Origin: Halorussus salinus
GTDB lineage: Archaea; Halobacteriota; Halobacteria; Halobacteriales; Haladaptataceae
Direction of reading: 5' to 3'
DNA length: 64,000 bases
Assembly: GCF_004765815.2 (NCBI RefSeq)
Contig: NZ_SBIS02000008.1
Location: forward strand, 372,001 to 436,000
Below the pieces are notes generated by a model. That model did no database searches and was not told where the DNA came from. It saw only the letters and a program-made list of their open reading frames with translations. Both the position numbers and the translations under genes were made by a program. Shown here in pieces: positions 1 to 64,000 of the stretch (its first letter is position 1; each line of letters opens with the position of its first letter).

Positions 1-1584
1 GCCGTCTGCTCGGTCTTCATCCGCCAGTGTCCGCGTGTAGGCGTAAATCTGCTCGTGGTCAGGGAACAGCAGGTCGTAGTCGCCGTAGACCAGCACCTCC
101 TCGTCGCCGCGCAACTCGATGAGTTCCCGGTAGTAGTGCCAGACCGACTCGGAGTCGGCGCGGGCCTCCTCGACGTTGATGCGGTCGGCGTCGTCGTTGA
201 CTTTTATCCACGGCTCGCCCTCGGTGAAGCCCGCGGTCTCGTCGGCGGACCACTGGACCGGCGTGCGGGCGTTGTCCCGGCTTCGGTGGGTCACGACCGA
301 CGAGATGTCCTCGAAGTCGCAGTCGTACCGGTCCATCAGTTTCCGGGCGTGGCCGACGGCCTCCACGTCGCGGCACTCTTCGAGCGACTCCCACTCGACG
401 TTCGTCATGCCGATTTCGTCGCCCTGATAGACGAACGGCGTCGCGCGCATCGTCAGGAGGAACGTGGCGATGAGCGTGGCGGACTCGCGGTGGTACTCGC
501 CGTCGTCGCCGAACCGCGAGACGACGCGCGCTTGGTCGTGGCTGCCCAGATAGAGGCTGTTCCAGCCCTCGGATTCGAGGCCGTCCTGCCACTTACCCAT
601 CACCTCCTTGAGGTCCCGGAGGTCCCACTCGTCTAGCAGGTCGCCGGGGTCGTCGCTCGCCGCGAGCGCGTCGAGGTCGAGGTGGTCGATGCTCCACTTG
701 CCGCCCGGCCCGTACGTAACGTCCATGTGGTCGAAGTGGACGAGCATGTCCATCCCGTCGCGGCTGTACTCGCGGGCCTGCTCCATCGTCACGCCCGGCG
801 TCTCGCCGATGGTCACGCAGTCGTAGTCCGAAAGAGCCTCGTCGTAGAGTTCCCGGATGTACTCGTGAATTCGCGGGCCGTTGAAGAACTCCGCGCCGAA
901 CCAGTCGGTTTCGAGGTCGGTGTCGGGCAGGCCCTCCTCCTTCGAGATGAGACTGATGGCGTCCATCCGCCAGCCGTCCACGCCCTTCTCCATCCACCAG
1001 CGAATCGTCTCGTAGATTCGCTCGCGGACCTCGGGATTGCGCCAGTTGAGGTCGGGTTGGCTCTCGTCGAACAGGTGGAGGTAGTACTGGTCGCGCTCGT
1101 CGTCGTAGGTCCACGCCGACCCGCCGAACAGCGAAATCCAGTTGTTCGGCGGGTCGCCGTTCTCGTCGGGGTCGCGCCAGTAGTAGAACTCGTCGTAACC
1201 CTCGTCGCGCCGCCGGGACTTCTGGAACCACTCGTGTTGGGAACTCGTGTGGTTGACCACGAGGTCCATCACGAGTCGCATGCCTCGCTCGTGGAGCGCG
1301 TCCCGAAGGTCCTCCCAGTCGGCCATCGTGCCCATCTCGTCGGCGATGGCCCGGTAGTCGCGGATGTCGTAGCCGTTGTCGTGCATCGGCGAGTCGTACA
1401 CCGGCGAGAGCCACAGGATATCGACGCCGAGGTCGTCCAGATACGGCACCTTCTCGACCACGCCGCGCAGGTCGCCCACGCCGTCGCCGTCCGAGTCGTT
1501 GAAACTCCGCGGATAGACTTGGTAGACGACGGCCTCTTTCCACCACGCCCGGTCGGGGTCCGTCGAGTCCGAATTGTCCGTCAC
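1..1584 (-). CDS. GH13 alpha-glucosidase (oligo-1,6-glucosidase type), 3' end outside window
   Basis: Hydrolyses alpha-glucosidic bonds of oligosaccharides in the cytoplasm. The N-terminus reads WWKEAVVYQVYPRSF, the standard opening of the oligo-1,6-glucosidase/trehalulose-hydrolase branch of GH13. Conserved region I (DLVVNHTSSQHEW) lies near residue 105. The nucleophile Asp is in DGWRMDA at residue 208, the acid/base Glu in IGET at 261, and the transition-state Asp in SHDQAR at 350 (usually NHDQ, here Ser). The GTG start at 1584 directly precedes the conserved domain and no better start is seen upstream. 528 codons are visible, so little of the usual 550-590 residues is missing; the gene runs off the left edge. 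No signal peptide is seen. Confidence 0.93.
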   Translation of the reverse strand, partial: MTDNSDSTDPDRAWWKEAVVYQVYPRSFNDSDGDGVGDLRGVVEKVPYLDDLGVDILWLSPVYDSPMHDNGYDIRDYRAIADEMGTMADWEDLRDALHERGMRLVMDLVVNHTSSQHEWFQKSRRRDEGYDEFYYWRDPDENGDPPNNWISLFGGSAWTYDDERDQYYLHLFDESQPDLNWRNPEVRERIYETIRWWMEKGVDGWRMDAISLISKEEGLPDTDLETDWFGAEFFNGPRIHEYIRELYDEALSDYDCVTIGETPGVTMEQAREYSRDGMDMLVHFDHMDVTYGPGGKWSIDHLDLDALAASDDPGDLLDEWDLRDLKEVMGKWQDGLESEGWNSLYLGSHDQARVVSRFGDDGEYHRESATLIATFLLTMRATPFVYQGDEIGMTNVEWESLEECRDVEAVGHARKLMDRYDCDFEDISSVVTHRSRDNARTPVQWSADETAGFTEGEPWIKVNDDADRINVEEARADSESVWHYYRELIELRGDEEVLVYGDYDLLFPDHEQIYAYTRTLADEDRADG

Positions 1585-1696
1585 GCCTCGGAGGAGACGC
1601 GAAGCGCGATAATAAGCGTGTCCGACTTCGAGAAAATCGCCGGAGGTCCCCCAAAGTCGATTCGACTGTCCGGAAAGGAGACGCGCGCGCCGGTCG

Positions 1697-2098
1697 TCAC
1701 TTCTCGCCGTAGCCCGCCAACGGCGTTCGTTCGAGACCGACGGCGTCGTAATCCTTCTCGCTCGACAGCACACGACCCTCACTGGTTGCGACGACCCCGG
1801 CATGGAGTGCATCGAACGGTGTCAAATCGTACTCGTCCAGAAAGGCGGCCGCGGCGAGAACGGCCTCTTCGTGTTCGTCGGGCCTGATGGGAACCAACTC
1901 AAGTAAGTTAGAGATGGCCCGCAGTGCGTCGATTTCGTACTCGGACCGTCCGCGGTCGTAGAACAACACCAGTACTTCGGCGTACGCCAGAATCGACGTG
2001 TGAACGTCGTCGCGTTCTTCGAGCGCTCGAATCGCGGGTTCGCGGAGCCAATCGTCGTCTTTCACCAACGCCGTCAGGAAATCCGTCTCGACGTACAT
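1697..2098 (-). CDS. vapC: PIN-domain ribonuclease toxin, VapC type
   Basis: 133 residues forming one PIN domain, expected to cut RNA with Mg2+. Acidic residues in the expected places are Asp6 (VETDF), Glu41 (AYAEV), Asp96 (FDALHA) and Asp116/Asp118 (SSEKDYDAV). It begins 3 bp after the stop of the AbrB-type protein encoded by 2102-2365, so the two form an antitoxin-first operon. Target RNA is unknown. Confidence 0.88.
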   Translation of the reverse strand: MYVETDFLTALVKDDDWLREPAIRALEERDDVHTSILAYAEVLVLFYDRGRSEYEIDALRAISNLLELVPIRPDEHEEAVLAAAAFLDEYDLTPFDALHAGVVATSEGRVLSSEKDYDAVGLERTPLAGYGEK

Positions 2099-2101
2099 CG
2101 G

Positions 2102-2365
2102 TCACTCCTCGGTCTTCGTTCGACTCTCGGCTTCCTCTTGGACTTCCCGAGTGATAGCCTCGCGCGTCTCTCGTTTCAAGTCGGCTGCGTCGGCTCCCTC
2201 GAACGCGTCGCCGACCGCGTCTCGAAGCCCTTCCAACGGGTCTTCGTCTACGGGGAAGAGAGCGACGTGGCTGGGGAGTTCGACTATTCGGTATCGCTCG
2301 CCGAACCGCTTACGTACTTCCTTCGGGAGATAGATGCGACCGCGTTCGTCCGTCGATTTCGACAT
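2102..2365 (-). CDS. vapB: AbrB/SpoVT (swapped-hairpin) antitoxin, VapB type
   Basis: 87 residues. The first 45 residues are a swapped-hairpin DNA-binding domain (DERGRIYLPKEVRKRFG...YRIVEL). The acidic, helical tail (residues 50-87) would wrap the PIN toxin. It lies just upstream of the PIN gene on the same strand with a 3-bp gap. By analogy with known pairs, it should bind its own promoter, in the roughly 65 bp between 2365 and the stop of the cyclase gene at 2431. Confidence 0.85.
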   Translation of the reverse strand: MSKSTDERGRIYLPKEVRKRFGERYRIVELPSHVALFPVDEDPLEGLRDAVGDAFEGADAADLKRETREAITREVQEEAESRTKTEE

Positions 2366-2430
2366 GACCGTTCGTAGTACGGGAAAAACCTAAAGTCTTC
2401 CCGTATCACGAAACGGAGTCGAAAGTCGAG

Positions 2431-3195
2431 TTACGTCTCTTCGAACGCCACGCACCGACAGACCGAGGATTCCCCGCCGCGGAACCGCCACGGGAAGGTG
2501 CCGATTTGGACGCGCTCGTTCAGTAACTCCTCGGGGACTTGGGCGTTCTCGACGTGGACGATGCCCTCGGGGAACAACTCGGTGTGCATCAGTTGGTAGC
2601 CCTCCGGCGGGAAAATCTCGTCCAAGTCGTCCACGCCGTGTTTCTCGCGGGCCTCGCGGGCCAACTCGGGGCGCACGTCCCGAATCACGGTGTTCATGGG
2701 GTGGTCGGCGCTCCCGCAGTCCAACAGGAGGTAGTTCAAATTCTTTTCCTTGCACCAGTCGGCGAACTCCTGATTCGGGCCGGGATGCTTGCAGAAGAAG
2801 GCGTGTGGGTCGGCCTCCTCGCGGTGCCACGCGTACTTCTGGTAGCCCGTGTGGACGAAGAGGATGTCGCCCTCGCGCACGTCCACCGCGTCTTCTATCA
2901 TGTCGCTGGTGTAGACATCGTAGTCGCCCACCTCGTCGGAGATGTCCGCGATTACCGCGTCGCCGACCAACTCGTCCAACCCCATCGACTCGATGTCCCG
3001 CCCGCTGGCGACGAAGTGCTTCTCGCCGTCGAGGTGGGTGCCGGTGTGATTCATGAACTCTATCTTCTGACCGTTGACCTTCTCGGTGTCGAGCGATTTC
3101 TCGTACCACACCTTCGGGTTGTCGTAGGTCGGCCACGCGGGCGTGTCTTGGGACCACGGCTGAGTCAGGTCGTGCATCTGGTATCCATCTAACAT
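2431..3195 (-). CDS. Cyclase-family metal hydrolase (kynurenine formamidase-like)
   Basis: 254 residues of the cyclase/kynurenine-formamidase fold, which hydrolyses amide or lactam bonds with a divalent metal. The signature H-x3-H-x-D-x3-H is present as His50, His54, Asp56 and His60 (MNHTGTHLDGEKH). The ATG at 3195 gives the expected N-terminus. It is divergent from the FAD subunit of the molybdenum hydroxylase (start 3371) across a 175-bp promoter region. This suggests a role in the same catabolic route, for example opening a ring product of the hydroxylase, but that is inference and the substrate is unknown. Confidence 0.85.
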   Translation of the reverse strand: MLDGYQMHDLTQPWSQDTPAWPTYDNPKVWYEKSLDTEKVNGQKIEFMNHTGTHLDGEKHFVASGRDIESMGLDELVGDAVIADISDEVGDYDVYTSDMIEDAVDVREGDILFVHTGYQKYAWHREEADPHAFFCKHPGPNQEFADWCKEKNLNYLLLDCGSADHPMNTVIRDVRPELAREAREKHGVDDLDEIFPPEGYQLMHTELFPEGIVHVENAQVPEELLNERVQIGTFPWRFRGGESSVCRCVAFEET

Positions 3196-3370
3196 TCGGG
3201 GGTCTCCTCTGTCCGTGCGAACAGTCGCGGAAGGGTCTTAAAGATTGGCAGAGGATAACACACATTGGACATGGTAATACACACCAAGGTTTATGAGGAG
3301 CCTACGTGATAGTTCCGTATCCGCTCGACCCCCGACTAAACCCCCGAACGACACTCGACAAATCAGGCAC

Positions 3371-4291
3371 ATGAAACCGGCCCCGTTCGAATACCACAGA
3401 CCGACGACCGTCGCCGAAGCCGCCGACCTGCTGGCCGAGCATTCGGACGCCGAACTGCTCGCTGGCAACCAGTCGCTGGGCATCGTGATGGCGAACCGAC
3501 TGGCGACGCCCGACCTCCTCGTTGACTTGAACACCGTCGAAGACTTGGAGTACGTCGAGGAGCGCGAGGACGCGATCGCAATCGGCGCGATGACCACCCA
3601 TCGAACTATCGAGCGTTCCGAGTTGCTGGCCGAGAAACTGCCGATGCTCCCCGAGGCCGCCGAGCAGATAGCCGGGCCGAGCGTCCGGAACCGCGGGACG
3701 TTGGGCGGGAGTCTGGGCGAGGCCGACCCCGCGGGGAACTACCCCGCCGCGCTGGTGGCGCTCGACGCGACGCTCGAAGTCGTCTCGGCCGACGACGAGC
3801 GCGAACTCCCCGTCTCGGACTACTTTATCGCGTACATGTTCACCGACCTCGCGGAGGACGAGATTATCACCGCCGCCGAGGTGCCGACCGACCCGTTCCC
3901 GCCCGAGCGCACCGGGATGGCGTTCCTCGAACTCAAGCCGACCGCCCAGACGTGGCCGACCGTCAGCGCCGCGACGGCGATTCGGGTGGACGACCCCGAC
4001 GCCGAGGAGTCAGAAATCGAGGAGGCCCGCCTCGCGCTGGCGAACGCCGCGGACGTGCCCCTGCGGGTCGAGGAGGCCGAGCGAGCGGTCGAAGGCGAAC
4101 CGCTCTCCGAGGAGACGCTGGCGGCCGCGGCGGAGGCGGCGACGGCGGCGGCCAGCCCCGAGGACGAGATGCACGCCGACAGCGAGTTCAAAGTCGAGGT
4201 CGCGGGCGAGTACGCGCGGCGCTCGCTGTCACTATCCTACGACCGAGCGACCGGCGCGGAGACCGACACCCCCACCGACCACCACCCATGA
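3371..4291 (+). CDS. Molybdenum hydroxylase FAD-binding subunit (CoxM/XdhB type)
   Basis: 306 residues from the ATG at 3371; an upstream in-frame ATG at 3293 would add a 26-residue tail unlike the family. FAD-binding signatures are AGNQSLG (31-37, the family usually has AGGQS) and NRGTLGGSLGEADPAGN (107-123). A CO dehydrogenase FAD C-terminal domain follows (ITAAEVP... to the end). The subunit passes electrons from the 2Fe-2S subunit to an acceptor. Its stop overlaps the CoxG start (ATGA). The partner subunits lie 1.2 kb away on the opposite strand, unlike the usual co-directional cluster. A possible TATA element (GGTTTATGA) lies at about 3290. Confidence 0.93.
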   Translation: MKPAPFEYHRPTTVAEAADLLAEHSDAELLAGNQSLGIVMANRLATPDLLVDLNTVEDLEYVEEREDAIAIGAMTTHRTIERSELLAEKLPMLPEAAEQIAGPSVRNRGTLGGSLGEADPAGNYPAALVALDATLEVVSADDERELPVSDYFIAYMFTDLAEDEIITAAEVPTDPFPPERTGMAFLELKPTAQTWPTVSAATAIRVDDPDAEESEIEEARLALANAADVPLRVEEAERAVEGEPLSEETLAAAAEAATAAASPEDEMHADSEFKVEVAGEYARRSLSLSYDRATGAETDTPTDHHP

Positions 4292-4791
4292 TGCAATTCG
4301 AAGGCGAGTTCGAGTCAGACCTGCCCCGAGACGAACTGTGGAACTACTTCACCGACCCGGACGTACTCGCGGCGTGCGCGCCGGGCACCGACTCCATCAC
4401 GCTGGAGTCGCCCCACGAGGTCACGGCGACCATCGCGGTCGGCGTCGGGAGCGTCAAGCCCACCTTCGACGTGGAGATGGTCGTGACCGAGACCGACCGG
4501 CCCTCGGTCCTGAAGATGCAGATGGACGGCAACGCCTCGCGCAACGCCTTCGACGCGGTGGCCGAGATGAATCTGGTCGAGAACGGCGACGGCGGCACGA
4601 CCGCCGAGTGGTCGGCTTCGACCGACGTGTCGGGGATGATAGCGAGCATGGGCCAGCGCGCGCTCGGGAGCGTGACGAACAAGATGGTCAACGACTTCTT
4701 CGCGGACTTGGAGGCGAAAGCCAAGGAGGGCGAACCGGCCGAGTCGAAGTTAGAGGGCAAGCCGGACGCCGAGGCGTCGCTGGAAGACTGA
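4288..4791 (+). CDS. CoxG-like SRPBCC protein
   Basis: 167 residues of the carbon-monoxide-dehydrogenase subunit G family (START/Bet v1-like fold). In CO dehydrogenase operons CoxG helps anchor the enzyme to the membrane. Typical stretches are MQFEGEFESDLPRDELWNYF at the start, VLAACAPGTDSI, and SMGQRALGSVTNKMVNDFF near the end. The start overlaps the stop of the FAD subunit by ATGA, so the two are translationally coupled. The tail (residues 145-167) is a short charged extension without a membrane helix. Confidence 0.9.
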   Translation: MMQFEGEFESDLPRDELWNYFTDPDVLAACAPGTDSITLESPHEVTATIAVGVGSVKPTFDVEMVVTETDRPSVLKMQMDGNASRNAFDAVAEMNLVENGDGGTTAEWSASTDVSGMIASMGQRALGSVTNKMVNDFFADLEAKAKEGEPAESKLEGKPDAEASLED

Positions 4792-5007
4792 CTACTCGTC
4801 GTCCGCGTCCGACATCCCGGTCGCGAACGCCGCGCCCATCGCGACCCCGAGCGCGATGCCCGTCGAGAGCCACAGCGCGAGGTCGCCGGTCGCCGCGCCG
4901 AACGAGGCCCCGATTGCGGTCCCGACCGCGATGCCCATCGCCATGCCCGTGCCCCAGTCGCGGTTCTCCTCGTCGGTCGCGTCGTCGGCCGCGTCGTCGG
5001 TCGCCAT
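4792..5007 (-). CDS. Small glycine-zipper membrane protein, function unknown
   Basis: 71 residues from the ATG at 5007. An acidic N-terminus is followed by two small-residue-rich hydrophobic helices: residues 20-40 with GxxxG/AxxxG spacing (MGIAVGTAIGASFGAATG) and 44-64 ([17 protein letters not shown]). An ATG at 5106 in the same frame would add 33 residues over the promoter of the next divergent gene and is less likely. Its stop codon directly abuts that of CoxG (convergent). No family recognised. Confidence 0.7.
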   Translation of the reverse strand: MATDDAADDATDEENRDWGTGMAMGIAVGTAIGASFGAATGDLALWLSTGIALGVAMGAAFATGMSDADDE

Positions 5008-5097
5008 AGCCGACACGACGTATGCACCGAATATAAATTGATAGCGAGGGGTTAGCGTTCCGATATTTTTATCCGAAGCGTCGAGAGACGCCCAGCC

Positions 5098-5259
5098 ATG
5101 TACCAACTGGTCGGGTACGCGTTCTTCCTGCTGGTCACCGTCACCGTCATCGCCTCCGGAACGTACATCGGCGCGCTGCGGGCGCTCGACGTGTACTTCG
5201 GCGGCGAACCGAGCATCTTTCTCTCGAACGACCGACGGGAGGTCGAGTCCCGAGAATGA
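5098..5259 (+). CDS. Small single-span membrane protein, function unknown
   Basis: 53 residues from the ATG at 5098: one hydrophobic helix (residues 5-28) followed by a short charged tail ending NDRREVESRE. The stop overlaps the start of the next gene by ATGA, which supports both being real. A TATA-like element (ATATTTTTAT) lies about 27-35 bp before the start, as for leaderless haloarchaeal transcripts. It lies inside the molybdenum hydroxylase cluster, but no function is recognised. Confidence 0.7.
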   Translation: MYQLVGYAFFLLVTVTVIASGTYIGALRALDVYFGGEPSIFLSNDRREVESRE

Positions 5260-5495
5260 CCCTCCAGACGGTTCAGACGCTCCTCGGGCCGAACCCGTGG
5301 GCCGCCGAACTGCTCGCGTTGCTCACGCCGTTCGTCCCGCCGGTGTTGGTGGCGACTGCCGTTTACGTAAACGCAAACGCAAACGACGCCGACCGACCGC
5401 TGGCGTGGGCCGTCGGGGCGTTGCTCGCTGGCGTCGGCAACTTCGGGTGGGGAAGTATGATGGTGGGTCTGCTCTACCACACGGTCGGCGAATAG
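5256..5495 (+). CDS. Small two-span membrane protein, function unknown
   Basis: 79 residues with two hydrophobic helices (about 18-40 and 50-72), coupled by an ATGA overlap to the single-span protein upstream. A short repeat VNANANDAD lies between the helices. It ends only 5 bp before the convergent stop of the molybdopterin subunit gene. With its partner it could form a small membrane anchor for the hydroxylase; that is inference from position only. Confidence 0.7.
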   Translation: MTLQTVQTLLGPNPWAAELLALLTPFVPPVLVATAVYVNANANDADRPLAWAVGALLAGVGNFGWGSMMVGLLYHTVGE

Positions 5496-5500
5496 CGAAG

Positions 5501-7987
5501 TCAGTCCTCGGTCCCTCGCTCCCGAATCCGCTCGCGGACTCGGTTCGGCGTGAACGGGATTCGGTCGGCCGTGACGCCGAGCGGTTCCAGCGCGGCGTTG
5601 ACGGAACAGGCGATGGCCGCCGGGCCGTCTATCATCCCGCCCTCGCCGGTCCCCTTCGCGCCGGTCGCGGTGAACGGCGAAGGAGTCTCGGTGTGGTCGA
5701 GTTCCATCTCGGGCACGTTCTCGATGGACGGCAGTCGGTAGTCGAAGAGGGTGATGGCCTGCGGTTGGCCAGTAGCGTCGTAGGCGAACTCCTCTTGGAG
5801 CGCCGCGCCGATGCCCTGCGCGAGGCCGCCGTGGGCTTGCCCCTCCACGATGGTCGGGTTGAGTTGCGTCCCGCAGTCCCGCAGGGAGTAGAACTTGAGG
5901 ATTTCGACCTCGCCGGTCTTCGCGTCCACCTCCACGATGGGCGCGTTCGCGGCGAACGCGGCGGTCGGGTAGACCGGGAACTTCCGGGCGAGCGCCTCGT
6001 CGAACTCGTCGAGTCGGGTCGCCGGGTGTTCGTAGTCGTAGCTCGCGCGAGTCAGTCGCTCGTCGGCGTCGCGGTCCCGGTCTTCACCCGCCAACTCCGA
6101 GAGCGAGAGCGAATCGTCACCGTCGCCACCGCCGCCGTCGAGGCGGTAGACCGCGCCGTCGCGGTAGGTCGCGTCCGCGGACTCGCAGTCCCAGATTTCG
6201 GCGGCGAGGAGTTCGAGGTTGCCGACTAACTCGTCGCCGAGACCCTGCGCCGCGCCCGAGAGCATGACCGCCATCCGGGACGCCGCGGTGCCGTACTCGG
6301 TGGGAGCGTCCACGCTGTCGAGGTAGACCACTTCGATATCGCTTGGCAGGAGGTCGAGTTCGTCGGCCAGCAGTTGTGTGACGAGCGTCTGGTGGCCCTG
6401 CCCGGACGAGTCGGTGGCCAGAAACGCTCGGACGGTTCCGTCCTCGCGGACCTCGGCGCGGAGGTGTTCGGGGAGTTCGGCCACGTCGTCGCGGTCCCGG
6501 TCGTCTAACTCGTCGCGCTCGGACCGCTGGCGATTCGTCCAGTCCGAACCGGAGACGCCGGGTTCGATGTGAACCGTCGGGCGGACACCTCTGTACTTGC
6601 CCTCTTCCCGCTTCGACTCCACGAGGTCGGGGTCCAGCAGACCGCCGTCCCGTTCCTCCTCGATTTTCCCTCGGACGTGGGCGAGCGCCGCGGGGAAGTC
6701 CCCCGAGTCGTAGAGGTTCTTCGAGGCGAGTTCGTAGGGCATCTGGTCGGGAGAGACGAGGTTTCGGCGGCGGAGTTCGTCGGGGTCCATACCGAGTTCG
6801 CTGGCGGCTTCGTCGACTATCATCTCCAGCGCGTAGAGGTGGGCCGGGACGCCGAACCCGCGGTACGCGGTCTGGCAGGTCTTGTTCGTCAACACGAGGT
6901 CGTACTCGTAGCGGGCGTCCTGCACGTCGTAGGCGTTCGTCAGGACCGAGAGGGGCTTGAGAACCTGATTGATGGGGTAGCGCGGCCACGCGCCGAAGTC
7001 GTCCACGAACCACACGTCGAGCGCCCGAATCGTGCCGTCGTCGTCCAGCGCGAGTTTCACGTCGTACTCGCGCTCGGTCGAGTGCATGTCCCCGCCCTGT
7101 AGGTTCTCGATGCGGTCCTCCACGAAGGCGACCGGGCGGTCCAACTCCTTGCTCGCCATCGCGGCCAGACAGCAGTAGCGGTGGATGGCGATTTTGGTGC
7201 CGAAGCTCCCGCCCACGTCGGGGGGCACCTCCAAGTTCACGTCGTCGGGGTCGTAGCCCAGCGTCTCGTAGACCGTATCGTCTACCAAGGTGTGCAACTG
7301 GATGTTGCAGTCGATGTCGAACGAGTCGGTGTCCCGGTCGTACTCCGCCACCACGCCCGCGGTTTCGAGGGGCACACCCGAGATGCGGCCCCACGAGTAG
7401 GAGCCTTCGACCACGCGGTCGGCGTTCTCGAAGGCGGCGTCGGGGTCGCCGAAGGTCAACTCCTCGTGGTCGCCGACGTTGGTGCCGTGGTCTTCGTGGA
7501 CCAGCACCTCGTCCTCGCGGGCCTCACGGGGGTCCACGACCGCCTCCTCGGTGTCGTATTTCACGGTCACGAGGTCCACCGCGTCCTCGGCGACGTAGCG
7601 GTCGTCGGCGACCACGGCCGCGACGGGTTCCCCGACGTAGCGGGCCTTCCCGTCCGCGAGCGACCACTCCTCGAACCCGAGGAGACCGGCGGGCATCGGG
7701 TTGTAGTCGTCCTTCAGGTCGGCGGCGGTCAGCACGAGGTGACAGCCGGGATGGGCCTCGGCCTCGTCGGTGTCGATGGACTCGATGACGGCGTGGGCGT
7801 GCATGCTCCGGACGAGCGCGACGTGGAGCGCGTCGTCGGGGGCCTTGTCGTGGACGTACTCGGCCTCGCCGGTGAGGATGCGCCGGTCCTCGACGCGGTT
7901 CAGGCCTCGGCCGGTGAACGCCTCGCTGGCGGTTTTGGTCTCGCTCTCGGCCGTCGGTTCGCCGTCGGTCTCGGAGCGGGAACTCAT
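5501..7987 (-). CDS. Molybdenum hydroxylase large (Mo-cofactor) subunit, xanthine dehydrogenase family
   Basis: 828 residues from the ATG at 7987; the longer open frame upstream is out-of-frame overlap with the 2Fe-2S gene. Mo-cofactor signatures are GGSFGTK, AYRGFG (374-379) and GQGHQT. The active-site Glu is at 782 in GTGEGGMIDGPAA. The form I CO dehydrogenase loop (AYxCSFR) is absent, so this is an aldehyde/xanthine/N-heterocycle type hydroxylase rather than a proven CO oxidiser. It contains short acidic haloarchaeal insertions (residues ~620 and ~690). It is coupled to the upstream 2Fe-2S subunit by an ATGA overlap. Substrate unknown. Confidence 0.94.
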   Translation of the reverse strand: MSSRSETDGEPTAESETKTASEAFTGRGLNRVEDRRILTGEAEYVHDKAPDDALHVALVRSMHAHAVIESIDTDEAEAHPGCHLVLTAADLKDDYNPMPAGLLGFEEWSLADGKARYVGEPVAAVVADDRYVAEDAVDLVTVKYDTEEAVVDPREAREDEVLVHEDHGTNVGDHEELTFGDPDAAFENADRVVEGSYSWGRISGVPLETAGVVAEYDRDTDSFDIDCNIQLHTLVDDTVYETLGYDPDDVNLEVPPDVGGSFGTKIAIHRYCCLAAMASKELDRPVAFVEDRIENLQGGDMHSTEREYDVKLALDDDGTIRALDVWFVDDFGAWPRYPINQVLKPLSVLTNAYDVQDARYEYDLVLTNKTCQTAYRGFGVPAHLYALEMIVDEAASELGMDPDELRRRNLVSPDQMPYELASKNLYDSGDFPAALAHVRGKIEEERDGGLLDPDLVESKREEGKYRGVRPTVHIEPGVSGSDWTNRQRSERDELDDRDRDDVAELPEHLRAEVREDGTVRAFLATDSSGQGHQTLVTQLLADELDLLPSDIEVVYLDSVDAPTEYGTAASRMAVMLSGAAQGLGDELVGNLELLAAEIWDCESADATYRDGAVYRLDGGGGDGDDSLSLSELAGEDRDRDADERLTRASYDYEHPATRLDEFDEALARKFPVYPTAAFAANAPIVEVDAKTGEVEILKFYSLRDCGTQLNPTIVEGQAHGGLAQGIGAALQEEFAYDATGQPQAITLFDYRLPSIENVPEMELDHTETPSPFTATGAKGTGEGGMIDGPAAIACSVNAALEPLGVTADRIPFTPNRVRERIRERGTED

Positions 7988-8547
7988 CGGTCTTCTCCAT
8001 CCGTCTCGGTCTCGTCCAGTTGCTCCCCGTCTCTCTCCCTCCCGTCCATCTTCTCTGCGGCGCGGTTCACCGCGTCGTAGATGTTCTGATAGCCCGTGCA
8101 TCGACAGACGTTGTCGGCGAGTCCGGCCTCGATTTCGTCGTCGTCGGGGTCGGAGTTCTCCCCGAGGAGTTCCTTGGTCGCCATCACGAACCCGCTGGTG
8201 CAGAAGCCACACTGGAGGGCGTGTTCTTCGTGGAACGATTCCTGAATCGGGTGGAGCGAGCCGTCGTCGTCGGCCAAGCCCTCGACGGTCTCGATTTCCG
8301 CTCCGTCGGCCTGCACCGCGTAGGTCAGGCAGGACTTGACCGACCGACCGTCCAGCAGGACGGTGCAGGCCCCGCAGACGCCGTGTTCGCACCCGACGCG
8401 GACGCCCCGGAGTCCCCGCGCGTCCCGGAGGAAGTCCGAGAGCTTGTGGCGGGGTTCGACCTCGGCGGCGACCGACTCGCCGTTGACCGTCAGCGTTATC
8501 TCCTCGGTCGGGCGGTCGAGGGACCCGGATGTGTCGTCGGTACTCAT
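7984..8547 (-). CDS. Molybdenum hydroxylase 2Fe-2S subunit (CoxS/XdhC-small type)
   Basis: 187 residues from the ATG at 8547. An N-terminal plant-type 2Fe-2S domain has Cys53, 58, 61 and 73. A C-terminal helical 2Fe-2S domain has Cys113, 116 (CGFC) and Cys148, 150 (CRCTGY). It transfers electrons from the Mo centre to the FAD subunit. Upstream in-frame ATGs (8562, 8685) add non-conserved residues. A possible TATA element (GCTTATGCG, minus strand) lies about 30 bp before the start, compatible with a leaderless message. First gene of a two-gene operon with the Mo-cofactor subunit. Confidence 0.94.
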   Translation of the reverse strand: MSTDDTSGSLDRPTEEITLTVNGESVAAEVEPRHKLSDFLRDARGLRGVRVGCEHGVCGACTVLLDGRSVKSCLTYAVQADGAEIETVEGLADDDGSLHPIQESFHEEHALQCGFCTSGFVMATKELLGENSDPDDDEIEAGLADNVCRCTGYQNIYDAVNRAAEKMDGRERDGEQLDETETDGEDR

Positions 8548-8749
8548 GGTAGATGGTGACATATATCTGGCGAGCGCATAAGCGTTGTCCCGAAATCGGG
8601 TATCAACTGTAAGATACGTCGCTCCTCGTCGTGTCTCGGTTCGTCGCGTCTGATACGGCAGGTTCACCCCGTGAATCGTCAGCAATCGTAGCGAATCCTC
8701 ATCGAGAACACTTCGGTCGGCAGCAGTGAGTTCGAATCGATTACCGCGC

Positions 8750-9046
8750 TCAGTTGGTGATGAGTTCGGGTGTGACGACCATAATTACGAGCATGCTCAC
8801 CAGCACGACGAGTGCCGTGAGTCGCAAGACGCCGGCTGCCCGTCGTCGAGGTTCCGGCAGGGACTCGGCAATGCCGGAGAGAGCCATCCCGGCAATCACA
8901 AATAGTCCGGCGTAGAACGGTGTCGCCCCTCCGACAATGACGTAGTACCCTTGCTGTCCGGCCATCAGAAGTGCGCCACAGAGGAAAACCAGTCCAACAC
9001 CTCTGGAGGGTTCGCCGAACACGGTTTCATCAATGATAGAGGGCAT
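8750..9046 (-). CDS. Small three-span membrane protein, function unknown
   Basis: 98 residues with three hydrophobic segments (about 17-35, 40-58 and 73-92), separated by a basic loop (PEPRRRAA). No conserved family is recognised. It stands alone between the 2Fe-2S subunit and the transposase remnant. The ATG at 9046 is the only good start. Confidence 0.65.
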   Translation of the reverse strand: MPSIIDETVFGEPSRGVGLVFLCGALLMAGQQGYYVIVGGATPFYAGLFVIAGMALSGIAESLPEPRRRAAGVLRLTALVVLVSMLVIMVVTPELITN

Positions 9047-9108
9047 CGAGCGTGTTGTCTCCCGCGACGTTCAAATATCGCAGGGGTTCACGTACGTAGT
9101 GTGACTGA

Positions 9109-9306
9109 GTGCAGACTCTTCCGAAGTCACGACTGCTCCGGTTTGTCGAGGAAGCAGTTCAGCAACGTGCCGTAGCTCGATACTTCTCCGTCAATTCAAC
9201 ACTCAAGCGGAACTACGGTACGTTCGCCCGCTCACGACGCTGGTGGAAGCAGTTCCGTGAACTCACTATCACCGGTCTCGTTCGTAACGTAGAGCAATCA
9301 CTCTGA
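9109..9306 (+). pseudogene. Internally deleted IS5-type transposase remnant
   Basis: A 65-codon open frame starting with GTG. Residues 1-26 (LPKSRLLRFVEEAVQ...AVARY) match my recollection of the N-terminus of haloarchaeal IS5-group transposases. Residues 27-65 (VNSTLKRNYGTFARSRRWWKQFREL...) match their extreme C-terminus. The catalytic middle of about 200 residues is absent and the two ends are joined in frame. It cannot be an active transposase, but could be a non-autonomous derivative. I could not identify clear terminal inverted repeats around it. Confidence 0.75.
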
Positions 9307-9474
9307 GCCATTAATACAGACGACCGACACGCCACGAGGGATGATGGTTTAGCAATCAGTTGGTAAGTGACCCGTACAAGGTATAGAGTATAGATTCAGC
9401 AATCGACTACGTGCTGGTCGGGCCGTTTGGCTACGTACGCTCTAAGGTGAACGACCGGGAATCGTCAACAGATG

Positions 9475-9518
9475 ATTAGGTCTGTCCTCTGGCTAAATTA
9501 GGTCTGTCCTCTGGCTAA
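9475..9518. repeat. Perfect tandem duplication of a 22-bp unit
   Basis: Two identical adjacent 22-bp copies (9475-9496 and 9497-9518), each starting ATTAGGTCTG and ending CTCTGGCTAA. Each unit begins and ends with the complementary words TTAG and CTAA. It lies downstream of the transposase remnant at an abrupt change in base composition. Origin could be replication slippage or the footprint of an element. Confidence 0.9.
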
Positions 9519-9721
9519 CTGCCACCCGGCGCGCGCGAGCAACGCGCGCGAGGGCCGAGGACCGCAGTGAAACGAGGACCGCAGGCGGTTGGGGAGGACG
9601 TGGTGGGGTGCTGTGCGGTCGCCGTACGGCAGACTCCTCGGTATCGGATTCAGCGCGGTTCGCGGTGACAGGGTGGTACGGAGCGGTCCGGTACGCGGCA
9701 GTAGCGGTACAGTTCAGTCGG

Positions 9722-9741
9722 CAGTCACGAATTCGTAACTG
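9722..9741. promoter_or_regulatory. Near-perfect 20-bp palindrome
   Basis: CAGT-C-ACGAATTCGT-A-ACTG: a perfect 10-bp core palindrome flanked by complementary CAGT/ACTG with one mismatched pair. It lies 163 bp upstream of the MocA-like gene. Such dyads can be operators for dimeric repressors, but no regulator is encoded next to it. Confidence 0.5.
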
Positions 9742-9757
9742 CCTCACTGGCCGAGAC

Positions 9758-9792
9758 TCGGCGTTCGCTCCTCGTCCGTCAGCGAACGCCGA
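9758..9792. other. 12-bp perfect stem with 11-nt loop
   Basis: TCGGCGTTCGCT (9758-9769) is followed after 11 nt by its exact complement AGCGAACGCCGA (9781-9792). A 12-bp GC-rich stem would be very stable in RNA. No run of T follows directly, so it is not a classical terminator. It may lie in a leader, or in a small RNA, ahead of the gene at 9904. Confidence 0.6.
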
Positions 9793-9903
9793 CGCCGTAG
9801 AACCATCTACAGCCACTCGAAAAGACACCAAATATGTCCCAAAGAAACCCACAGAATCCCGAGGAGTCAGCTTTTTAGGTACCCGAGCGTCACACCTCCG
9901 GAC

Positions 9904-10605
9904 GTGATACTCGGCGCGCTCCTCGCGGCCGGAACCGGCTCGCGTTTCGGCGAGGAGAACAAGCTCCTCGCCGACTTCGACGGGAACCCACTCGTCGCGC
10001 ACGCCGCCAGCACCCTCGTAGACTCGCGCCTCGACGCCGCAGTCGCGGTGGTCGGCCACGACGCCGAGGAGGTCGCCGACGCGCTCCCCGAGGAAATCGA
10101 GGCCGTCGAAAATCCCGACTACGAGGAGGGCCAGAGTACGTCGGTCCGGCGCGCGGTCGGGGTCGCCCGCGAGCGCGGGGCCGAGGCGCTCGTCGTCGCG
10201 CTCGGCGACATGCCCCGCGTCGAGGGCGAGACGGTGGACGCGCTCTGTCGGGAGTACGACGAGCGACGCGGCGACGCCGACCGACCCGATGACCACGACC
10301 GACCCGGCGACCCCAACCGACCCGGCGACCCCGACCGACCCGGCAACCCCGACCGACCCGGCAACCCCGACCGGCCCGCCATCGTCGCGCCACGCTACGG
10401 CGGCCAGCGCGGGAATCCGGTGCTGTTCGACGCGCGGTACTTCGACGCGCTGGCGAGCATCGAGGGCGACGTGGGCGGCCGGGGCCTCCTCGAATCAGAA
10501 CCCGTGGCGTGGGTGGACGTGGCCGACCCCGGCGTTCGCCGGGACGTGGACACCGACGAGGACCTGCGAGAGCTTCAGGCCGAATCGGACCCCGAGCGGG
10601 GATGA
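9904..10605 (+). CDS. MocA/MobA-like nucleotidyltransferase
   Basis: 233 residues from a GTG start. The N-terminus ILGALLAAGTGSRFGEENKLL is the NTP-binding loop of MobA-like NTP transferases. VALGDMPRV carries the Mg2+-binding Asp, and GNPVLFD and GDVGGRGLL are the expected late motifs. The family cytidylylates (MocA) or guanylylates (MobA) the molybdenum cofactor. Its position beside XdhC/CoxI and the hydroxylase points to the cytosine form needed by such enzymes. Residues 120-158 hold an insertion of six-residue repeats (RPGDPN/RPGNPD) not expected in the family. It overlaps the convergent XdhC gene by 31 bp. Confidence 0.85.
   Translation: MILGALLAAGTGSRFGEENKLLADFDGNPLVAHAASTLVDSRLDAAVAVVGHDAEEVADALPEEIEAVENPDYEEGQSTSVRRAVGVARERGAEALVVALGDMPRVEGETVDALCREYDERRGDADRPDDHDRPGDPNRPGDPDRPGNPDRPGNPDRPAIVAPRYGGQRGNPVLFDARYFDALASIEGDVGGRGLLESEPVAWVDVADPGVRRDVDTDEDLRELQAESDPERG
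10300..10371. repeat. Four tandem 18-bp units inside the MocA-like gene
   Basis: Four in-frame copies of an 18-bp unit (CGACCCGGCGACCCCAAC and close variants) code for RPGDPN, RPGDPD, RPGNPD and RPGNPD. Partial copies precede and follow the array. The array expands a surface loop between the Mg2+-binding motif and the substrate-side half of the enzyme. Confidence 0.9.
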
Positions 10606-11798
10606 ATCGGCCCCTCGCTGTCGGTCAGCCGACCGCCCGCGCGGTCGTTCGACACCGCCAGCACCTCGCCGACGACCGACAAGGCGATCTGGTACGGTTC
10701 GCCGCCGCCCAAGTCCAGCCCCACGGGCGTCCCGACGCGCTCCAGTTCGTCGGCCGAGAGGGGCGACCGGGACTCGGCGACCTCCTCGCGCATCTCCTCG
10801 AACCGCTTGCGCGGCCCCATCAGGCCGACGTAGGGCACGTCGGTCTCCAGTAGCGCCTCCACGGCCAGCCTGTCGTCTACGAAGTTGTGGCTCATCACGA
10901 CCGCGTAGGTCTCGGCCGGGCGCGGAATCGCGTCCGCGATTTCGGACGGTCGAGTGGCGGTGACCTCGTGAGCGGCCGGAAACCGCTCGCCGTCGGCCCG
11001 AGCGCCGCGCGCGGTGGCGACGGTCACGCGAAATCCGGCGTCGCGGGCGAGTCGGGAGACGGGGCGCACGTCCGCGCCGTGGCCGAACACCAGCAGTTCC
11101 GGCGGGGGTTCGAGACCGTCCACGAACACCCGCGCCGTCCCGCGGTCGGTCTCGACGGTCACGGTGTCCGAGCGCCCGGCCGCGGCGAACTCGCCCGCCC
11201 GCTCGCCGACCGCTTCGAGGAGGTCGCCGGGGAGCGCCGGGCGTGAATCGGGCGTCTCCAGAACCGCACCCGAGTCGGCGACGAGCGCCCGCGCGCCGAC
11301 CGGAGCGTCGGGGTAGCCATCGCGTCCGTCCGACCCCTCGCCGCCGACCATCGTCAGGAGCGCGACGCGTTCGCCGTCCGCGAGCGCGTCGAGCGCGGGC
11401 CGAAAGCTCGCGTCCGCGGGTTCGACCAGCACGTCGATGACGCCGTTACAGCCCAGTCCGAAGCCCCACGCGTCGTCGTCGCCCGTGAGGTCGAACCGCT
11501 CGCAGACCGGTCCCTCGGAGAGCGCCGTCTCCGCGAGGTCGGCGACTGGGCCTTCCAGACAGCCCGCGGTAATCGCGCCGACCGCGCCCTCCTCGGCGAC
11601 GAGGCGCTTCGCGCCGGGGCGGCGGTAGGCCGACCCCTCGACCGCGACGACCGTGGTGACGGCCGTCGCCGAGTCCACGGGGTCGGCCTCGGCGTCGGCA
11701 CGGGCGGCGGCCGCCCGAGAATCGGCGGCGATCTCCTCGCGGAGGCGTTCGCGGACCGACAGCGCGCTGGCGGCCCACGCGTCGGACTCGTCGTTCAT
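10575..11798 (-). CDS. XdhC/CoxI family Mo-cofactor maturation factor
   Basis: 407 residues from the ATG at 11798. The N-terminal XdhC/CoxI domain (TTVVAVEGSAYRRPGAKRLV...ITAGCLEGPV... LGCNGVIDVLVEP) binds Mo cofactor and helps its sulfuration and insertion into xanthine-dehydrogenase-family enzymes. The C-terminal Rossmann-like XdhC domain (LLVFGHGADVRPVSRLARDAGFRVTV) follows from about residue 235. The Cys in ITAGCLEG is the conserved one. The upstream frame to 12221 is non-coding. It is convergent with the MocA-like gene, overlapping by 31 bp; both very likely serve the hydroxylase of 3371-8547. Confidence 0.92.
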   Translation of the reverse strand: MNDESDAWAASALSVRERLREEIAADSRAAAARADAEADPVDSATAVTTVVAVEGSAYRRPGAKRLVAEEGAVGAITAGCLEGPVADLAETALSEGPVCERFDLTGDDDAWGFGLGCNGVIDVLVEPADASFRPALDALADGERVALLTMVGGEGSDGRDGYPDAPVGARALVADSGAVLETPDSRPALPGDLLEAVGERAGEFAAAGRSDTVTVETDRGTARVFVDGLEPPPELLVFGHGADVRPVSRLARDAGFRVTVATARGARADGERFPAAHEVTATRPSEIADAIPRPAETYAVVMSHNFVDDRLAVEALLETDVPYVGLMGPRKRFEEMREEVAESRSPLSADELERVGTPVGLDLGGGEPYQIALSVVGEVLAVSNDRAGGRLTDSEGPIHPRSGSDSA

Positions 11799-11937
11799 GT
11801 TTCGTGGTAGCAAATGCGGATATTTAGGTGTTCGCGTGGCCGACCCGCGCTCGCCCGGATCACGACAAATCCTCACAAACCGACCGCAGAAAGCTCGAAC
11901 GTAAAGATATATCCGTCGCTCCATCGCTACTCCCCGC

Positions 11938-12867
11938 ATGGAGCTTTCAGGGAAGTCGGTCCTCGTAACTGGCGGTGCCGGACTCATCGGCACCCACCTC
12001 ACCGAGTCGCTCGCCGAGGAGAACGACGTACTCGTCGCGGACAACTGCTCGAAGGGCAACCGCGAGTGGGTGCCCGAGACCGCGGCGTTCGCCGACTGCG
12101 ACCTCACCGACGAGGAGGACGTGGCCGAAGTCGTCACCTCGGACCTCGACATCGTCTTCCACCTCGGGGCGCTCTCGGACGTGAACCGGGGCGACCACCG
12201 GCGCGTCTTCGACCACAACAACGCGATGCTCTACAACATCCTCGAACGCATGGACGAGGTGGGTCTCTCGAAAATCGCGTTCGCGTCCTCGTCGGCGGTG
12301 TACGGCGAGGCCCCGCGGCCGACCCCCGAGGACTTCGCGCCGCTCGAACCCGTCAGCACCTACGGCGCGAGCAAGCTGGCTGGCGAGGGTCTCCTCTCGA
12401 CGTACGCCCACTCCCACGACTTCACGACGTGGATGTTCCGGTTCTCGAACGTCGTGGGTCCCCACCAGCGCAACAACGTCATCTCGGACTTCATCGAGAA
12501 ACTGCTCGACGACCCCCAAGCCCTCGAAATTCTCGGCGACGGCCGCCAAGAGAAGTCCTACCTCCACGTCGAGGACTGCGTGGCCGGGATGGAACACGTC
12601 GTGGAACACACCGACGACCCGACAAACATCTACAATCTGGGCACCAGAACCACCATCTCGGTGACGCGCATCGCCGAGTTGGTCAGCGACGTGGTGGGCT
12701 GTGACCCCGAGTTCGAGTACACCGGCGGCGACCGGGGCTGGACCGGCGACGTGCCCAAGATGCGCCTCTCCATCGAGAAGGCCAGCGCAATCGGCTGGTC
12801 GCCCGAGCGCGAGAGCGCGCAAGCCGTCCGGACCGCGGCCGAGCAGTTGTACGACGAGTTGGCCTGA
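11938..12867 (+). CDS. NAD-dependent sugar-nucleotide epimerase/dehydratase
   Basis: 309 residues of the extended short-chain dehydrogenase family (UDP-glucose 4-epimerase-like). NAD-binding GGAGLIGTHL is at 12-21, the catalytic Tyr/Lys is in YGASKLAGEGL (near 142-146) with the Ser in ASSSAVYGE, and the sugar-nucleotide site (GDGRQEKSYLHVEDC) is near 200-215. It interconverts nucleotide sugars for S-layer glycans or exopolysaccharide. The start at 11938 is preceded by an AT-rich element (AAAGATATATCC) about 25-35 bp upstream. Confidence 0.9.
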   Translation: MELSGKSVLVTGGAGLIGTHLTESLAEENDVLVADNCSKGNREWVPETAAFADCDLTDEEDVAEVVTSDLDIVFHLGALSDVNRGDHRRVFDHNNAMLYNILERMDEVGLSKIAFASSSAVYGEAPRPTPEDFAPLEPVSTYGASKLAGEGLLSTYAHSHDFTTWMFRFSNVVGPHQRNNVISDFIEKLLDDPQALEILGDGRQEKSYLHVEDCVAGMEHVVEHTDDPTNIYNLGTRTTISVTRIAELVSDVVGCDPEFEYTGGDRGWTGDVPKMRLSIEKASAIGWSPERESAQAVRTAAEQLYDELA

Positions 12868-12899
12868 GTCGCGCGGCGCGGTTTTCTGATTTCACGCGG

Positions 12900-13178
12900 T
12901 CAGTCACGGGTCACGGACTCCGAATCGTCGTCGGACTCGTCACTCACATCGAGAATCTCCGCTGCGACGGCCGTCACGTGTTGTTGGTGCGAAGCAGATG
13001 TCTGGACGCTTTGAGCCGCGTCGAGTTGGTCGTTGACAACCGCATTCTGTTGGGGACCCCACATCTCTGGAGGTTCTGACTCGATGTATTCGACCCAGCA
13101 CTTGATGGCCTCAATGCGTTGCTCACGGTTCTGTTCGTGCTTTGCGTCGAGGTGTTCACGCGCGTTTGAGTCGCTCAT
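12900..13178 (-). CDS. Small acidic protein paired with a nucleotidyltransferase; possible antitoxin
   Basis: 92 residues from the ATG at 13178 (97 if the ATG at 13193 is used). It is mostly helical, charged and His/Gln-rich, and ends in an acidic tail (DVSDESDDDSESV). No family is recognised. Its start lies inside the 3' end of the nucleotidyltransferase gene, so the two are translationally coupled. Base composition is lower in GC than neighbours. In two-gene modules with a nucleotidyltransferase-fold protein, the small partner is often the antitoxin or the target; here that is inference. Confidence 0.6.
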   Translation of the reverse strand: MSDSNAREHLDAKHEQNREQRIEAIKCWVEYIESEPPEMWGPQQNAVVNDQLDAAQSVQTSASHQQHVTAVAAEILDVSDESDDDSESVTRD

Positions 13179-13758
13179 ATTCGGTTTCGACATCGAGTCG
13201 CGTTACCCATTCTTCGAGGCGGGGCACACTAAGGCTTTCCTCGAAGAGCGTGTAGAGGTGAACTGCATCCTCGATATCCTTCTGCGCACCGAGATGTAGT
13301 TTGTAGGCGACCTGAAGCTCTAACGGCCCAATTGGGATTTCTTCGTGACTGATTCGCGCCAGTATAGCGTTTTCGAGAGACGCACGGTCGAACTCGTCGC
13401 GTGCGAACTTGACTTCGAGATGCGGTGTAATCTGATCTTCGGGAGCAACCCAGATGTTATCGCCGGTATCGAGCATCTCGTACATCGACGTGAGCGGCAT
13501 TGCCGGGCCCCAGAAGTCCGCTTTGTCGAGGGCCGTGACGAGTTCGTCCGCAGTATCTTCATCGATTTGCTCGATAAGAACGTCGACATCCTCGGTAGAA
13601 CGCGCCCGACCAGCGAGAATCGAGACGTAGCCCGCGATATAGACGTGCTCGATGTCGAACTGGTCGAGGAGTTCCGAGAACCCAATCGCCAACTCGTCAA
13701 GCTGGTTAGGTTCCCGTTCGACAATCAATGTTTCATTCTGGAATTCGATACCGCCCAT
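13156..13758 (-). CDS. Nucleotidyltransferase-fold protein (MNT/AbiEii/DUF6036-like)
   Basis: 200 residues. The motif AGYVSILAGRARSTEDVDVLIE (about residues 43-64) resembles the G[GS]-x(n)-R-x-T-x-D-x-D signature of minimal nucleotidyltransferases, with Asp60/Asp62 as metal ligands. A third acidic strand could be HLEVKFARDEFD, and a later segment (QKDIEDAVHLYTLF) resembles the helical end of DUF6036/AbiEii proteins. Such proteins act as toxins, antitoxins or phage-defence factors by adding nucleotides to RNA or protein. It overlaps the small gene downstream by 23 bp. Composition suggests horizontal acquisition. Confidence 0.75.
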   Translation of the reverse strand: MGGIEFQNETLIVEREPNQLDELAIGFSELLDQFDIEHVYIAGYVSILAGRARSTEDVDVLIEQIDEDTADELVTALDKADFWGPAMPLTSMYEMLDTGDNIWVAPEDQITPHLEVKFARDEFDRASLENAILARISHEEIPIGPLELQVAYKLHLGAQKDIEDAVHLYTLFEESLSVPRLEEWVTRLDVETEYERLKRA

Positions 13759-13915
13759 GAATATTCGTTATCAGTAGGCGTATAAGTTGTTAGGGATTGT
13801 TCGTGAGCAGTGTTCCGGCTTTCCATCGTGAGACGTTCGCACCGCGAATCGAACAAAACCACCGAGTCGGTTGCGAGCCACAGATTGCATTAAGAAACGG
13901 TACTACCAACTACTG

Positions 13916-14899
13916 CTACGATTCGGTGGTCGTCACGAGGTCCCGAGCGACCTGTACGCTGGTCCAGTAGACCTCGCCGTCGTAGCGCAGGAGATAGATG
14001 CCGTCGATGCGGCCGGTCCCGCCACTCTCGTCAGCGCCCTCGTCTCCGGCATCCGCGTCTCCGGCACCCTCGTCCGACTCTTCCCACGCGTACCGCACCT
14101 CGTCGTGGGGCCGGAATCTGGTCGCCAACTTCAGCGCGGCGTCGGGCGGGTTCTCGTCGGCGGGCACCGAGTAGTCGTCGGGCACGATTGCTTCGTCTAA
14201 AATCTCGCGCTCCGCCTCGGAGAGGTCCGAGAGTTCGAAAGCGTACTCCTCGCGGACCTCCGCGCCGAACTGTTCGGCCGAGGAGTGGACCTCCTCGGAC
14301 TCGTAGCGATACTCCTTCAGGTCGTCCTCGTAGGAGTCGTCCACCTCGAACCGGCCTTTCGTCTCCGGGTCCCAGACGATGACCGAGCGGTCGGGGTCCG
14401 GAACGAGCGCGGAGTCGGGAATCTCGCTGTCGAGGTACAACAGCGACGACCCGAACCCGAGGAAGGGGTCGTCGGCCCACCCCCGGTCCGCGAACGTCTC
14501 GCGGTCCACCGCGGGTAGCTCCTCGAAGCGAACCGTCTCGCTCTCGGAGACCGAGCCGTCGGCGGGATTCAGCGTGAAGTGGAACGTCGTCGCGTCGGTG
14601 GTCTCGACCACCTCGCGGGAGAGTCGATACACCGAATCGCGGTAGACGAACGACCGATTTTCCGGGAAAGGCGGCTCTGTGGCTTCCCGCGCCGCCGACC
14701 CGTTCTCGACGGCGTCGGCGACGAGTTCGCGCCGGTCGGAGGAGCCTTCGAGACCGTACGTCACCTCTCGCGCTATCTCGTAGTCGGAAATCGGTTCGAG
14801 TCGGAGGGAGGTCGCCGGTGCGCGTGCGCACCCCGTACAGCCGCCAGCGGTGGCGATAGCGAGGGTCGCACCGGAAGCGAGGAACTCGCGGCGGTCCAT
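13916..14899 (-). CDS. Tat-exported lipoprotein, function unknown
   Basis: 327 residues from the ATG at 14899. The N-terminus MDRREFLASGATLAIATAGGC has a twin-arginine pair and a lipobox ending at Cys21. The rest is an acidic, probably beta-rich domain without recognised family. An acidic linker (DEGAGDADAGDEGADE, near 285-300) precedes a C-terminal strand pair (IDGIYLLRYDGEVYWTSVQVA). It is followed on the same strand by no close gene; a second lipoprotein lies 68 bp upstream. Confidence 0.8.
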   Translation of the reverse strand: MDRREFLASGATLAIATAGGCTGCARAPATSLRLEPISDYEIAREVTYGLEGSSDRRELVADAVENGSAAREATEPPFPENRSFVYRDSVYRLSREVVETTDATTFHFTLNPADGSVSESETVRFEELPAVDRETFADRGWADDPFLGFGSSLLYLDSEIPDSALVPDPDRSVIVWDPETKGRFEVDDSYEDDLKEYRYESEEVHSSAEQFGAEVREEYAFELSDLSEAEREILDEAIVPDDYSVPADENPPDAALKLATRFRPHDEVRYAWEESDEGAGDADAGDEGADESGGTGRIDGIYLLRYDGEVYWTSVQVARDLVTTTES

Positions 14900-14967
14900 A
14901 GCGCGGGGGTTTCTGACGGGACGTGATAAAACATCTGTAGATTCGGTGAGAAGTGAAGTCGGGCAGG

Positions 14968-15357
14968 TCAGGCGACGACACTGTTCGCCGTAATCTCGTC
15001 GTCGTAGACGCTCACGTCCAATCCGGACGCGTCCGCGTCGGCGCTCTCGTCCCACTCGGCGGTGGCGGTCCGCGAGCCATCGACCGTGATTTCGAGGCGC
15101 TTGGTCCCGTCCTGCGAGAAAGGATGGGGAAACTCCCGGTCCTCCTCGGCCGGGAGGTCGAACGACTCGTCTACGACGACCGTTCCGTCGCCGCTCCGGG
15201 AGACTTCGAGGGAAATTCGGGCGGTCTCCTCGGTGGCGTTGTAGACCGACAGGTCCGAGACGTTGCCGCCCATGTCGATGCACCCGGCCCCGACCCCGGT
15301 TCCAAGGAGGGCCAGCGCAGAGAGGAGGCCGCGGCGCGAGCGTAGTGGCGAGGACAT
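14968..15357 (-). CDS. Small Tat lipoprotein, function unknown
   Basis: 129 residues with twin Arg (SRRGLLSALALLGTGVGAGC) and lipobox Cys26. The mature part looks like a single immunoglobulin-like beta domain (LSVYNATEETARISLEVSRSG...). It lies upstream of, and in the same direction as, the 327-residue lipoprotein, so the pair may be co-transcribed cell-surface proteins. Confidence 0.8.
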   Translation of the reverse strand: MSSPLRSRRGLLSALALLGTGVGAGCIDMGGNVSDLSVYNATEETARISLEVSRSGDGTVVVDESFDLPAEEDREFPHPFSQDGTKRLEITVDGSRTATAEWDESADADASGLDVSVYDDEITANSVVA

Positions 15358-15406
15358 ACGTCGTCGCGTGACAGGTGTGCGATAAGTGTTTTGTGGACCG
15401 GCGACG

Positions 15407-15544
15407 CTACGCCCCGCCGCCTTTCCGAGTGTCGGACTCCGCGAGGAGTCGAATCGCCTGCCAGATAGCGAGACCCGCGAACGCGCCGACCACTATCGCG
15501 AAGGGGTCTACTCCCCCGTGGCCCGCGTGGAGGGGAACGAACAT
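15407..15544 (-). CDS. Small membrane protein (45 residues)
   Basis: A short open frame from an ATG at 15544 with one hydrophobic helix (DPFAIVVGAFAGLAIWQAI, residues 13-31) and a basic-acidic tail. The coding character (third-position G/C, clean start and stop) and its fit between the lipoprotein and copper-ATPase genes support it. No function is recognised. Confidence 0.6.
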   Translation of the reverse strand: MFVPLHAGHGGVDPFAIVVGAFAGLAIWQAIRLLAESDTRKGGGA

Positions 15545-15653
15545 ACGGACGCCTACGACCCGGTTCCTTCTGAACGTTTCGCCCGCGGCACGGACGGCCG
15601 ACCGAGCGTTTACGCGGCGGAATCGAGAGACAAAAACGAGAGCGACGAGAGGC

Positions 15654-18338
15654 TTACCGCAGGAAACCGAGCAGTTCGTAGTCGTGGTCCGGCGTGTACC
15701 GCCGGAACAGCAGGCTGTTGGTCAGAACGCTCACGCTGGAGAACGCCATCGCGCCCGCGGCCAGCACGGGCTGGAGCAGGCCGAGCGAGGCGAGCGGAAT
15801 CATCGCGGTGTTGTAGCCGAGCGCCCAGAAGAGGTTCTGCTTTATTTTCGAGAGGGTCCCCTCCGAGACGCGGATGGCCTTCAGCACGTCCGCCGGGTCG
15901 TCGCGCATCAGCGTCACGTCGGCGGCCTCGATGGCCACGTCGGTGCCCGACCCGATGGCCGCGCCGACGTACGCCGCGGCGAGCGCGGGCGCGTCGTTCA
16001 CGCCGTCGCCGACCATCATCGCCCGCCGACCGTCAGACTGAATCGACTCCACGGCGTCGGCCTTGTCCTCGGGCAGGACCTCCGCGCGGACGTTCTCGGG
16101 GTCGATGCCCACCTGCTCGGCGACCGCACGGGCGGTCCGCTCGTTGTCGCCGGTGATGAGCATGACCTCGCGGCCGGTCTCGCGGAGTCCGGAGACCGCT
16201 TTCTTCGCGCTCTCCTTCACGGTGTCGGCGTCGGCGACGACGCCAGCCAGTTCGCCGTCGATGGCCACGAGCATCGCGGTCTTGCCCTCGCGTTCGAGGC
16301 GTTCCATCGGCTCCTCGGCGAGTGAAGCGTCGATTCCCTCGTCGTCCATCAGCTTCCGGTTGCCGACCAGCACCTCGCCGTGAGCGGTCGTCGCCCGGAC
16401 GCCATGGCCGGGGACGTTCTCGAACTCCTCGGGGTCCTCGACGGTGAGGCCGCGCTCCTCCGCGCCCTCGACGATGGCCTGCGCGAGCGGGTGTTCGCTC
16501 CCCTTCTCGGCGCTCGCGGCGGCCGCGAGGAGGACCTCCTCGGCGGTCGCGGCGTCGCTCTCGGGGTCCGTCGGAGCCTCCACCGCGCCGCCGTCCGCCG
16601 CGGGTTCGCCGCCGTCCGCGGCAGGGTCGCCGCCGTCGGTGGTGGCGTCGAGGTCGGTTCCGCCGTCCGCGGCCGCGCCGTCGTCCCCGCCAGCGGCGGG
16701 GCCAACCGCCACCACGTCGGTCAGGCGCATCTCGCCCTCGGTCAGCGTGCCGGTCTTGTCGAAGACCACGGTGTCAACGTCGCGGACGCGCTCCAGCACG
16801 TCGCCGCCCTTGAACAGGACGCCGTTCTGCGCGCCGATGGAGGTCCCGACCATCGTTGCCGCGGGGGTGGCGAGTCCGAGCGCGCAGGGACAGGCGATGA
16901 GGACCGCGGAGGCGAACACGACGACCGCGAACTCGAAGGTCGAGACGGTGCCGCCCGCGACGATGGGACCGCCAGCGACCAGCCCCCACATCGGGAGCGA
17001 CTGGACGAATCCGGCCAGCGCCTCGGGGAAGAGGAACCAGAGCGTCCCCCAGAGCAGGGCGTTCGCGATGACCGCGGGCACGAAGTACGCCGAGATGCGG
17101 TCGGCGACCTGCTGAATCTCTGGCTGGCGGCTCTGGGCCTCCTTGACCAACTGGACGATCTGCTGGAGCGCGGTCTCGGAGCCGACCTTGGTCGCTTCGA
17201 CCTTCAGCACGCCGTTCTCGTTGACGGTCGCGCCGACCGCCTCGTCGCCGGGCGACTTCTCGACGGGCACCGACTCGCCCGTGACCATCGACTCGTCCAC
17301 CGCGCTCTCGCCCTCGCGGACCACGCCGTCGGTCGGAATCTTCTCGCCGGGCCGGACCACCATCAGGTCGCCGACTTCCACGTCCTCGACCGGAATTTCT
17401 TCCTCCTCGTCGCCCCGAATCACGGTCGCGGTGTCGGCCTCCATCTCCAGCAGTTTACGCAGGGCTTCGCTGGCTTGGCCCTTCGACCGGGCTTCGAGGT
17501 AGTTCCCGAGCGTGATGAACACCAAGATGAGCGCGGCGGTGTCGAAGTAGAGGCTCCCCGCGAGGAGGTCCAACAGAACCACGACCGAGTAGACGTACGC
17601 GGTCGAGGAGCCGAGCGCGATCAGCACGTCCATGTTCGCGGTCCGGTTCTTCACGAGCGCGGTGTAGGAGTTCTCGTAGAACTCCTTGCCGAGGAGGTAC
17701 TGGACCGGCGTCGCCAGTCCGAACATCACCCAGCCGAGCGGGACGCCGAAGAGGTCGTCGGCGAGCAGGCCGTCGAACAGGAAGTGTTCGAGCAGGAAGA
17801 ACAGGAGCGGGGCCGACAGAAGCGCGCCGAAGATAGTCAGGTTGCGCTGGCGGCGAATCTCGGCTTGGCGGGCGTCCTCGCGCCGGTCGCCCTCGGTCTC
17901 GCCGTCGCCGTCGGACTCGTCTTCCCGAATCGGCTCGTAGCCCGCCGCCTCGATGGCGTCGTAGAGGTCGCCCAAATCGGCGTCCTCGGGGTTGTACCGC
18001 ACGGTCCCCTCGTCGGTCGCGTAGTTGACCTCGGCGCTCACGACGCCCGGCGTGTCTTCGAGGGCCCGCTCGTTGGCCTCCGAGCAGTTCGCGCAGGACA
18101 TCCCCGAGATGCCGATGGTCACCTGCTGGGCCACCGGGTCGTACCCGGCCTCCTCGATAGCTCGGTAAATCTCGCCGAGCGAGACCTCCTCGGGGTCGTA
18201 CTCGACGCTCCCCTCGTCGGTGGCGAAGTTGACGTTCGCCGACTCGATGCCCGCCAACTCGCTCAGGGCCTCCTCGACGGTCCCCGAGCAGTTGGCACAA
18301 CTCATGCCTCGGATAGCGAGGTGTGCGGTTCGCGCCAT
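15654..18338 (-). CDS. copA: Copper-exporting P1B-type ATPase with two metal-binding domains
   Basis: 894 residues. Two N-terminal heavy-metal-associated domains carry GMSCANC (Cys14/17 and Cys82/85). About eight membrane helices include the Cu(I)-type ACPCALG motif near residues 482-487. The phosphorylation site DKTGTLTEG starts at Asp527, TGES lies in the actuator domain, and [10 protein letters not shown] is in the hinge. It exports Cu+ from the cytosol. The nucleotide-binding domain contains an insertion of about 50 residues rich in Asp, Gly and Ala ([19 protein letters not shown]-like, encoded at about 16545-16705) right after the phosphorylation loop. No CopY/CopZ-type gene is adjacent. 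Confidence 0.96.
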
Positions 18339-18592
18339 AATTCTCTCTCGATAGTATCTACGGGACCTACGTTAATGCGGTTTGTCCCTTACGAACGAAG
18401 GTCGGAGGGGAGCCAAGATAGCACCGAGTCGAAAAATATTCGCCCTCTATTTTTGTTTCGAAGCCGTATCGCCGTTCCGGTTCCGGCGAACCGTCGGCGA
18501 CTGCGGGAGGGAGTGTCGCACCGCTCTTCGGTCGAACGACGAGCGGACTCCCGACCGAACGTATAAATGCGATAACGAGACAATTAGACGAC

Positions 18593-19573
18593 ATGCGAAG
18601 CGCTTTCCGCGTCCTCGCACTCGCCGTCCTCGTCACGACCGCCGGATGCACCGGCGCGTTCGACGGCGGCCCGGCGACCGACACCGCGAGTCCGCAGACC
18701 GACGAGACCGATTCACCGACGACGGAGACGCGAACGCCGGTCGAAGACCGGTCCGTCCCGCCCGGCATGAGCGCCGACGGGCTGGCGGACGCCGACGCGC
18801 TCGTGAGCGCCCACGCCGACGCGCTCGCGGGCGAGTCGGTCACGTTCCGCGAGCGCCGCGTCCGGCGGTACGGCAACGAGACCGCGGACCGGCGCTGGAA
18901 CCGCACAGTCCGAACCGCCGCGAATCGGTCGCGGTTCCGCGTCGTCACCGAGACCGAGAACGTCCCGATATTCGGCGCGAGCGAGGGCCGAGTCGCCGTG
19001 TTCGCGGACGGGCGGCGAGCGTACCGACGGGTCGAGACGCCCAACACCTCGTGGTCGAGCGCGGTCCGGACCGCGAGCGGCGACCCCGAATCGCCCCGGA
19101 ACGTCGCCCCGGACGTGGCCCGAACCGACGACCTTCGGGTCCTGTTGAGCGCCCTCGCGCTGGACAGCGCCGCAAACGCCCGAAAACTAGGTGAGTCGGG
19201 GACCTATCGCCTCTCGTCCTCGGAACTCGCAAACCCCGACCTGCTGGCCTCGCATCTCGGCGTTTCGTCGGTTCGGAACGTCTCGTTCGTCGGAATCGTG
19301 ACGCCGAACGGAACCCTCGCGGAGTACCGGCTGACGTTCGCCGGGGAGGAGGACGGGACGCAAGTCCGCGGGACGAGCCTCGTCGAGTACGCCCGGCTCG
19401 GCGAGACGACCGTCGAGACGCCCGCGTGGTACGACGAAGCGAGGAGACGGACCGACGGCGAAAATCCGGACGGAACCGCACGCACCGCGACGACCACCGA
19501 GTCAGACGAGACGACTGCCGCGGCCGCCACTGCCGCCATCGCCGCCACCCGTAAGAAAGTTCGTTTGGATTAG
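18593..19573 (+). CDS. Lipoprotein, function unknown
   Basis: 326 residues. It has a Sec-type signal with lipobox TAGC at Cys19 and no twin Arg. A Thr/Asp/Glu-rich linker (residues 25-55) of the kind seen on haloarchaeal surface lipoproteins is followed by a domain reminiscent of LolA/LppX-like folds (SADGLADADALVSAHADAL...). The C-terminus has a Thr/Ala-rich stretch ending RKKVRLD. The TATA-like ATAAATGCG sits about 30 bp upstream of the start. Function unknown. Confidence 0.75.
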   Translation: MRSAFRVLALAVLVTTAGCTGAFDGGPATDTASPQTDETDSPTTETRTPVEDRSVPPGMSADGLADADALVSAHADALAGESVTFRERRVRRYGNETADRRWNRTVRTAANRSRFRVVTETENVPIFGASEGRVAVFADGRRAYRRVETPNTSWSSAVRTASGDPESPRNVAPDVARTDDLRVLLSALALDSAANARKLGESGTYRLSSSELANPDLLASHLGVSSVRNVSFVGIVTPNGTLAEYRLTFAGEEDGTQVRGTSLVEYARLGETTVETPAWYDEARRRTDGENPDGTARTATTTESDETTAAAATAAIAATRKKVRLD

Positions 19574-19622
19574 TGCAAACCTAGTAGATTTATGCGTCCG
19601 GACGCCGGAGTGGGAGACGACA

Positions 19623-20114
19623 ATGCAACAGCAGTCGGCACGCCGGACGGCGACCTTGGACGACTCCCACACCGAGACGACCGAGATTCTGATGCCCGAC
19701 GACACCAACAACCTCGGGCGGGCGCTCGGCGGGTCGGTCCTCCACTGGATGGACATCTGCGGGGCCATCTCTGCCCGGCGGTTTGCCCGGCGACAGGTCG
19801 TCACGGCGTCGATGGACCACGTGGACTTTCTGGCTCCCATCGACCTCGGTGACGTGGTGGTGACGGAGGCGTACGTCTTCGAGACCGGCGAGACCAGCAT
19901 GGAGGCGAAGGTGGACGTGTACGCCGAGCGACCGAGCGACGACGAGCGCCGCGAGACCGCGACCTCCTTCTTCACCTTCGTCGCGCTGGACGACGACGAG
20001 AAAGCCACGAGCGTGCCGGACCTGCGGTGTCCGACCGACGAGCAGGAGGCCAAACGGGCGCACGCGCTGGAGGAACGCAAGAAACGGCGATTGGAGTTGG
20101 CGGAGAAGGTGTAG
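19623..20114 (+). CDS. Acyl-CoA thioesterase, hotdog fold (YciA/BACH type)
   Basis: 163 residues. The conserved segment MPDDTNNLGRALGGSVLHWMDICGAISARR (about 24-53) carries the Asn/Asp and Gly residues of the acyl-CoA hydrolase hotdog family. SMDHVDFLAPIDLGDVV and GETSMEAKVDVYAE follow as expected. It hydrolyses acyl-CoA esters. It lies 49 bp after the lipoprotein gene and has its own TATA-like element (TAGATTTATGCG) upstream. Confidence 0.9.
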   Translation: MQQQSARRTATLDDSHTETTEILMPDDTNNLGRALGGSVLHWMDICGAISARRFARRQVVTASMDHVDFLAPIDLGDVVVTEAYVFETGETSMEAKVDVYAERPSDDERRETATSFFTFVALDDDEKATSVPDLRCPTDEQEAKRAHALEERKKRRLELAEKV

Positions 20115-20180
20115 GAATCGGACGAAGCTATCGGAAAAGCGGCTCGTCGAGCTATTCAAACGGCACCGTTGGCGGTTCCT

Positions 20181-21107
20181 TCATAGCAGCGATAGTATAA
20201 TCGCAAGTACGCTAATTATTACCCCCGACCCAGCAAGTGACGATTCGATATACCCCGATTGCTTGAGCAAGTACGAGATGTACAACGGAGTCACTACGAT
20301 AGCCACGTGAAGCGCGATGATTACGGATAGCTGCGTAGAGACTAAAATCGCGCCCACGAGTATCGGCCAAACGGTTAGAACCAGTGTCGCGCCTAGACCG
20401 TAGCGAAAACAGGTTACGATAGTACCATAGCTGGAAACGTACTCGGAGAAATCGAAAATCGCATCACGGCTTCCGATAATCGCTTTAGCAATTGTAAATG
20501 CAACCGACAGTGCGATTGCTATAGCTACACCAATTCCGAGCATCTTTAACACAAACGTCCAGAGTACCAGCAGTTTGGGCTTGAAGAACGTGTACGCCAG
20601 CAGAAATCCACCGACTATCAAACCCGTTCGTCGGTGTGTCATTATACCGCCAAGTGCGACTACCGCGATAGCCGGTATCAGGACGAGTATACAGGCGATA
20701 GCGAGGAGATAGATAGGCTCCAAGTATTGAGACTGACTCGTCCACCACTGATAGGTCCCCTGAATATCCATCTTCAGGGGCATCTCCGATGCAGTCCGGT
20801 AAAGCGCTTTTTTGGTACTATTCCGTTCCCGTTCCGTACCCTGCCACGGAAAGAATACGTATATAAACGAAAACAAGAGGAAGGCGTTTAGAATTGCTAA
20901 AATCGTTGGCGTGGCCTGGATTATCGCGTTTGCTTTCCTTTCAAGAGTTTCCTCTATCGACTCCTCTAGCTGTTGAATTCCTATCATCAAAACCCCGACT
21001 AACTGCATTATCTTCGGGTTATTTATAATAAAATCGAAAAAGGGACTAGGTACTTTCGCAATCTGAGAGAATAGATTACTTAACACTATTGTTGGGTACA
21101 TAGTCAC
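20181..21107 (-). CDS. AT-rich multi-span membrane protein, function unknown
   Basis: 308 residues, visibly AT-rich with codon use unlike its neighbours (many AUA, AAA and UUA-type codons). About six to seven hydrophobic segments are seen: roughly 70-90, 131-153, 157-175, 183-207, 228-252, 255-280 and 290-308. An N-terminal amphipathic region (QQLEESIEETLERKAN) could pair as a coiled coil. No family is recognised. It stands alone between a thioesterase and nrdB, flanked by AT-rich intergenic DNA, and looks horizontally acquired. Phage superinfection-exclusion or immunity-type membrane proteins are possible but unproven. Confidence 0.75.
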   Translation of the reverse strand: MTMYPTIVLSNLFSQIAKVPSPFFDFIINNPKIMQLVGVLMIGIQQLEESIEETLERKANAIIQATPTILAILNAFLLFSFIYVFFPWQGTERERNSTKKALYRTASEMPLKMDIQGTYQWWTSQSQYLEPIYLLAIACILVLIPAIAVVALGGIMTHRRTGLIVGGFLLAYTFFKPKLLVLWTFVLKMLGIGVAIAIALSVAFTIAKAIIGSRDAIFDFSEYVSSYGTIVTCFRYGLGATLVLTVWPILVGAILVSTQLSVIIALHVAIVVTPLYISYLLKQSGYIESSLAGSGVIISVLAIILSLL

Positions 21108-21281
21108 AGCGTGCGTGAACGACGTTTTTCGCTTGTAAACGCCGATACAAGAAAGTAATGTCTAGTGAATCTATAACGATTACAGTAGGGTTTTCTTTGT
21201 GTTTCTGCACGCCTAAACAGGTTTAGTACGTTAGACCTCGGGAAAATAGTTCGTGAGGCGTTAGACCAACCGAACCGGTCG

Positions 21282-22268
21282 CTACCAGTCCAACGAGCCG
21301 CCCGAGCGGTACTCCGTGACCTGCGTCTCGAAGAAGTTCTTCTCCTTGTTGAGGTCGGTCGCCTCGGACATCCACGGGAATGGGTTGTCCGTGCCGTAGG
21401 ACTCGGGCAGGTCGAGTTGCCGGAGGCGGCGGTCGGCGACGTACTCGACGTACTCGGCGAACTGCTCGGGACCCATCCCCAGAATCTCGTCGGGGCAGGC
21501 CTCGCGGGCGTAAATCTGTTCGAGTTCGACGGCCTCCTCTATCATCGCGGTGATTTCGGCACCGAACTCGTCGGTCCAGACGCCGGGGTTCTCCTCGCGA
21601 ATCGTGTTTATCAGGTCCACGCCGAACGCCAGATGGACCGACTCGTCGCGCATGATGTACTCGAACTGCTGGCCGATGCCGACCATCTTGTTCTGGCGCT
21701 TCAGCCCGAGCATCATGGCGAACCCGGCGTAGAAGAAGATGCCCTCCATCACGACGTAGAACCCGACCAAATCCCGGAGGAGCGACCGCACGTCCTCGTC
21801 GGTCCGGAGTTCGAAGTCGTCGTCCAAGATGGACTGGGTCATCCCGACGACGAACTCGTCTTTCTCCTCTATCGCGGGCACCTCGTCGTACATCCCGTAC
21901 ACGTAGTCGGGGTCGAGACCCAGCGAGTCACAGCAGTAGATGAACGTGTCGGTGTGGATGGCCTCCTCGAAGGCCTGCCGGAGGAGGTACTGGCGACACT
22001 CGGGGCTGGTGACGTACTCGTAGATGGCCAACACGATGTTGTTGGCGGTCAGCGACTCGGCGGTCGAGAAGAACCCGAGGTTCCACTCGACCAGTTGGCG
22101 CTCGGCGTCGGTGAGCGCGTCGCCGTTCCACTGGGTCGCGTCCTCGCCCATCGGAATCTCCTCGGGCACCCAGTTGTTGTCGATTCCGGCGCGGTAGTAC
22201 TCGCGCGCCCAGTCGTACTCTATCGGCAGTATCTTGTTCGGGTCGGTCTTGTCGTCGTTCAGTATCAT
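21282..22268 (-). CDS. nrdB: Ribonucleotide reductase small subunit, class Ic-like
   Basis: 328 residues from the ATG at 22268, 2 bp after the nrdA stop. It generates the oxidising cofactor for ribonucleotide reduction. Metal ligands are Glu71, Glu102, His105, Glu175, Glu209 and His212 (ESLT, EEAIH, MEGIFFY, RDESVH). The residue four after His105, where class Ia enzymes have the radical Tyr, is Phe109 (HTDTF). This matches the class Ic enzyme of Chlamydia trachomatis, which uses a Mn/Fe centre; the C-terminus (NPFPWMSEATDLNKEKNFFETQVTEY) is also very similar. The longer frame upstream is a shadow within nrdA. Confidence 0.95.
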   Translation of the reverse strand: MILNDDKTDPNKILPIEYDWAREYYRAGIDNNWVPEEIPMGEDATQWNGDALTDAERQLVEWNLGFFSTAESLTANNIVLAIYEYVTSPECRQYLLRQAFEEAIHTDTFIYCCDSLGLDPDYVYGMYDEVPAIEEKDEFVVGMTQSILDDDFELRTDEDVRSLLRDLVGFYVVMEGIFFYAGFAMMLGLKRQNKMVGIGQQFEYIMRDESVHLAFGVDLINTIREENPGVWTDEFGAEITAMIEEAVELEQIYAREACPDEILGMGPEQFAEYVEYVADRRLRQLDLPESYGTDNPFPWMSEATDLNKEKNFFETQVTEYRSGGSLDW

Positions 22269-22270
22269 GG

Positions 22271-24715
22271 TCACTGACAGGCGTCGCAGGTCGGGTCCTC
22301 GACGCTCGGGAGGTCGTCTCGCGCGCTGTCCGAGTCGTCGGAATCCGCGGCGCTCGACTGCCCGCGAGTCTGGGTCTTGCCGTACTGGTCCATGTCGAGG
22401 GTGGACTTCTCTATCTGGGACGCGCCGAGCGTCCGCAGGTAGTAGGTCGTCTTCACGCCGAGTTCCCACGCGGTCTGGTACACGTCGTCCAGCATCGACC
22501 CGTCGGTCGTCGGGAAGAAGACGTTGTGCGAAATCGACTGGTCTATCCACTGGCCACGGCGGGCGGTCAGGCGCAACTGGTGGCGGGGGTCCACCTCGAA
22601 GGCGTTTCGGTAGAGTTCGCGCAGGTCGGCCGGAATCTCCTCGATCTCCTGTATCGACCCGTCGTGGAACTTGATGCGATCCACCATCTCGTCGTCCCAC
22701 AAGTCGCGCTCCCGCAGGTCCGCGACGAGGAGGTCGTTTATCACGGTGAACTCGCCGCTCATGTTGGACTTGACGTAGAGGTTCGAGTAGATGGGTTCGA
22801 TGGATGGCGTGGTCCCCGCGATGGTCGAGATGGTCGCGGTCGGCGCGACCGCCATCGTGTTGGAGTTTCGCATCCCGTGGGTCGCTATTAGGTCTCGCAC
22901 CGCGTCCCAGTCGAGGCGCTCCTCGCGCGGCAGGGGAATCTCGCGGCCGCGCTCCTCCTCCAGCAGGTCGATGGTGTCCTGCGGGAGGAGTCCCCGGTCC
23001 CACTTCGACCCCTCGAAGGAGGGGTAGGCCCCGCGCTCGCGGGCCAACTCCGCCGAGGTCCGGATGGCGTGGTAGGCGACGAGTTCTTGGGACTCGTCGG
23101 CGAACTCGACGGCCTCCTCGGAGGCGAAGGGAATCCGTTGCTCGAACAGCGACTCGTGGAAGCCCATCACGCCCATCCCGACCGGGCGGTGGCGCATGTT
23201 CGACCGCTCGGCCTCGTCGGTCGGGTAGAAGTTCAGGTCTACCACGTTGTCGAGCATCCGCATCCCGGTCTCGACGCTCTCGCGCAGTTTCTCGCGGTCC
23301 AGACCGTCACCGTCGGGACTGACGTGCTTCGAGAGATTGACCGACCCGAGGTTACAGACCGCGTGTTCGTCCTCGCTGGTGTTGAGGGTAATCTCGGTGC
23401 AGAGGTTCGAGGAGTGAACCACGCCCTCGTGGTCTTGGGGCGACCGGACGTTGCAGGGGTCCTTGAACGTAATCCACGGGTGACCGGTCTCGAACAGGCG
23501 CGTGAGGGTGTCGCGCCACAACTCCTCGGCGTCCACTCGCTCGTACTGACGGAGTTCGCCAACCTCGGCGCGCTGTTCGTACTCGCGGTACAACTCCTCG
23601 AACTCCTGTCCGTACGTCCCGTGGAGGTCGGGCACCTCGTCGGGGGAGAACAGCGTCCACTCGCCGCCCTCGCGGACGCGCTTGACGAACAGGTCGGGAA
23701 TCCACGCCGCGGTGTTCATGTCGTGAGTCCGGCGGCGCTCGTCGCCGGTGTTGCGCCGCAGGTCGATGAAGTCCGGGTAGTCGAGGTGCCAGCATTCGAG
23801 GTAGGCGCAGGCCGCTCCTCGGCGCTTGCCCGACCGATTGATGGCCGCGGTCACGTCGTTCGAAATCTTGAGGAACGGGACGACGCCGGTCGATTCGACG
23901 CCAGTCGATTCGATGAGCGACCCCGAGGCTCGGACCGGCGTCCAGTCGTTGCCGAGACCGCCGCTGTACTTCGAGAGTTGGGCGTGGCCCTTGTAGGAGT
24001 CGAAGATGCCTTCGAGGTCGTCGGGGACCGTCGTCAGGTAGCAGGAACTCAACTGCGCGTGGGTGGTCCCGGCGTGGAACAGCGTCGGACTCGACGGGAC
24101 GAACCGCAGGGTCGAGAGGAGGTCGTAGAACTCGCGGGCGTACGCCTCGCGCTCGCCGACCGACTCGCGCAGGGCGAGTCCCATCGCCACGCGCATCCAG
24201 AACGCTTGGGGAAGTTCGAGGCGCTCGCCCTCGGCGGTCTTCAGGAAGTACCGCTGGTAGAGGGTGTCCAGCGCCATGTAGTCGAACAGGTCGTCGCGCT
24301 CGGGCGCGATGGCCTCGGCCATCGAGTCGAGGTCGTAGGCCAGCATGCGCTCGTCTATCAGTCCGGCCTCGACGCCGCGCTCGACGTTCTCGGCGAACGT
24401 CTCCCGATACGCCGACGCCGCGGCCGCCGAGTCGAGACCGTCGTCGGGGACCTCCCCGACGACCTCTCGATGGTACTGCTCGCGGAACAGCGACGCCGCG
24501 ACTCGCTTGAACGCGGGGTCGCGCTCGATGCGGGCGGTCGCGGTCCCGATGGCGGCCTCGTAGACCTCCTCGCGGGAGGCCCCGTCGTAGAGGTTGCGCT
24601 CGGTCTCGGTCGCGAGTCGTGCGACCGTCTCGTCGCCGACCGACTCGCAGTCGGCGCAGGCGCGCTCGAATACGGCTCGTATCGTCTCCGTGGTGGAAGT
24701 CGTAGCTTGGCTCAT
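22271..24715 (-). CDS. nrdA: Ribonucleoside-diphosphate reductase large subunit
   Basis: 814 residues from the ATG at 24715. The catalytic barrel is complete: CNLGSVNLSKH (active-site Cys pair region), NLCTEI, MAVAPTATISTIAGTTPSIEPIYSNLYVKSNMSGEF, and the C-terminal redox pair in PTCDACQ. The N-terminus (residues 8-80) aligns only loosely with an ATP-cone, so overall activity regulation may be weak or lost. It is the first gene of an nrdA-nrdB operon with 2 bp between genes. Start chosen because the 27 residues before it are non-conserved and rich in Arg. Confidence 0.95.
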   Translation of the reverse strand: MSQATTSTTETIRAVFERACADCESVGDETVARLATETERNLYDGASREEVYEAAIGTATARIERDPAFKRVAASLFREQYHREVVGEVPDDGLDSAAAASAYRETFAENVERGVEAGLIDERMLAYDLDSMAEAIAPERDDLFDYMALDTLYQRYFLKTAEGERLELPQAFWMRVAMGLALRESVGEREAYAREFYDLLSTLRFVPSSPTLFHAGTTHAQLSSCYLTTVPDDLEGIFDSYKGHAQLSKYSGGLGNDWTPVRASGSLIESTGVESTGVVPFLKISNDVTAAINRSGKRRGAACAYLECWHLDYPDFIDLRRNTGDERRRTHDMNTAAWIPDLFVKRVREGGEWTLFSPDEVPDLHGTYGQEFEELYREYEQRAEVGELRQYERVDAEELWRDTLTRLFETGHPWITFKDPCNVRSPQDHEGVVHSSNLCTEITLNTSEDEHAVCNLGSVNLSKHVSPDGDGLDREKLRESVETGMRMLDNVVDLNFYPTDEAERSNMRHRPVGMGVMGFHESLFEQRIPFASEEAVEFADESQELVAYHAIRTSAELARERGAYPSFEGSKWDRGLLPQDTIDLLEEERGREIPLPREERLDWDAVRDLIATHGMRNSNTMAVAPTATISTIAGTTPSIEPIYSNLYVKSNMSGEFTVINDLLVADLRERDLWDDEMVDRIKFHDGSIQEIEEIPADLRELYRNAFEVDPRHQLRLTARRGQWIDQSISHNVFFPTTDGSMLDDVYQTAWELGVKTTYYLRTLGASQIEKSTLDMDQYGKTQTRGQSSAADSDDSDSARDDLPSVEDPTCDACQ

Positions 24716-24919
24716 GTGTTGTCCGGACCGAGGAGCGCGCGTCGAACGCCCTCCGAGAGCGGTCTCGCGCTTTCGAGCGAACGACGGCGTTTCCACTAAT
24801 CGCTCGGTAGAGGCGGTCTACGACGGCGCACTCCTCGGCTGTACCAACTGCTGACCGGCCACACCCGGATAAAGCTTTCCAAGCTACGTTTCAAAAGAGC
24901 AAATAGATTTGTATTCGAG

Positions 24920-26704
24920 CTACGACTCGTGAATCTTCTCGCCGCGGTGGAGCCTGTCGGCGATGGTGAACGTTTGCTCCGCGGAGCGCCGGGTGGGGAC
25001 GTGGGCGGCGACGTAGCGCGCGGTGGCGACCAAGTGCGTGCGCGCCTGCTCGGGGTCGTCGGTCAGGTCGAACTGCTCGAAGGCCGCCTCGACGTTCTGG
25101 AGCGTGTGGAAGCCAGCGTCTTCCCGGAGGAGTCCTTCGCCCAAGACCCGCTTCAACTCGGCGGGGTCGCCACCGTCCGCCAGATACGCCGCGACCAGCT
25201 TTCCGGCCGCATCGACCTCGCCCTCCTCGTCGAAGAGTCCGAGGAGTTCCCCGTGCAAGTCGTCGGGGGCCTCGACCTCGGTCCCGTCGGGAATCGGCGT
25301 CGGCGGCGTGTTGAGGAATCGGTCGAGGTAGACGCTCGCCGCGCCAGCGATGGCCCCGCGGTACGCGGCCGTCGAGTCGGCGGTCGCGGGCGAGTCGGTC
25401 CGTCGGGCGGCCTTCTGGACCGCGTTGGCGTAGGTGTAGGTGTGGTGGACGGTGTTCCAGTCGTTGAACTCGTTGGAGGTCCCGAACCGGGCGACTCGGC
25501 GGCCTGCGGCCTGCGCGACCGCGCCAGCGAGTTCCTCGGGAGTCGCGCCGTTCTGAATCGCCGCCTTCGTCGCGGTGACTATCTCCTCGGGGTCGTCGCT
25601 GAGGAGGGTGTCCACGAACCCCTCGGGCGCGTCCCAGTCCTCTTCGTCTCCCTGCGCGGCCAGTTCCGGGAGTTCGTCGTACGCGTCGAACGCGAGTTCG
25701 GCCACGTCGATGGGTTGTCGCCACGACGACAACTCCTCGGAGCGCGTGGCCTCGGTGAGTCGCGGGATGACGCTCGGCAGAATCTCGTCGGCGCGGTCCC
25801 AGCCCACGTGGTCCAGCGCCTCGCAGGCCTTGTTCACGAAGTCGAAGGTGTGGCCCGCGTCCATGTACAGGTGGTCGGTCGCGGCCAGATAGAGGATGTC
25901 GGCGACCTCCGCTGGCTCCAGCGTCTCGATGGCGGTTTGGAGGCATCGCTCCGCGCCGTCGCGGTCCCGGACCTCGACGGTCTCGCGGAACCACTCTTCC
26001 AGACGCTCGCGGGAGAGGTCCCGCGTCGAGAAGGACGGCTGGTCGAACGTGGGCGGTTCGCCCTGACAGTCCTCGGCGACGTGGTAGAGACCGGTGTAGA
26101 GCGCGCGCTTGCGGTCCTCGGGCCGGAGTTGGTCGTGCAGGTTCGCCATCGCCGAGAGGATAGTCAGCCCGGAACTCCACCCGTCGTCGCGGAACTGCGC
26201 GCCGAAGGTCAGCCCCTGTTCGAGCGGGTCGGCATAGGGGACCTCCTCGTCGGCGAGGCCGACGACCGACTTGGCCACCACGAGTCGCAGGCTCTCCTCT
26301 AATCCAGTCTGGAGTCGGTTCGTGTAGTGTTCGACCGGCGGCAGGTCGGGGTCGGGATGCGGGTCCACGTACACCTCGCCGTCCCGGACCTCGACGGGGA
26401 AGCTCTGTACGTCGTCGGCCCACGGGTCGAAGGTGTCGCCGCAGGAGAGTTCGAATCGCGCGTGGTGCCAGTGGCAGGTCAGGATGCCGTCGTCAACGGT
26501 GCCGTCCGCGAGCGGGAATCCCATGTGCGGACAGCGGTTGTCCACGGCCCGAAACTCGCCTTCGTGGTGAAAGAGGGCTATCGCGCGGCCGTCGGCCCGC
26601 GCGACCGTTCGCTCCTCGTCTCGGAGTTCGTCGGCGTCCGCGACGCGGACGAACGACTCGCTGGCCGTCGATTCGTCGCCGGAAGCAGGGTCTTCGGTCG
26701 CCAT
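24920..26704 (-). CDS. Rieske 2Fe-2S domain fused to a large helical domain
   Basis: 594 residues from the ATG at 26704. Residues 17-115 form a Rieske domain with the ligand pairs Cys58-x-His60 (CPHMGF) and Cys77-x2-His80 (CHWHH), of the soluble, ferredoxin/dioxygenase type. The remaining ~475 residues are mainly alpha-helical. They carry conserved-looking His-containing helices: LYHVAEDC (near 213), ATDHLYMDAGHTFDFVNK (near 282-299) and EFNDWNTVHHTYTYANA (near 410-430). No membrane helices. I do not recognise the helical domain; an oxygenase or redox role is inference from the Rieske cluster and the His residues. Confidence 0.8.
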   Translation of the reverse strand: MATEDPASGDESTASESFVRVADADELRDEERTVARADGRAIALFHHEGEFRAVDNRCPHMGFPLADGTVDDGILTCHWHHARFELSCGDTFDPWADDVQSFPVEVRDGEVYVDPHPDPDLPPVEHYTNRLQTGLEESLRLVVAKSVVGLADEEVPYADPLEQGLTFGAQFRDDGWSSGLTILSAMANLHDQLRPEDRKRALYTGLYHVAEDCQGEPPTFDQPSFSTRDLSRERLEEWFRETVEVRDRDGAERCLQTAIETLEPAEVADILYLAATDHLYMDAGHTFDFVNKACEALDHVGWDRADEILPSVIPRLTEATRSEELSSWRQPIDVAELAFDAYDELPELAAQGDEEDWDAPEGFVDTLLSDDPEEIVTATKAAIQNGATPEELAGAVAQAAGRRVARFGTSNEFNDWNTVHHTYTYANAVQKAARRTDSPATADSTAAYRGAIAGAASVYLDRFLNTPPTPIPDGTEVEAPDDLHGELLGLFDEEGEVDAAGKLVAAYLADGGDPAELKRVLGEGLLREDAGFHTLQNVEAAFEQFDLTDDPEQARTHLVATARYVAAHVPTRRSAEQTFTIADRLHRGEKIHES

Positions 26705-26770
26705 AGATAGTGGATTGTCACCATCCCTCAAAACGGTTCCCGGAAGCGATTTTTTGTAACTCTCCCCACA

Positions 26771-27977
26771 CTACTGGTCGTGGAGGAGACAGGCCGCCGG
26801 GTGGCCCGCGTCGGTCTCCCGGAGCGTCGGTCGCTCGCGCTCGCAGACCGTCTCGAACTCGTCGGCCAGCAGGTGGCGGGCCGCCTCGCGGTCGCCCGCG
26901 ACCAGCGCGTCGAGGGCCGAGGAGAGAACGTCGTCGGCCTCCTCGTCGGCGAGGCTCGCGGGGATGTCGAGCCGGTCGCGGACCGCCGACGAGTCGGTCT
27001 GCGCGTCGAGGTCGAACTCGTCGGCGTCGAGCGCCGCCCGGAGGTCCATCACCGCGCGCCAGTTCGCCTGCTCGAAGTCGTAGCCCTCGGGCTGAACGAT
27101 TTCGGGGCATCTGGTGTGGAACCGGCACCCCGACGGCGGGTCCGCTGGCGAGGGTACGTCGCCCGAGAGGCGCACCCCCGACCCGCGCTGGCCGGGGTCG
27201 GGCGCGGGCACCGACGAGACAAGCGCCCGCGTGTAGGGGTGCTGTGGGTCCGACAGCACCTCGCTGGTCGGACCGGTCTCCACGATTTCGCCGAGGTACA
27301 TCACCGCCACGCGGTCACAGATTTCACGGACGACCGCCATGTCGTGGCTGATGAGCAACATTCCGAGGTCGAACTCCCGCTGGAGGTCGTCGAGGAGCGA
27401 GAGGATGCTGGCCTGCACCGACACGTCGAGCGCCGAGACCGGTTCGTCGGCGACCAGCAGGTCGGGATTGAGGACGAGCGCGCGAGCCAAGGCGGCGCGC
27501 TGTTTCTGCCCGCCGGAGAACTCGTGGGGGTAGCGGTCGAAGTCGTCGGCCGACAGCCCGACCCGCTCCAGCAGGTCCGCGACGACCTCGCGCTGGCGCG
27601 CGTCGTCGCCGACGCCGTGAATCGAGAGCGGTTCGGCGACCGACTCGCCGACGGTCATCCGCGGGTCGAAACTCGACGTGGGGTCCTGAAACACCATGCC
27701 GACCCGCCTGCGGAACTCCCGGCCGTGGGACCGCTCGCGGTCCGCGACCGGCGAACCGTCGAACGCGACCGCGCCGTCGGTCGGTTCTTCCAGTCCCATC
27801 AGCGTCGTCGCGACGGTGGACTTGCCACACCCCGACTCGCCGACCAGTCCGACCGTCTCGCCCCGCTCGACCTCGAAGCTCACGCCGTCTACCGCCCGGA
27901 CCTGTCCGACCTCCCGACCGAGGAGACCCTCGGTGATGGCGTAGTGTTGCTTCAGGTCCGAGACCGACAGGAGCGTC

Positions 27978-27985
<8 letters not shown>
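26771..27985 (-). CDS. dppF: Oligopeptide/dipeptide-type ABC transporter ATPase, DppF-like
   Basis: 404 residues. Walker A GESGCGKST is at 49-57, the signature EFSGGQKQR near 150, Walker B LLVADEP near 172, and the H-loop LLISHD near 205. An oligopeptide-family C-terminal Cys segment (GCRFHTRCP) is followed by a haloarchaeal extension of about 85 residues. It powers import of peptides or related solutes together with DppD; its start lies 8 bp inside the dppD gene. No permease or binding-protein gene is found in the neighbourhood. Confidence 0.92.
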
Positions 27986-29120
<1,135 letters not shown>

Positions 29121-29214
29121 CGGCGACCTCCCTTCGGTCAGCAAGTTCCTCACGTCGCGTTGACATTGACTTGGGAAGACATACCAATTCGTCAAAAGGG
29201 TTTGGTTTCGGGGG

Positions 29215-29550
29215 TCAGTCCAGCAGGTCCCGGTAGTCGGGGCGGACCCACGAGTAAGAGACGCGTTCGAGACTCTCACGGACGTTCTCGTTGCGCGCGA
29301 GGGTCTCGGCCTCGTCCTGTCGGACGCCTTCCGCGTCGAAGGGCATGACCGACGAGAACACCCCCTCGTAGTGGTAGACCGCGCGCCCGCCGCCCGCTTC
29401 GAGGCCGACCAGCGAGTACGCGCCGTTGTCCCGGCGCAACAGGTGGGCGGCTTTCAGGTACACGTCGCCGCCGCCCTCCTCGCGGGCGATGGCCTCGCAG
29501 AGTCGGTCGAACAGTTCCGTGTTTCCCGTGGGCGCGGCCGAACTAGCCAT
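29215..29550 (-). CDS. Conserved-looking haloarchaeal protein, function unknown
   Basis: 111 residues from the ATG at 29550 (an ATG at 29562 is also possible). It is a single small soluble domain with a beta-strand core (DVYLKAAHLLRRDNGAYSLVGLEAGGGRAVYHYEGVFSS) and a helical, charged C-terminus. It lies 94 bp before dppD on the same strand. No motif points to a function. Confidence 0.65.
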   Translation of the reverse strand: MASSAAPTGNTELFDRLCEAIAREEGGGDVYLKAAHLLRRDNGAYSLVGLEAGGGRAVYHYEGVFSSVMPFDAEGVRQDEAETLARNENVRESLERVSYSWVRPDYRDLLD

Positions 29551-29893
29551 GTTCGAGACCACGGGGGCGACGACTAAAGCGGTGAGCCAAGCGGAGTGAA
29601 ACTGAAAGTGACGTATCGACCGTCAGACGCGATTGTTAGTTATCTATACTTTCGGAACTTGTACGAACGCATAGATTAATAACTGTCGGCGAAAAGGTAG
29701 GAACACAGGCCTGATTGGTAGTCAGTGTCTGTCATTCCGGGCTGGTATCCCGACATCACTACTCCCAAACTGGATTCTGACGCCGCGACGCGAAGTACCA
29801 CGCAGTGACGAGTTTCCTTCGGCGACCCGATAGTTGACCGCCGAGCGCGTCGCGGGCCGAAGCACCCATCCCTACGGGCGGCCAACTCCGGTC
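29551..29893. other. Intergenic region with AT-rich core
   Basis: About 340 bp between a minus-strand and a plus-strand gene, so it should hold two divergent promoters. The AT-rich centre (29630-29700) contains the inverted words ATCTAT (29642-29647) and ATAGAT (29671-29676). I see no tRNA, protein gene or convincing terminator in it. Confidence 0.5.
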
Positions 29894-30652
29894 GTGTTCC
29901 CCCACGAAATCGAAACCGAGCGCCTGCGACTCGTCCGTCTCTCGCGGGCCACGGTGCCGACCGCGCAACTCTATCGGCACATGCGCGCCGGGGCACCGCA
30001 CATGAGCGAGGTCAGCGAGTACGCGATGTGGGACCCCCACGAGACGCCCAAGGACACCCACGACTTCCTCGTGGACGTGGAACGGCAGTGGGACGACCGC
30101 GAGCAGGCGACTTACGCTATCTTCGCGCGCGACGACGAGGCCACCACCGACCCGGAAGATGCGACCGACGCGAACGACGCGACCGGCGCGAACGACGCGA
30201 CCGGCGAACTGGTGGGCACGACGAGCCTCGACTTCGACTGGGACCGCCGGTCGGCCGAACTCGGCATCTGGCTCCGCAAGCCCTTCTGGGGCCGGGAGTA
30301 CTCCGGCGAACGCGCGGCCGCCCTACTGGAACTGGCCTTCGACCTCCTCGACCTCGAACTCGTCGGCGCGTCCCACCGCACGGGCAACGAACGGTCACGC
30401 CGGGCCATCGAGAAGTACGTCGAGCGATTCGGCGGCCAACACGACGGCGTCCTCCGGGACTTCTTCCCGCGGGACGGCGAGGTCGGCGACCTGCACCGCT
30501 ACACCATCTCGCGCGAGCAGTTCCGGACCGCGACCGGAGAGAACGAGGCGACGAGAGAAAACGAGACCCCGACCGAGAACCGGGCCGCGACCCCGACCGA
30601 GAACGAGACCCTGACCGAGAACGAGGCCGCGACGACGAGGAGCGACGAGTGA
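29894..30652 (+). CDS. GNAT-family N-acetyltransferase (RimJ/RimL type)
   Basis: 252 residues from the GTG at 29894, which places the conserved opening FPHEIETERLRLVRL at the N-terminus; the upstream ATG (29834) would add a basic, non-conserved tail. The acetyl-CoA-binding region (ELGIWLRKPFWGREYSGERAAALLELAF) and the VGASHRTGNERSRRAIEKYVERFG motif are typical. Two unusual parts are an 18-bp tandem duplication (30170-30205, ANDATG twice) in an acidic loop and a repetitive C-terminal tail built from TENE-type units. Substrate unknown; related enzymes acetylate protein N-termini or small amines. Confidence 0.85.
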   Translation: MFPHEIETERLRLVRLSRATVPTAQLYRHMRAGAPHMSEVSEYAMWDPHETPKDTHDFLVDVERQWDDREQATYAIFARDDEATTDPEDATDANDATGANDATGELVGTTSLDFDWDRRSAELGIWLRKPFWGREYSGERAAALLELAFDLLDLELVGASHRTGNERSRRAIEKYVERFGGQHDGVLRDFFPRDGEVGDLHRYTISREQFRTATGENEATRENETPTENRAATPTENETLTENEAATTRSDE

Positions 30653-30656
30653 ACGG

Positions 30657-31304
30657 TCAGTCGCCGCTCTGGACCCGCGGGGGCGATTCGGCCGCGTCAC
30701 CGTCAGCGGCGCGGAATCGCTCGGGAAGCCGCGAGCGGAGCGTCGGCGGCACGCGCGGGACGAGGAGTTCCGCCAGCATCGCCAGCGGTTTCCGGGCGAG
30801 GGCGTAGGCCGCCGAGACCGCCAGCACCGCCGCGACGAAGGTCCGGGGCGTCCCGGACCACGCGACGAACGCGGGCGCGGCGAAGACGCCAGCCACGAGC
30901 AGGTCCTCGGGCGCGCCGTCGTAGCGAATCCAGCGCCGAGGAGCGACCCACCTTCCGTTGAAGTGGTCGTAGACCGCGCGGTCGGACTCGGCCTCCCACG
31001 GCCGGAGTTCGAGGCCGCCCCCGAACACGTCCATCAGCGAGTGGGCCGCGGCCCCGGCGAGGAACAGCGCGAGCGCGACCGTCTCGGCGACCGGCGCGAC
31101 GGCCGCGAGCGCGACCGCGGGGACCGCGGCGACCGCATAGTACACCGGGTAGTGGAGGGTCCGGCGGTGGCCAGCGTAGAGGTCGAAGTCGGGGAACACG
31201 CTCCCGGCGACGCCCGCGACGAACGCGACGGGCGCGAACTCGGGCGCGACGGCGGCCGTCGCGGTCGCGAGGACGACGCCGAACAGGGCGTGGGTGGTCG
31301 CCAT
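30657..31304 (-). CDS. Membrane-bound metal-dependent hydrolase (YdjM/DUF457 type)
   Basis: 215 residues. The opening MATTHALFGVVLA with His5, the FPDFDLYAGHRRTLHYPVYY segment and the AHSLMDVFGGG segment provide the His/Asp residues of the YdjM-like family. Several hydrophobic helices lie between them. It is convergent with the acetyltransferase gene (4 bp between stops). The family's physiological role is poorly known, with a suspected link to membrane lipid or phosphate-ester hydrolysis. Confidence 0.85.
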   Translation of the reverse strand: MATTHALFGVVLATATAAVAPEFAPVAFVAGVAGSVFPDFDLYAGHRRTLHYPVYYAVAAVPAVALAAVAPVAETVALALFLAGAAAHSLMDVFGGGLELRPWEAESDRAVYDHFNGRWVAPRRWIRYDGAPEDLLVAGVFAAPAFVAWSGTPRTFVAAVLAVSAAYALARKPLAMLAELLVPRVPPTLRSRLPERFRAADGDAAESPPRVQSGD

Positions 31305-31436
31305 CATGTGAGCGACGCGTAAGTCTCGGGGCGATAAATGCGTGTCGTGTTAGGCCGTACCACATCAGGAAGTGGACGCGATAAATCGAACCGACGAATC
31401 CGGAGGCTGAAATCCGAGGAGCGCCACCGTCGAGGC

Positions 31437-32150
31437 ATGCCAACCCGCGACCTCTCCCAGTCGCTCGACGCCGACGCGACGGTGTACCCCGGCGACCCGC
31501 CGGTCGAATCGACGCCCGCGGCGACCCACGAGGAGGACGGCTACCGCGTCACCGAGTGGCGACTCGGGACCCACTCGGGGACCCACGTGGACGCGCCGAG
31601 CCACACCGAACCCGACGGGAAGAATTTAGACGCGTTCGGCGTCGAGGAGTTCGCCTTCGAGGCGCGACTCGTGGACTGCTCAGGCGTCGGCGCGCGCGAA
31701 CCCATCGGTTCCGAGATGGTGCCCGAGCGCGAGAGCGAGCGCGGGAGAACTGAGACGAATGGAATGGAGACGAATGGAACAGCGAAGAGTGGAACAGCGA
31801 GAGCCGAGATGGTCGTCTTCCGCACCGGGTGGGCCGACCACTGGGGCACCGACCGATACTTCGACCACCCGTATCTGACCCGCGAGGCGGCGGCGACCTG
31901 CGCCGACCGGGGCTTCCACGTCGGGATGGACGCGCTGAGTCCCGACCCGTCGCCGAGCGAGCGCGAAACGGCCGAGGAGACCGAACCGGAGGGCGTCCCC
32001 GCGCATCGGGAACTCCTCGGGAGCGACCGGTTGGTCGTGGAGAACCTGACCGGACTGGCTGGACTCCCCGAGCGGTTCGAACTGCGAGCCTACCCGCTCG
32101 CGCTGGCGGCCGCTGACGGGTCGCCCGTCCGAGCGGTGGCAACGTGGTGA
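31437..32150 (+). CDS. Cyclase-family metal hydrolase (second copy)
   Basis: 237 residues from the ATG at 31437. The signature is GTHSGTHVDAPSH, with the metal-binding H-x3-H-x-D-x3-H pattern (around residues 45-55). Residues near 100-120 contain an inserted Glu/Arg/Thr/Asn-rich loop made by 15-bp duplications (about 31750-31800: ETNGM/ETNGT then AKSGT/AR). It is only distantly similar to the cyclase protein at 2431-3195. Probable amidohydrolase; substrate unknown. Confidence 0.85.
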   Translation: MPTRDLSQSLDADATVYPGDPPVESTPAATHEEDGYRVTEWRLGTHSGTHVDAPSHTEPDGKNLDAFGVEEFAFEARLVDCSGVGAREPIGSEMVPERESERGRTETNGMETNGTAKSGTARAEMVVFRTGWADHWGTDRYFDHPYLTREAAATCADRGFHVGMDALSPDPSPSERETAEETEPEGVPAHRELLGSDRLVVENLTGLAGLPERFELRAYPLALAAADGSPVRAVATW

Positions 32151-32247
32151 CGCGGTGTGATGGCGACGCCGTGACGCGATACGGTGGCGACGCCGTGACG
32201 GAGCGACGCGGCGAGGTGGCCGACCGAGGCCGCCCGCCGATTCGGAG

Positions 32248-32478
32248 TCAGTGTGTCGATGGCAGTACGTCTTTCACCGGATAGAGGTCCTCGTGGATGC
32301 CCTCCGCGTCGCAGTCCTCGTTCGGGCATCGGTAGTACCACCCGTCGTCGGTGGCCGCCGCGGCCTGAAATCGCTCCCCGCATCGTCCGCAGAACAGCAG
32401 GGAGTCGAAGTCGTCCGCGCCGCGTGAAAGGTCTACGTCGTCGGTGCTGGTCTCTCGGCTCTCGAGGAGTTGTTCCAT
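32248..32478 (-). CDS. Small zinc-ribbon protein
   Basis: 76 residues with two Cys knuckles: CGRC (residues 30-33) and CPNEDC (51-56), typical of a structural zinc ribbon. An acidic N-terminus precedes it. Such haloarchaeal zinc-ribbon proteins often bind nucleic acid or protein partners. A TATA-like stretch upstream (minus strand, TTTAATATGATG near 32490-32505) fits a leaderless start. Confidence 0.75.
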   Translation of the reverse strand: MEQLLESRETSTDDVDLSRGADDFDSLLFCGRCGERFQAAAATDDGWYYRCPNEDCDAEGIHEDLYPVKDVLPSTH

Positions 32479-32630
32479 ACGCTAACATCACGGGGCATCA
32501 TATTAAAGACCCACCGTTTTTCCCCACGTCCGGGAAGGTTCCCCGAAAATTTAGCTCCGGGACGCTCGAATCGAATTCGGCCTCGCGCCGTCCTGCGGTG
32601 GCCTCGCGCGGGCGACGGCGCGGCGCGACG

Positions 32631-32670
32631 AAATGTAATCGCAGTTATATAAATGTAATCGCAGTTATAT
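32631..32670. repeat. Perfect tandem duplication of a 20-bp AT-rich unit
   Basis: Two identical copies of a 20-bp unit (beginning AAATGTAATC, ending GCAGTTATAT) at 32631-32650 and 32651-32670. They end 3 bp before the stop codon of the minus-strand regulator gene, so they lie in its 3' untranslated region. Each copy contains a TTATAT/ATATAA word that could act as a TATA element. Confidence 0.9.
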
Positions 32671-32673
32671 TTC

Positions 32674-33591
32674 TCACCGGGCGCGGAGGTACCACGCGAC
32701 CCCGAGCGCGAGGAGAACCACGAGTCCCCCGAGGAAGAAGACCACCCCCGGCGGGAGACCGCTCGTCGCCGCGCCGGAGGTCCCGCCGGACGAGGCCACC
32801 GTGGTCGTCGCCTCCTCGGCGACGGTCCGAGTCGCCTCCAGCACGGTCTCGGTCGCGTCCGCGCCGGTGGGGACCTCCTCGGCCGTGGTGGGCGTCGCGT
32901 CGGCCCCCGTCGCTTCGGTCCGGGTCGCTTCAGTTCGCATCGCTTCGGTTCCGGTCTCGATTTCGGTCCGGGTCTCGGCCGCGGTTCCGGTGGCCTCGGG
33001 GCGCGTCGTGGCCGCCTCCGGGGTGGTCGTCGCGGCGTCGGCGGTCACCTCCTCGGTCGCGTTCAGTCCGACCGCGGGGTCCTCCTCGGTCGTCCCGGCG
33101 ACCGACTGTCCCTGCCACTCGCGGTCGGTGAGCGAGGAGCCGACCGCGTTCGGGCCGCCGAACAGCCGCTGGACGGCGAGACTCGACAGGCCCAACACGC
33201 CGAGGCCGCCGAGCAGGCTGGAGAGGGCGGATTCGAGTCCGGGCGCGTCATCGTCGCCGCCAGCGAAGACGACCAGCGGTTTCGCGGCGGGCGCGTACAC
33301 CTTCATCTCGCGGCCCTTCTCCGAGTAGACGGTATCGACGACTTCCACGAGGTCGGCGTCGGTCAGGCGTTCGAGGTGATAGCGCACGTTCTGGATGGAC
33401 GTGTCGGCCTCGTCGGCGAGTTCGGAGGGCGTCGCGGGGTCGTCGTACAGCGCGGCCAGCAGGTCGCGGGCCGTCTCGGATTGGAGGGCCGCGAGGAGGT
33501 CGTCGGCGTCGTCGCTGTCCACGCCGACGACTTTGGGTTCACCCCCGTCACCGGCCGAGGGGTCGGGGCTGGAGGGCAGGAGGTCGGCCAT
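32674..33591 (-). CDS. Membrane-tethered winged-helix transcriptional regulator
   Basis: 305 residues. Residues 35-105 form an ArsR-like winged helix (SETARDLLAALYDDPATPSELADEADTSIQNVRYHLERLTDADLVEVV). A hydrophobic stretch at about 122-142 is followed by a long Thr/Ala/Glu-rich low-complexity segment (165-275) and a C-terminal membrane helix (281-301) ending RAR. The layout (DNA-binding domain, linker, helix) suggests a membrane-anchored or two-span regulator with the linker outside. The TATA-like AATTATAA lies about 30 bp upstream. Targets unknown. Confidence 0.85.
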   Translation of the reverse strand: MADLLPSSPDPSAGDGGEPKVVGVDSDDADDLLAALQSETARDLLAALYDDPATPSELADEADTSIQNVRYHLERLTDADLVEVVDTVYSEKGREMKVYAPAAKPLVVFAGGDDDAPGLESALSSLLGGLGVLGLSSLAVQRLFGGPNAVGSSLTDREWQGQSVAGTTEEDPAVGLNATEEVTADAATTTPEAATTRPEATGTAAETRTEIETGTEAMRTEATRTEATGADATPTTAEEVPTGADATETVLEATRTVAEEATTTVASSGGTSGAATSGLPPGVVFFLGGLVVLLALGVAWYLRAR

Positions 33592-33724
33592 ACCGACTCG
33601 TTGCAGGCGTCGGGGTTATAATTTTGCGTCTCCGGATTCAGGAGCATTGGTCGCAGTGGCGTCTTCGGGCGTCGAATCGGCTATCGTTCTCTCTCGGCCG
33701 TTCTTGTCGTCGGTCCGTTATGAG

Positions 33725-33738
33725 TTAGGTGTGCCTAA
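33725..33738. promoter_or_regulatory. Iron-regulator-type operator box 1 (TTAGG-N4-CCTAA)
   Basis: TTAGGTGTGCCTAA, a dyad of the form expected for DtxR/IdeR-family metal repressors. It lies 41 bp before the start of the iron-type binding protein gene, 22 bp upstream of a second copy. Confidence 0.75.
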
Positions 33739-33760
33739 AAACCGGAAGACGTTTAATGAT

Positions 33761-33774
33761 TTAGGGTAGCCTAA
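33761..33774. promoter_or_regulatory. Iron-regulator-type operator box 2 (TTAGG-N4-CCTAA)
   Basis: TTAGGGTAGCCTAA ends 4 bp before the start codon of the binding protein gene. Centre-to-centre spacing to box 1 is 36 bp. A repressor bound here would cover the transcription and translation start. This explains why the gene would be expressed only when iron (or manganese) is low. Confidence 0.75.
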
Positions 33775-33778
33775 ACGT

Positions 33779-35005
33779 ATGGAACGCGACGCTCACCGCG
33801 GCGGCGAATCGACGCGACGCGACTGTCTGAAGTACGGCGGAGCGATAGTCGGCGGGGGACTCCTCGCGGGCTGTGTCGGCGGGAGCGACGCCGGTTCGAC
33901 GGCGACGACGACCGGACAGGAGACGACGACCCGAGCCGAAACGACCGCGGCCGAGACGGAAACGGAGACCGAGACGGAGACCGCCGAGTCGGAGACGACG
34001 ACGGCGGACGACGGCTCCTACACGGTCTCGATGGCACCGGTCGGCGACGTAACCTTCGAGTCGGTTCCCGAAACGTGGGTCGCCAACAACGGCAGTTGGG
34101 CCGACATGGGCATCGCGCTCGGGCGCGAACCGCCGAAGGCGCTCTGGCTCACCAATCGGTACCACACCCAGTACTACGACGAGATTCCCGGCGTCTCGGT
34201 GGACAAGAGCGACATGGTGTCGCTCTACCAAGACGGCGTCAGCAAGGAACTGTTCTACGAACTCGACGCCGACGTTCACGTCATGGACCCGAACTTCCTC
34301 CAGAACCGATTCAAGGGCTGGGAGCAGGCCGACGTGGACGAGATAACGGAGAACGTCGCGCCGATGTTCGGCAACTGCATCTACGCCCAGCACTACCCGT
34401 GGCACTCCGACTACCGGTACTACACGCTCTACGAGGCGTTCGAGAAGCTGGCGACGGTGTTCGGAGCGACCGACCGCTACGAGGAGTTCTCGTCGCTCCA
34501 CGACCAGTTCCAGTCGAACCTCGATTCGGTCGTTCCGTCGGAGAGCGAGCGGCCGTCCGCCGCGGTCCTCTGGGGCGTCGGCGAGAAACCGGAGAAGTTC
34601 TACCCCTACATCATCGGCGAGGGCACGGGCTTCAAACATCTACGGGACCTCGGCGTCGGCGACGCGCTCGCGGACTCGGACGTGAAGGACTTCCACGGGA
34701 GTCGCGCGGCCATCGACCTCGAAACGCTACTGGAGGTAGACCCCGAGGTACTGATGCTCCGCGGGTACGAGGCCAAGAGCGAGCAGGAGTTCCGGAACAC
34801 CGTGGTCGAGTTCCTGAAGAACGACGACACGGCGAGCGCGCTCACCGCGGTACAGAACGGCGACGTGTACCGCGCGGGGAGCCTCTATCAAGGCCCCATC
34901 ACGAACCTCGTCCTCACCGAGCGGACCGCGGCGCAACTGTACGACGCGAGCGACGAACTGTTCGACCGCCAGCGCGTCGCCGACATCGTGAACGGGGAGT
35001 TCTGA
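33779..35005 (+). CDS. ABC importer substrate-binding lipoprotein, iron(III)/siderophore type
   Basis: 408 residues. A Tat signal with lipobox (TRRDCLKYGGAIVGGGLLAGC, Cys32) and a Thr/Glu-rich linker with repeated TE pairs (40-75) precede a two-lobed helical-backbone binding domain (PVGDVTFESVPETWVANNGSWADMGIALG..., LLEVDPEVLMLRGYEA). It should capture an iron complex outside the cell. Two TTAGG-N4-CCTAA boxes control it. The flavoprotein gene follows 2 bp later; no permease or ATPase gene is in the window, so it must use partners encoded elsewhere. Confidence 0.88.
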   Translation: MERDAHRGGESTRRDCLKYGGAIVGGGLLAGCVGGSDAGSTATTTGQETTTRAETTAAETETETETETAESETTTADDGSYTVSMAPVGDVTFESVPETWVANNGSWADMGIALGREPPKALWLTNRYHTQYYDEIPGVSVDKSDMVSLYQDGVSKELFYELDADVHVMDPNFLQNRFKGWEQADVDEITENVAPMFGNCIYAQHYPWHSDYRYYTLYEAFEKLATVFGATDRYEEFSSLHDQFQSNLDSVVPSESERPSAAVLWGVGEKPEKFYPYIIGEGTGFKHLRDLGVGDALADSDVKDFHGSRAAIDLETLLEVDPEVLMLRGYEAKSEQEFRNTVVEFLKNDDTASALTAVQNGDVYRAGSLYQGPITNLVLTERTAAQLYDASDELFDRQRVADIVNGEF

Positions 35006-35007
35006 CG

Positions 35008-36024
35008 ATGGGCGGAGCGTCCGACGATGGGACGGGAGCGAACGCGGACGAAGGTTCGGCGACGGACCTCCTCGACGAAACGACGGTCGTCGTGGTCGGC
35101 GGCGGACCCGCGGGCTGTTCAGCGGGCGTGTTCACCGGGCGGTACGGTCTCGACACGACCGTCTTCGACCGCGGGAACGCGGCGCTCCAGCGGTGCGCCT
35201 ACTTGGAGAACTATCTGGGCTTCCCGGCGGGAATCGACATCGACACCTTCCACGAGTTGATGCACGCCCACGCCGAGGAATCGGGGTGCGACATCGTTCC
35301 CGAGACGGTCGTCTCGGTCGAGCGCGACGGTGAGGACGGCGACGATGGCGACGACGATGATAACCGCGACGGCGACGACGAGTCGCGCTTCGTCGTGGAG
35401 ACCCAAGCCGGTCGGCGCGTCAGGACCGAGTACGTCGTGGTCGCGGCGTGGTACGACGGGTCGTATCTCCGGGCGCTCGGCGACGACGAGATGTTCGAAG
35501 AACACGAGCATCACGGCGAGGTCGAGGAGCGTTTCGACCCGGAGTACGCCGACGACGACGGCCGGACGCCGGTGGACGGACTGTACGTCGCGTCGCCCGC
35601 CGACGCGCGAAGCGCGCAGGCCATCGTCGCCGCCGGGAACGGCGCGCACGTCGCGCGCCACCTCATCGAAGACCACCGACGCGAGCAGGGCTACCCGGAA
35701 GGCGTCGCCGCTCACTACGATTGGCTCCGTCGGGACGCGGAGTTCTCCGGCGAGTGGGCCGACCGGGACCGCTGGCGCGAGTGGTTCGAAAACGAGGTCG
35801 GCGACGACTATGAGGTGGACGACGACCGACTGGCCGACCTGCGCGAGACATACATCGACCGCGAGTTCGCGACGCGCCGGACCGACGAGGAGGTCCGCGA
35901 ACAGTCCGAGCGGGGCCTCGAACGACTGGTCGAGATAGTCGGCACCGGACGACTCCTCGACGCGATGGACGACGAGACCGTCGCCGAGTACGCCGCTGAG
36001 GCGGTCGATTCGCGCGGCGAGTAG
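35008..36024 (+). CDS. FAD-dependent oxidoreductase (thioredoxin-reductase-like fold)
   Basis: 338 residues from the ATG at 35008. The FAD Rossmann motif is VVVVGGGPAGCSAGVFTGRYG (about 28-48) and a second FAD segment is VDGLYVASPADARSAQAIVAAGNGAHVAR. The redox CxxC of thioredoxin reductase is missing, and the space between the two FAD segments looks too short for a full NAD(P)H domain. An Asp-rich loop (GDDGDDDDNRDGDDE) is inserted near residue 110. A helical C-terminal domain of about 110 residues follows. Co-transcribed with the iron-binding protein, it may reduce or release chelated iron; that is inference. Confidence 0.8.
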   Translation: MGGASDDGTGANADEGSATDLLDETTVVVVGGGPAGCSAGVFTGRYGLDTTVFDRGNAALQRCAYLENYLGFPAGIDIDTFHELMHAHAEESGCDIVPETVVSVERDGEDGDDGDDDDNRDGDDESRFVVETQAGRRVRTEYVVVAAWYDGSYLRALGDDEMFEEHEHHGEVEERFDPEYADDDGRTPVDGLYVASPADARSAQAIVAAGNGAHVARHLIEDHRREQGYPEGVAAHYDWLRRDAEFSGEWADRDRWREWFENEVGDDYEVDDDRLADLRETYIDREFATRRTDEEVREQSERGLERLVEIVGTGRLLDAMDDETVAEYAAEAVDSRGE

Positions 36025-36125
36025 TCGGTCGGCGACGACCGCGGTCCCGAGACGGAGCGGCGCAACTCGCCCGACTTCCGACTACTGCCCAAAGCTACAA
36101 GCCGAGAACTGTGGTAGCACGCGGC

Positions 36126-36269
36126 ATGGCACTGTGTCCGAACTGCGAGTCCGACATCAGCGAGTGGGCCGAGCGACTGGAGCAGGCAGACCGCGCCAGC
36201 ACGCCGAAAGTCTGGACCTGTCCGGACTGCGACGCCGTACTCGGCATCTCGGACTGGGGGTCGTCGTAG
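36126..36269 (+). CDS. Small zinc-ribbon protein (47 residues)
   Basis: A short frame with CPNC (residues 4-7) and CPDC (32-35), a clean two-knuckle zinc ribbon separated by a charged helix. It begins at the ATG at 36126 and ends DWGSS. It stands alone between the flavoprotein and a convergent Tat protein. Function unknown. Confidence 0.75.
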   Translation: MALCPNCESDISEWAERLEQADRASTPKVWTCPDCDAVLGISDWGSS

Positions 36270-36353
36270 CTAGCGTTTACGGTTTCGTTTTCGCTTTCGT
36301 TTACGGACACGTCGGTTCGTTCTCGCGTGGGCCTACTCGTTCCGACACACGCT

Positions 36354-36406
36354 CGTTCTGACGCTCGCCCCGACGCTCGCCCGTTCTGACGCTCGCCCCG
36401 ACGCTC
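36354..36406. repeat. 25-bp direct repeat with 28-bp period
   Basis: The 25-bp word starting CGTTCTGACG and ending CCGACGCTC occurs at 36354-36378 and exactly again at 36382-36406. Its end reaches the stop codon of the Tat-exported protein on the minus strand. Shorter TTTCG-rich repeats (36280-36305) precede it. It is non-coding and likely part of a 3' untranslated region. Confidence 0.8.
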
Positions 36407-37703
36407 ACTCGCGCTCGACGGTCCACCCGCGCCAGCGCGAGACGGCACCCCGCGCGTCGATGGCGTACGCGCCGAAGGGGAAACCGGGGTCGATGTCGTA
36501 GGTGACGCTCGCGGTGTCGTACTCGCCCGAGACCCGCGAGACGGCGTGAACGTCGTCGCCCTGCGCTATCCACCAGACGATTCGGTCGAGTTCGCCGTCG
36601 GCGTCGGTCGCGGCGACCTCGAACGCGACGTTCTCGGTGGTCTCGCGGGCGGTCCGGAGGGTGCGGGCCTGCGGGCTGACGCGCTCGACCACCGGCGCGC
36701 GATTCCCGTCGGGGCCGACCTCGACGGTCCATTCCACGGCGTCGATGGGGTCGTCGCCCTCTTGGGAGGAGTCGCCCTCGCGGTAGACCTCCGACCGAAT
36801 CCGGTAGGTCCCCGCCGAGTCGAAGCGGTGGGTGAACGTCGCGCGCTCGGGGGTGCCGAGGTGGTCGTAGAACAGGTCGGGGCCGACGCGCCGGTCGCCG
36901 TCCACGTACCACTCGGCGTTCACGTAGTCGCCGGGGTAGTCGGCGGCGTCGGTCTCGAACAGCACCGGCGTATCGGGTCGGACCGTGACTCGCTGGCTCG
37001 GACTGGCCCGCGAGACGGTCGGCGAGGAGTCCCCGGACGACACCTCGGTCCCGTTCCAGTACACCGTGGCGGGACCGGCGAGCGCGAACGCCGTGATGGC
37101 TCCCGTCACCTCGAACTCGTCGGTCCCGCCCTCGGGACCGACGTGGCCGACCGCTCGGGTCCCGTCCACCGTATCGCCGCTGTCGAGTTGCCGGACGGAC
37201 TCCTCGGCCGCGAACTCGTAGGCCGCGACGCCGCCGCCGTCGCTCTCGACGCGGAGTCGGTCGGTGCCCGACCCCGAATCGAAGTCCGCGCCGGTCAGCG
37301 ACCCTGCGGGACGGGGGAACGACGACGCCGCGACTTCCGACCCGTTTCGGTAGAGCGTCGCCGGACCCGCGAGGACGAGGCCGGTAATCGACCCCGAGTA
37401 CTCGAACGCGTCGGCACCGCGCTCCGGGCCGACGTTGCCCGCGGCGCGACCGCCGGACACGCGGTCGCCGCTGTCCTTCTGCCGGAGGTCGCCGCTGACG
37501 GTGAACTCGTAGGCGGCGAACCCGCCGCCGTCGCTCTCGATACGGAGGGATTCGGAAAGTCGGGGCGCGTCGGTGGCTCTCTCGGCGGGCGCTCGCTCGA
37601 CGGGCGCTCGCTCGGCGGCGGCGGCCGGACCGCCGAGCAACGGTGCGACGCCAGCGGCGACTCCTCGTTTCAGGAACCGTCGTCGGGAGTTCTCGCGGAC
37701 CAT
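36405..37703 (-). CDS. Tat-exported protein with duplicated domain and PKD-like modules
   Basis: 432 residues from the ATG at 37703. The signal RRRFLKRGVAAGVAPLLGG has twin Arg. Two tandem ~85-residue repeats follow (from LRIESDGGGFAAYEF and LRVESDGGGVAAYEF, each ending in GPATLYRNGSEV or GPATVYWNGTEV). Then come two immunoglobulin/PKD-like modules (VLFETDAADYPGDYVNAEWYVDGD..., and VAFEVAATDADGELDRIVWWIAQ). This architecture fits a cell-surface adhesion or carbohydrate-binding protein. No catalytic motif is seen. Confidence 0.8.
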   Translation of the reverse strand: MVRENSRRRFLKRGVAAGVAPLLGGPAAAAERAPVERAPAERATDAPRLSESLRIESDGGGFAAYEFTVSGDLRQKDSGDRVSGGRAAGNVGPERGADAFEYSGSITGLVLAGPATLYRNGSEVAASSFPRPAGSLTGADFDSGSGTDRLRVESDGGGVAAYEFAAEESVRQLDSGDTVDGTRAVGHVGPEGGTDEFEVTGAITAFALAGPATVYWNGTEVSSGDSSPTVSRASPSQRVTVRPDTPVLFETDAADYPGDYVNAEWYVDGDRRVGPDLFYDHLGTPERATFTHRFDSAGTYRIRSEVYREGDSSQEGDDPIDAVEWTVEVGPDGNRAPVVERVSPQARTLRTARETTENVAFEVAATDADGELDRIVWWIAQGDDVHAVSRVSGEYDTASVTYDIDPGFPFGAYAIDARGAVSRWRGWTVERE

Positions 37704-37986
37704 ACTCCCGGCAACGGGAAAGAGAATCAAAGTTATATCCGGCCTAGCCACAATATTCGTCGCCTACCTCGGGGATAGGCGTCGGTTTTTCGGCGAGGTC
37801 GGCGGACGCGGAGGGGCCAGTAGTCGCGAAGTGGCCGGTGGCCGCGAAGCGGTCGGCAGTCGAAAAGTGGTCGCCCGGCCCGAAGGTGCCTCGGCGCTGA
37901 GGAACGCGGGAGAGACCCCAATAGACAACGATTCATCCACTCTATAGAATGATTTAGAATTGTCCGGGCGAGCCTGCACGTTTCCG

Positions 37987-38940
37987 CTACCCGTCGCCGC
38001 ACGGTCCCCGCGAATCGCCGTGGCCGAGGTGGGCCTCGACGGCCGACTCGCTCCCGACGCGAATCGTGCGGGCGTTGTCGGGGTTGCCCGGCGGCCGGTG
38101 ACAGACCGCGTAGCCGTCGCTGTCGTCGCCGCGCTCCTCGTCGTCGTCGCCGCTCTCGTCGTCCTCGCTCTCGCACTCGCCGGTGGCGAGTCGTATCGGC
38201 TCGTCCATCCCGAGCGAGATACGCTTCGAGACGCCCGCGGAGCCGGACAGGAACTCCCAGTCGGTGACGGTTCCCTCGTAATGCTTCTCGTGGAGGGCGG
38301 CCTCCTCGCCGAACGCCGGGGCCACCGCGACCTCGAACTCCTCTCCGAGACCGCGGAACGCGCCGCCGTCAGTGCCGCCGCTTCCCCACGTCCAGTCGAT
38401 GCGATGCTCCGTGCCCTCGGTCGCCCACCGGTCGTAGTTCGAGGGCGCGGGGTCACCGTCAGGGTCGCGGTAGCGGTCGTCCTTGACCACCCACGCGCCG
38501 CTCTCGGGGAGGCCCGAAATCCGGAACGTCGCGCTCCCGCCCGCCGAGGAGTCCAGACTCCCGTGGACGACCACGAGGCTCAGCCCCGTCGGTCCCTGAT
38601 AGAGGAACGCGACGCTGGTCCGGGGGCGCTGGAGGTCGGCGGTGCCCGCCGAGCCGTAGGTGGCGGCGTCGCCGACCGACGCGCCGTTGTCGTCGCTGAC
38701 GTACTTCTCGGGGAGTTGGTAGTCGTAGAACGTCTCGACCGGCAACTGGCCCCGGAGCGGACGGACCGGCACGCACTCCTCGCCCTGCACGAGGCGGTAC
38801 TGGCTGGTCGCGGTTCGGCGTTCGGTCTCGTCGGTCCCGACCGCGCCGGTCGCCGCGGTGCCGACCGCTCCGGCCGCGAGCGTCGTGCCGACGGCCGACA
38901 GCACCGCCCGCCGGGTCGGCGTCGATTGCTGGCCACTCAT
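37987..38940 (-). CDS. Tat-exported protein with C-terminal Cys/His motif domain
   Basis: 317 residues. A Tat signal (TPTRRAVLSAVGTTLAAGAVG) precedes an unknown beta-rich domain (residues 50-250), an acidic linker (ESEDDESGDDDEERGDDSDG) and a 40-residue C-terminal module with CHRPPGNPDNARTIRV and AHLGHGDSRGPC. This Cys-His...His-x2-His-Gly-Asp...Cys module recurs at the ends of secreted proteins in archaea and bacteria, and its role is unknown. The Cys and His residues suggest metal binding or a disulfide. Confidence 0.75.
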   Translation of the reverse strand: MSGQQSTPTRRAVLSAVGTTLAAGAVGTAATGAVGTDETERRTATSQYRLVQGEECVPVRPLRGQLPVETFYDYQLPEKYVSDDNGASVGDAATYGSAGTADLQRPRTSVAFLYQGPTGLSLVVVHGSLDSSAGGSATFRISGLPESGAWVVKDDRYRDPDGDPAPSNYDRWATEGTEHRIDWTWGSGGTDGGAFRGLGEEFEVAVAPAFGEEAALHEKHYEGTVTDWEFLSGSAGVSKRISLGMDEPIRLATGECESEDDESGDDDEERGDDSDGYAVCHRPPGNPDNARTIRVGSESAVEAHLGHGDSRGPCGDG

Positions 38941-39037
38941 CGCCTGCGAGGTAGGGCAGGTGCTGGTATTGTTATCGGGTGGTTACCACCGAGTCCAGCC
39001 GTTCGGGAAGTCCACGAACCCGATCAGTGGCCTGTCG

Positions 39038-40105
39038 TCAGAACTCCGTGACGACCTCGATGCCGACCGTGCCGTAGTCGCTCATCGCGGCGAGGCGGTC
39101 GGGCACGGCGTCGAGCGCGACCTCGTTCGTGACCAGTTCGGCGGGCGACACCACGCCGCGGTCCATCATCCGGAGGAGTTCGCCGTACCGGGTCGGCGGC
39201 ATCCCCCGCGAGCCGAGGAAGGTAATCTCGTTCATCGTCATCGCGTCGGTCGGGAGCGAGACCTCCCCGCGCTCGGCGTCGGTCGTCAGCCCCAACTGGA
39301 GGTGCTGGCCGCGCTTTCGCAGGCAAGCGACCGAGTTCCGGCAGGTCTCGGCGACGCCGAGCGCGTCCACCGAGACGTGGGCACCGCGACCACCGTCGGT
39401 GAGGTCCCGGACGGCCGCGGGCACGTCCACGACACGCTCGGCGTTCACCGTCTCGTCGGCACCCAATTCGCGGGCCTTCGCCAGCTTCTCCTCGCTCAAA
39501 TCGACCGCGACGACGGTCGCGCCCAGCGCGTCCGCGACGTGGACCGCCGAGAGACCGACGCCGCCACAGCCGTGGACCGCCACCCAGTCGCCGGGCGTCA
39601 CGTCCGCGCGGTGGGCCAACCCGTGGTACGCCGTGGCGAACCGACAGCCCAGTCCGGCCATTTCGACCGGCGAGACGTTCTCGGGCAACGCGACGGCGTT
39701 GTAGTCGGCGTAGGGGACGTGGACCCGCTCGGCGAACGCGCCGGGCGCGGCCTCCTCGAACCCGAGCGCGATGCCGTCCTCGCAGACGTTACCGTGCCCG
39801 TTCCGGCAGTTCTCGCAGTCTCCTCGGCCGAGGTTGAACGGGACCGCGACGCGGTCGCCCTCGGCGAATCGTTCGACGGCGGAGCCGGTGGCGACGACGC
39901 GCCCGGCGGGTTCGTGGCCGAGAATCTGGCCCTCGGGGACCCGGTCGTCGGCCCACTCGCCGTGGCCCTGCCACGCGTGCCAGTCGCTCCGGCAGATGCC
40001 ACACGCCTCGGTCTCGATTACGACGCCGTGAGCGTCGGGGTCGGGGTCGGGGACCTGCTCGATTTCGAGGAGGTCGCCGTACTCGCGCAGGACTGCGGCT
40101 CTCAT
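39038..40105 (-). CDS. Zinc-dependent alcohol dehydrogenase
   Basis: 355 residues, medium-chain dehydrogenase family. Catalytic zinc ligands are Cys35 and Asp40 in CGICRSDWHAWQGHG, with GHEPAG. The structural zinc loop CENCRNGHGNVC is intact apart from its usual fourth Cys arrangement. The NAD(P)-binding segment is VAVHGCGGVGLSAVHVADALG. It oxidises an alcohol or reduces an aldehyde in the cytoplasm. It is 89 bp from the chemotaxis transducer gene on the same strand. Substrate unknown. Confidence 0.9.
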   Translation of the reverse strand: MRAAVLREYGDLLEIEQVPDPDPDAHGVVIETEACGICRSDWHAWQGHGEWADDRVPEGQILGHEPAGRVVATGSAVERFAEGDRVAVPFNLGRGDCENCRNGHGNVCEDGIALGFEEAAPGAFAERVHVPYADYNAVALPENVSPVEMAGLGCRFATAYHGLAHRADVTPGDWVAVHGCGGVGLSAVHVADALGATVVAVDLSEEKLAKARELGADETVNAERVVDVPAAVRDLTDGGRGAHVSVDALGVAETCRNSVACLRKRGQHLQLGLTTDAERGEVSLPTDAMTMNEITFLGSRGMPPTRYGELLRMMDRGVVSPAELVTNEVALDAVPDRLAAMSDYGTVGIEVVTEF

Positions 40106-40194
40106 GGACGTGTGTTTCCCGCGGTCGGAATTAAATCGGTGGGGTCGGACGACGGCGACGAACCGCTCGCTCGGGAGGACGACGAACGGCCGCG

Positions 40195-42162
40195 CTACGC
40201 CGAATCGACCCGCGGTGGCGCGTCCGCGTCGGCGTCCCGGCCCGCCGCGTCTCCGACCCGGAACGCCGAGACGAGCGACTGGAGGCGTTCGGCCCGGTCG
40301 GTGAGCGACGCCGCGTTGGCGCTGACCTGCGAGGCCGACGAGGCCTGTTTCTCGGCGGTCGCGGAGACGCTCTCGACCGCTTCGGCGGTCGAGCGGCTGA
40401 TGTCCGCGGCCTCGTCGGCCATCGACACCGCCTGCTCGGCGCTGTCGGCTTGGTCGTCGGTCGCGTCGCGTATCTCCCGGACGCCGTCGTCGGTGTCCTC
40501 GGCGTTCTCCCGGACGCGAGCGAACGCGTCCGCGACCTCCCGGACCGCCTCGACGGACTCCTCGACGTGTCGCTGGGCCGACGCCACCTCGTCGGCGGTC
40601 CGGTCGGTCTGGGACTGGACCTCCCCGATGAGCTGTTCTATCTCCCCGGCCGACTCGCGGGTCTCGTCGGCCAACTGCTTGACCTCCTCGGCGACGACCG
40701 CGAACCCCTCTCCGTTCCCGTCGGCGTCCCCGGTTCCGGCGCGCGCGGCCTCGATGTTGGCGTTCAGTGCGAGCATGTTCGTCTGCTCGGCGATGTCGCC
40801 GATGAGTTCCACGATGTCGCCGATTTCGGCCATCCGGTCGTCCAGCGCCGCGACGTTCTCGACGGTCGCGTCGATGGCCTCCTCGACCTCGCGGGCGCTC
40901 TCGATGGCCTCCCGCGCGGTCGCTTCGGCGTCGTCGGCGACCGCGGCCGTCTCGGTCGAGGTCTCGGCCACGGTCTCCGCGGAGGCGGCGACCTCCTCGA
41001 TGGCCGCCGAGATGTCGTTCATCGCCGTCGAGACCTCGCCGAGCATCCGGCGCTGGTCGTCCGCGCCGGTCGCTATCTCCCGAATCGCGTCGTTGACCTC
41101 CTCGCTGGCCTGCTCTATCTCCTCGGTCCCGGCGTCGGCCTCCTCGCTCGTGGCCGCGACCTCGCGGGCGAACGACTGGATGTCGGCCATCGCGGATTCG
41201 GTCTCCGCCAGCATCTCGTTGAACGCCTCGGCGATCTCGGTCATCGCCTCGCTCTCGCTGTCGGGGTCCAACCGGACGCCGAGGTCGCCGTCGGCCGCCC
41301 GCGCCATCGCGGCGCTGTATGCCTCGGCCTTGGTTTCGAGGTGGTCGTTCAGTCGTTCGACCGCCTCCTGTCGGGCCTCCGCCTCGGCTTTGGCCTCCTC
41401 GGCTTCGCGCTTGGCCTCCTCGGCTTCCGCCCGCGCGGCTTCGAGTTCCGCCTGCTTCTGTTCGAGGGTCTCGACCTGCGCGGTCTTCTCGCGGGTCCGT
41501 TCGAGTTGCTGGCGGGTCTCCTCGCGGGAGCGTTCGGTCGAGTACCAGTGAGTCATCAGCGCCGCCGCGAGCGCCACGACGAACGCCGCGTGGATGACCG
41601 CCCACGCCCACGGGTTGTTGATGGCGGCGGCGTGGTTGTAGACGCGACTCGGGTCTATCATCCCGAAGTAGCCGTGCTGGACGGCGACGAACACGATGCC
41701 CAGCAAGAAGGGAACCCAGTCCTCGTAAACGGCGACCACGGCCATCACGACGAAGAAGTGGAAGTGCGCCTCGATGAAGCCGCCCGAGAAGTGGACGAGG
41801 ACGGAACAAGAGAACGTCAGTCCGGCCGTCGCGAGGGCCGTCCGGGTTCGCCGCTCGAACCCCGGCCAACTCGCCAACAGCGCGAGCGCGACGATGACGC
41901 CGAGTTCGAGGAGGACCGACGAGAGCGGAATGCTGGGGATGGTCGCGCCCGTGACCGACTCGGTGCCCTCGTAGAGACCTAACGCGAGGAGGACGGGTAC
42001 GTGTGCGACGAGGAACGCGAGGACGTTCCGGTGGCGAGTTCGCCACGTCTCCTCGGGGATTGACTGGCCGTCCGGCGTGTACTTGACGTACTCTCGAATC
42101 GTTCGCCGCCACCCGCTCGCTCGGGCTTCGGCCCCGCGAGCGTCGGGTTCGGTCTCCGCCAT
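40195..42162 (-). CDS. Chemotaxis transducer (MCP) with His-rich membrane sensor domain
   Basis: 655 residues from the ATG at 42162 (an ATG at 42195 would add 11 residues). Residues 45-205 contain about six membrane helices with many His: LVHFSGGFIEAHFHFFVVM (His124, 133, 135), VAVQHGYFG (His163), His177, His191 and His205. A coiled coil rich in EAEEAKREAEEAKAEAEA (215-265) is followed by a HAMP-like region and a full MCP signalling domain with the hairpin tip EIGDIVELIGDIAEQTNMLALNANIEAARAG. It signals to CheA. The signal could be redox, a gas or a metal, inferred from the His pattern. Confidence 0.9.
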   Translation of the reverse strand: MAETEPDARGAEARASGWRRTIREYVKYTPDGQSIPEETWRTRHRNVLAFLVAHVPVLLALGLYEGTESVTGATIPSIPLSSVLLELGVIVALALLASWPGFERRTRTALATAGLTFSCSVLVHFSGGFIEAHFHFFVVMAVVAVYEDWVPFLLGIVFVAVQHGYFGMIDPSRVYNHAAAINNPWAWAVIHAAFVVALAAALMTHWYSTERSREETRQQLERTREKTAQVETLEQKQAELEAARAEAEEAKREAEEAKAEAEARQEAVERLNDHLETKAEAYSAAMARAADGDLGVRLDPDSESEAMTEIAEAFNEMLAETESAMADIQSFAREVAATSEEADAGTEEIEQASEEVNDAIREIATGADDQRRMLGEVSTAMNDISAAIEEVAASAETVAETSTETAAVADDAEATAREAIESAREVEEAIDATVENVAALDDRMAEIGDIVELIGDIAEQTNMLALNANIEAARAGTGDADGNGEGFAVVAEEVKQLADETRESAGEIEQLIGEVQSQTDRTADEVASAQRHVEESVEAVREVADAFARVRENAEDTDDGVREIRDATDDQADSAEQAVSMADEAADISRSTAEAVESVSATAEKQASSASQVSANAASLTDRAERLQSLVSAFRVGDAAGRDADADAPPRVDSA

Positions 42163-42366
42163 GTACGTTTCCGAGGATTGCCGAACAAAAAACATTTGGA
42201 CTAAATGCCGTAGAATCTTTGTTCTAATCCAACATTTCCGTCGAATCTGAGATGTCGAGGTCGGGTCCGCGACCGCACGACCGCCCGGTTCCCGCGCGAC
42301 CGCGTTCGATATCGCCGTCCGCCGCCGACGCACAGAACTAAGGCCGAACCCGCCGACACGAGGAGC

Positions 42367-43326
42367 ATGGAGTACGTCAAACTCGGGTCCACGGGAACGA
42401 AGGTCTCGGAAATCTGCTTCGGGACGTGGCGCTTCGCCAAGGAGACCGACGGGACCGTCGAGACCGACCGTTCGACCGCCTTCGACCTGCTGGACGCGGC
42501 GTGGGACGAGGGGGTCAACTTCATTGACACCGCGAACGTCTACGGCGACCCCAACGGCACCGCCGAGGAGTGGATAGGCGACTGGCTCTCGGACTACGAC
42601 CGCGAGGAGTTCGTGCTGGCCTCGAAGGTCTACTTCGGGGTCGGCGACGGCCCGAACGACGGCGGCCTCTCGCGCAAGCACATTCGGAGCCAGATTCGAG
42701 GGACGCTCGAACGCCTCGGGACGGAGTACCTCGACGTGTACTACATCCACCGGTGGGACGACGAGACGCCCATCGAGGAGACCCTCCAAACCCTTCACGA
42801 CCTCGTGCGCGAGGGGAAGGTCAACTACCTCGCCGCGAGTTCGATGGCCGCGTGGCAGTTGACCAAGGCGCTCTGGACCAGCGACGTAGAGGGACTGGAA
42901 CGCTTCGAGGTGACCCAACCCCGGTTCAACGCGGCCTACCGCGACCCCGTGGCCGACTACCTCGACGTGTGCGCCGACCAAGACCTCGCGGTCTGTCCCT
43001 ACTCGCCGCTGGAAGGCGGGTTCCTGACTGGCAAGTACGAGCGCGACGGCGACGGTCCGGAGGGGTCGCGGGGCGACCTCTACGACTGGAAGAACCGGTT
43101 CGACGAGCGCCAGTGGGACGTGCTGGACGAGGTTCGCGCGGTCGCCGACGAGACCGACGCCACGCCCGCGCAGGTCTCGCTCCGGTGGCTGGCCGACCAG
43201 CGCGAGTTCCAGTGTATCCCCATCGTCGGCGCGCGGACGCCCGACCAACTGGAGGAGAATCTGGGCGCGAGCGAGGTGTCGCTCTCTGACGACCAGTTCG
43301 AGCGGATTCGAGAGGCGTACGAGTGA
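42367..43326 (+). CDS. Aldo/keto reductase
   Basis: 319 residues with a (beta/alpha)8 barrel. The catalytic tetrad is placed in FIDTANVYG (Asp, Tyr), FVLASKVYFG (Lys) and YYIHRWD (His). The NADPH-binding end is GARTPDQLEENLGASEVSLS. It belongs to the Kv-beta/voltage-channel-like clade that reduces aldehydes and ketones. Expressed from a 205-bp divergent region shared with the transducer gene. Confidence 0.92.
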   Translation: MEYVKLGSTGTKVSEICFGTWRFAKETDGTVETDRSTAFDLLDAAWDEGVNFIDTANVYGDPNGTAEEWIGDWLSDYDREEFVLASKVYFGVGDGPNDGGLSRKHIRSQIRGTLERLGTEYLDVYYIHRWDDETPIEETLQTLHDLVREGKVNYLAASSMAAWQLTKALWTSDVEGLERFEVTQPRFNAAYRDPVADYLDVCADQDLAVCPYSPLEGGFLTGKYERDGDGPEGSRGDLYDWKNRFDERQWDVLDEVRAVADETDATPAQVSLRWLADQREFQCIPIVGARTPDQLEENLGASEVSLSDDQFERIREAYE

Positions 43327-43389
43327 AACCCGACGCTCCTCATGAACCACCACATGAGGTTTAAGACGGTCGAGTAACGACTGTTACGT

Positions 43390-43650
43390 ATGGCAACGAA
43401 CGGAGAGCAGACGACCATCAACGATCACTACTCGGTCACGGTTCCGGCGGCGATTCGAAATCGACTCGACATCCAGCCGGGCGACAAACTCGATTGGGCA
43501 GTTACCGACGACGGTGACCTCGTAGTCCAAGTCGTCAAACAACGGTACGGAGCGTTCGAGGACTTCGAGGCCGTAGATATGGGCGAAACGGACGTTGCTA
43601 ACGACCACGACGTTGCAGGTGTCGAGAACAAATACGACGAGGTGCGGTGA
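43390..43650 (+). CDS. vapB: AbrB/SpoVT antitoxin of a PIN toxin pair
   Basis: 86 residues. The first 48 form the swapped-hairpin DNA-binding domain (NDHYSVTVPAAIRNRLDIQPGDKLDWAV); the rest is a toxin-binding tail. The stop and the toxin start share one base (TGATG), so they are coupled. A TATA-like element (AGGTTTAAGAC) lies about 35 bp upstream. Confidence 0.88.
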   Translation: MATNGEQTTINDHYSVTVPAAIRNRLDIQPGDKLDWAVTDDGDLVVQVVKQRYGAFEDFEAVDMGETDVANDHDVAGVENKYDEVR

Positions 43651-44081
43651 TGGCTGTCGCGGTTATCGACACGAACGTACTCGTCGCTCGCGTGAGTTCC
43701 CGAGACGCGAATCACGACGCGGCGAGTGCTATCGTAGATGCGGCCGACCACGGCGACCTGCCGACGATGCGGGTCACGAACTACGTCCTGACGGAGACGT
43801 TGAACTATCTCCACGAGCGCAAACGGCATCAAGTGGCAGTCAAATTCTACGAGCGTCTCACCGAAGCGGCGGGTTTCGAGTTAGTTCACACGCCGAAGAC
43901 GGACTTCTCGACCGCTGTCGAGATGTTCGAGCGATACGACGGTCTCTCGTTCGGTGACGCGACGATATGGGCGTACATGGACCGTGAAGGGTTGGAGCAT
44001 CTGTATAGCTTCGACGACGATTTCGACGCGGTCGGCGACATCACGCGCTTCGAAACGGCGACGAACCCGTTCGAGCCTTGA
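43650..44081 (+). CDS. vapC: PIN-domain ribonuclease toxin, VapC type
   Basis: 143 residues from the ATG at 43650 (a GTG one codon earlier is possible). PIN acidic residues are Asp7 (VIDTNVL), Glu49 (LTETLNYL), Asp103 (FGDATIWAYM) and the SFDDDFD cluster near Asp122-124. It is unlike the pair at 1697-2365 in sequence, so the window carries two independent VapBC-type modules on opposite strands. Confidence 0.9.
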   Translation: MAVAVIDTNVLVARVSSRDANHDAASAIVDAADHGDLPTMRVTNYVLTETLNYLHERKRHQVAVKFYERLTEAAGFELVHTPKTDFSTAVEMFERYDGLSFGDATIWAYMDREGLEHLYSFDDDFDAVGDITRFETATNPFEP

Positions 44082-44162
44082 TTCTCTCGTGGAGCGTCAG
44101 ATATTTTCTCCGATATTTCCGCCAAAGCCGGAGTTTTATACCCGCCCCGAAAAAGTGACCTC

Positions 44163-45359
44163 GTGACTGACGACCGAGAGGCCTCGCGCCGCCAGACTGT
44201 CGGTCTCGTCGCCGGACTGTTCACCCTCTCGGCCGCGGCGGGCGCGTACGAAATCGCCCCCGCGAGCGTCCTCCCGCTCGTCCAGACTTCGCTCGGCGTC
44301 GGCGAGACCGGGGCGTCGTGGCTGGTCAGCGTGATGTACCTGACCGCGGTGGTCGCCAGCGTGCCGGTCGGGGTCGTACTCGACCGCGTTCGCGTCCGGC
44401 GCGCCGTCGCGGTCGCCACGCTCGCGCTCTTGGTCGCGGGCGCGTGGGGATGGGTCGCCGCGACCGCGGGGGCCTACTGGTGGCTAGTCGCCTCCCGAAT
44501 CTTGGGCGGACTCTCGTACGTGCTGGTGTGGAACGCGGGCGCGAATCTGGTCGGGCAGGCGGTCGAACCGGACGTTCGTGCGACCGCGGTCGGCGTGTTC
44601 ACCGCGAGCGCGCCGGTCGGGTTCGCGCTCGGGCAGTTCGGCAGTCCCCTCCTCGCCGAGCCGTTCGGGTGGCCCGCGACGCTCCCGGCCTTCGCCGCCA
44701 TCGCGGTGGTCGGCGTCACCGTCTTCCTGTTGGCGACGCAGGGCCGCCGAATCGGCGTCGAGACCGCGACCCCGAGCAGGAGGGAGGTCCGCAATCTCTT
44801 CACCAACCGGGCGGCGTGGACACTGTACGGCCTGTGCTTTCTGGCGTTCTCGCTGTACCTGTTCCTCAACAGCTGGCTTCCGAGCTACCTGAACGACCGC
44901 CTCGGCGTCTCGCTCGCGGTCAGCGGCCTGTTGACCGCGCTGTTCCCCGCGGTCGGCGTCGTCTCGCGGACCAGCGCCGGACCCGTCTCGGACCGCCTGT
45001 TCGGCGGGGAGCGCCGCCCGGTCGTCCTCGGCGCGTTCGTCGTCGCGGTGCCCGCCGTGGTCGGGTTCGTCGCGGTCTCGGGAGTTCCGGCCGCCGTCGC
45101 GCTGGTCGTCGTCGCCGGGTTCGCGGTCCAACTCTCCATCGGCCTGCTGTACACGTACGTCCCGGAAGTGACCTCCTCGGCGGTCCGAACCACGGCCATC
45201 TCGCTGTTGACCAGCACGGGCTTGCTGGGGGCCTTCGTCGCGCCAATCGCGGGCGGCGCAATCATCGACGCGGTGGGGTATCGCCCGGCGTTCTGGACCG
45301 CTGGCGTCGTCGCGCTGTTGGGGGTCGTGCTGGCGTGGTACGCCCCCGACGCGCGCTGA
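44163..45359 (+). CDS. MFS transporter
   Basis: 398 residues from a GTG start, with about 12 membrane helices. The loop after helix 2 (DRVRVRRAVAV) matches the conserved MFS motif G-x3-D-R-x2-R-R, and NAGANLVGQAVEPDVRATAVGVFTASAPVGFALGQ resembles the CynX/NimT or nitrate/nitrite-porter-like branch. A second symmetrical motif (GPVSDRLFGGERR) lies in the second half. The TATA-like TTTTATA is about 30 bp upstream. Substrate unknown. Confidence 0.88.
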   Translation: MTDDREASRRQTVGLVAGLFTLSAAAGAYEIAPASVLPLVQTSLGVGETGASWLVSVMYLTAVVASVPVGVVLDRVRVRRAVAVATLALLVAGAWGWVAATAGAYWWLVASRILGGLSYVLVWNAGANLVGQAVEPDVRATAVGVFTASAPVGFALGQFGSPLLAEPFGWPATLPAFAAIAVVGVTVFLLATQGRRIGVETATPSRREVRNLFTNRAAWTLYGLCFLAFSLYLFLNSWLPSYLNDRLGVSLAVSGLLTALFPAVGVVSRTSAGPVSDRLFGGERRPVVLGAFVVAVPAVVGFVAVSGVPAAVALVVVAGFAVQLSIGLLYTYVPEVTSSAVRTTAISLLTSTGLLGAFVAPIAGGAIIDAVGYRPAFWTAGVVALLGVVLAWYAPDAR

Positions 45360-45386
45360 CGTATCGGCTGACTCTCGCTCGGCGGA

Positions 45387-45421
45387 AGCTATATTGACTC
45401 TGCGAGACGACACCTAGAGTC
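45387..45421 (+). promoter_or_regulatory. Promoter region of the EF-1alpha gene with inverted repeat
   Basis: A TATA-like element (AGCTATATT, 45387-45395) is followed directly by GACTCT (45396-45401) and, after 14 nt, its complement AGAGTC (45416-45421). A purine-rich stretch (GGTGGGGGA, 45426-45434) lies just before the ATG and could act as a ribosome-binding site. So this message probably has a leader, unlike most genes here. Confidence 0.5.
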
Positions 45422-45438
45422 GTACGGTGGGGGATACC

Positions 45439-46704
45439 ATGCCAGAGAAACCACATCAGAACTTGGCCATCATCGGCCACGTAGACCACGGAAAATCGAC
45501 GCTCGTGGGGCGACTCCTCTACGAGACGGGGAGCGTGCCAGAACACATCATCGAACAACACAAAGAGGAGGCCGAGGAGAAGGGCAAGGGCGGCTTCGAG
45601 TTCGCCTACGTCATGGACAACCTCGCCGAGGAGCGCGAGCGGGGCGTGACCATCGACATCGCCCATCAGGAGTTCCAGACCGACGAGTACTACTTCACCA
45701 TCGTGGACACGCCCGGCCACCGCGACTTCGTGAAGAACATGATTACGGGTGCCTCGCAGGCTGACAACGCGGTCCTCGTCGTCGGCGCGGACGACGGTGT
45801 TCAGCCACAGACCCAAGAACACGTCTTCCTCGCGCGCACGCTCGGCATCAACGAACTCATCGTGGCCGTCAACAAGATGGACGCGGTGGAGTACGACGAG
45901 AACCGGTATCGGGAGGTCGTCACCGAGGTCACGGACCTGCTGAATCAGGTCCAGTTCAACACCGAGGACGCGAGTTTCATCCCCATCTCCGCGCTGGAGG
46001 GGGACAACATCGTCGAGCGAAGCGGGAACATGGAGTGGTACGACGGCGAACTCGTCCTCGAAGCGTTGAACGGTCTCGAAGAACCCGAGCCGCCGACCGA
46101 CGCGCCGCTCCGACTCCCGATTCAGGACGTGTACACGATTTCGGGCATCGGGACCGTCCCGGTCGGGCGCGTCGAGACGGGCGTGCTGAACACCGGTGAC
46201 GACGTGTCGTTCCAACCGAGCGACGTGAGCGGCGAGGTCAAGACCATCGAGATGCACCACGAGGAGGTCCCGGAGGCCCAGCCCGGCGACAACGTGGGGT
46301 TCAACGTCCGGGGCGTCGGCAAGGACGACATCCACCGCGGCGACGTGTGCGGCCCGGCCGACGACCCGCCGACGGTCGCCGAGACGTTCACGGCCCAAAT
46401 CGTCGTGATGCAACACCCCTCGGTCATCACCGCGGGGTACACGCCCGTCTTCCACGCCCACACCGCGCAGGTCGCCTGCACGATGGAGTCCATCGACCAG
46501 AAGATAGACCCCTCGTCGGGCGAAGTGAAAGAGGAGAACCCCGATTTCGTGCAGTCGGGCGACGCCGCGGTCGTGACGGTCCGACCGCAGAAACCCCTCT
46601 CTATCGAACCCTCGTCGGAGATTCCGGAGTTGGGGAGCTTCGCGGTCCGGGACATGGGCCAGACTATCGCCGCGGGGCGCGTACTGGAGGTCAACGAGCG
46701 ATAG
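45439..46704 (+). CDS. tuf: Translation elongation factor EF-1alpha
   Basis: 421 residues from the ATG at 45439 (a GTG four codons upstream is possible). GTP-binding motifs are [18 protein letters not shown] and NKMD; domains 2 and 3 are complete through [16 protein letters not shown]. It delivers aminoacyl-tRNA to the ribosome. Two oddities: the usual haloarchaeal neighbour, the S10 ribosomal protein gene, is absent downstream, and the G2/G3 region has Thr where I recall most haloarchaeal EF-1alpha having Cys (VDTPGH rather than VDCPGH). It may be a second, diverged copy. Confidence 0.95.
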
Positions 46705-46804
46705 CGCGCGCCGGTTTCGAGGTCGGCAGTTTCCGGCGGCCGAAGTCGAATATCACGAATTTTCGACGTGCTAACCGGCGGGCGGCGAACATCGCATGAT
46801 TTTA

Positions 46805-46816
46805 CTGTGCGCACAG
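46805..46816. promoter_or_regulatory. Perfect 12-bp palindrome before the small acidic protein gene
   Basis: CTGTGCGCACAG, a perfect dyad ending 13 bp before the start codon at 46830, just downstream of a TATA-like GATTTTA. The position is right for a repressor site overlapping the transcription start. Confidence 0.5.
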
Positions 46817-46829
46817 AGTTCGTTGGAAC

Positions 46830-47015
46830 ATGGGTTTTGGTAGCTACGACGAGTCCGAGCAGAAGGACCAAGAAAGTGACTTCGACGAGGACGACGGCGT
46901 GAACGTCCACGAGAACTCCCACGAGGGCGAGATTTCGTTCGACTCCGACGCCTCCCAAGACGAACTCCTCGACCAGTTGAACGACATCAAGAACAGCGGC
47001 GACGACGACGAGTAG
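46830..47015 (+). CDS. DUF5786-type small acidic protein
   Basis: 61 residues opening with MGFGSYDESEQ, the hallmark of a short haloarchaeal family annotated DUF5786. It is very acidic (over a third Asp/Glu), with a central HEGEISFDSDAS and a helical C-terminus (QDELLDQLNDIKNS). Function unknown. It is encoded alone downstream of EF-1alpha with its own promoter. Confidence 0.85.
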   Translation: MGFGSYDESEQKDQESDFDEDDGVNVHENSHEGEISFDSDASQDELLDQLNDIKNSGDDDE

Positions 47016-47110
47016 ACCGAACCGACCGCCCTCCGGCGACCGATTTTTCTGCTTTCCGCCGAGCGAACGCGATAGGTTTCGGCGTCGGCCTCGCCGTCGG
47101 CGACCGGCGC

Positions 47111-50100
47111 TCACCGACCGGCGAGCGCGTCGGCCAACTTCTCGACGGGATGGGGCGGTTCCGCGCTCGCTCCCTCGCGGTCGCCCAACTGCGTCCGGCA
47201 GGACGCCCCCGGCGCGACCACCGAGTCGCCGTCGCTGTCCTCGACCTGCTCGAACAGGATGTCGCCGATGGCCTTGCTCATCGAGTAGTGTTCCTCCTCG
47301 TAGCCGAAGCTCCCGGCCATGCCGCAACAGCCCGAATCGAGGGGGTCCACGCGGTAGCCCGCGCGTCGGAGAACCCCCACCGCGTGGTGGTCCTTCTTGG
47401 TCGCCTTCTGGTGGCAGTGGCCGTGGTAGGTCAGCGACTCGTCGGGCGCGTCCCAACTGGCGTTCTCGTCCAGTCGGAACGCATCGACGTACTCACAGAC
47501 GCCGTAGGCGTTGCGAGCGACCGTCTCGGCGTCCGGCGCGAGCGACCCGTCGCCCAGCAGGTCGAGGTAGTCCGACTGGAACATCACCGCGTCGGAGGGT
47601 TCGGCGACCACGAGGTCCCAGCCCTCCTCGATTCGCGGCGCGAGTTTCCGGACGTTCTCGCGGGCGGTGTCGCGGGCCTCGTCCACGAGGCTCTTGGAGA
47701 AGGCGGGTCGGCCGCTGTCGGTTACGTCGCTGGGGATGCGGACGTGGACGTTCGCGGCTTCGAGCGCCCGGACCGCCGCCTTGCCGACCTCCGGGTGGCT
47801 GTAGTTGGTGTAGGGGTCGGCTATCAGCATCGCCTTCCGGTCGGCCTCGTCGGCCGAGACTCGGGGACCGCGGTCGGCGTACCAGTCCCGGAGCGTCTCG
47901 CGGTGGAACTCCGGGAGGCTCCGCTCGCTGGCGATGCCCGCGACTTTCTCCATCGCGGCACGCGCGCCCGGAATCTTCGTCGCCCAGTTCGAGAGGGGCG
48001 CGAGCGCGCTCCCGAGCGAGAGCAGGGTCTCGGTGCGTCCGAACAGTTTGCTCCGGAGGCCGACGCCCTCGCGCTGGTGGCGCTGATGTTCGACCTCGAC
48101 TTTCAGCTTCGCCATGTCCACGCCGCTCGGACAGTCGTGCTTACACCCCTTACAGCCGATACAGAGGTCCAGCACCTCGTCGGCGAACTCGTCGGTGAAC
48201 ACCTCACCCTCGGGCAGGTCGCCGGACATCGCCTGCCGGAGCATGTTCGCCCGGCCGCGGGTCGAGGTTATCTCCTCGTCGGCCGCCCGGTAGGTCGGGC
48301 ACATCACGCCGCCGGTGGTCTCCTGCTCGCCGCGACAGCCAGCGCACCCGTGACAGAGTTCGACCATCCCCTGAAAGCCGTTGTCGTTCGCCCAGTCGAG
48401 CGCGGGGTCGAAGCCCGCCTCGAAGTCGTACTCGGGGTCGAAGCGCAGGTTCTCGGTCATGTCCACGTCGCCACAGACCTGTCCGGGGTTCAGGAGCCAG
48501 TCGGGGTCGAACGCAGTCTTCAAATCGCGGAACGTCTGCCAGAGGTCGTCGCCGTACAACTTTCGGTTCCACTGGGTCCGGGCGCGGCCGTCGCCGTGTT
48601 CGCCCGAGACCGACCCGCCGTACTTGACCACGAGGTCGGTCACGGCGTCGGCGATTGACTCCATCTTCTCGACGCCTTCCACATCTTTGGTGTTCACGAG
48701 CGGCCGAATGTGGAGGACGCCGGGTCCGGCGTGGGCGTAGTAACTGGCGAAGGTGTCGTGGTCGTCCAAGATGTCGTGAAAGTCCGCGACGTACTCCGGC
48801 AGGTTCTCGGCGGGGATGGCGGTGTCCTCGATGAACGAGATGTGCTTCTCGTCGGTGGTCCGCGACAGCAGGATGGGGAGTCCGGACTTGCGCATCTTCC
48901 AGAACTTCGCGCGCTCCTCGTCGTCGTGGGCCTCCATCGCCGCGACCGCGTAGTGCGGTTCGGCCGTGACCTCGGTCGCGCCCTCGCCGGGTTCGGCCTC
49001 GGTCGCCGCGCCGGGCACCCGGTCGGCCACGAGGTCCGCGACCTGCTGGCGGCCGTGGTCGTCGTCCTCGGCGTAGAACTCCACGAGGAGTACCGAGTCG
49101 GTCCCCTCGGGGAGCATCCCCACCACGTCGCGGAACTCGTCGGTGTCGGCCGCCAAGTCCAGCAGTACGTCGTCCATCACCTCGACCGCGGCCGGGTCGT
49201 GTTCGAGGATGGGTGCCACGTCCTCCATCGCGTCCAGCACGTCGTCGTAGGTCAGGAGCGCGACCGCCTTCGTCTCGGGGACCGGTTCGAGCGAGACGGT
49301 CGCCTCGGTGACGACCGCGAGGGTGCCCTCGCTCCCCGCCAGCAGTTTGGCGAGGTTGACCGTGCCGCCGCCCGCTTCGGTCGCTCCGCGGGCTTCCTCC
49401 ACGAGTACGTCCAGATTGTACCCCGAGACGTTGCGCTTCAGGTCGGGATAGCGCGCGTCGATTTCGTCGGCCTCGTCGTCGATGATGCGAGCCACCTCGG
49501 CGTAGATGCGGGCCTCGATGTCGCCCTCTGGGTCGCCCTCCTCGCGCAAGGTCTCGACTTCGACCTCGCCGAACGTCGTGACGGTGCCGTCCGCGAGGAC
49601 GACCTCGCACTCCTCGACGTAGGCGTCGGTCTTGCCGTAGACCAGCGAGTGCGAACCGGTCGAGTTGTTCCCGATAGCGCCGCCGAGGACGCTCTTGTCG
49701 CCCCACGCGGGGTCGGGCGCGAACTTCAGGTCGTCGTCCGCGAGGTCGGCGTTCAACTCGCCGAGCGTGACGCCGGGTTGGGCGGTCGCGGTCGCCTCGT
49801 CGGGGTCGAACGAGACCAGCCCGTCCATGTGCGTCGTGAAGTCGAGGACCACGGCCTCGTTGACGGTCTGGCCCGCGAGGCTCGTGCCGCCGCCCCGCGG
49901 GAGAAGCGGTATCTCCTCGTCGGCGCAGTAAGAGACGACCGACGCCACGTCGTCGGTGTCGGTCGGGAAGACGACGCCGATGGGAGTCTGCTCGTAGATG
50001 CTGGCGTCCGTGGCGTACAGTTGTCTGGTGTAAGTGTCGAATCGTACGTCGCCCTCCACGCGCGAGTCGAGCGCGGCCAGCAGGTCGGGCCGGGCGACCT

Positions 50101-50167
50101 CCTCGTCGCGGTAGTCGTAGTCGCCCCCGTCGGCGGGGTCGGGGGAGTCGGTGGGACGGATAGCCAT
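47111..50167 (-). CDS. FAD-linked hydroxyacid (D-lactate/glycolate) dehydrogenase fused to Fe-S domain
   Basis: 1018 residues from the ATG at 50167. The N-terminal FAD-binding type-4 domain (LLPRGGGTSLAGQTVNEAVVLD; WGDKSVLGGAIGNNSTGSHSLVYGKT) is followed by the FAD-oxidase C-terminal domain (YYAHAGPGVLHIRPLVN; GGSVSGEHGDGRAR). Two 4Fe-4S clusters come next (CHGCAGCRGEQ...CPTY and CIGCKGCKHDCPSG), then a CCG/heterodisulfide-reductase-like domain (YHGHCHQKA, SGCCGMAGSFGYEEEHY). This equals GlcD plus GlcF in one chain. It is divergent from the LutC and LutB-like genes, so lactate oxidation is the likely role. Confidence 0.92.
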   Translation of the reverse strand: MAIRPTDSPDPADGGDYDYRDEEVARPDLLAALDSRVEGDVRFDTYTRQLYATDASIYEQTPIGVVFPTDTDDVASVVSYCADEEIPLLPRGGGTSLAGQTVNEAVVLDFTTHMDGLVSFDPDEATATAQPGVTLGELNADLADDDLKFAPDPAWGDKSVLGGAIGNNSTGSHSLVYGKTDAYVEECEVVLADGTVTTFGEVEVETLREEGDPEGDIEARIYAEVARIIDDEADEIDARYPDLKRNVSGYNLDVLVEEARGATEAGGGTVNLAKLLAGSEGTLAVVTEATVSLEPVPETKAVALLTYDDVLDAMEDVAPILEHDPAAVEVMDDVLLDLAADTDEFRDVVGMLPEGTDSVLLVEFYAEDDDHGRQQVADLVADRVPGAATEAEPGEGATEVTAEPHYAVAAMEAHDDEERAKFWKMRKSGLPILLSRTTDEKHISFIEDTAIPAENLPEYVADFHDILDDHDTFASYYAHAGPGVLHIRPLVNTKDVEGVEKMESIADAVTDLVVKYGGSVSGEHGDGRARTQWNRKLYGDDLWQTFRDLKTAFDPDWLLNPGQVCGDVDMTENLRFDPEYDFEAGFDPALDWANDNGFQGMVELCHGCAGCRGEQETTGGVMCPTYRAADEEITSTRGRANMLRQAMSGDLPEGEVFTDEFADEVLDLCIGCKGCKHDCPSGVDMAKLKVEVEHQRHQREGVGLRSKLFGRTETLLSLGSALAPLSNWATKIPGARAAMEKVAGIASERSLPEFHRETLRDWYADRGPRVSADEADRKAMLIADPYTNYSHPEVGKAAVRALEAANVHVRIPSDVTDSGRPAFSKSLVDEARDTARENVRKLAPRIEEGWDLVVAEPSDAVMFQSDYLDLLGDGSLAPDAETVARNAYGVCEYVDAFRLDENASWDAPDESLTYHGHCHQKATKKDHHAVGVLRRAGYRVDPLDSGCCGMAGSFGYEEEHYSMSKAIGDILFEQVEDSDGDSVVAPGASCRTQLGDREGASAEPPHPVEKLADALAGR

Positions 50168-50281
50168 GCCCCACAGTTGCGAGGAGAGCCGCATAAATCC
50201 GTGGTCGTCGGTATCCGCCGAGACGTTCGGGAGGCGGTCGCCCGTCGAACGTTTATTGGGGTCACGTCCCAACCACGAGCC

Positions 50282-50842
50282 ATGAGCGCAGACGTAGCCG
50301 AGGAGTTCGCGGCCTCCCTGCGGGACCTCGGCGTCTCGTGGTCGCGGACGACGAGAGAGGGGTTCGAGGAGACGGTCGCCGACGCCGTGGAGCCGCCCGC
50401 GGTCGGCACGGAACTCCCCTTCGAGGGCGTCTCGCTGGCCGAAACCGACGTGACCGCGGACCCGACGCCCGCGCGACTCGACGCCGCGACGACGGGCGTG
50501 ACCGCGGCCGCGTTCGCCATCGCGGACTACGGGTCGGTCGTCCTCCGGCCCGACGAGTCGGGCACCGAACCGGTCAGCCTCTACCCGGAGCGCCACGTCG
50601 CGGTGCTGGCCGCGAGCGACCTCGTGGCCGACATGCCCGCCGCCTTCGACCGACTCGCAGAGGCGGTCGAACGCGAGCGCGGTGGCGGAGCGGAGAGCGG
50701 TGGCGGGACAGAAGGCGGTGACGGAACCGGCGGCGACGCGATAATCGCCACCCGCCCGAGCGCGACCGCGGACATGGGCGCGCTCGTGACGGGCGCGCAC
50801 GGCCCGAAGACGGTCCACGTAATCGTGCTGGAGGACGAGTGA
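50282..50842 (+). CDS. LUD-domain protein, LutC type
   Basis: 186 residues of the lactate-utilisation (LUD) fold, an NagB-like domain. Typical stretches are TGVTAAAFAIADYGSVVLRPDESG and PSATADMGALVTGAHGPKTVHVIVLEDE. A Gly/Glu insertion (ERGGGAESGGGTEGGDGTGG, near 140-158) interrupts a loop. It lies 4 bp before the LutB-LutA fusion gene and shares a 114-bp divergent promoter region with the dehydrogenase. It acts with LutA/LutB in L-lactate oxidation to pyruvate. Confidence 0.9.
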   Translation: MSADVAEEFAASLRDLGVSWSRTTREGFEETVADAVEPPAVGTELPFEGVSLAETDVTADPTPARLDAATTGVTAAAFAIADYGSVVLRPDESGTEPVSLYPERHVAVLAASDLVADMPAAFDRLAEAVERERGGGAESGGGTEGGDGTGGDAIIATRPSATADMGALVTGAHGPKTVHVIVLEDE

Positions 50843-50846
50843 GCCG

Positions 50847-53084
50847 ATGAGTTCGAAATCGCGCGACGCCAAGGCCGCCGAGATTCGGCGACTCCTCGCC
50901 GAGGAGGGCGCGTCGGTCGCCGAGAACACCCGCGGGTTCAACGAGGGACGATACGAGTCGGTCGCCCGATTGGACGACTACGACGAGTTGAAGGCCGAGG
51001 CGCGGGCCATCAAGGAGGACGCCATCGAGCGCCTGCCGGAACTAATCGAGGAGGTCCGCGAGAGCGTCGAGGCCAACGGCGGCACGGTGTATCTGGCCGA
51101 CGACGCCGCGGACGCGAACCAGTATATCGCGGAAGTCGTGAAAGACCGGGACGCCGACACCGTGGTCAAGAGCAAGTCGATGACCTCCGAGGAGATAGCG
51201 GTCAACGACCACCTCGAAGCCCGAGGGACCGAGGTCTGGGAGACCGACCTCGGGGAGTTCGTCCTGCAAGTCGCCGACGAAGCGCCGAGTCACATCGTTG
51301 CACCCGCCATCCACAAGTCCCGCGAGGGCATCGCCGAGCTGTTCAACGCCCACTTCGACGTGGCCGAACCGCTCGAAACCGCCGAGGAGTTGACCCAGTT
51401 CGCCCGCGAGTACCTCGGCGAGCGCATCGAGGAGGCCGAGGTCGGGATGACCGGCGCGAACTTCGTGGCGGCCGAGTCGGGGACGATGGCGCTCGTGACC
51501 AGCGAGGGCAACGCCCGCAAGACGATTCAGGCGACCGACACGCAGGTCGCGGTCGCGGGCGTCGAGAAGCTGATTCCCACCGTCTCGGACCTCCAGCCCT
51601 TCGTGGAGCTAATCGGACGCTCCGGGACCGGCCAAGACATCACCTCCTACGTCTCGCTGTTCACGCCGCCGGTCGAGTCGCCGACCGTCGATTTCGCCGA
51701 CGACGAGACGCCGCTCTCCGAGGTCGGGAGCGACGACCGGGAGTTCCACCTCGTCCTCATCGACAACGGCCGGACGGCGATGCGCGAGGACGACCAACTG
51801 CGCGAGACGCTGTACTGCATCCGGTGTTCGGCCTGTGCGAACTCCTGTGCCAACTTCCAGTCGGTCGGAGGCCACGCCTTCGGCGGCGAGACGTATTCGG
51901 GCGGTATCGCCACCGGGTGGGAGGCGGGCGTCGAAGGTCTCGACACCGCCGCGGAGTTCAACGACCTCTGTACGGGGTGTTCGCGCTGTGTCAACCAGTG
52001 TCCGGTGAACATCGACATCCCGTGGATAAACACGGTGGTCCGGGACCGCATCAACCGCGGCGATGGCGGCGCAGGCGGCGAAAGCGCCGAGTTCGACTGG
52101 CTCGTGGAGGGACTGACGCCCGACGAAGAACCGGGTGGCGTGAGCCTCCAGAAGCGGTTCTTCGGCAACTTCGAGACGGTGGCGAAGGTCGGGTCGGCGC
52201 TGGCTCCGGCGTCGAACTGGCTGGCCGACCGCGCGCCCTCGCGGTGGGCGATGGAACGAATACTGGGCATCGACCGGCGGCGCGAGTTGCCCGCGTTCGA
52301 ATCGCAGACGCTCGTGGAGTGGTTCGAGGCCCGCGGAGGCTCCCGAATCGCTCCGACGGCGGCCGACCGCGAGGCCGTCCTCTATCCGGACCTCTACACG
52401 AACCACGTGCAGGTCAAGCGGGGGAAGGCCGCGATTCGGGTGCTGGAAGCGTTGGGCGTCAGCGTCAGGGTGCCGGAGATGGCCTCGTCCGGCCGCGCGC
52501 CCCTCTCGCAGGGGATGATTGCCACTGCCGAGCGCCACGCCGAGGAGGTCGCACCCCCACTGCTCGACCACATCGAGGCCGGACGCGACGTGGTGGTCGT
52601 CGAACCGAGCGACCTCGCCATGTTCGAGCGTGAGTACGGGAAGCTCCTCGACGGCGAGCGCCACCGGGCGCTGGCCGACGGGAGTTACGAGGTCTTGGAG
52701 TACGTGTACGGACTCCTCGAACACGGCGAGGAGGTCGAATCGCTCGCGGCGGGCGAGGGCGAGGCGGTCGCCTACCACAGCCACTGCCAACAGCGCACGC
52801 TCGACCTCGAACCGTACACGACCGCGGTGCTGGACGCCGCCGACTACGACGTGATTACCTCCGACGTGGAGTGTTGCGGGATGGCCGGGAGCTTCGGCTA
52901 CAAGGCCGAGTACTACGACCTGAGTATGGACGTGGGCGAGCAGTTGCGCGACCAGTTCACCGCGCCGGAGACGAGCGACCGCACCGTCGTCGCCAGCGGG
53001 ACCTCGTGTTTGGAGCAACTGGACTCGCTGTTGTTGGGGCGGGAGAGTCGCCATCCGGTGGAGTTGCTAGACCCGAAGCAGTAA
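50847..53084 (+). CDS. LutB-LutA fusion: LUD/4Fe-4S protein with CCG domain
   Basis: 745 residues. Residues 1-310 are the LUD part of LutB (MTGANFVAAESGTMALVTSEGNARKT). Two 4Fe-4S sets follow near 325-400 (CIRCSACANSCANFQSVGGH; CTGCSRCVNQCPVNID). The C-terminal third is LutA-like, with the Cys/His CCG modules (HSHCQQRTLDLEPY; VECCGMAGSFGYKAEYYD). In Bacillus, LutA and LutB are separate chains; here they are one. The C-terminal part is clearly related to the end of the dehydrogenase gene opposite, probably by duplication. Confidence 0.92.
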   Translation: MSSKSRDAKAAEIRRLLAEEGASVAENTRGFNEGRYESVARLDDYDELKAEARAIKEDAIERLPELIEEVRESVEANGGTVYLADDAADANQYIAEVVKDRDADTVVKSKSMTSEEIAVNDHLEARGTEVWETDLGEFVLQVADEAPSHIVAPAIHKSREGIAELFNAHFDVAEPLETAEELTQFAREYLGERIEEAEVGMTGANFVAAESGTMALVTSEGNARKTIQATDTQVAVAGVEKLIPTVSDLQPFVELIGRSGTGQDITSYVSLFTPPVESPTVDFADDETPLSEVGSDDREFHLVLIDNGRTAMREDDQLRETLYCIRCSACANSCANFQSVGGHAFGGETYSGGIATGWEAGVEGLDTAAEFNDLCTGCSRCVNQCPVNIDIPWINTVVRDRINRGDGGAGGESAEFDWLVEGLTPDEEPGGVSLQKRFFGNFETVAKVGSALAPASNWLADRAPSRWAMERILGIDRRRELPAFESQTLVEWFEARGGSRIAPTAADREAVLYPDLYTNHVQVKRGKAAIRVLEALGVSVRVPEMASSGRAPLSQGMIATAERHAEEVAPPLLDHIEAGRDVVVVEPSDLAMFEREYGKLLDGERHRALADGSYEVLEYVYGLLEHGEEVESLAAGEGEAVAYHSHCQQRTLDLEPYTTAVLDAADYDVITSDVECCGMAGSFGYKAEYYDLSMDVGEQLRDQFTAPETSDRTVVASGTSCLEQLDSLLLGRESRHPVELLDPKQ

Positions 53085-53183
53085 ACGTATCCGCGAAACC
53101 ACAGCCAATTTTGCAACTTATCGTCATTTTTATTTGCGGGGGTTTCGACACGTATTCTTCACGGCCACTATCTAGCACAGAAC

Positions 53184-53876
53184 ATGTGCCGGACTGAAAA
53201 AACAAAGTCGATAATAAAAAATCACAAGTGGAAGATAGCGATTATAACAACCGCACTACTACCCATCTCGTTAGTGATAGGAGTACTCACCGGAAGAATA
53301 AATGGTAAAGTTGCTTCGTCTATTGGAACTCTGTTTTTAGCCAGCGTTACTCTAATCAGCGTTCTTTTAAACTATAGACAAGCGCAATACATGCGAGAAG
53401 ACTTAAACTTTAGAAGAAGACCTCAGGTTTCTATCCATCACAAATCTGGACAAGGATTAGGATTACTATGTTTTGAAAACACAGGAGAGATGCCAGTAGA
53501 GGTTACGTTTAGACTTTCTATGGCGTCACAAATAAAAATCACTCCTGAGTCCCCTATCTTAGAACCAACTACAAAATATGAACAAATATCAGAAAAAATG
53601 AAAATCACAAATGTCGGGAACTGGAAATCAGTTACTATTTTTCTTGAGCCAAAGGAGAGAACCGAATATACGGCAGGATTTTTAACAGATGAGATTAGGA
53701 TTAGAGAAGAGAAGTATAATGAATACGAATTCTTTTGGTTGCGAGTGGATGCAGAAGTCCATTCGCCTTTTGAAAAGAAGGTTCGAAAAACTGAACGTTT
53801 ATTCCATGTAGATATTTGGAATAATGGAATGTTTTCTTCGACATCATTTCCGTCAGCGCAGAAAAACACCCGATAG
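53184..53876 (+). CDS. AT-rich membrane-anchored protein, function unknown
   Basis: 230 residues, strongly AT-rich with Lys, Ile and Asn codons unlike the rest of the window. Two N-terminal membrane helices (about 17-36 and 44-63) are followed by a soluble beta-rich domain (RRRPQVSIHHKSGQGLGLLCFENTGEMPVEVTFRLSMASQIKITPES...). The layout resembles small immunity or defence-associated proteins but no family is recognised. Flanking intergenic DNA (53085-53183 and 53877-53970) is also AT-rich, which supports one acquired segment of about 0.9 kb. Confidence 0.75.
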   Translation: MCRTEKTKSIIKNHKWKIAIITTALLPISLVIGVLTGRINGKVASSIGTLFLASVTLISVLLNYRQAQYMREDLNFRRRPQVSIHHKSGQGLGLLCFENTGEMPVEVTFRLSMASQIKITPESPILEPTTKYEQISEKMKITNVGNWKSVTIFLEPKERTEYTAGFLTDEIRIREEKYNEYEFFWLRVDAEVHSPFEKKVRKTERLFHVDIWNNGMFSSTSFPSAQKNTR

Positions 53877-53974
53877 AATACTTTTATCTATTTGTAATTT
53901 ATAATATTTAAAATCTTTTTATACAGAATTAATAAACCGGGGCGGATTTAACCGCCAGTCCACTATTCGCGCCC

Positions 53975-54694
53975 GTGAAGAACGTCACGGACAGAACCAG
54001 CAACCCCTTCGGGATGCGGCCGCCCTGCCCCCACGAGTGCGCGTCGGGCGTCAGCGCGGTCTACGGCTACGGCGACGCCAACGCCGACTTTCACCTAATC
54101 GGCGACTATCCGGGCGTCCACGGCGGCGAGGAGACCGGCGTCCCCTTCACGGGAAGCCTCACGGGCGAACGACTCCAACCGGTCCTCAACGAGGTCGGTC
54201 TCGTCGGCGACACCTACAGCGACGACCCGGCGCTGGCCGACTGCTTTCTGAGCTATCGGCACATGTGCTGTCTGCCGGACGGGGACGCGCCGACCGAGGC
54301 GGACTACGACCGACTCGAACCCTTCTTCGACGCGGAGTTGCGCGCCATCGCGGCCCACGTCCTCCTCCCGGTCGGCGAGCGCGCGACCCGACACGTCTTG
54401 CGTACCTACGCGGCGCGCGAGGCCCTGCTCGACGCGCCAGCGGACTCGGCGGACGGCGATTCGCCGGACGGCGAATCGCCAGCGGACGCGTCGGACCGCA
54501 TGGCCGACCTCCACGCCGACCACGTGCCGGGCCGGGGCTTTCTGGTGATTCCGGTCCGCGAACCCGCCGAGTGGGACGAGGGCGACGCCGAGGAACTGGT
54601 CTCCTCGCTGTCGGACCTGCTGGCGACCGACTACCGCCAGACCGCCGACCTCGGGCGGTTCCTCGCGGAACACGACACCTACGAGGTGCGGTGA
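53975..54694 (+). CDS. Uracil-DNA-glycosylase-superfamily protein
   Basis: 239 residues from a GTG start. The segment FHLIGDYPGVHGGEETGVPFTGS corresponds to the uracil-binding motif region of family 4/5 UDGs (usually GEAPG, here GDYPG). Cys18 and Cys22 (PPCPHECASG) could be part of an Fe-S site, but the full four-Cys set is not obvious. The usual His-Pro-Ser motif is missing, so catalytic activity is uncertain. A Ser/Asp-rich insertion with a 15-bp tandem duplication (about 54452-54485) lies near residue 163. Confidence 0.7.
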   Translation: MKNVTDRTSNPFGMRPPCPHECASGVSAVYGYGDANADFHLIGDYPGVHGGEETGVPFTGSLTGERLQPVLNEVGLVGDTYSDDPALADCFLSYRHMCCLPDGDAPTEADYDRLEPFFDAELRAIAAHVLLPVGERATRHVLRTYAAREALLDAPADSADGDSPDGESPADASDRMADLHADHVPGRGFLVIPVREPAEWDEGDAEELVSSLSDLLATDYRQTADLGRFLAEHDTYEVR

Positions 54695-54710
54695 GTCCGC
54701 GAGCAGTTCG

Positions 54711-54881
54711 CTACTCCTCGCCTGCGAGTCCGAGGAGACCGACGAACGCTCCGAGAGTCATCACTAACAGTCCGAAAACGCTGACGAGTTTCGATGCCCC
54801 GTAGAACTGTGGTCCGTTCAGCGAGACGAAGCCACCGAAGACGACCGATAGCAGTCCGAACCGATAGGTGTCTCTCGACAT
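54711..54881 (-). CDS. Small two-span membrane protein (56 residues)
   Basis: A short frame from the ATG at 54881 with two hydrophobic helices (about 8-22 and 32-52). It lies 17 bp after the convergent UDG-like gene and has normal haloarchaeal codon use. Function unknown. Confidence 0.65.
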   Translation of the reverse strand: MSRDTYRFGLLSVVFGGFVSLNGPQFYGASKLVSVFGLLVMTLGAFVGLLGLAGEE

Positions 54882-55028
54882 GTTCGTTCGTGATATTCTG
54901 GTCTCAAAAAGTTGGTGTCGAGTCGGTCGGGGCGTCCGACGTTCTCTAACCGGGGGACCCGACCGCGAATTCGAGTCACCGGACTGTTTTAGTAGCAGTT
55001 ACTCGAAAGAAACGAATCGAGACGGAGA

Positions 55029-55466
55029 ATGACGAGTCCCGAGGAGCCCCACGACCTACAGCGATTCGTCGAGGCCCAGAATCCAGTGATGGACGAAGTC
55101 AAGAAGGAACTGCGGTCGGGCCGCAAGCGGAGCCACTGGATGTGGTTCGTCTTCCCGCAGATGGAGGGCCTCGGCCGGAGCGAGATGGCTCGACGCTACG
55201 CGATTTCCTCCCGAGGAGAGGCCGAGGCCTACCTGTCACACCCGGTACTGGGTCCCCGCCTGCGGGACTGCACAGAGTTGGTGAACGCCATCGACGGGCG
55301 CTCGGCGAACGAGATATTCGGGTCGCCCGACGACCTGAAGTTTCGCTCCTCGATGACGCTGTTCGAGGCGGTCGCGGACGATTCGGCCCCGTTCCGGACG
55401 GCGTTGGACCGGTACTACGACGGCGACCGCGACCGGAAGACGCTGGACCTGCTGGAAGACGCCTGA
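55029..55466 (+). CDS. DUF1810 family protein
   Basis: 145 residues matching the DUF1810 pattern: LQRFVEAQNPVMDEVKKELRSGRKRSHWMWFVFPQ, then RYAISSRGEAEAYLSHPVLGPRLRDCTELV and DDLKFRSSMTLFEAV. The family is widespread in bacteria and archaea and has no firm function; links to ADP-ribose metabolism have been proposed. Single-gene unit. Confidence 0.9.
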   Translation: MTSPEEPHDLQRFVEAQNPVMDEVKKELRSGRKRSHWMWFVFPQMEGLGRSEMARRYAISSRGEAEAYLSHPVLGPRLRDCTELVNAIDGRSANEIFGSPDDLKFRSSMTLFEAVADDSAPFRTALDRYYDGDRDRKTLDLLEDA

Positions 55467-55541
55467 AAGCAATCGCCTCGGCGAACCCGCGGGCCAATCT
55501 CTTTGCCGCTCTGCGTCGAACCTGTCGGCGGTGAAACACCG

Positions 55542-55988
55542 ATGAGTGCCACGCAGTTAGATTCCCTGATGGAACACCTGAACGGGAGCGCGAACGTCCG
55601 AGCCGTCTTCGGCGACCCGATAGAGCGCGACGACCGAACCGTCGTCCCGGTCGCGCGCGTCGCCTTCGGGTTCGGCGGCGGGTTCGGCGAGAGCCACGGC
55701 GTCGAGTCCGACGACCGAGACGACGAGGAGCGCGGCGCGACGCCCGGCGAACGCGACGAGGAGGCCGGGGCCGACGACCGAGGCGAGGCGGACGGCGACG
55801 ACCGAACCGGCGTCGCCGAGAGCGAGGGTGGCGGCGGTGGCGGCGGCGGCGTGGCCACCCCGGTCGGCGCGCTCGAAATCGGCGACGACGGGACCCGGTT
55901 CGTCCGGTTCGGGGACCGGCGGCGGTCGCTCGCGTTGCTGGTCGCGGGGTGCGTGGTCGGATGGCTGGCGGGTCGCCGAGCGCGGTAG
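55542..55988 (+). CDS. GerW/YtfJ family protein
   Basis: 148 residues from the ATG at 55542. The opening SLMEHLNGSANVRAVFGDPIERDDRTVVPVARVAFGFGGGFG is the GerW (sporulation protein YtfJ) signature. It is followed by an acidic linker and a Gly run (GGGGGGGG), then VGALEIGDDGTRFVRFGD and a C-terminal membrane helix (LALLVAGCVVGWLAGRRAR). Family members occur widely outside spore formers, and the role in archaea is unknown. Confidence 0.85.
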   Translation: MSATQLDSLMEHLNGSANVRAVFGDPIERDDRTVVPVARVAFGFGGGFGESHGVESDDRDDEERGATPGERDEEAGADDRGEADGDDRTGVAESEGGGGGGGGVATPVGALEIGDDGTRFVRFGDRRRSLALLVAGCVVGWLAGRRAR

Positions 55989-55996
55989 AAGCCGAG

Positions 55997-57226
55997 CTAT
56001 CGGGCACCGTCGGGCGGCCGAACCACGTCTTCGTCGGTCACGCTCCGGCCGTCGAACTCCGCGACGAGCGCGTCGAGTCGCTCGGGGTCGTCCGCGCCGA
56101 GGAGTTCGCGGTCCGCCGTGACGCACTCCGCTTCGACGCCGAGTCGGTCGCACACGAGGTCGGCGGTCGCCGCCGCCATCCGGCGGTACGTGGTCAGTTT
56201 CCCGCCGACGATGCTGGCGAAGTTCGCCACGCCGTCCTCGGCGTGGTCGAGTCGGAAGAACCCCCGCGAGATGCCGCGCCCGCCGCGGTCCTCCTCGTCG
56301 GGGCCGTACAGCGGTCGGACGCCCCACCACCGCCGGAGTTCCGGAGCCTCCGCGACCGGCGGGAGCATGGCCGCGCACTGGCGGACGGTCTCATCGACCT
56401 CCCACTCCGCGGTCTCGTACTCGTCGGGGTCCTCGACGCGGACGCTTGTGGTTCCGAGGACGACCTCCGAGTCGTGGGGCACCACGATGTCGCCGTCGTC
56501 CGGCGCGCGACAGCGGTTCAAGACGGGTCCCAGACCGTCGTAATCGACCGAAATCATGACGCCGCGAGTGGGTCGCATCTCGACGGACACGTCGGCCATC
56601 GCGGCGACCTCTCCGGCCCACGCTCCGGCCGCGTTGACGACGTACTCGGGTTCGATTCGGCCGCCGACCGACCCGCCCAAATCGACGCCGGTGATGCGTC
56701 CGTCCGAGACGGTCACGCCTTCGACCGGCGCGTGGGGGTGAATCGTGGCCCCGTGGTCGCGGGCGTCGGCCGCGTTCGCGGCCACCAGTCGGGAGGGGTA
56801 GACCACCGCGTCTGGCACCTCCATCGCGCGCTCGACCTCCGACGAGAGGTCGGGGACCCGCTCGCGGGCCTCGTCGCCGTCGAGGAGTTCCGTCGGAATC
56901 CCGACCTCCTCGCAGGCCTCGCGCTTCGCCTCGAAGTAGGCGGGGTCGTCGTCCGCGAGTTGGACGAACAACCCGCCCGCGTCGCGGAGGCAGGCCCCGG
57001 CGATGTCGCGCAGGACGCGGTTCTCCTCGATGCACTCCTCGGCACCGACCGGGTCGGACTCGGCGTAGCGCGCCCCGCTGTGCAACAGGCCGTGCGAGCG
57101 GCCCGAGGTCCCGCTCGACAAGCCGCCGCGGTCCACGAGCGTCGCGTCCACGCCGCGCAACGCGAGGTCGCGCGCGATTCCGGCCCCGGTCGCGCCGCCG
57201 CCGACGACGAGGACTGTCGTCTCCAT
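55997..57226 (-). CDS. glpA: Glycerol-3-phosphate dehydrogenase, GlpA-like, without C-terminal Fe-S domain
   Basis: 409 residues. The FAD fold opens VLVVGGGATGAGIARDLALRG. The family motif GTSGRSHGLLHSGARYAESDP, the substrate region RRWWGVRPLYGP and the GGKLTTYRRMAAATADLVC end are all present. It oxidises glycerol-3-phosphate to dihydroxyacetone phosphate at the membrane. Bacterial GlpA carries a further C-terminal BFD-like 2Fe-2S domain that is absent here (chain ends about 130 residues early), and glpB and glpC are not adjacent. It could therefore be a stand-alone or related amino/hydroxy-acid oxidase. Confidence 0.85.
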   Translation of the reverse strand: METTVLVVGGGATGAGIARDLALRGVDATLVDRGGLSSGTSGRSHGLLHSGARYAESDPVGAEECIEENRVLRDIAGACLRDAGGLFVQLADDDPAYFEAKREACEEVGIPTELLDGDEARERVPDLSSEVERAMEVPDAVVYPSRLVAANAADARDHGATIHPHAPVEGVTVSDGRITGVDLGGSVGGRIEPEYVVNAAGAWAGEVAAMADVSVEMRPTRGVMISVDYDGLGPVLNRCRAPDDGDIVVPHDSEVVLGTTSVRVEDPDEYETAEWEVDETVRQCAAMLPPVAEAPELRRWWGVRPLYGPDEEDRGGRGISRGFFRLDHAEDGVANFASIVGGKLTTYRRMAAATADLVCDRLGVEAECVTADRELLGADDPERLDALVAEFDGRSVTDEDVVRPPDGAR

Positions 57227-57373
57227 ACCGGTCCTTCGAGTAGACGAGTAAGTGTCTGACGGCGACGGCGGGAGGTGCCGAGGCAGGGTCCGCCGCGAGC
57301 CGAACGCCGGAGGACCGAAGGGCGGAACCGAAGGGCCGAACCGGACCGAAGGGCCGGACCGAGGAGTCCCGCC

Positions 57374-57553
57374 TCAGTCGTGGCGGTGGGGCCAGTCCTC
57401 GATGGGAGTGAACGCGCTCTCCCCGCACGCCCCACAGCCCTCGGGCGCTTCGTACCGGTGGCCCGAGTCGGTGTGTTCGACCACGGTGCCAGCGTGGACC
57501 GTTTGACACGCGTTACAGACGAACAGCCTCGGATGCTCGGGTTGGTGAGCCAT
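57374..57553 (-). CDS. Small zinc-ribbon protein
   Basis: 59 residues from the ATG at 57553. CNAC (residues 13-16) and CGAC (40-43) make one zinc ribbon, with extra His residues (HAGTVVEHTDSGHRY, ending WPHRHD). The frame extends upstream but without coding character. Function unknown. Confidence 0.75.
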   Translation of the reverse strand: MAHQPEHPRLFVCNACQTVHAGTVVEHTDSGHRYEAPEGCGACGESAFTPIEDWPHRHD

Positions 57554-57700
57554 GAGAACATTCCACGCGTTCCACCGGCATAAGTCTCCACTCCTCGCCG
57601 GTCGCCGCGGGGAGTCGGCGAGCGACCGGTCGAATCGACCAGTCACCGGGACGACCGCCGCGCCGACGGAGTGCGTCGTTATCAATATTCTATCCCAGTT

Positions 57701-57723
57701 AGATAGTGGTTATTATCCTATCT
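57701..57723. promoter_or_regulatory. Inverted repeat upstream of cbiM
   Basis: AGATAG (57701-57706) and CTATCT (57718-57723) form a dyad with an 11-nt AT-rich spacer. Partial CCAG/CTGG extensions lie on both sides. It sits 51 bp before the cbiM start, just upstream of the TATA block, where a metal-responsive regulator could act. No matching dyad is seen before the second operon. Confidence 0.45.
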
Positions 57724-57734
57724 GGATTCATACG

Positions 57735-57767
57735 GCAACTTTATTATATTGGTACCCTATATTGTTA
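57735..57767 (+). promoter_or_regulatory. Shared promoter block before cbiM
   Basis: GCAACTTTATTATA (57735-57748) followed by TACCCTATATTGTTA (57753-57767). The TATA-like core is centred about 31 bp before the cbiM ATG, as in leaderless haloarchaeal genes. Both words recur in the same order and spacing before the substrate-binding protein gene at 60636. Sequence between TATA core and start is therefore conserved too, which suggests an operator. Confidence 0.65.
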
Positions 57768-57774
57768 ATCAGAT

Positions 57775-58455
57775 ATGGCGCACATTCACCTCGGCGAAGG
57801 CTCGTTCCCGCTGTGGGCGCTCGCTCTCTGGACGACGCTCGCCGTCGGACTCGTCGGTACCGTCGTGTACCGCGTCCGCAAGGGCGGTATCGAGACGCAT
57901 CAAATCGCGCTCGCCGGAATCGGCGCGGCCGCGAGTTTCGCAATCTTCCAACTGAACATCCCCGTGTGGGGCGGCATCCACATGAACCTGACCGGTCTCG
58001 TCGGCATCCTCGCCGGGCCACTGCTCGGCGCGCTCATCGCGCTGGTCGTCAACATCTTCTCGGCGGCGCTCGGCCACGGTGCCGTGGGCCTCCTCGGGGC
58101 GAACACACTCGTCAACGCGAGCGAGGCCATCGTCGCCTACTACGCCTTCAAGACGCTCGTCGGTCAGGACTGGGACATCTTCCCCGCGAGCGCGAGCGCC
58201 GCGACGCTGGGCCTGACGGCTGGCGCGTTTCTGATGGGCGCGATTATCGTCGTCAGCGGCGTGAACGGGAGCGCGTTGCCCCGTAGCGACCTGACGATAG
58301 CCGTCGCCGGACTGGTCGGTCTCAACCTCGGCGTCGCCGTGATAGAGGGCATGCTGACCGGCTTCATCGTCCAGTTCCTCGCGTCGGTCCGCCCCGACCT
58401 CGTCGGTCTCGGCGACCGCGAGACCTGCGAGAAGTCCGCGGGGGTGACCGCCTGA
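57775..58455 (+). CDS. cbiM: Cobalt/nickel ECF importer substrate-binding membrane protein
   Basis: 226 residues, about seven membrane helices. The N-terminus MAHIHLGEG places His at positions 3 and 5; the family normally starts Met-His-Ile. His69 in the VWGGIHMNLTGLVG segment matches the conserved internal metal ligand. It binds Co2+ or Ni2+ at the outer face and passes it to the CbiQ/CbiO motor. First gene of a four-gene operon; the stop shares one base with the next start (TGATG). Confidence 0.93.
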   Translation: MAHIHLGEGSFPLWALALWTTLAVGLVGTVVYRVRKGGIETHQIALAGIGAAASFAIFQLNIPVWGGIHMNLTGLVGILAGPLLGALIALVVNIFSAALGHGAVGLLGANTLVNASEAIVAYYAFKTLVGQDWDIFPASASAATLGLTAGAFLMGAIIVVSGVNGSALPRSDLTIAVAGLVGLNLGVAVIEGMLTGFIVQFLASVRPDLVGLGDRETCEKSAGVTA

Positions 58456-58784
58456 TGCGACGCTGGAAGCAGTACGGCGGTCTCGCCGGTCTGTTCGCGG
58501 TCTGTCTCGCGGCCGGTCTCTGGGGGTTCCGTTCGACCGGCGGGTCGCTCCCGTGGGCCAAGCGGTCGGCGAAGGCGCTCCAGCGCGGCGTGAAGGACGG
58601 CGGCGGCGCGCTCGTTGACTTCGGTCGCGGCATCGTCGTCGCTGGCCCCATCCGGAAGGGCGGGCTGATGCTCGAATTTTTCGGCGTCGTCGCCCTGCTG
58701 GCCGTGGTCGGCATCGGACTGTACGTCTACGTAGACCGGTACCGCGGTCTGGATAGCACGGGCCGCGCGCCCCGACAACCGTGA
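58455..58784 (+). CDS. CbiN/PDGLE-like small membrane subunit
   Basis: 109 residues with two membrane helices (about 7-25 and 70-92) and a basic extracytoplasmic loop between them. Size, topology and position between CbiM and CbiQ match the accessory CbiN or PDGLE subunits that assist metal capture, but sequence similarity to classical CbiN is weak. Coupled to CbiM (TGATG) and to CbiQ (GTGA). Confidence 0.75.
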   Translation: MRRWKQYGGLAGLFAVCLAAGLWGFRSTGGSLPWAKRSAKALQRGVKDGGGALVDFGRGIVVAGPIRKGGLMLEFFGVVALLAVVGIGLYVYVDRYRGLDSTGRAPRQP

Positions 58785-59593
58785 CGACGCTCTCGAACCA
58801 CGTCCCGGACCCGCGGCTCGTCACGGCGTTCGCCGAGCGCCGGGACGGCCCGCTCCACCGCATCAACCCGTGGACGAAAGTCGGCGTCGTCGGGGCGCTC
58901 GTCCTCGCGGTGACGGTGTTCGACAGGCTCGCACTACTGGCCGGTCTCTACGCCACCGTTCTGGCCGTGTACGGTCTCGCAGGCCTGCCGTATCGACGCT
59001 TGGCTGGCTGGTACACGCTCCCGGCGCTGTTCGTCGTCTCGGTCGCGGGACCGCTCGCATTCCTCGAACCGGGGACGCCCATCGGCGGCGCGCTCGCCAC
59101 GCCCGTCGGCGAACTGTCGGTGACGCGGGCCGGACTCGCGCTGTTCGCGGAACTCAGCTTCCGGTCGCTGACCGTCGTCACGTTCGCCCTCACCGCGTCG
59201 ATGACCACGAAATACACCCACGTTGCGTACATGCTCGGCCGACTGCTTCCCCGGCCCATCGACCAAATCGCGTTGCTCACCTATCGGTTCACCTTCGTCA
59301 TGCTCGAAACCCTCGAAGACCTCGTGAAGGCCGCGCTCTCCCGCGGCGCGAACTTCTCGGAGTTCTGGTCGAACAAACGCCTCTACGCGCGGATTCTCGG
59401 CATGACGATGCTGTCGGCAATCGAGCAGTCCGAGCGGTTGGTCAAGTCGATGGAGGCCCGCGGCTACGACGGCGACATCACGCTGTACGGCGACGTGCCG
59501 CGTCCGCCCGTCGGCGAACTCCTGCTGGTCGCCGGAGCGTACGTCGCGGTCGTCGGCTACGCGGCAGTCGCGGTCTACGGAGGAGGACTGTGA
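58781..59593 (+). CDS. cbiQ: ECF importer transmembrane coupling subunit
   Basis: 270 residues from a GTG start. It opens with a cytoplasmic stretch containing HRINPWTKVGVVGALVLAVTVFD and has about five membrane helices. The two conserved coupling helices include MTTKYTHVAYMLGRLLPR and the A-R-G motif region KSMEARGYDGDI. It connects CbiM to the ATPase. The stop overlaps the CbiO start (GTGA). Confidence 0.9.
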   Translation: MTTLSNHVPDPRLVTAFAERRDGPLHRINPWTKVGVVGALVLAVTVFDRLALLAGLYATVLAVYGLAGLPYRRLAGWYTLPALFVVSVAGPLAFLEPGTPIGGALATPVGELSVTRAGLALFAELSFRSLTVVTFALTASMTTKYTHVAYMLGRLLPRPIDQIALLTYRFTFVMLETLEDLVKAALSRGANFSEFWSNKRLYARILGMTMLSAIEQSERLVKSMEARGYDGDITLYGDVPRPPVGELLLVAGAYVAVVGYAAVAVYGGGL

Positions 59594-60459
59594 CCCGCGA
59601 CGAATCGCCGCTCGTGGACCTCCAGTGTGGTGCCCACACCTACCCCGACGGGACGGTCGGGATGCACGACGTGGCGTTCAGCGTCTCCCCCGAGGAGGTC
59701 GTCGCGCTCGTCGGCGGCAACGGCGCTGGGAAATCGACGCTCCTCGAACATCTCAACGCGACGCTCGTCCCGGACGACGGCGAGTTGGTTGTCGATGGAA
59801 CCCCCATCACGGAAGACAACGAGGCTCACGCGCGCAAGGAGGTCGGCTTCGTCTTCCAAGACGCCGACACGCAACTGGTCGCGCCCACGGTGCTGGACGA
59901 CGTGATGTTCGGCCTTCGGAACTACGGCGTGCCCGGCGACGAGGCGAGAACGCGCGCTCGGGAGGCGCTGGCGACCGTGGACGCCGGGCATCTCGAAGAC
60001 CGCATCCCCCACTACCTGAGCGGCGGCGAGAAACGACTCGTCGGACTGGCGGGCGTCCTCGCGCTCGAACCGAGCGTGGTCGTCTTGGACGAACCGCTCG
60101 CGGGTCTCGACCCCGAGCGGTCCCGACTGGTCGCCGAGCGCGTCCGCCAGATTCACGCGGAGGGCATCAGCGTCGTCCTCTCGACCCACGACCTCGACTT
60201 CGCCGCCGAGGTCGCCGACCGCGTCTGCGTGATGAGCGACGGCAACGTCGCCGGGAGCGGAACGCCCCGCGAGGTGTTCTACGACGGCGCGCTGTTAGAG
60301 GAGGCGAACCTCCACCCGCCGAGCGCGGTGCGGGTCGCCCGCGACGCAGGACTGGACGCCGAATCGCGGCCCGTGACCGAGCCGGAACTCGTGGCGCTCC
60401 TCGGGGAGACCGACGATTCGCAGGGCGCGGAGACCCCCTCGCTCGACGGCGACGACTGA
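59590..60459 (+). CDS. cbiO: ECF importer ATPase
   Basis: 289 residues from the GTG at 59590. Walker A is GGNGAGKST, the Q-loop FQDADTQLVAPTV is typical of ECF ATPases, the signature is LSGGEKR, Walker B VVVLDEPLAGLDP and the H-loop STHD. It energises cobalt/nickel uptake. The C-terminal 45 residues are an acidic extension. The long open frame before the start is the shadow of cbiQ. Confidence 0.93.
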   Translation: MTRDESPLVDLQCGAHTYPDGTVGMHDVAFSVSPEEVVALVGGNGAGKSTLLEHLNATLVPDDGELVVDGTPITEDNEAHARKEVGFVFQDADTQLVAPTVLDDVMFGLRNYGVPGDEARTRAREALATVDAGHLEDRIPHYLSGGEKRLVGLAGVLALEPSVVVLDEPLAGLDPERSRLVAERVRQIHAEGISVVLSTHDLDFAAEVADRVCVMSDGNVAGSGTPREVFYDGALLEEANLHPPSAVRVARDAGLDAESRPVTEPELVALLGETDDSQGAETPSLDGDD

Positions 60460-60597
60460 CTCCTCTTCTCGATACTCGCGGCGTCTTCTCGGTGGAGCCG
60501 ATTCCGACTGTCCAGTTCGTGCGGCCAAATGGCGAGTACGCCCGTCCGATAGCGGAGAGACCGACGCCGCGTTATATGAAAAGTAGAGATAAAATTA

Positions 60598-60628
60598 GCA
60601 ACTTTTATTATAACTACCCCTATTGTTA
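60598..60628 (+). promoter_or_regulatory. Shared promoter block before the SsuA-like gene
   Basis: GCAACTTTTATTATA (60598-60612) followed by TACCCCTATTGTTA (60615-60628). It is a near copy of the block before cbiM and is likewise placed about 38 bp before the ATG. The TATA-like core is centred about 29 bp before the start, so the message is probably leaderless. Confidence 0.65.
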
Positions 60629-60635
60629 TTATTCA

Positions 60636-61679
60636 ATGGGAGGACACTCGCGTCGTAGATTCCTTCGGAACGGAGCGGCAGTCCCAACGGTCGGCCTCGC
60701 GGCGACGGCCGGTTGCGTCGGGTCGCTCACCGGAAGTGGCGACGGTAGTCTCGACGGTCTCACCGTCGCGTACGTGCCGATTTACCCGAACGTACAACAC
60801 TACGTGATGCAAGCGGAGGGCTTCTACGACGACGTGCCCGCCGAGGTGACGGCGAAGCGATTCTCCTCGGGACCGGGCGTCGTGAAAGCGTTCGCCAGCG
60901 ACGAGGTGGACGTTGCCCTCTTCGGCATCACGCCCGCGATGGTCCTCGCGGACAAGGGCAAACAGGCGGGCGTCCTCGCCGCGAACTCCCGCGAAGGGTT
61001 CAAAGTGATGGGTACCGCGGAGTTCGCGGACCTCTACGAGAAACACGGCGAGCGAGCGTTCTCGACGTTCGAGGAACAGAAGGGACGCAAAGTCAGATTC
61101 GGCGCACCGCCCGATGGTAGTGTCCCGGATGTGGTGCTACGCTACTGGCTCGAAGAAGCTCTCGGACTCGGGAAACTGGAGTCGGTCGTCTCGAAGTCGA
61201 AGGTGCCGCCCGCGAAGGCCCCTCAGACGATGCAAGCAGGCGATATCGACGCGACGGTGATTCAGGAACCGTTCGCGACCGTCGTCGGCAACGACGACGG
61301 TTTCCGCGAACTCGCGTGGTCGGGAGAGATACTCGACGGCCATCCCGTCACGGTGCTGTTCGCACAGAAGCGCGTTCTCGACGCGACGGAGACCGCACAA
61401 GCCCTCGTCTCGGCGCACGTCGATGCGACGGAGTTCGTTCGAGACAACCCCGAGAAGGCCGCCGAGGACGCCAGCGCAGTCATCGGGTCGGGCGTGAGCG
61501 ACGACCTCGCAATCGCGGCGATGGAGTCGAAAGCGTCGAGCTACCTCTCGGACCCCCACGCGATTACGAGTCAGACCGAGCAGATGGCCGAATACGTCGC
61601 CGCCGTCGGTAACACGGACGAGGTCGTCTCGAACGAGAAGCTGTTCCACTTCGAGGCCTACGACGCCGTCACAGAATGA
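60636..61679 (+). CDS. ABC importer substrate-binding lipoprotein, SsuA/TauA (NMT1/THI5-like) family
   Basis: 347 residues. A Tat signal ([10 protein letters not shown]) with lipobox Cys27 precedes a two-lobed binding domain: [25 protein letters not shown], then [38 protein letters not shown]. Relatives bind nitrate, taurine, sulfonates, riboflavin or thiamine precursors. Its promoter block copies that of the cobalt/nickel importer, which hints at a metal-related cargo. The stop overlaps the permease start (ATGA). Confidence 0.88.
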
Positions 61680-62551
61680 GTCTCGGAACCGACGCCGACG
61701 CCGCCGACTCGAACGGCGACGCGAACGCCGACGACCCGAGCGCGAACGGCGGACTCTTGAGGAAGCGAGACCCGGCCCGTCTCGGTCGCGGCGCGGTCGG
61801 TGTCGCGGCGTTTCTCGCGGTCTGGTGGGTCGGCGCGCAGGTGACGACGCCGTCGTATCTCCTGCCCGGCCCGGTCGCGTCCGCGAAGGCGTTCGCCGAC
61901 CTGTTCGTCCAGACCGAGCCGACGACGCTTCCCGCGGTGGGGAGCGTCGGCGTCCCGGTCGGGTTGTTCAAACTCGGCCAGAGTCTCCTGCACTACGTGC
62001 CGGGACTGGTGGTCGGGAGCGTCGCCGGAATCGCGCTCGGCGTGGCGATGGGGTGGTCGGGCCGACTCGACGACTACCTCACCCCGGTCGTCCGCATCCT
62101 CCGGCCGATTCCACCGCTGGCGTGGGTCGTCTTCGCCATCCTCTGGTTCGGCATCCACCACACCGGCGCGGCGTTCATCGTCTTCGTCGGCGCGTTCTGG
62201 ATCAACTTCTACGGCGCGTACAGCGGCGTCGAAGGCGTCTCCTCGGACTACACCGAGGTCGCGTCGAGTCTCGGCGTCGAAACCGACCGGGAGATGGTTC
62301 GGCTCGTGGTCCTCCCCGCGGCGGCACCGAGCATCCTCACCGCCTTCCGGACGAGCATCGGGCGGTGCTGGATGATAGTCGTCGGCGCGGAACTGTTCGG
62401 CGCGCCCGGCGTCGGCTACGAGATTATCAACGCCTCGAACAACCTCGCGGTGGACACGAGCGTCGCGTACATGCTCGTCATCAGCCTCGTCTACGTCGGC
62501 ATGGACGTGGCGTTTCGAAACGTCGAACGGAGACTTCTCGCATGGCAATGA
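61676..62551 (+). CDS. ABC importer permease, SsuC/TauC family
   Basis: 291 residues. An acidic N-terminus (Asn/Asp-rich, residues 4-24) is followed by about six membrane helices. The EAA-type coupling loop [38 protein letters not shown] docks the ATPase. Genes on both sides overlap by ATGA, so it belongs to a tight three-gene operon. Confidence 0.9.
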
Positions 62552-63414
62552 CCGAAACGACCGAACGCTCGACCGAAGCCGACGGCGAATCGAAGACGGA
62601 TAGCGAATCAAACACGGAGGGCGAATCGAACATCGAGGACAAATCGGCCGCCAGCGGCGAATCAGACACCGACGCGAAAATCGCGGTCGAGGGCCTCTCG
62701 AAGCGATACGACGCTCGCGGCGGCACCGTCGAGGCGCTCGCCGACGTGACCTTCGAGGTCGAAGACGGCGAACTCCTCTGCGTGGTCGGTCCCTCCGGAT
62801 GCGGGAAGACGACGTTGTTCCGGACGATTGCGGGACTCGAATCCCCGACGAGGGGTCGCGTCACCGTCGATGGTGACCCGGTTACGGACCCCGGTATCGA
62901 CCGCGGGATGGTGTTCCAGAACTACGCGCTGTTCCCGTGGCGGACCGTCCGCGGAAACATTCGGTTCGGTCTCGACCGGCCGACCTGCGACTGTCCGGAC
63001 TGTGAAGCGCGCGTCGAGGAGTTGGTCGAACTCGTCGGACTCTCCGGGTTCGAGGAGGCCTACCCGAAGGAACTCTCCGGCGGCATGAAACAGCGCGTCG
63101 GCATCGCTCGCGCGCTGGCCGTCGACCCCGAAGTCCTCCTGATGGACGAACCGTTCGGGAGTCTCGACCCGGAGACCCGCGACCGACTGCACGCGGAACT
63201 GCTGGACATCTGGCGTGAGACGGACAAAACCGTCCTGTTCGTGACTCACGAGGTCGAGGAGGCGGTCAAACTGGGCGACCGCGTCCTCGTGATGGCGGCC
63301 GACCCCGGACGCGTCGCCGAGACCGTCGAGGTGTCGCTGGACCGCCCCCGCGAACGCGCGAGCGTCGAGTTCGTCGAGTACGTCTCCGAGATACGCGACC
63401 TGCTCGGGCACTGA
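62548..63414 (+). CDS. ABC importer ATPase, SsuB/TauB family, with C-x-C-x2-C motif
   Basis: 288 residues from the ATG at 62548 (an ATG at 62542 adds two). Walker A is GPSGCGKTT (81-89), the Q-loop [10 protein letters not shown], the signature LSGGM (176-180), Walker B LLMDEP (197-202) and the H-loop FVTHE. Unusually, the segment after the Q-loop reads [17 protein letters not shown], with Cys147, 149 and 152; I do not recall such a motif in this position for SsuB/TauB proteins. The N-terminal 45 residues are an acidic tail built from three 18-bp units (62584-62637: [18 protein letters not shown]). Confidence 0.9.
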
Positions 63415-63489
63415 GTCCCGCGGCGTCCCCAGCGTGACCCACGTCTACCCGTCCGCTGGCGGGCGAAACGTCACAAAGGATTTACCATC

Positions 63490-63503
63490 GGTGTTCGAAC
63501 ACC
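63490..63503. promoter_or_regulatory. Perfect 14-bp palindrome before the last lipoprotein gene
   Basis: GGTGTTCGAACACC is its own reverse complement and ends 11 bp before the ATG at 63515. It lies just after a possible TATA-like element (GGATTTACC, 63478-63486), so a dimeric regulator bound here would block transcription initiation. Confidence 0.55.
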
Positions 63504-63514
63504 TCTTATCTCAG

Positions 63515-64000
63515 ATGGTCCCGCTCACGCGCCGCCACCTCCTCCACGTAGCGACAGCGATTACCGGCGGACTGGCCGGGTGTAGCCGGTTCACCGGCGG
63601 TGAAAGCTCCTCGACGCGCTCGGTCTCCGGCGAGGAGTCGGCCCCTCCCGACGCCGACTCCCTGACCGACCCGCCGATGGTTCGCCGCCGGGCCGCCGAG
63701 GTTCCGATTCGGTTCGGGGACTCCGACCGCGAGAGCGGCGAGTCACCGGAACGGGACCGGCGCTCCTCGCTCGACCGGTACGAAGTCATCGACGCGCGGT
63801 CCACCGCCGACCGACTCGCGGTCGCCGACGGTATCGACGGCGAGCCAGTGTCGTCGTTCGTCTCCGCGACGGATTTCGACAGCGAGACGCTCTACTTGGA
63901 GACCCAACAGGTCGAGGAGTGCTTCCGACTGCGCCTCTGCTCGATATCGTGGCAGTCGAACAAAATTCAAACCGACTACGTGCGCCCGCTTCGGCCCTAC
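63515..64000 (+). CDS. Lipoprotein, function unknown, 3' end outside window
   Basis: 162 codons are visible. The N-terminus MVPLTRRHLLHVATAITGGLAGC has twin Arg and a lipobox at Cys23. The mature part starts with an acidic, Ser/Asp-rich linker and continues with YEVIDARSTADRLAVADGIDGEPVSSFVSATDFDSETLYLETQQVEECFRLRLCSISW. This resembles haloarchaeal surface lipoproteins of unknown role. It runs off the right edge. Confidence 0.75.
   Translation, partial: MVPLTRRHLLHVATAITGGLAGCSRFTGGESSSTRSVSGEESAPPDADSLTDPPMVRRRAAEVPIRFGDSDRESGESPERDRRSSLDRYEVIDARSTADRLAVADGIDGEPVSSFVSATDFDSETLYLETQQVEECFRLRLCSISWQSNKIQTDYVRPLRPY

Follow-up and report, generated by a model that had tools for sequence, protein, structure and literature searches.

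A candidate FAD-only ferric-siderophore reductase encoded with a binding lipoprotein behind paired operator boxes in Halorussus salinus

Organization of the locus

The analysis covered a 64,000-nucleotide stretch of the Halorussus salinus genome, referred to here as the window, which contains a two-gene operon encoding a substrate-binding lipoprotein (SBP) and a flavoprotein related to thioredoxin reductase (TrxR). The features of the operon are listed below by window position.

33725..33738, no strand assigned: distal operator box TTAGGTGTGCCTAA, exact match, 36 bp before the proximal box
33743..33757, + strand: core promoter between both boxes, with BRE-like CGGAA (33743-33747) and TATA-like TTTAAT (33752-33757), from comparison of the sequence with a 75-promoter consensus
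33761..33774, no strand assigned: proximal operator box TTAGGGTAGCCTAA, exact match, starting 18 nt before the start codon
33779..35005, + strand: siderophore-type ABC substrate-binding lipoprotein, 408 aa (Peripla_BP_2, 69 bits against a cut-off of 27.5)
35008..36024, + strand: TrxR-like FAD-only flavoprotein, 338 aa, candidate ferric-siderophore reductase (ATG at 35008; partial Pyr_redox_2 match)
35077..35178, + strand: first FAD segment, residues 24-57, with the GGGPAG Rossmann motif and Asp54 (best Pyr_redox_2 stretch 26-80)
35194..35196, + strand: Cys63, just before the NYxGFP loop (Cys in 62/66 family members)
35560..35685, + strand: closing FAD segment, residues 185-226, which superposes on TTHA0370
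35719..35724, + strand: Asp238-Trp239, invariant (66/66 members)
35725..36021, + strand: C-terminal helical tail, residues 240-338 (helices in the full model)

The flavoprotein gene begins 2 nt after the stop codon of the SBP gene. Export and lipidation signals were read by eye in the lipoprotein as RRDCLKYGG and LLAGC, which we take to be a twin-arginine motif and a lipobox, respectively, and its family and context suggest that it would bind iron. No permease or ATPase gene lies beside the operon, and the FecBCD/Fhu arrangement, with these parts in the same operon, is not found here. Further 3', at 36126-36269, lies a 47-aa zinc-ribbon-like open reading frame (ORF), which was seen in two copies of this same locus and in no fetched relative.

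Paired operator boxes bracket the promoter

The first-pass annotation of this DNA had described two TTAGG-N4-CCTAA boxes on either side of the promoter. This was confirmed, both boxes being exact, and the same arrangement was observed in relatives, in a 75-promoter set as well as in loci from 20 genera. The pattern matched twice in the window, and the same two matches were returned when one mismatch was allowed. Shuffled windows (n = 100) held a mean of 0.14 boxes, with two or more in only 1 of the 100, and the genome as a whole contained 22 exact boxes as against 4 for a reversed-pattern control. Similar controls in relatives gave 63 boxes versus 3 reversed in the 20-genus sample (exact matches, 42 versus 1), and 38 versus 8 across 14 Haloferax loci and four named loci. 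A chance origin of the boxes was ruled out by these shuffles and controls.

The promoter set drew on the window plus 51 fetched loci and comprised 75 distinct promoters, each with a box (at most one mismatch) located 15-25 nt ahead of the start codon; only ORFs with 150 codons or more were considered. In 61/75 of these the proximal box started 18-19 nt before the start codon. A second upstream box, for which no selection criterion had been set, was present in 54/75; the spacing between the two boxes was 34-37 bp in all 54 pairs and most commonly 36 bp (38/54). The consensus between the boxes reads CGAAA followed by TTATAT, presumably the BRE and TATA elements. The window promoter fits this pattern, with a spacing of 36 bp and a box 18 nt before the ATG. 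As its TATA-like element lies 22-27 nt before the ATG, the sequence suggests a transcript that is leaderless or nearly so, and a repressor sitting on both boxes would be expected to cover the promoter from either side.

The operon resembles the haloarchaeal iron regulon

A genome scan for the box, proposed in the first-pass annotation, placed 14 of the 22 exact boxes beside iron-transport, siderophore or suf-like genes. Nine were located at SBP genes, three at a siderophore locus, one at an SBP_bac_6/BPD_transp_1 pair and one at an ABC ATPase whose sufC-like identity is a resemblance by eye. The remaining eight, which have no evident tie to iron, were found at DUF7552 genes (three boxes) and at five single genes, encoding a DUF5059-plastocyanin protein, a sugar-dehydrogenase-like lipoprotein, an RGP-like protein, a lipoate-ligase-like product and a small twin-arginine protein. 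In addition to two FecCD permeases, the genome encodes 10 Peripla_BP_2 proteins. Eight of these, the window SBP with its seven full-length paralogs, form one family, and each has a box at its start; no box was found in the fetched flanks of the remaining pair (C1:582620 and C1:923793).

The first-pass annotation had also expected the missing permease and ATPase to be encoded elsewhere. FecCD and ABC_tran proteins were indeed located on another contig, at about C1:211656-213613, and one of the two FecCD permeases sits in a box-rich cluster. The gene order there (C1:205-215 kb) is SBP, aldo-keto reductase, SBP, SBP, SBP, permease, ATPase, SBP, and the closest paralog of the window SBP (about 65-68% identity) adjoins the permease. 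IucA/IucC domains at C1:199376 and C1:203583 directly precede this cluster, and three boxes at C1:195.8 kb adjoin an aminotransferase and a glutamine-synthetase-like gene. Fe_dep_repress matches above the Pfam threshold confirmed three proteins of the DtxR family in the genome, of which one also has a FeoA domain.

The operon looks like a member of the known haloarchaeal iron regulon. In the FerR/Idr/TroR (DtxR-family) regulon of Leyn and Rodionov (2015), fhu-type transporter genes lie behind the regulon signal, as they do here (PMC11349517, PMC11218638); the likeness is one of genes, drawn through the citing papers rather than through motif letters, and no contrary feature was seen. The ferR signal precedes all fhu genes in Haloferax volcanii, and upon iron starvation one of its two fhu permeases rose 12.7-fold and 5 of its 11 binding proteins rose more than 4-fold (PMC11349517). 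That species also combines many SBP paralogs with few permeases, 11 and 2 (PMC11349517), much like the eight box-linked SBPs and the single permease in their cluster observed here. We regard it as highly probable that the operon serves iron-regulated uptake.

The flavoprotein keeps both FAD segments and has no NAD(P)H domain

The first-pass annotation had characterized the flavoprotein as keeping both FAD segments while having no CxxC and seemingly no room for a NAD(P)H domain, and all three points held. The GGGPAG motif is present, with no substitution at G31, G33 or G36 in 66 aligned family members (1-5 rows gapped) and D54 in 64/66. The closing segment reads Y193-V-A...Q204...AGNGA, in which T187, Q204, A209, G210 and G212 occur in 66/66. 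Taken over the family, little or no variation was seen in the FAD motif, the NYxGFP loop, Q204, AGxG or D238-W239. CxxC was found in 0/66 members. In thioredoxin reductases the FAD segments are separated by an NADPH domain of more than 100 residues; here the gap is only about 40 residues, no NAD(P)H domain occurs anywhere else in the protein, and the predicted model aligns with the FAD-only protein TTHA0370. A plain thioredoxin reductase was ruled out by the missing CxxC together with the missing NADPH domain. The FAD site is also altered, lacking the ATG and Gly-Asp motifs usual in thioredoxin reductase, which leaves FAD binding probable rather than assured. The SIP domain (PF04954) was not among the flavoprotein's Pfam matches up to E = 1.

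A paralogous FAD-only group of about 250 aa shares the Asp-Trp pair and lies mostly without nearby boxes (L068:4423-5187; G000:C1:410578-411204). Its members (n = 10) are shorter than the flavoprotein, with Asn at the Cys63 position in 9/10 and, at the Asp-Trp pair, Asp in 10/10 and Trp in 9/10. In another Halorussus genome (G012), the flavoprotein gene L031:1370-2181 matches in two frames, which may reflect a broken gene or an assembly error.

The full AlphaFold model, a single chain without FAD, had a mean pLDDT of 76 and a pTM of 0.75, and it predicts a fold in which the thioredoxin-reductase FAD domain carries a helical tail and the NAD(P)H domain is missing. The tail predicted alone was of low confidence (pTM 0.45), and the whole-model structural comparison barely tests it. 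Residues 24-241 superpose on TTHA0370 of Thermus thermophilus (PDB 2cvj, 2ywl; "thioredoxin reductase related protein") with Z 22.5 and rmsd 2.5 over 177 residues, and TTHA0370 was also ranked top by phmmer. It has the same FAD domain devoid of an NADPH domain, but at 180 aa lacks the C-terminal helical tail of the haloarchaeal flavoprotein. The ferredoxin-dependent flavin thioredoxin reductase of Gloeobacter (6xtf, 5j60) shares the fold and is among the closest structures, its Z of 21.9 (rmsd 2.6, 182 residues) counting as tied with TTHA0370, since rows less than 1 Z apart were treated as equal. This enzyme has a thioredoxin-reductase fold and takes electrons from ferredoxin rather than NADPH (PMC12796991); unlike the haloarchaeal flavoprotein, however, it keeps a second domain and CxxC, and reduces thioredoxin.

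Distribution and gene neighborhoods of the flavoprotein family

Of 391 haloarchaeal genomes, 231 had a member of the family at E ≤ 1e-75, spread over 58 of the 86 genera; the 160 genomes with none at this threshold must therefore release iron in some other way. As IucA/IucC was found in 111 of the same 391 genomes, at least 120 holders of the flavoprotein do without it, pointing to uptake rather than synthesis. A siderophore-synthesis enzyme was ruled out on these same counts, 231 to 111.

Within the window's own family of organisms, boxes were present in 19/20 fetched loci, the exception (L049) lying at a contig edge. A simple ORF caller missed the flavoprotein gene in 2 of 20 relatives (L046 and L054), both of which were recovered by tblastn. 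A second sample, with one locus per genus from 20 genera chosen by profile score, likewise had boxes in 19/20, the exception (L163) being at a contig end. In this sample SBP, permease or ATPase genes occurred near the flavoprotein gene on the same strand in 17/20 loci (a permease in 6), and the flavoprotein gene often stood between those for an SBP and a permease. At three loci (L154, L162 and L166) it stood alone behind a box with no transport genes. Clustering of the neighbors at 43 loci returned a permease at 19, a HEAT-repeat-like protein at 10 and DUF7552-type proteins at 6, the largest cluster being uninformative by itself as it merged several families; no ferredoxin or other donor gene was recognized in this clustering. 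The HEAT-repeat-like gene often precedes the operon, as at L172, where it lies upstream of the SBP-flavoprotein pair, and at the 10 clustering loci.

Within the genus Haloferax, boxes were found in 14/14 loci and the order flavoprotein-permease-ATPase in 8. In an RNA-seq study of Hfx. mediterranei, the NAD(P)/FAD-dependent oxidoreductase E6P09_02485 fell by 4.06 log2 units together with the adjoining iron permease and ATPase and with siderophore genes, the condition being denitrification and not iron (PMC11218638). Its gene order matches that of the eight Haloferax loci, the match resting on the annotation and gene order given in that source rather than on sequence.

A candidate reductase for imported ferric-siderophores

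A 2025 paper counts SIP and FSR as the two families of enzymes that reduce Fe(III)-siderophores in the cytoplasm (PMC11965169). SIP and FhuF-type enzymes carry out the reaction proposed here for the flavoprotein, but belong to different families. Profile searches of the 391 haloarchaeal genomes gave no match above cut-off for either SIP (PF04954; one sub-threshold match) or FhuF_C (PF11575). Both profiles found their E. coli and C. glutamicum controls, although a diverged reductase could escape them, and the absence applies to these two profiles and not to IruO-type enzymes. For the release of iron from imported siderophores, a step for which neither textbook family was found in these 391 genomes, the flavoprotein offers a single testable gene; it carries no annotation beyond "FAD-dependent oxidoreductase" or "thioredoxin reductase", and its function was not named in the one literature collection searched.

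The first-pass annotation had put the flavoprotein forward for the reduction or release of imported iron complexes, and the transporter context together with the lack of SIP and FhuF_C matches supports it as a candidate for that role. From this gene context and absence, we consider that it probably performs ferric-siderophore reduction. A functional parallel is IruO, the TrxR-like FNR of S. aureus and B. cereus, which has a TrxR fold without CxxC, is controlled by Fur, acts in iron acquisition including that from hydroxamate siderophores, and reduces ferric-siderophores (PMC10294844). IruO, however, retains a full NAD(P)H domain, of which the haloarchaeal family has none; if the proposal is correct, the flavoprotein would reduce ferric-siderophores with no domain of its own for nicotinamide binding. 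TrxR-like enzymes cover their flavin with a C-terminal residue (PMC10294844), and the invariant Trp239, shortly after the last FAD helix, is by its position a candidate for such a residue.

The following account is proposed, to which we assign a probability of roughly 0.6 as a whole: an uptake operon, repressed by iron, in which the flavoprotein would reduce ferric-siderophores after their import with electrons from a protein donor such as ferredoxin. An iron-loaded repressor of the DtxR family would occupy the two boxes, one upstream of the BRE/TATA elements and the other between TATA and the start codon, and shut the promoter; when iron is scarce it would leave them. The lipoprotein would then capture a ferric-siderophore outside the membrane and hand it over to a permease and an ATPase whose genes lie elsewhere in the genome and which several binding proteins presumably share. 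In the cytosol, the flavoprotein would reduce Fe(III) to Fe(II) within the imported complex, and in that state the iron would be released by the siderophore. A protein donor would reload the flavoprotein, as it has no NAD(P)H domain, and ferredoxin is our best guess for this donor.

Other roles for the flavoprotein were weighed against ferric-siderophore reduction. It might be an electron-transfer enzyme of iron starvation serving a different target, such as heme breakdown, Fe-S assembly or a flavodoxin-like carrier, and be merely co-regulated with uptake. That it can stand alone behind a box fits such a role, as does the fact that IruO-type enzymes serve heme oxygenases besides siderophores (PMC10294844), but the transporter genes near it in 17 of 20 genera, its frequent position between SBP and permease genes, and the permease recurring at 19 of 43 clustered loci, where no heme enzyme was recognized, make this unlikely. 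Improbable to a greater degree is an action on the siderophore itself, by oxidation or ring opening, rather than on the iron. Enzymes acting on small molecules do have this fold, and HlmI and DepH were among the structural matches; these two rely on CxxC, however, which the flavoprotein lacks, and the 120 or more holder genomes without IucA/IucC argue against a tie to that siderophore of the cell's own. We place equally little weight on a non-catalytic flavin- or iron-sensing accessory of the transporter: the altered second FAD motifs and the missing NAD(P)H domain would agree with lost catalysis, but the FAD Rossmann residues, NYxGFP loop and Asp-Trp pair are almost invariant across 66 members.

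Ferric-siderophore reduction thus remains the preferred role, and the flavoprotein, as a widespread variant of the TrxR-like reductases, is the best present candidate for haloarchaeal iron release. A broader proposal is more tentative and, on balance, somewhat doubtful: that this FAD-only TrxR relative represents an additional type of ferric-siderophore reductase in the cytoplasm, fed by ferredoxin instead of NAD(P)H, with the Asp-Trp of its tail capping the flavin, and replaces SIP and FhuF across haloarchaea.

Other genes associated with the boxes

Several further genes were observed at boxes or among uptake genes. An aldo-keto reductase gene lies between siderophore SBP genes in two genomes, identified by Pfam at L067:6448-7413 and by resemblance at L059:5375-6466. 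A box precedes a gene whose 822-aa product combines DUF5059 with a plastocyanin domain (L074:4338-6806). DUF7552/DUF7551 proteins were repeatedly encoded behind boxes or near uptake operons (L075:4409-4855, L078:4310-5251 and the six neighbor-clustering loci), and are candidates for an iron-starvation protein.
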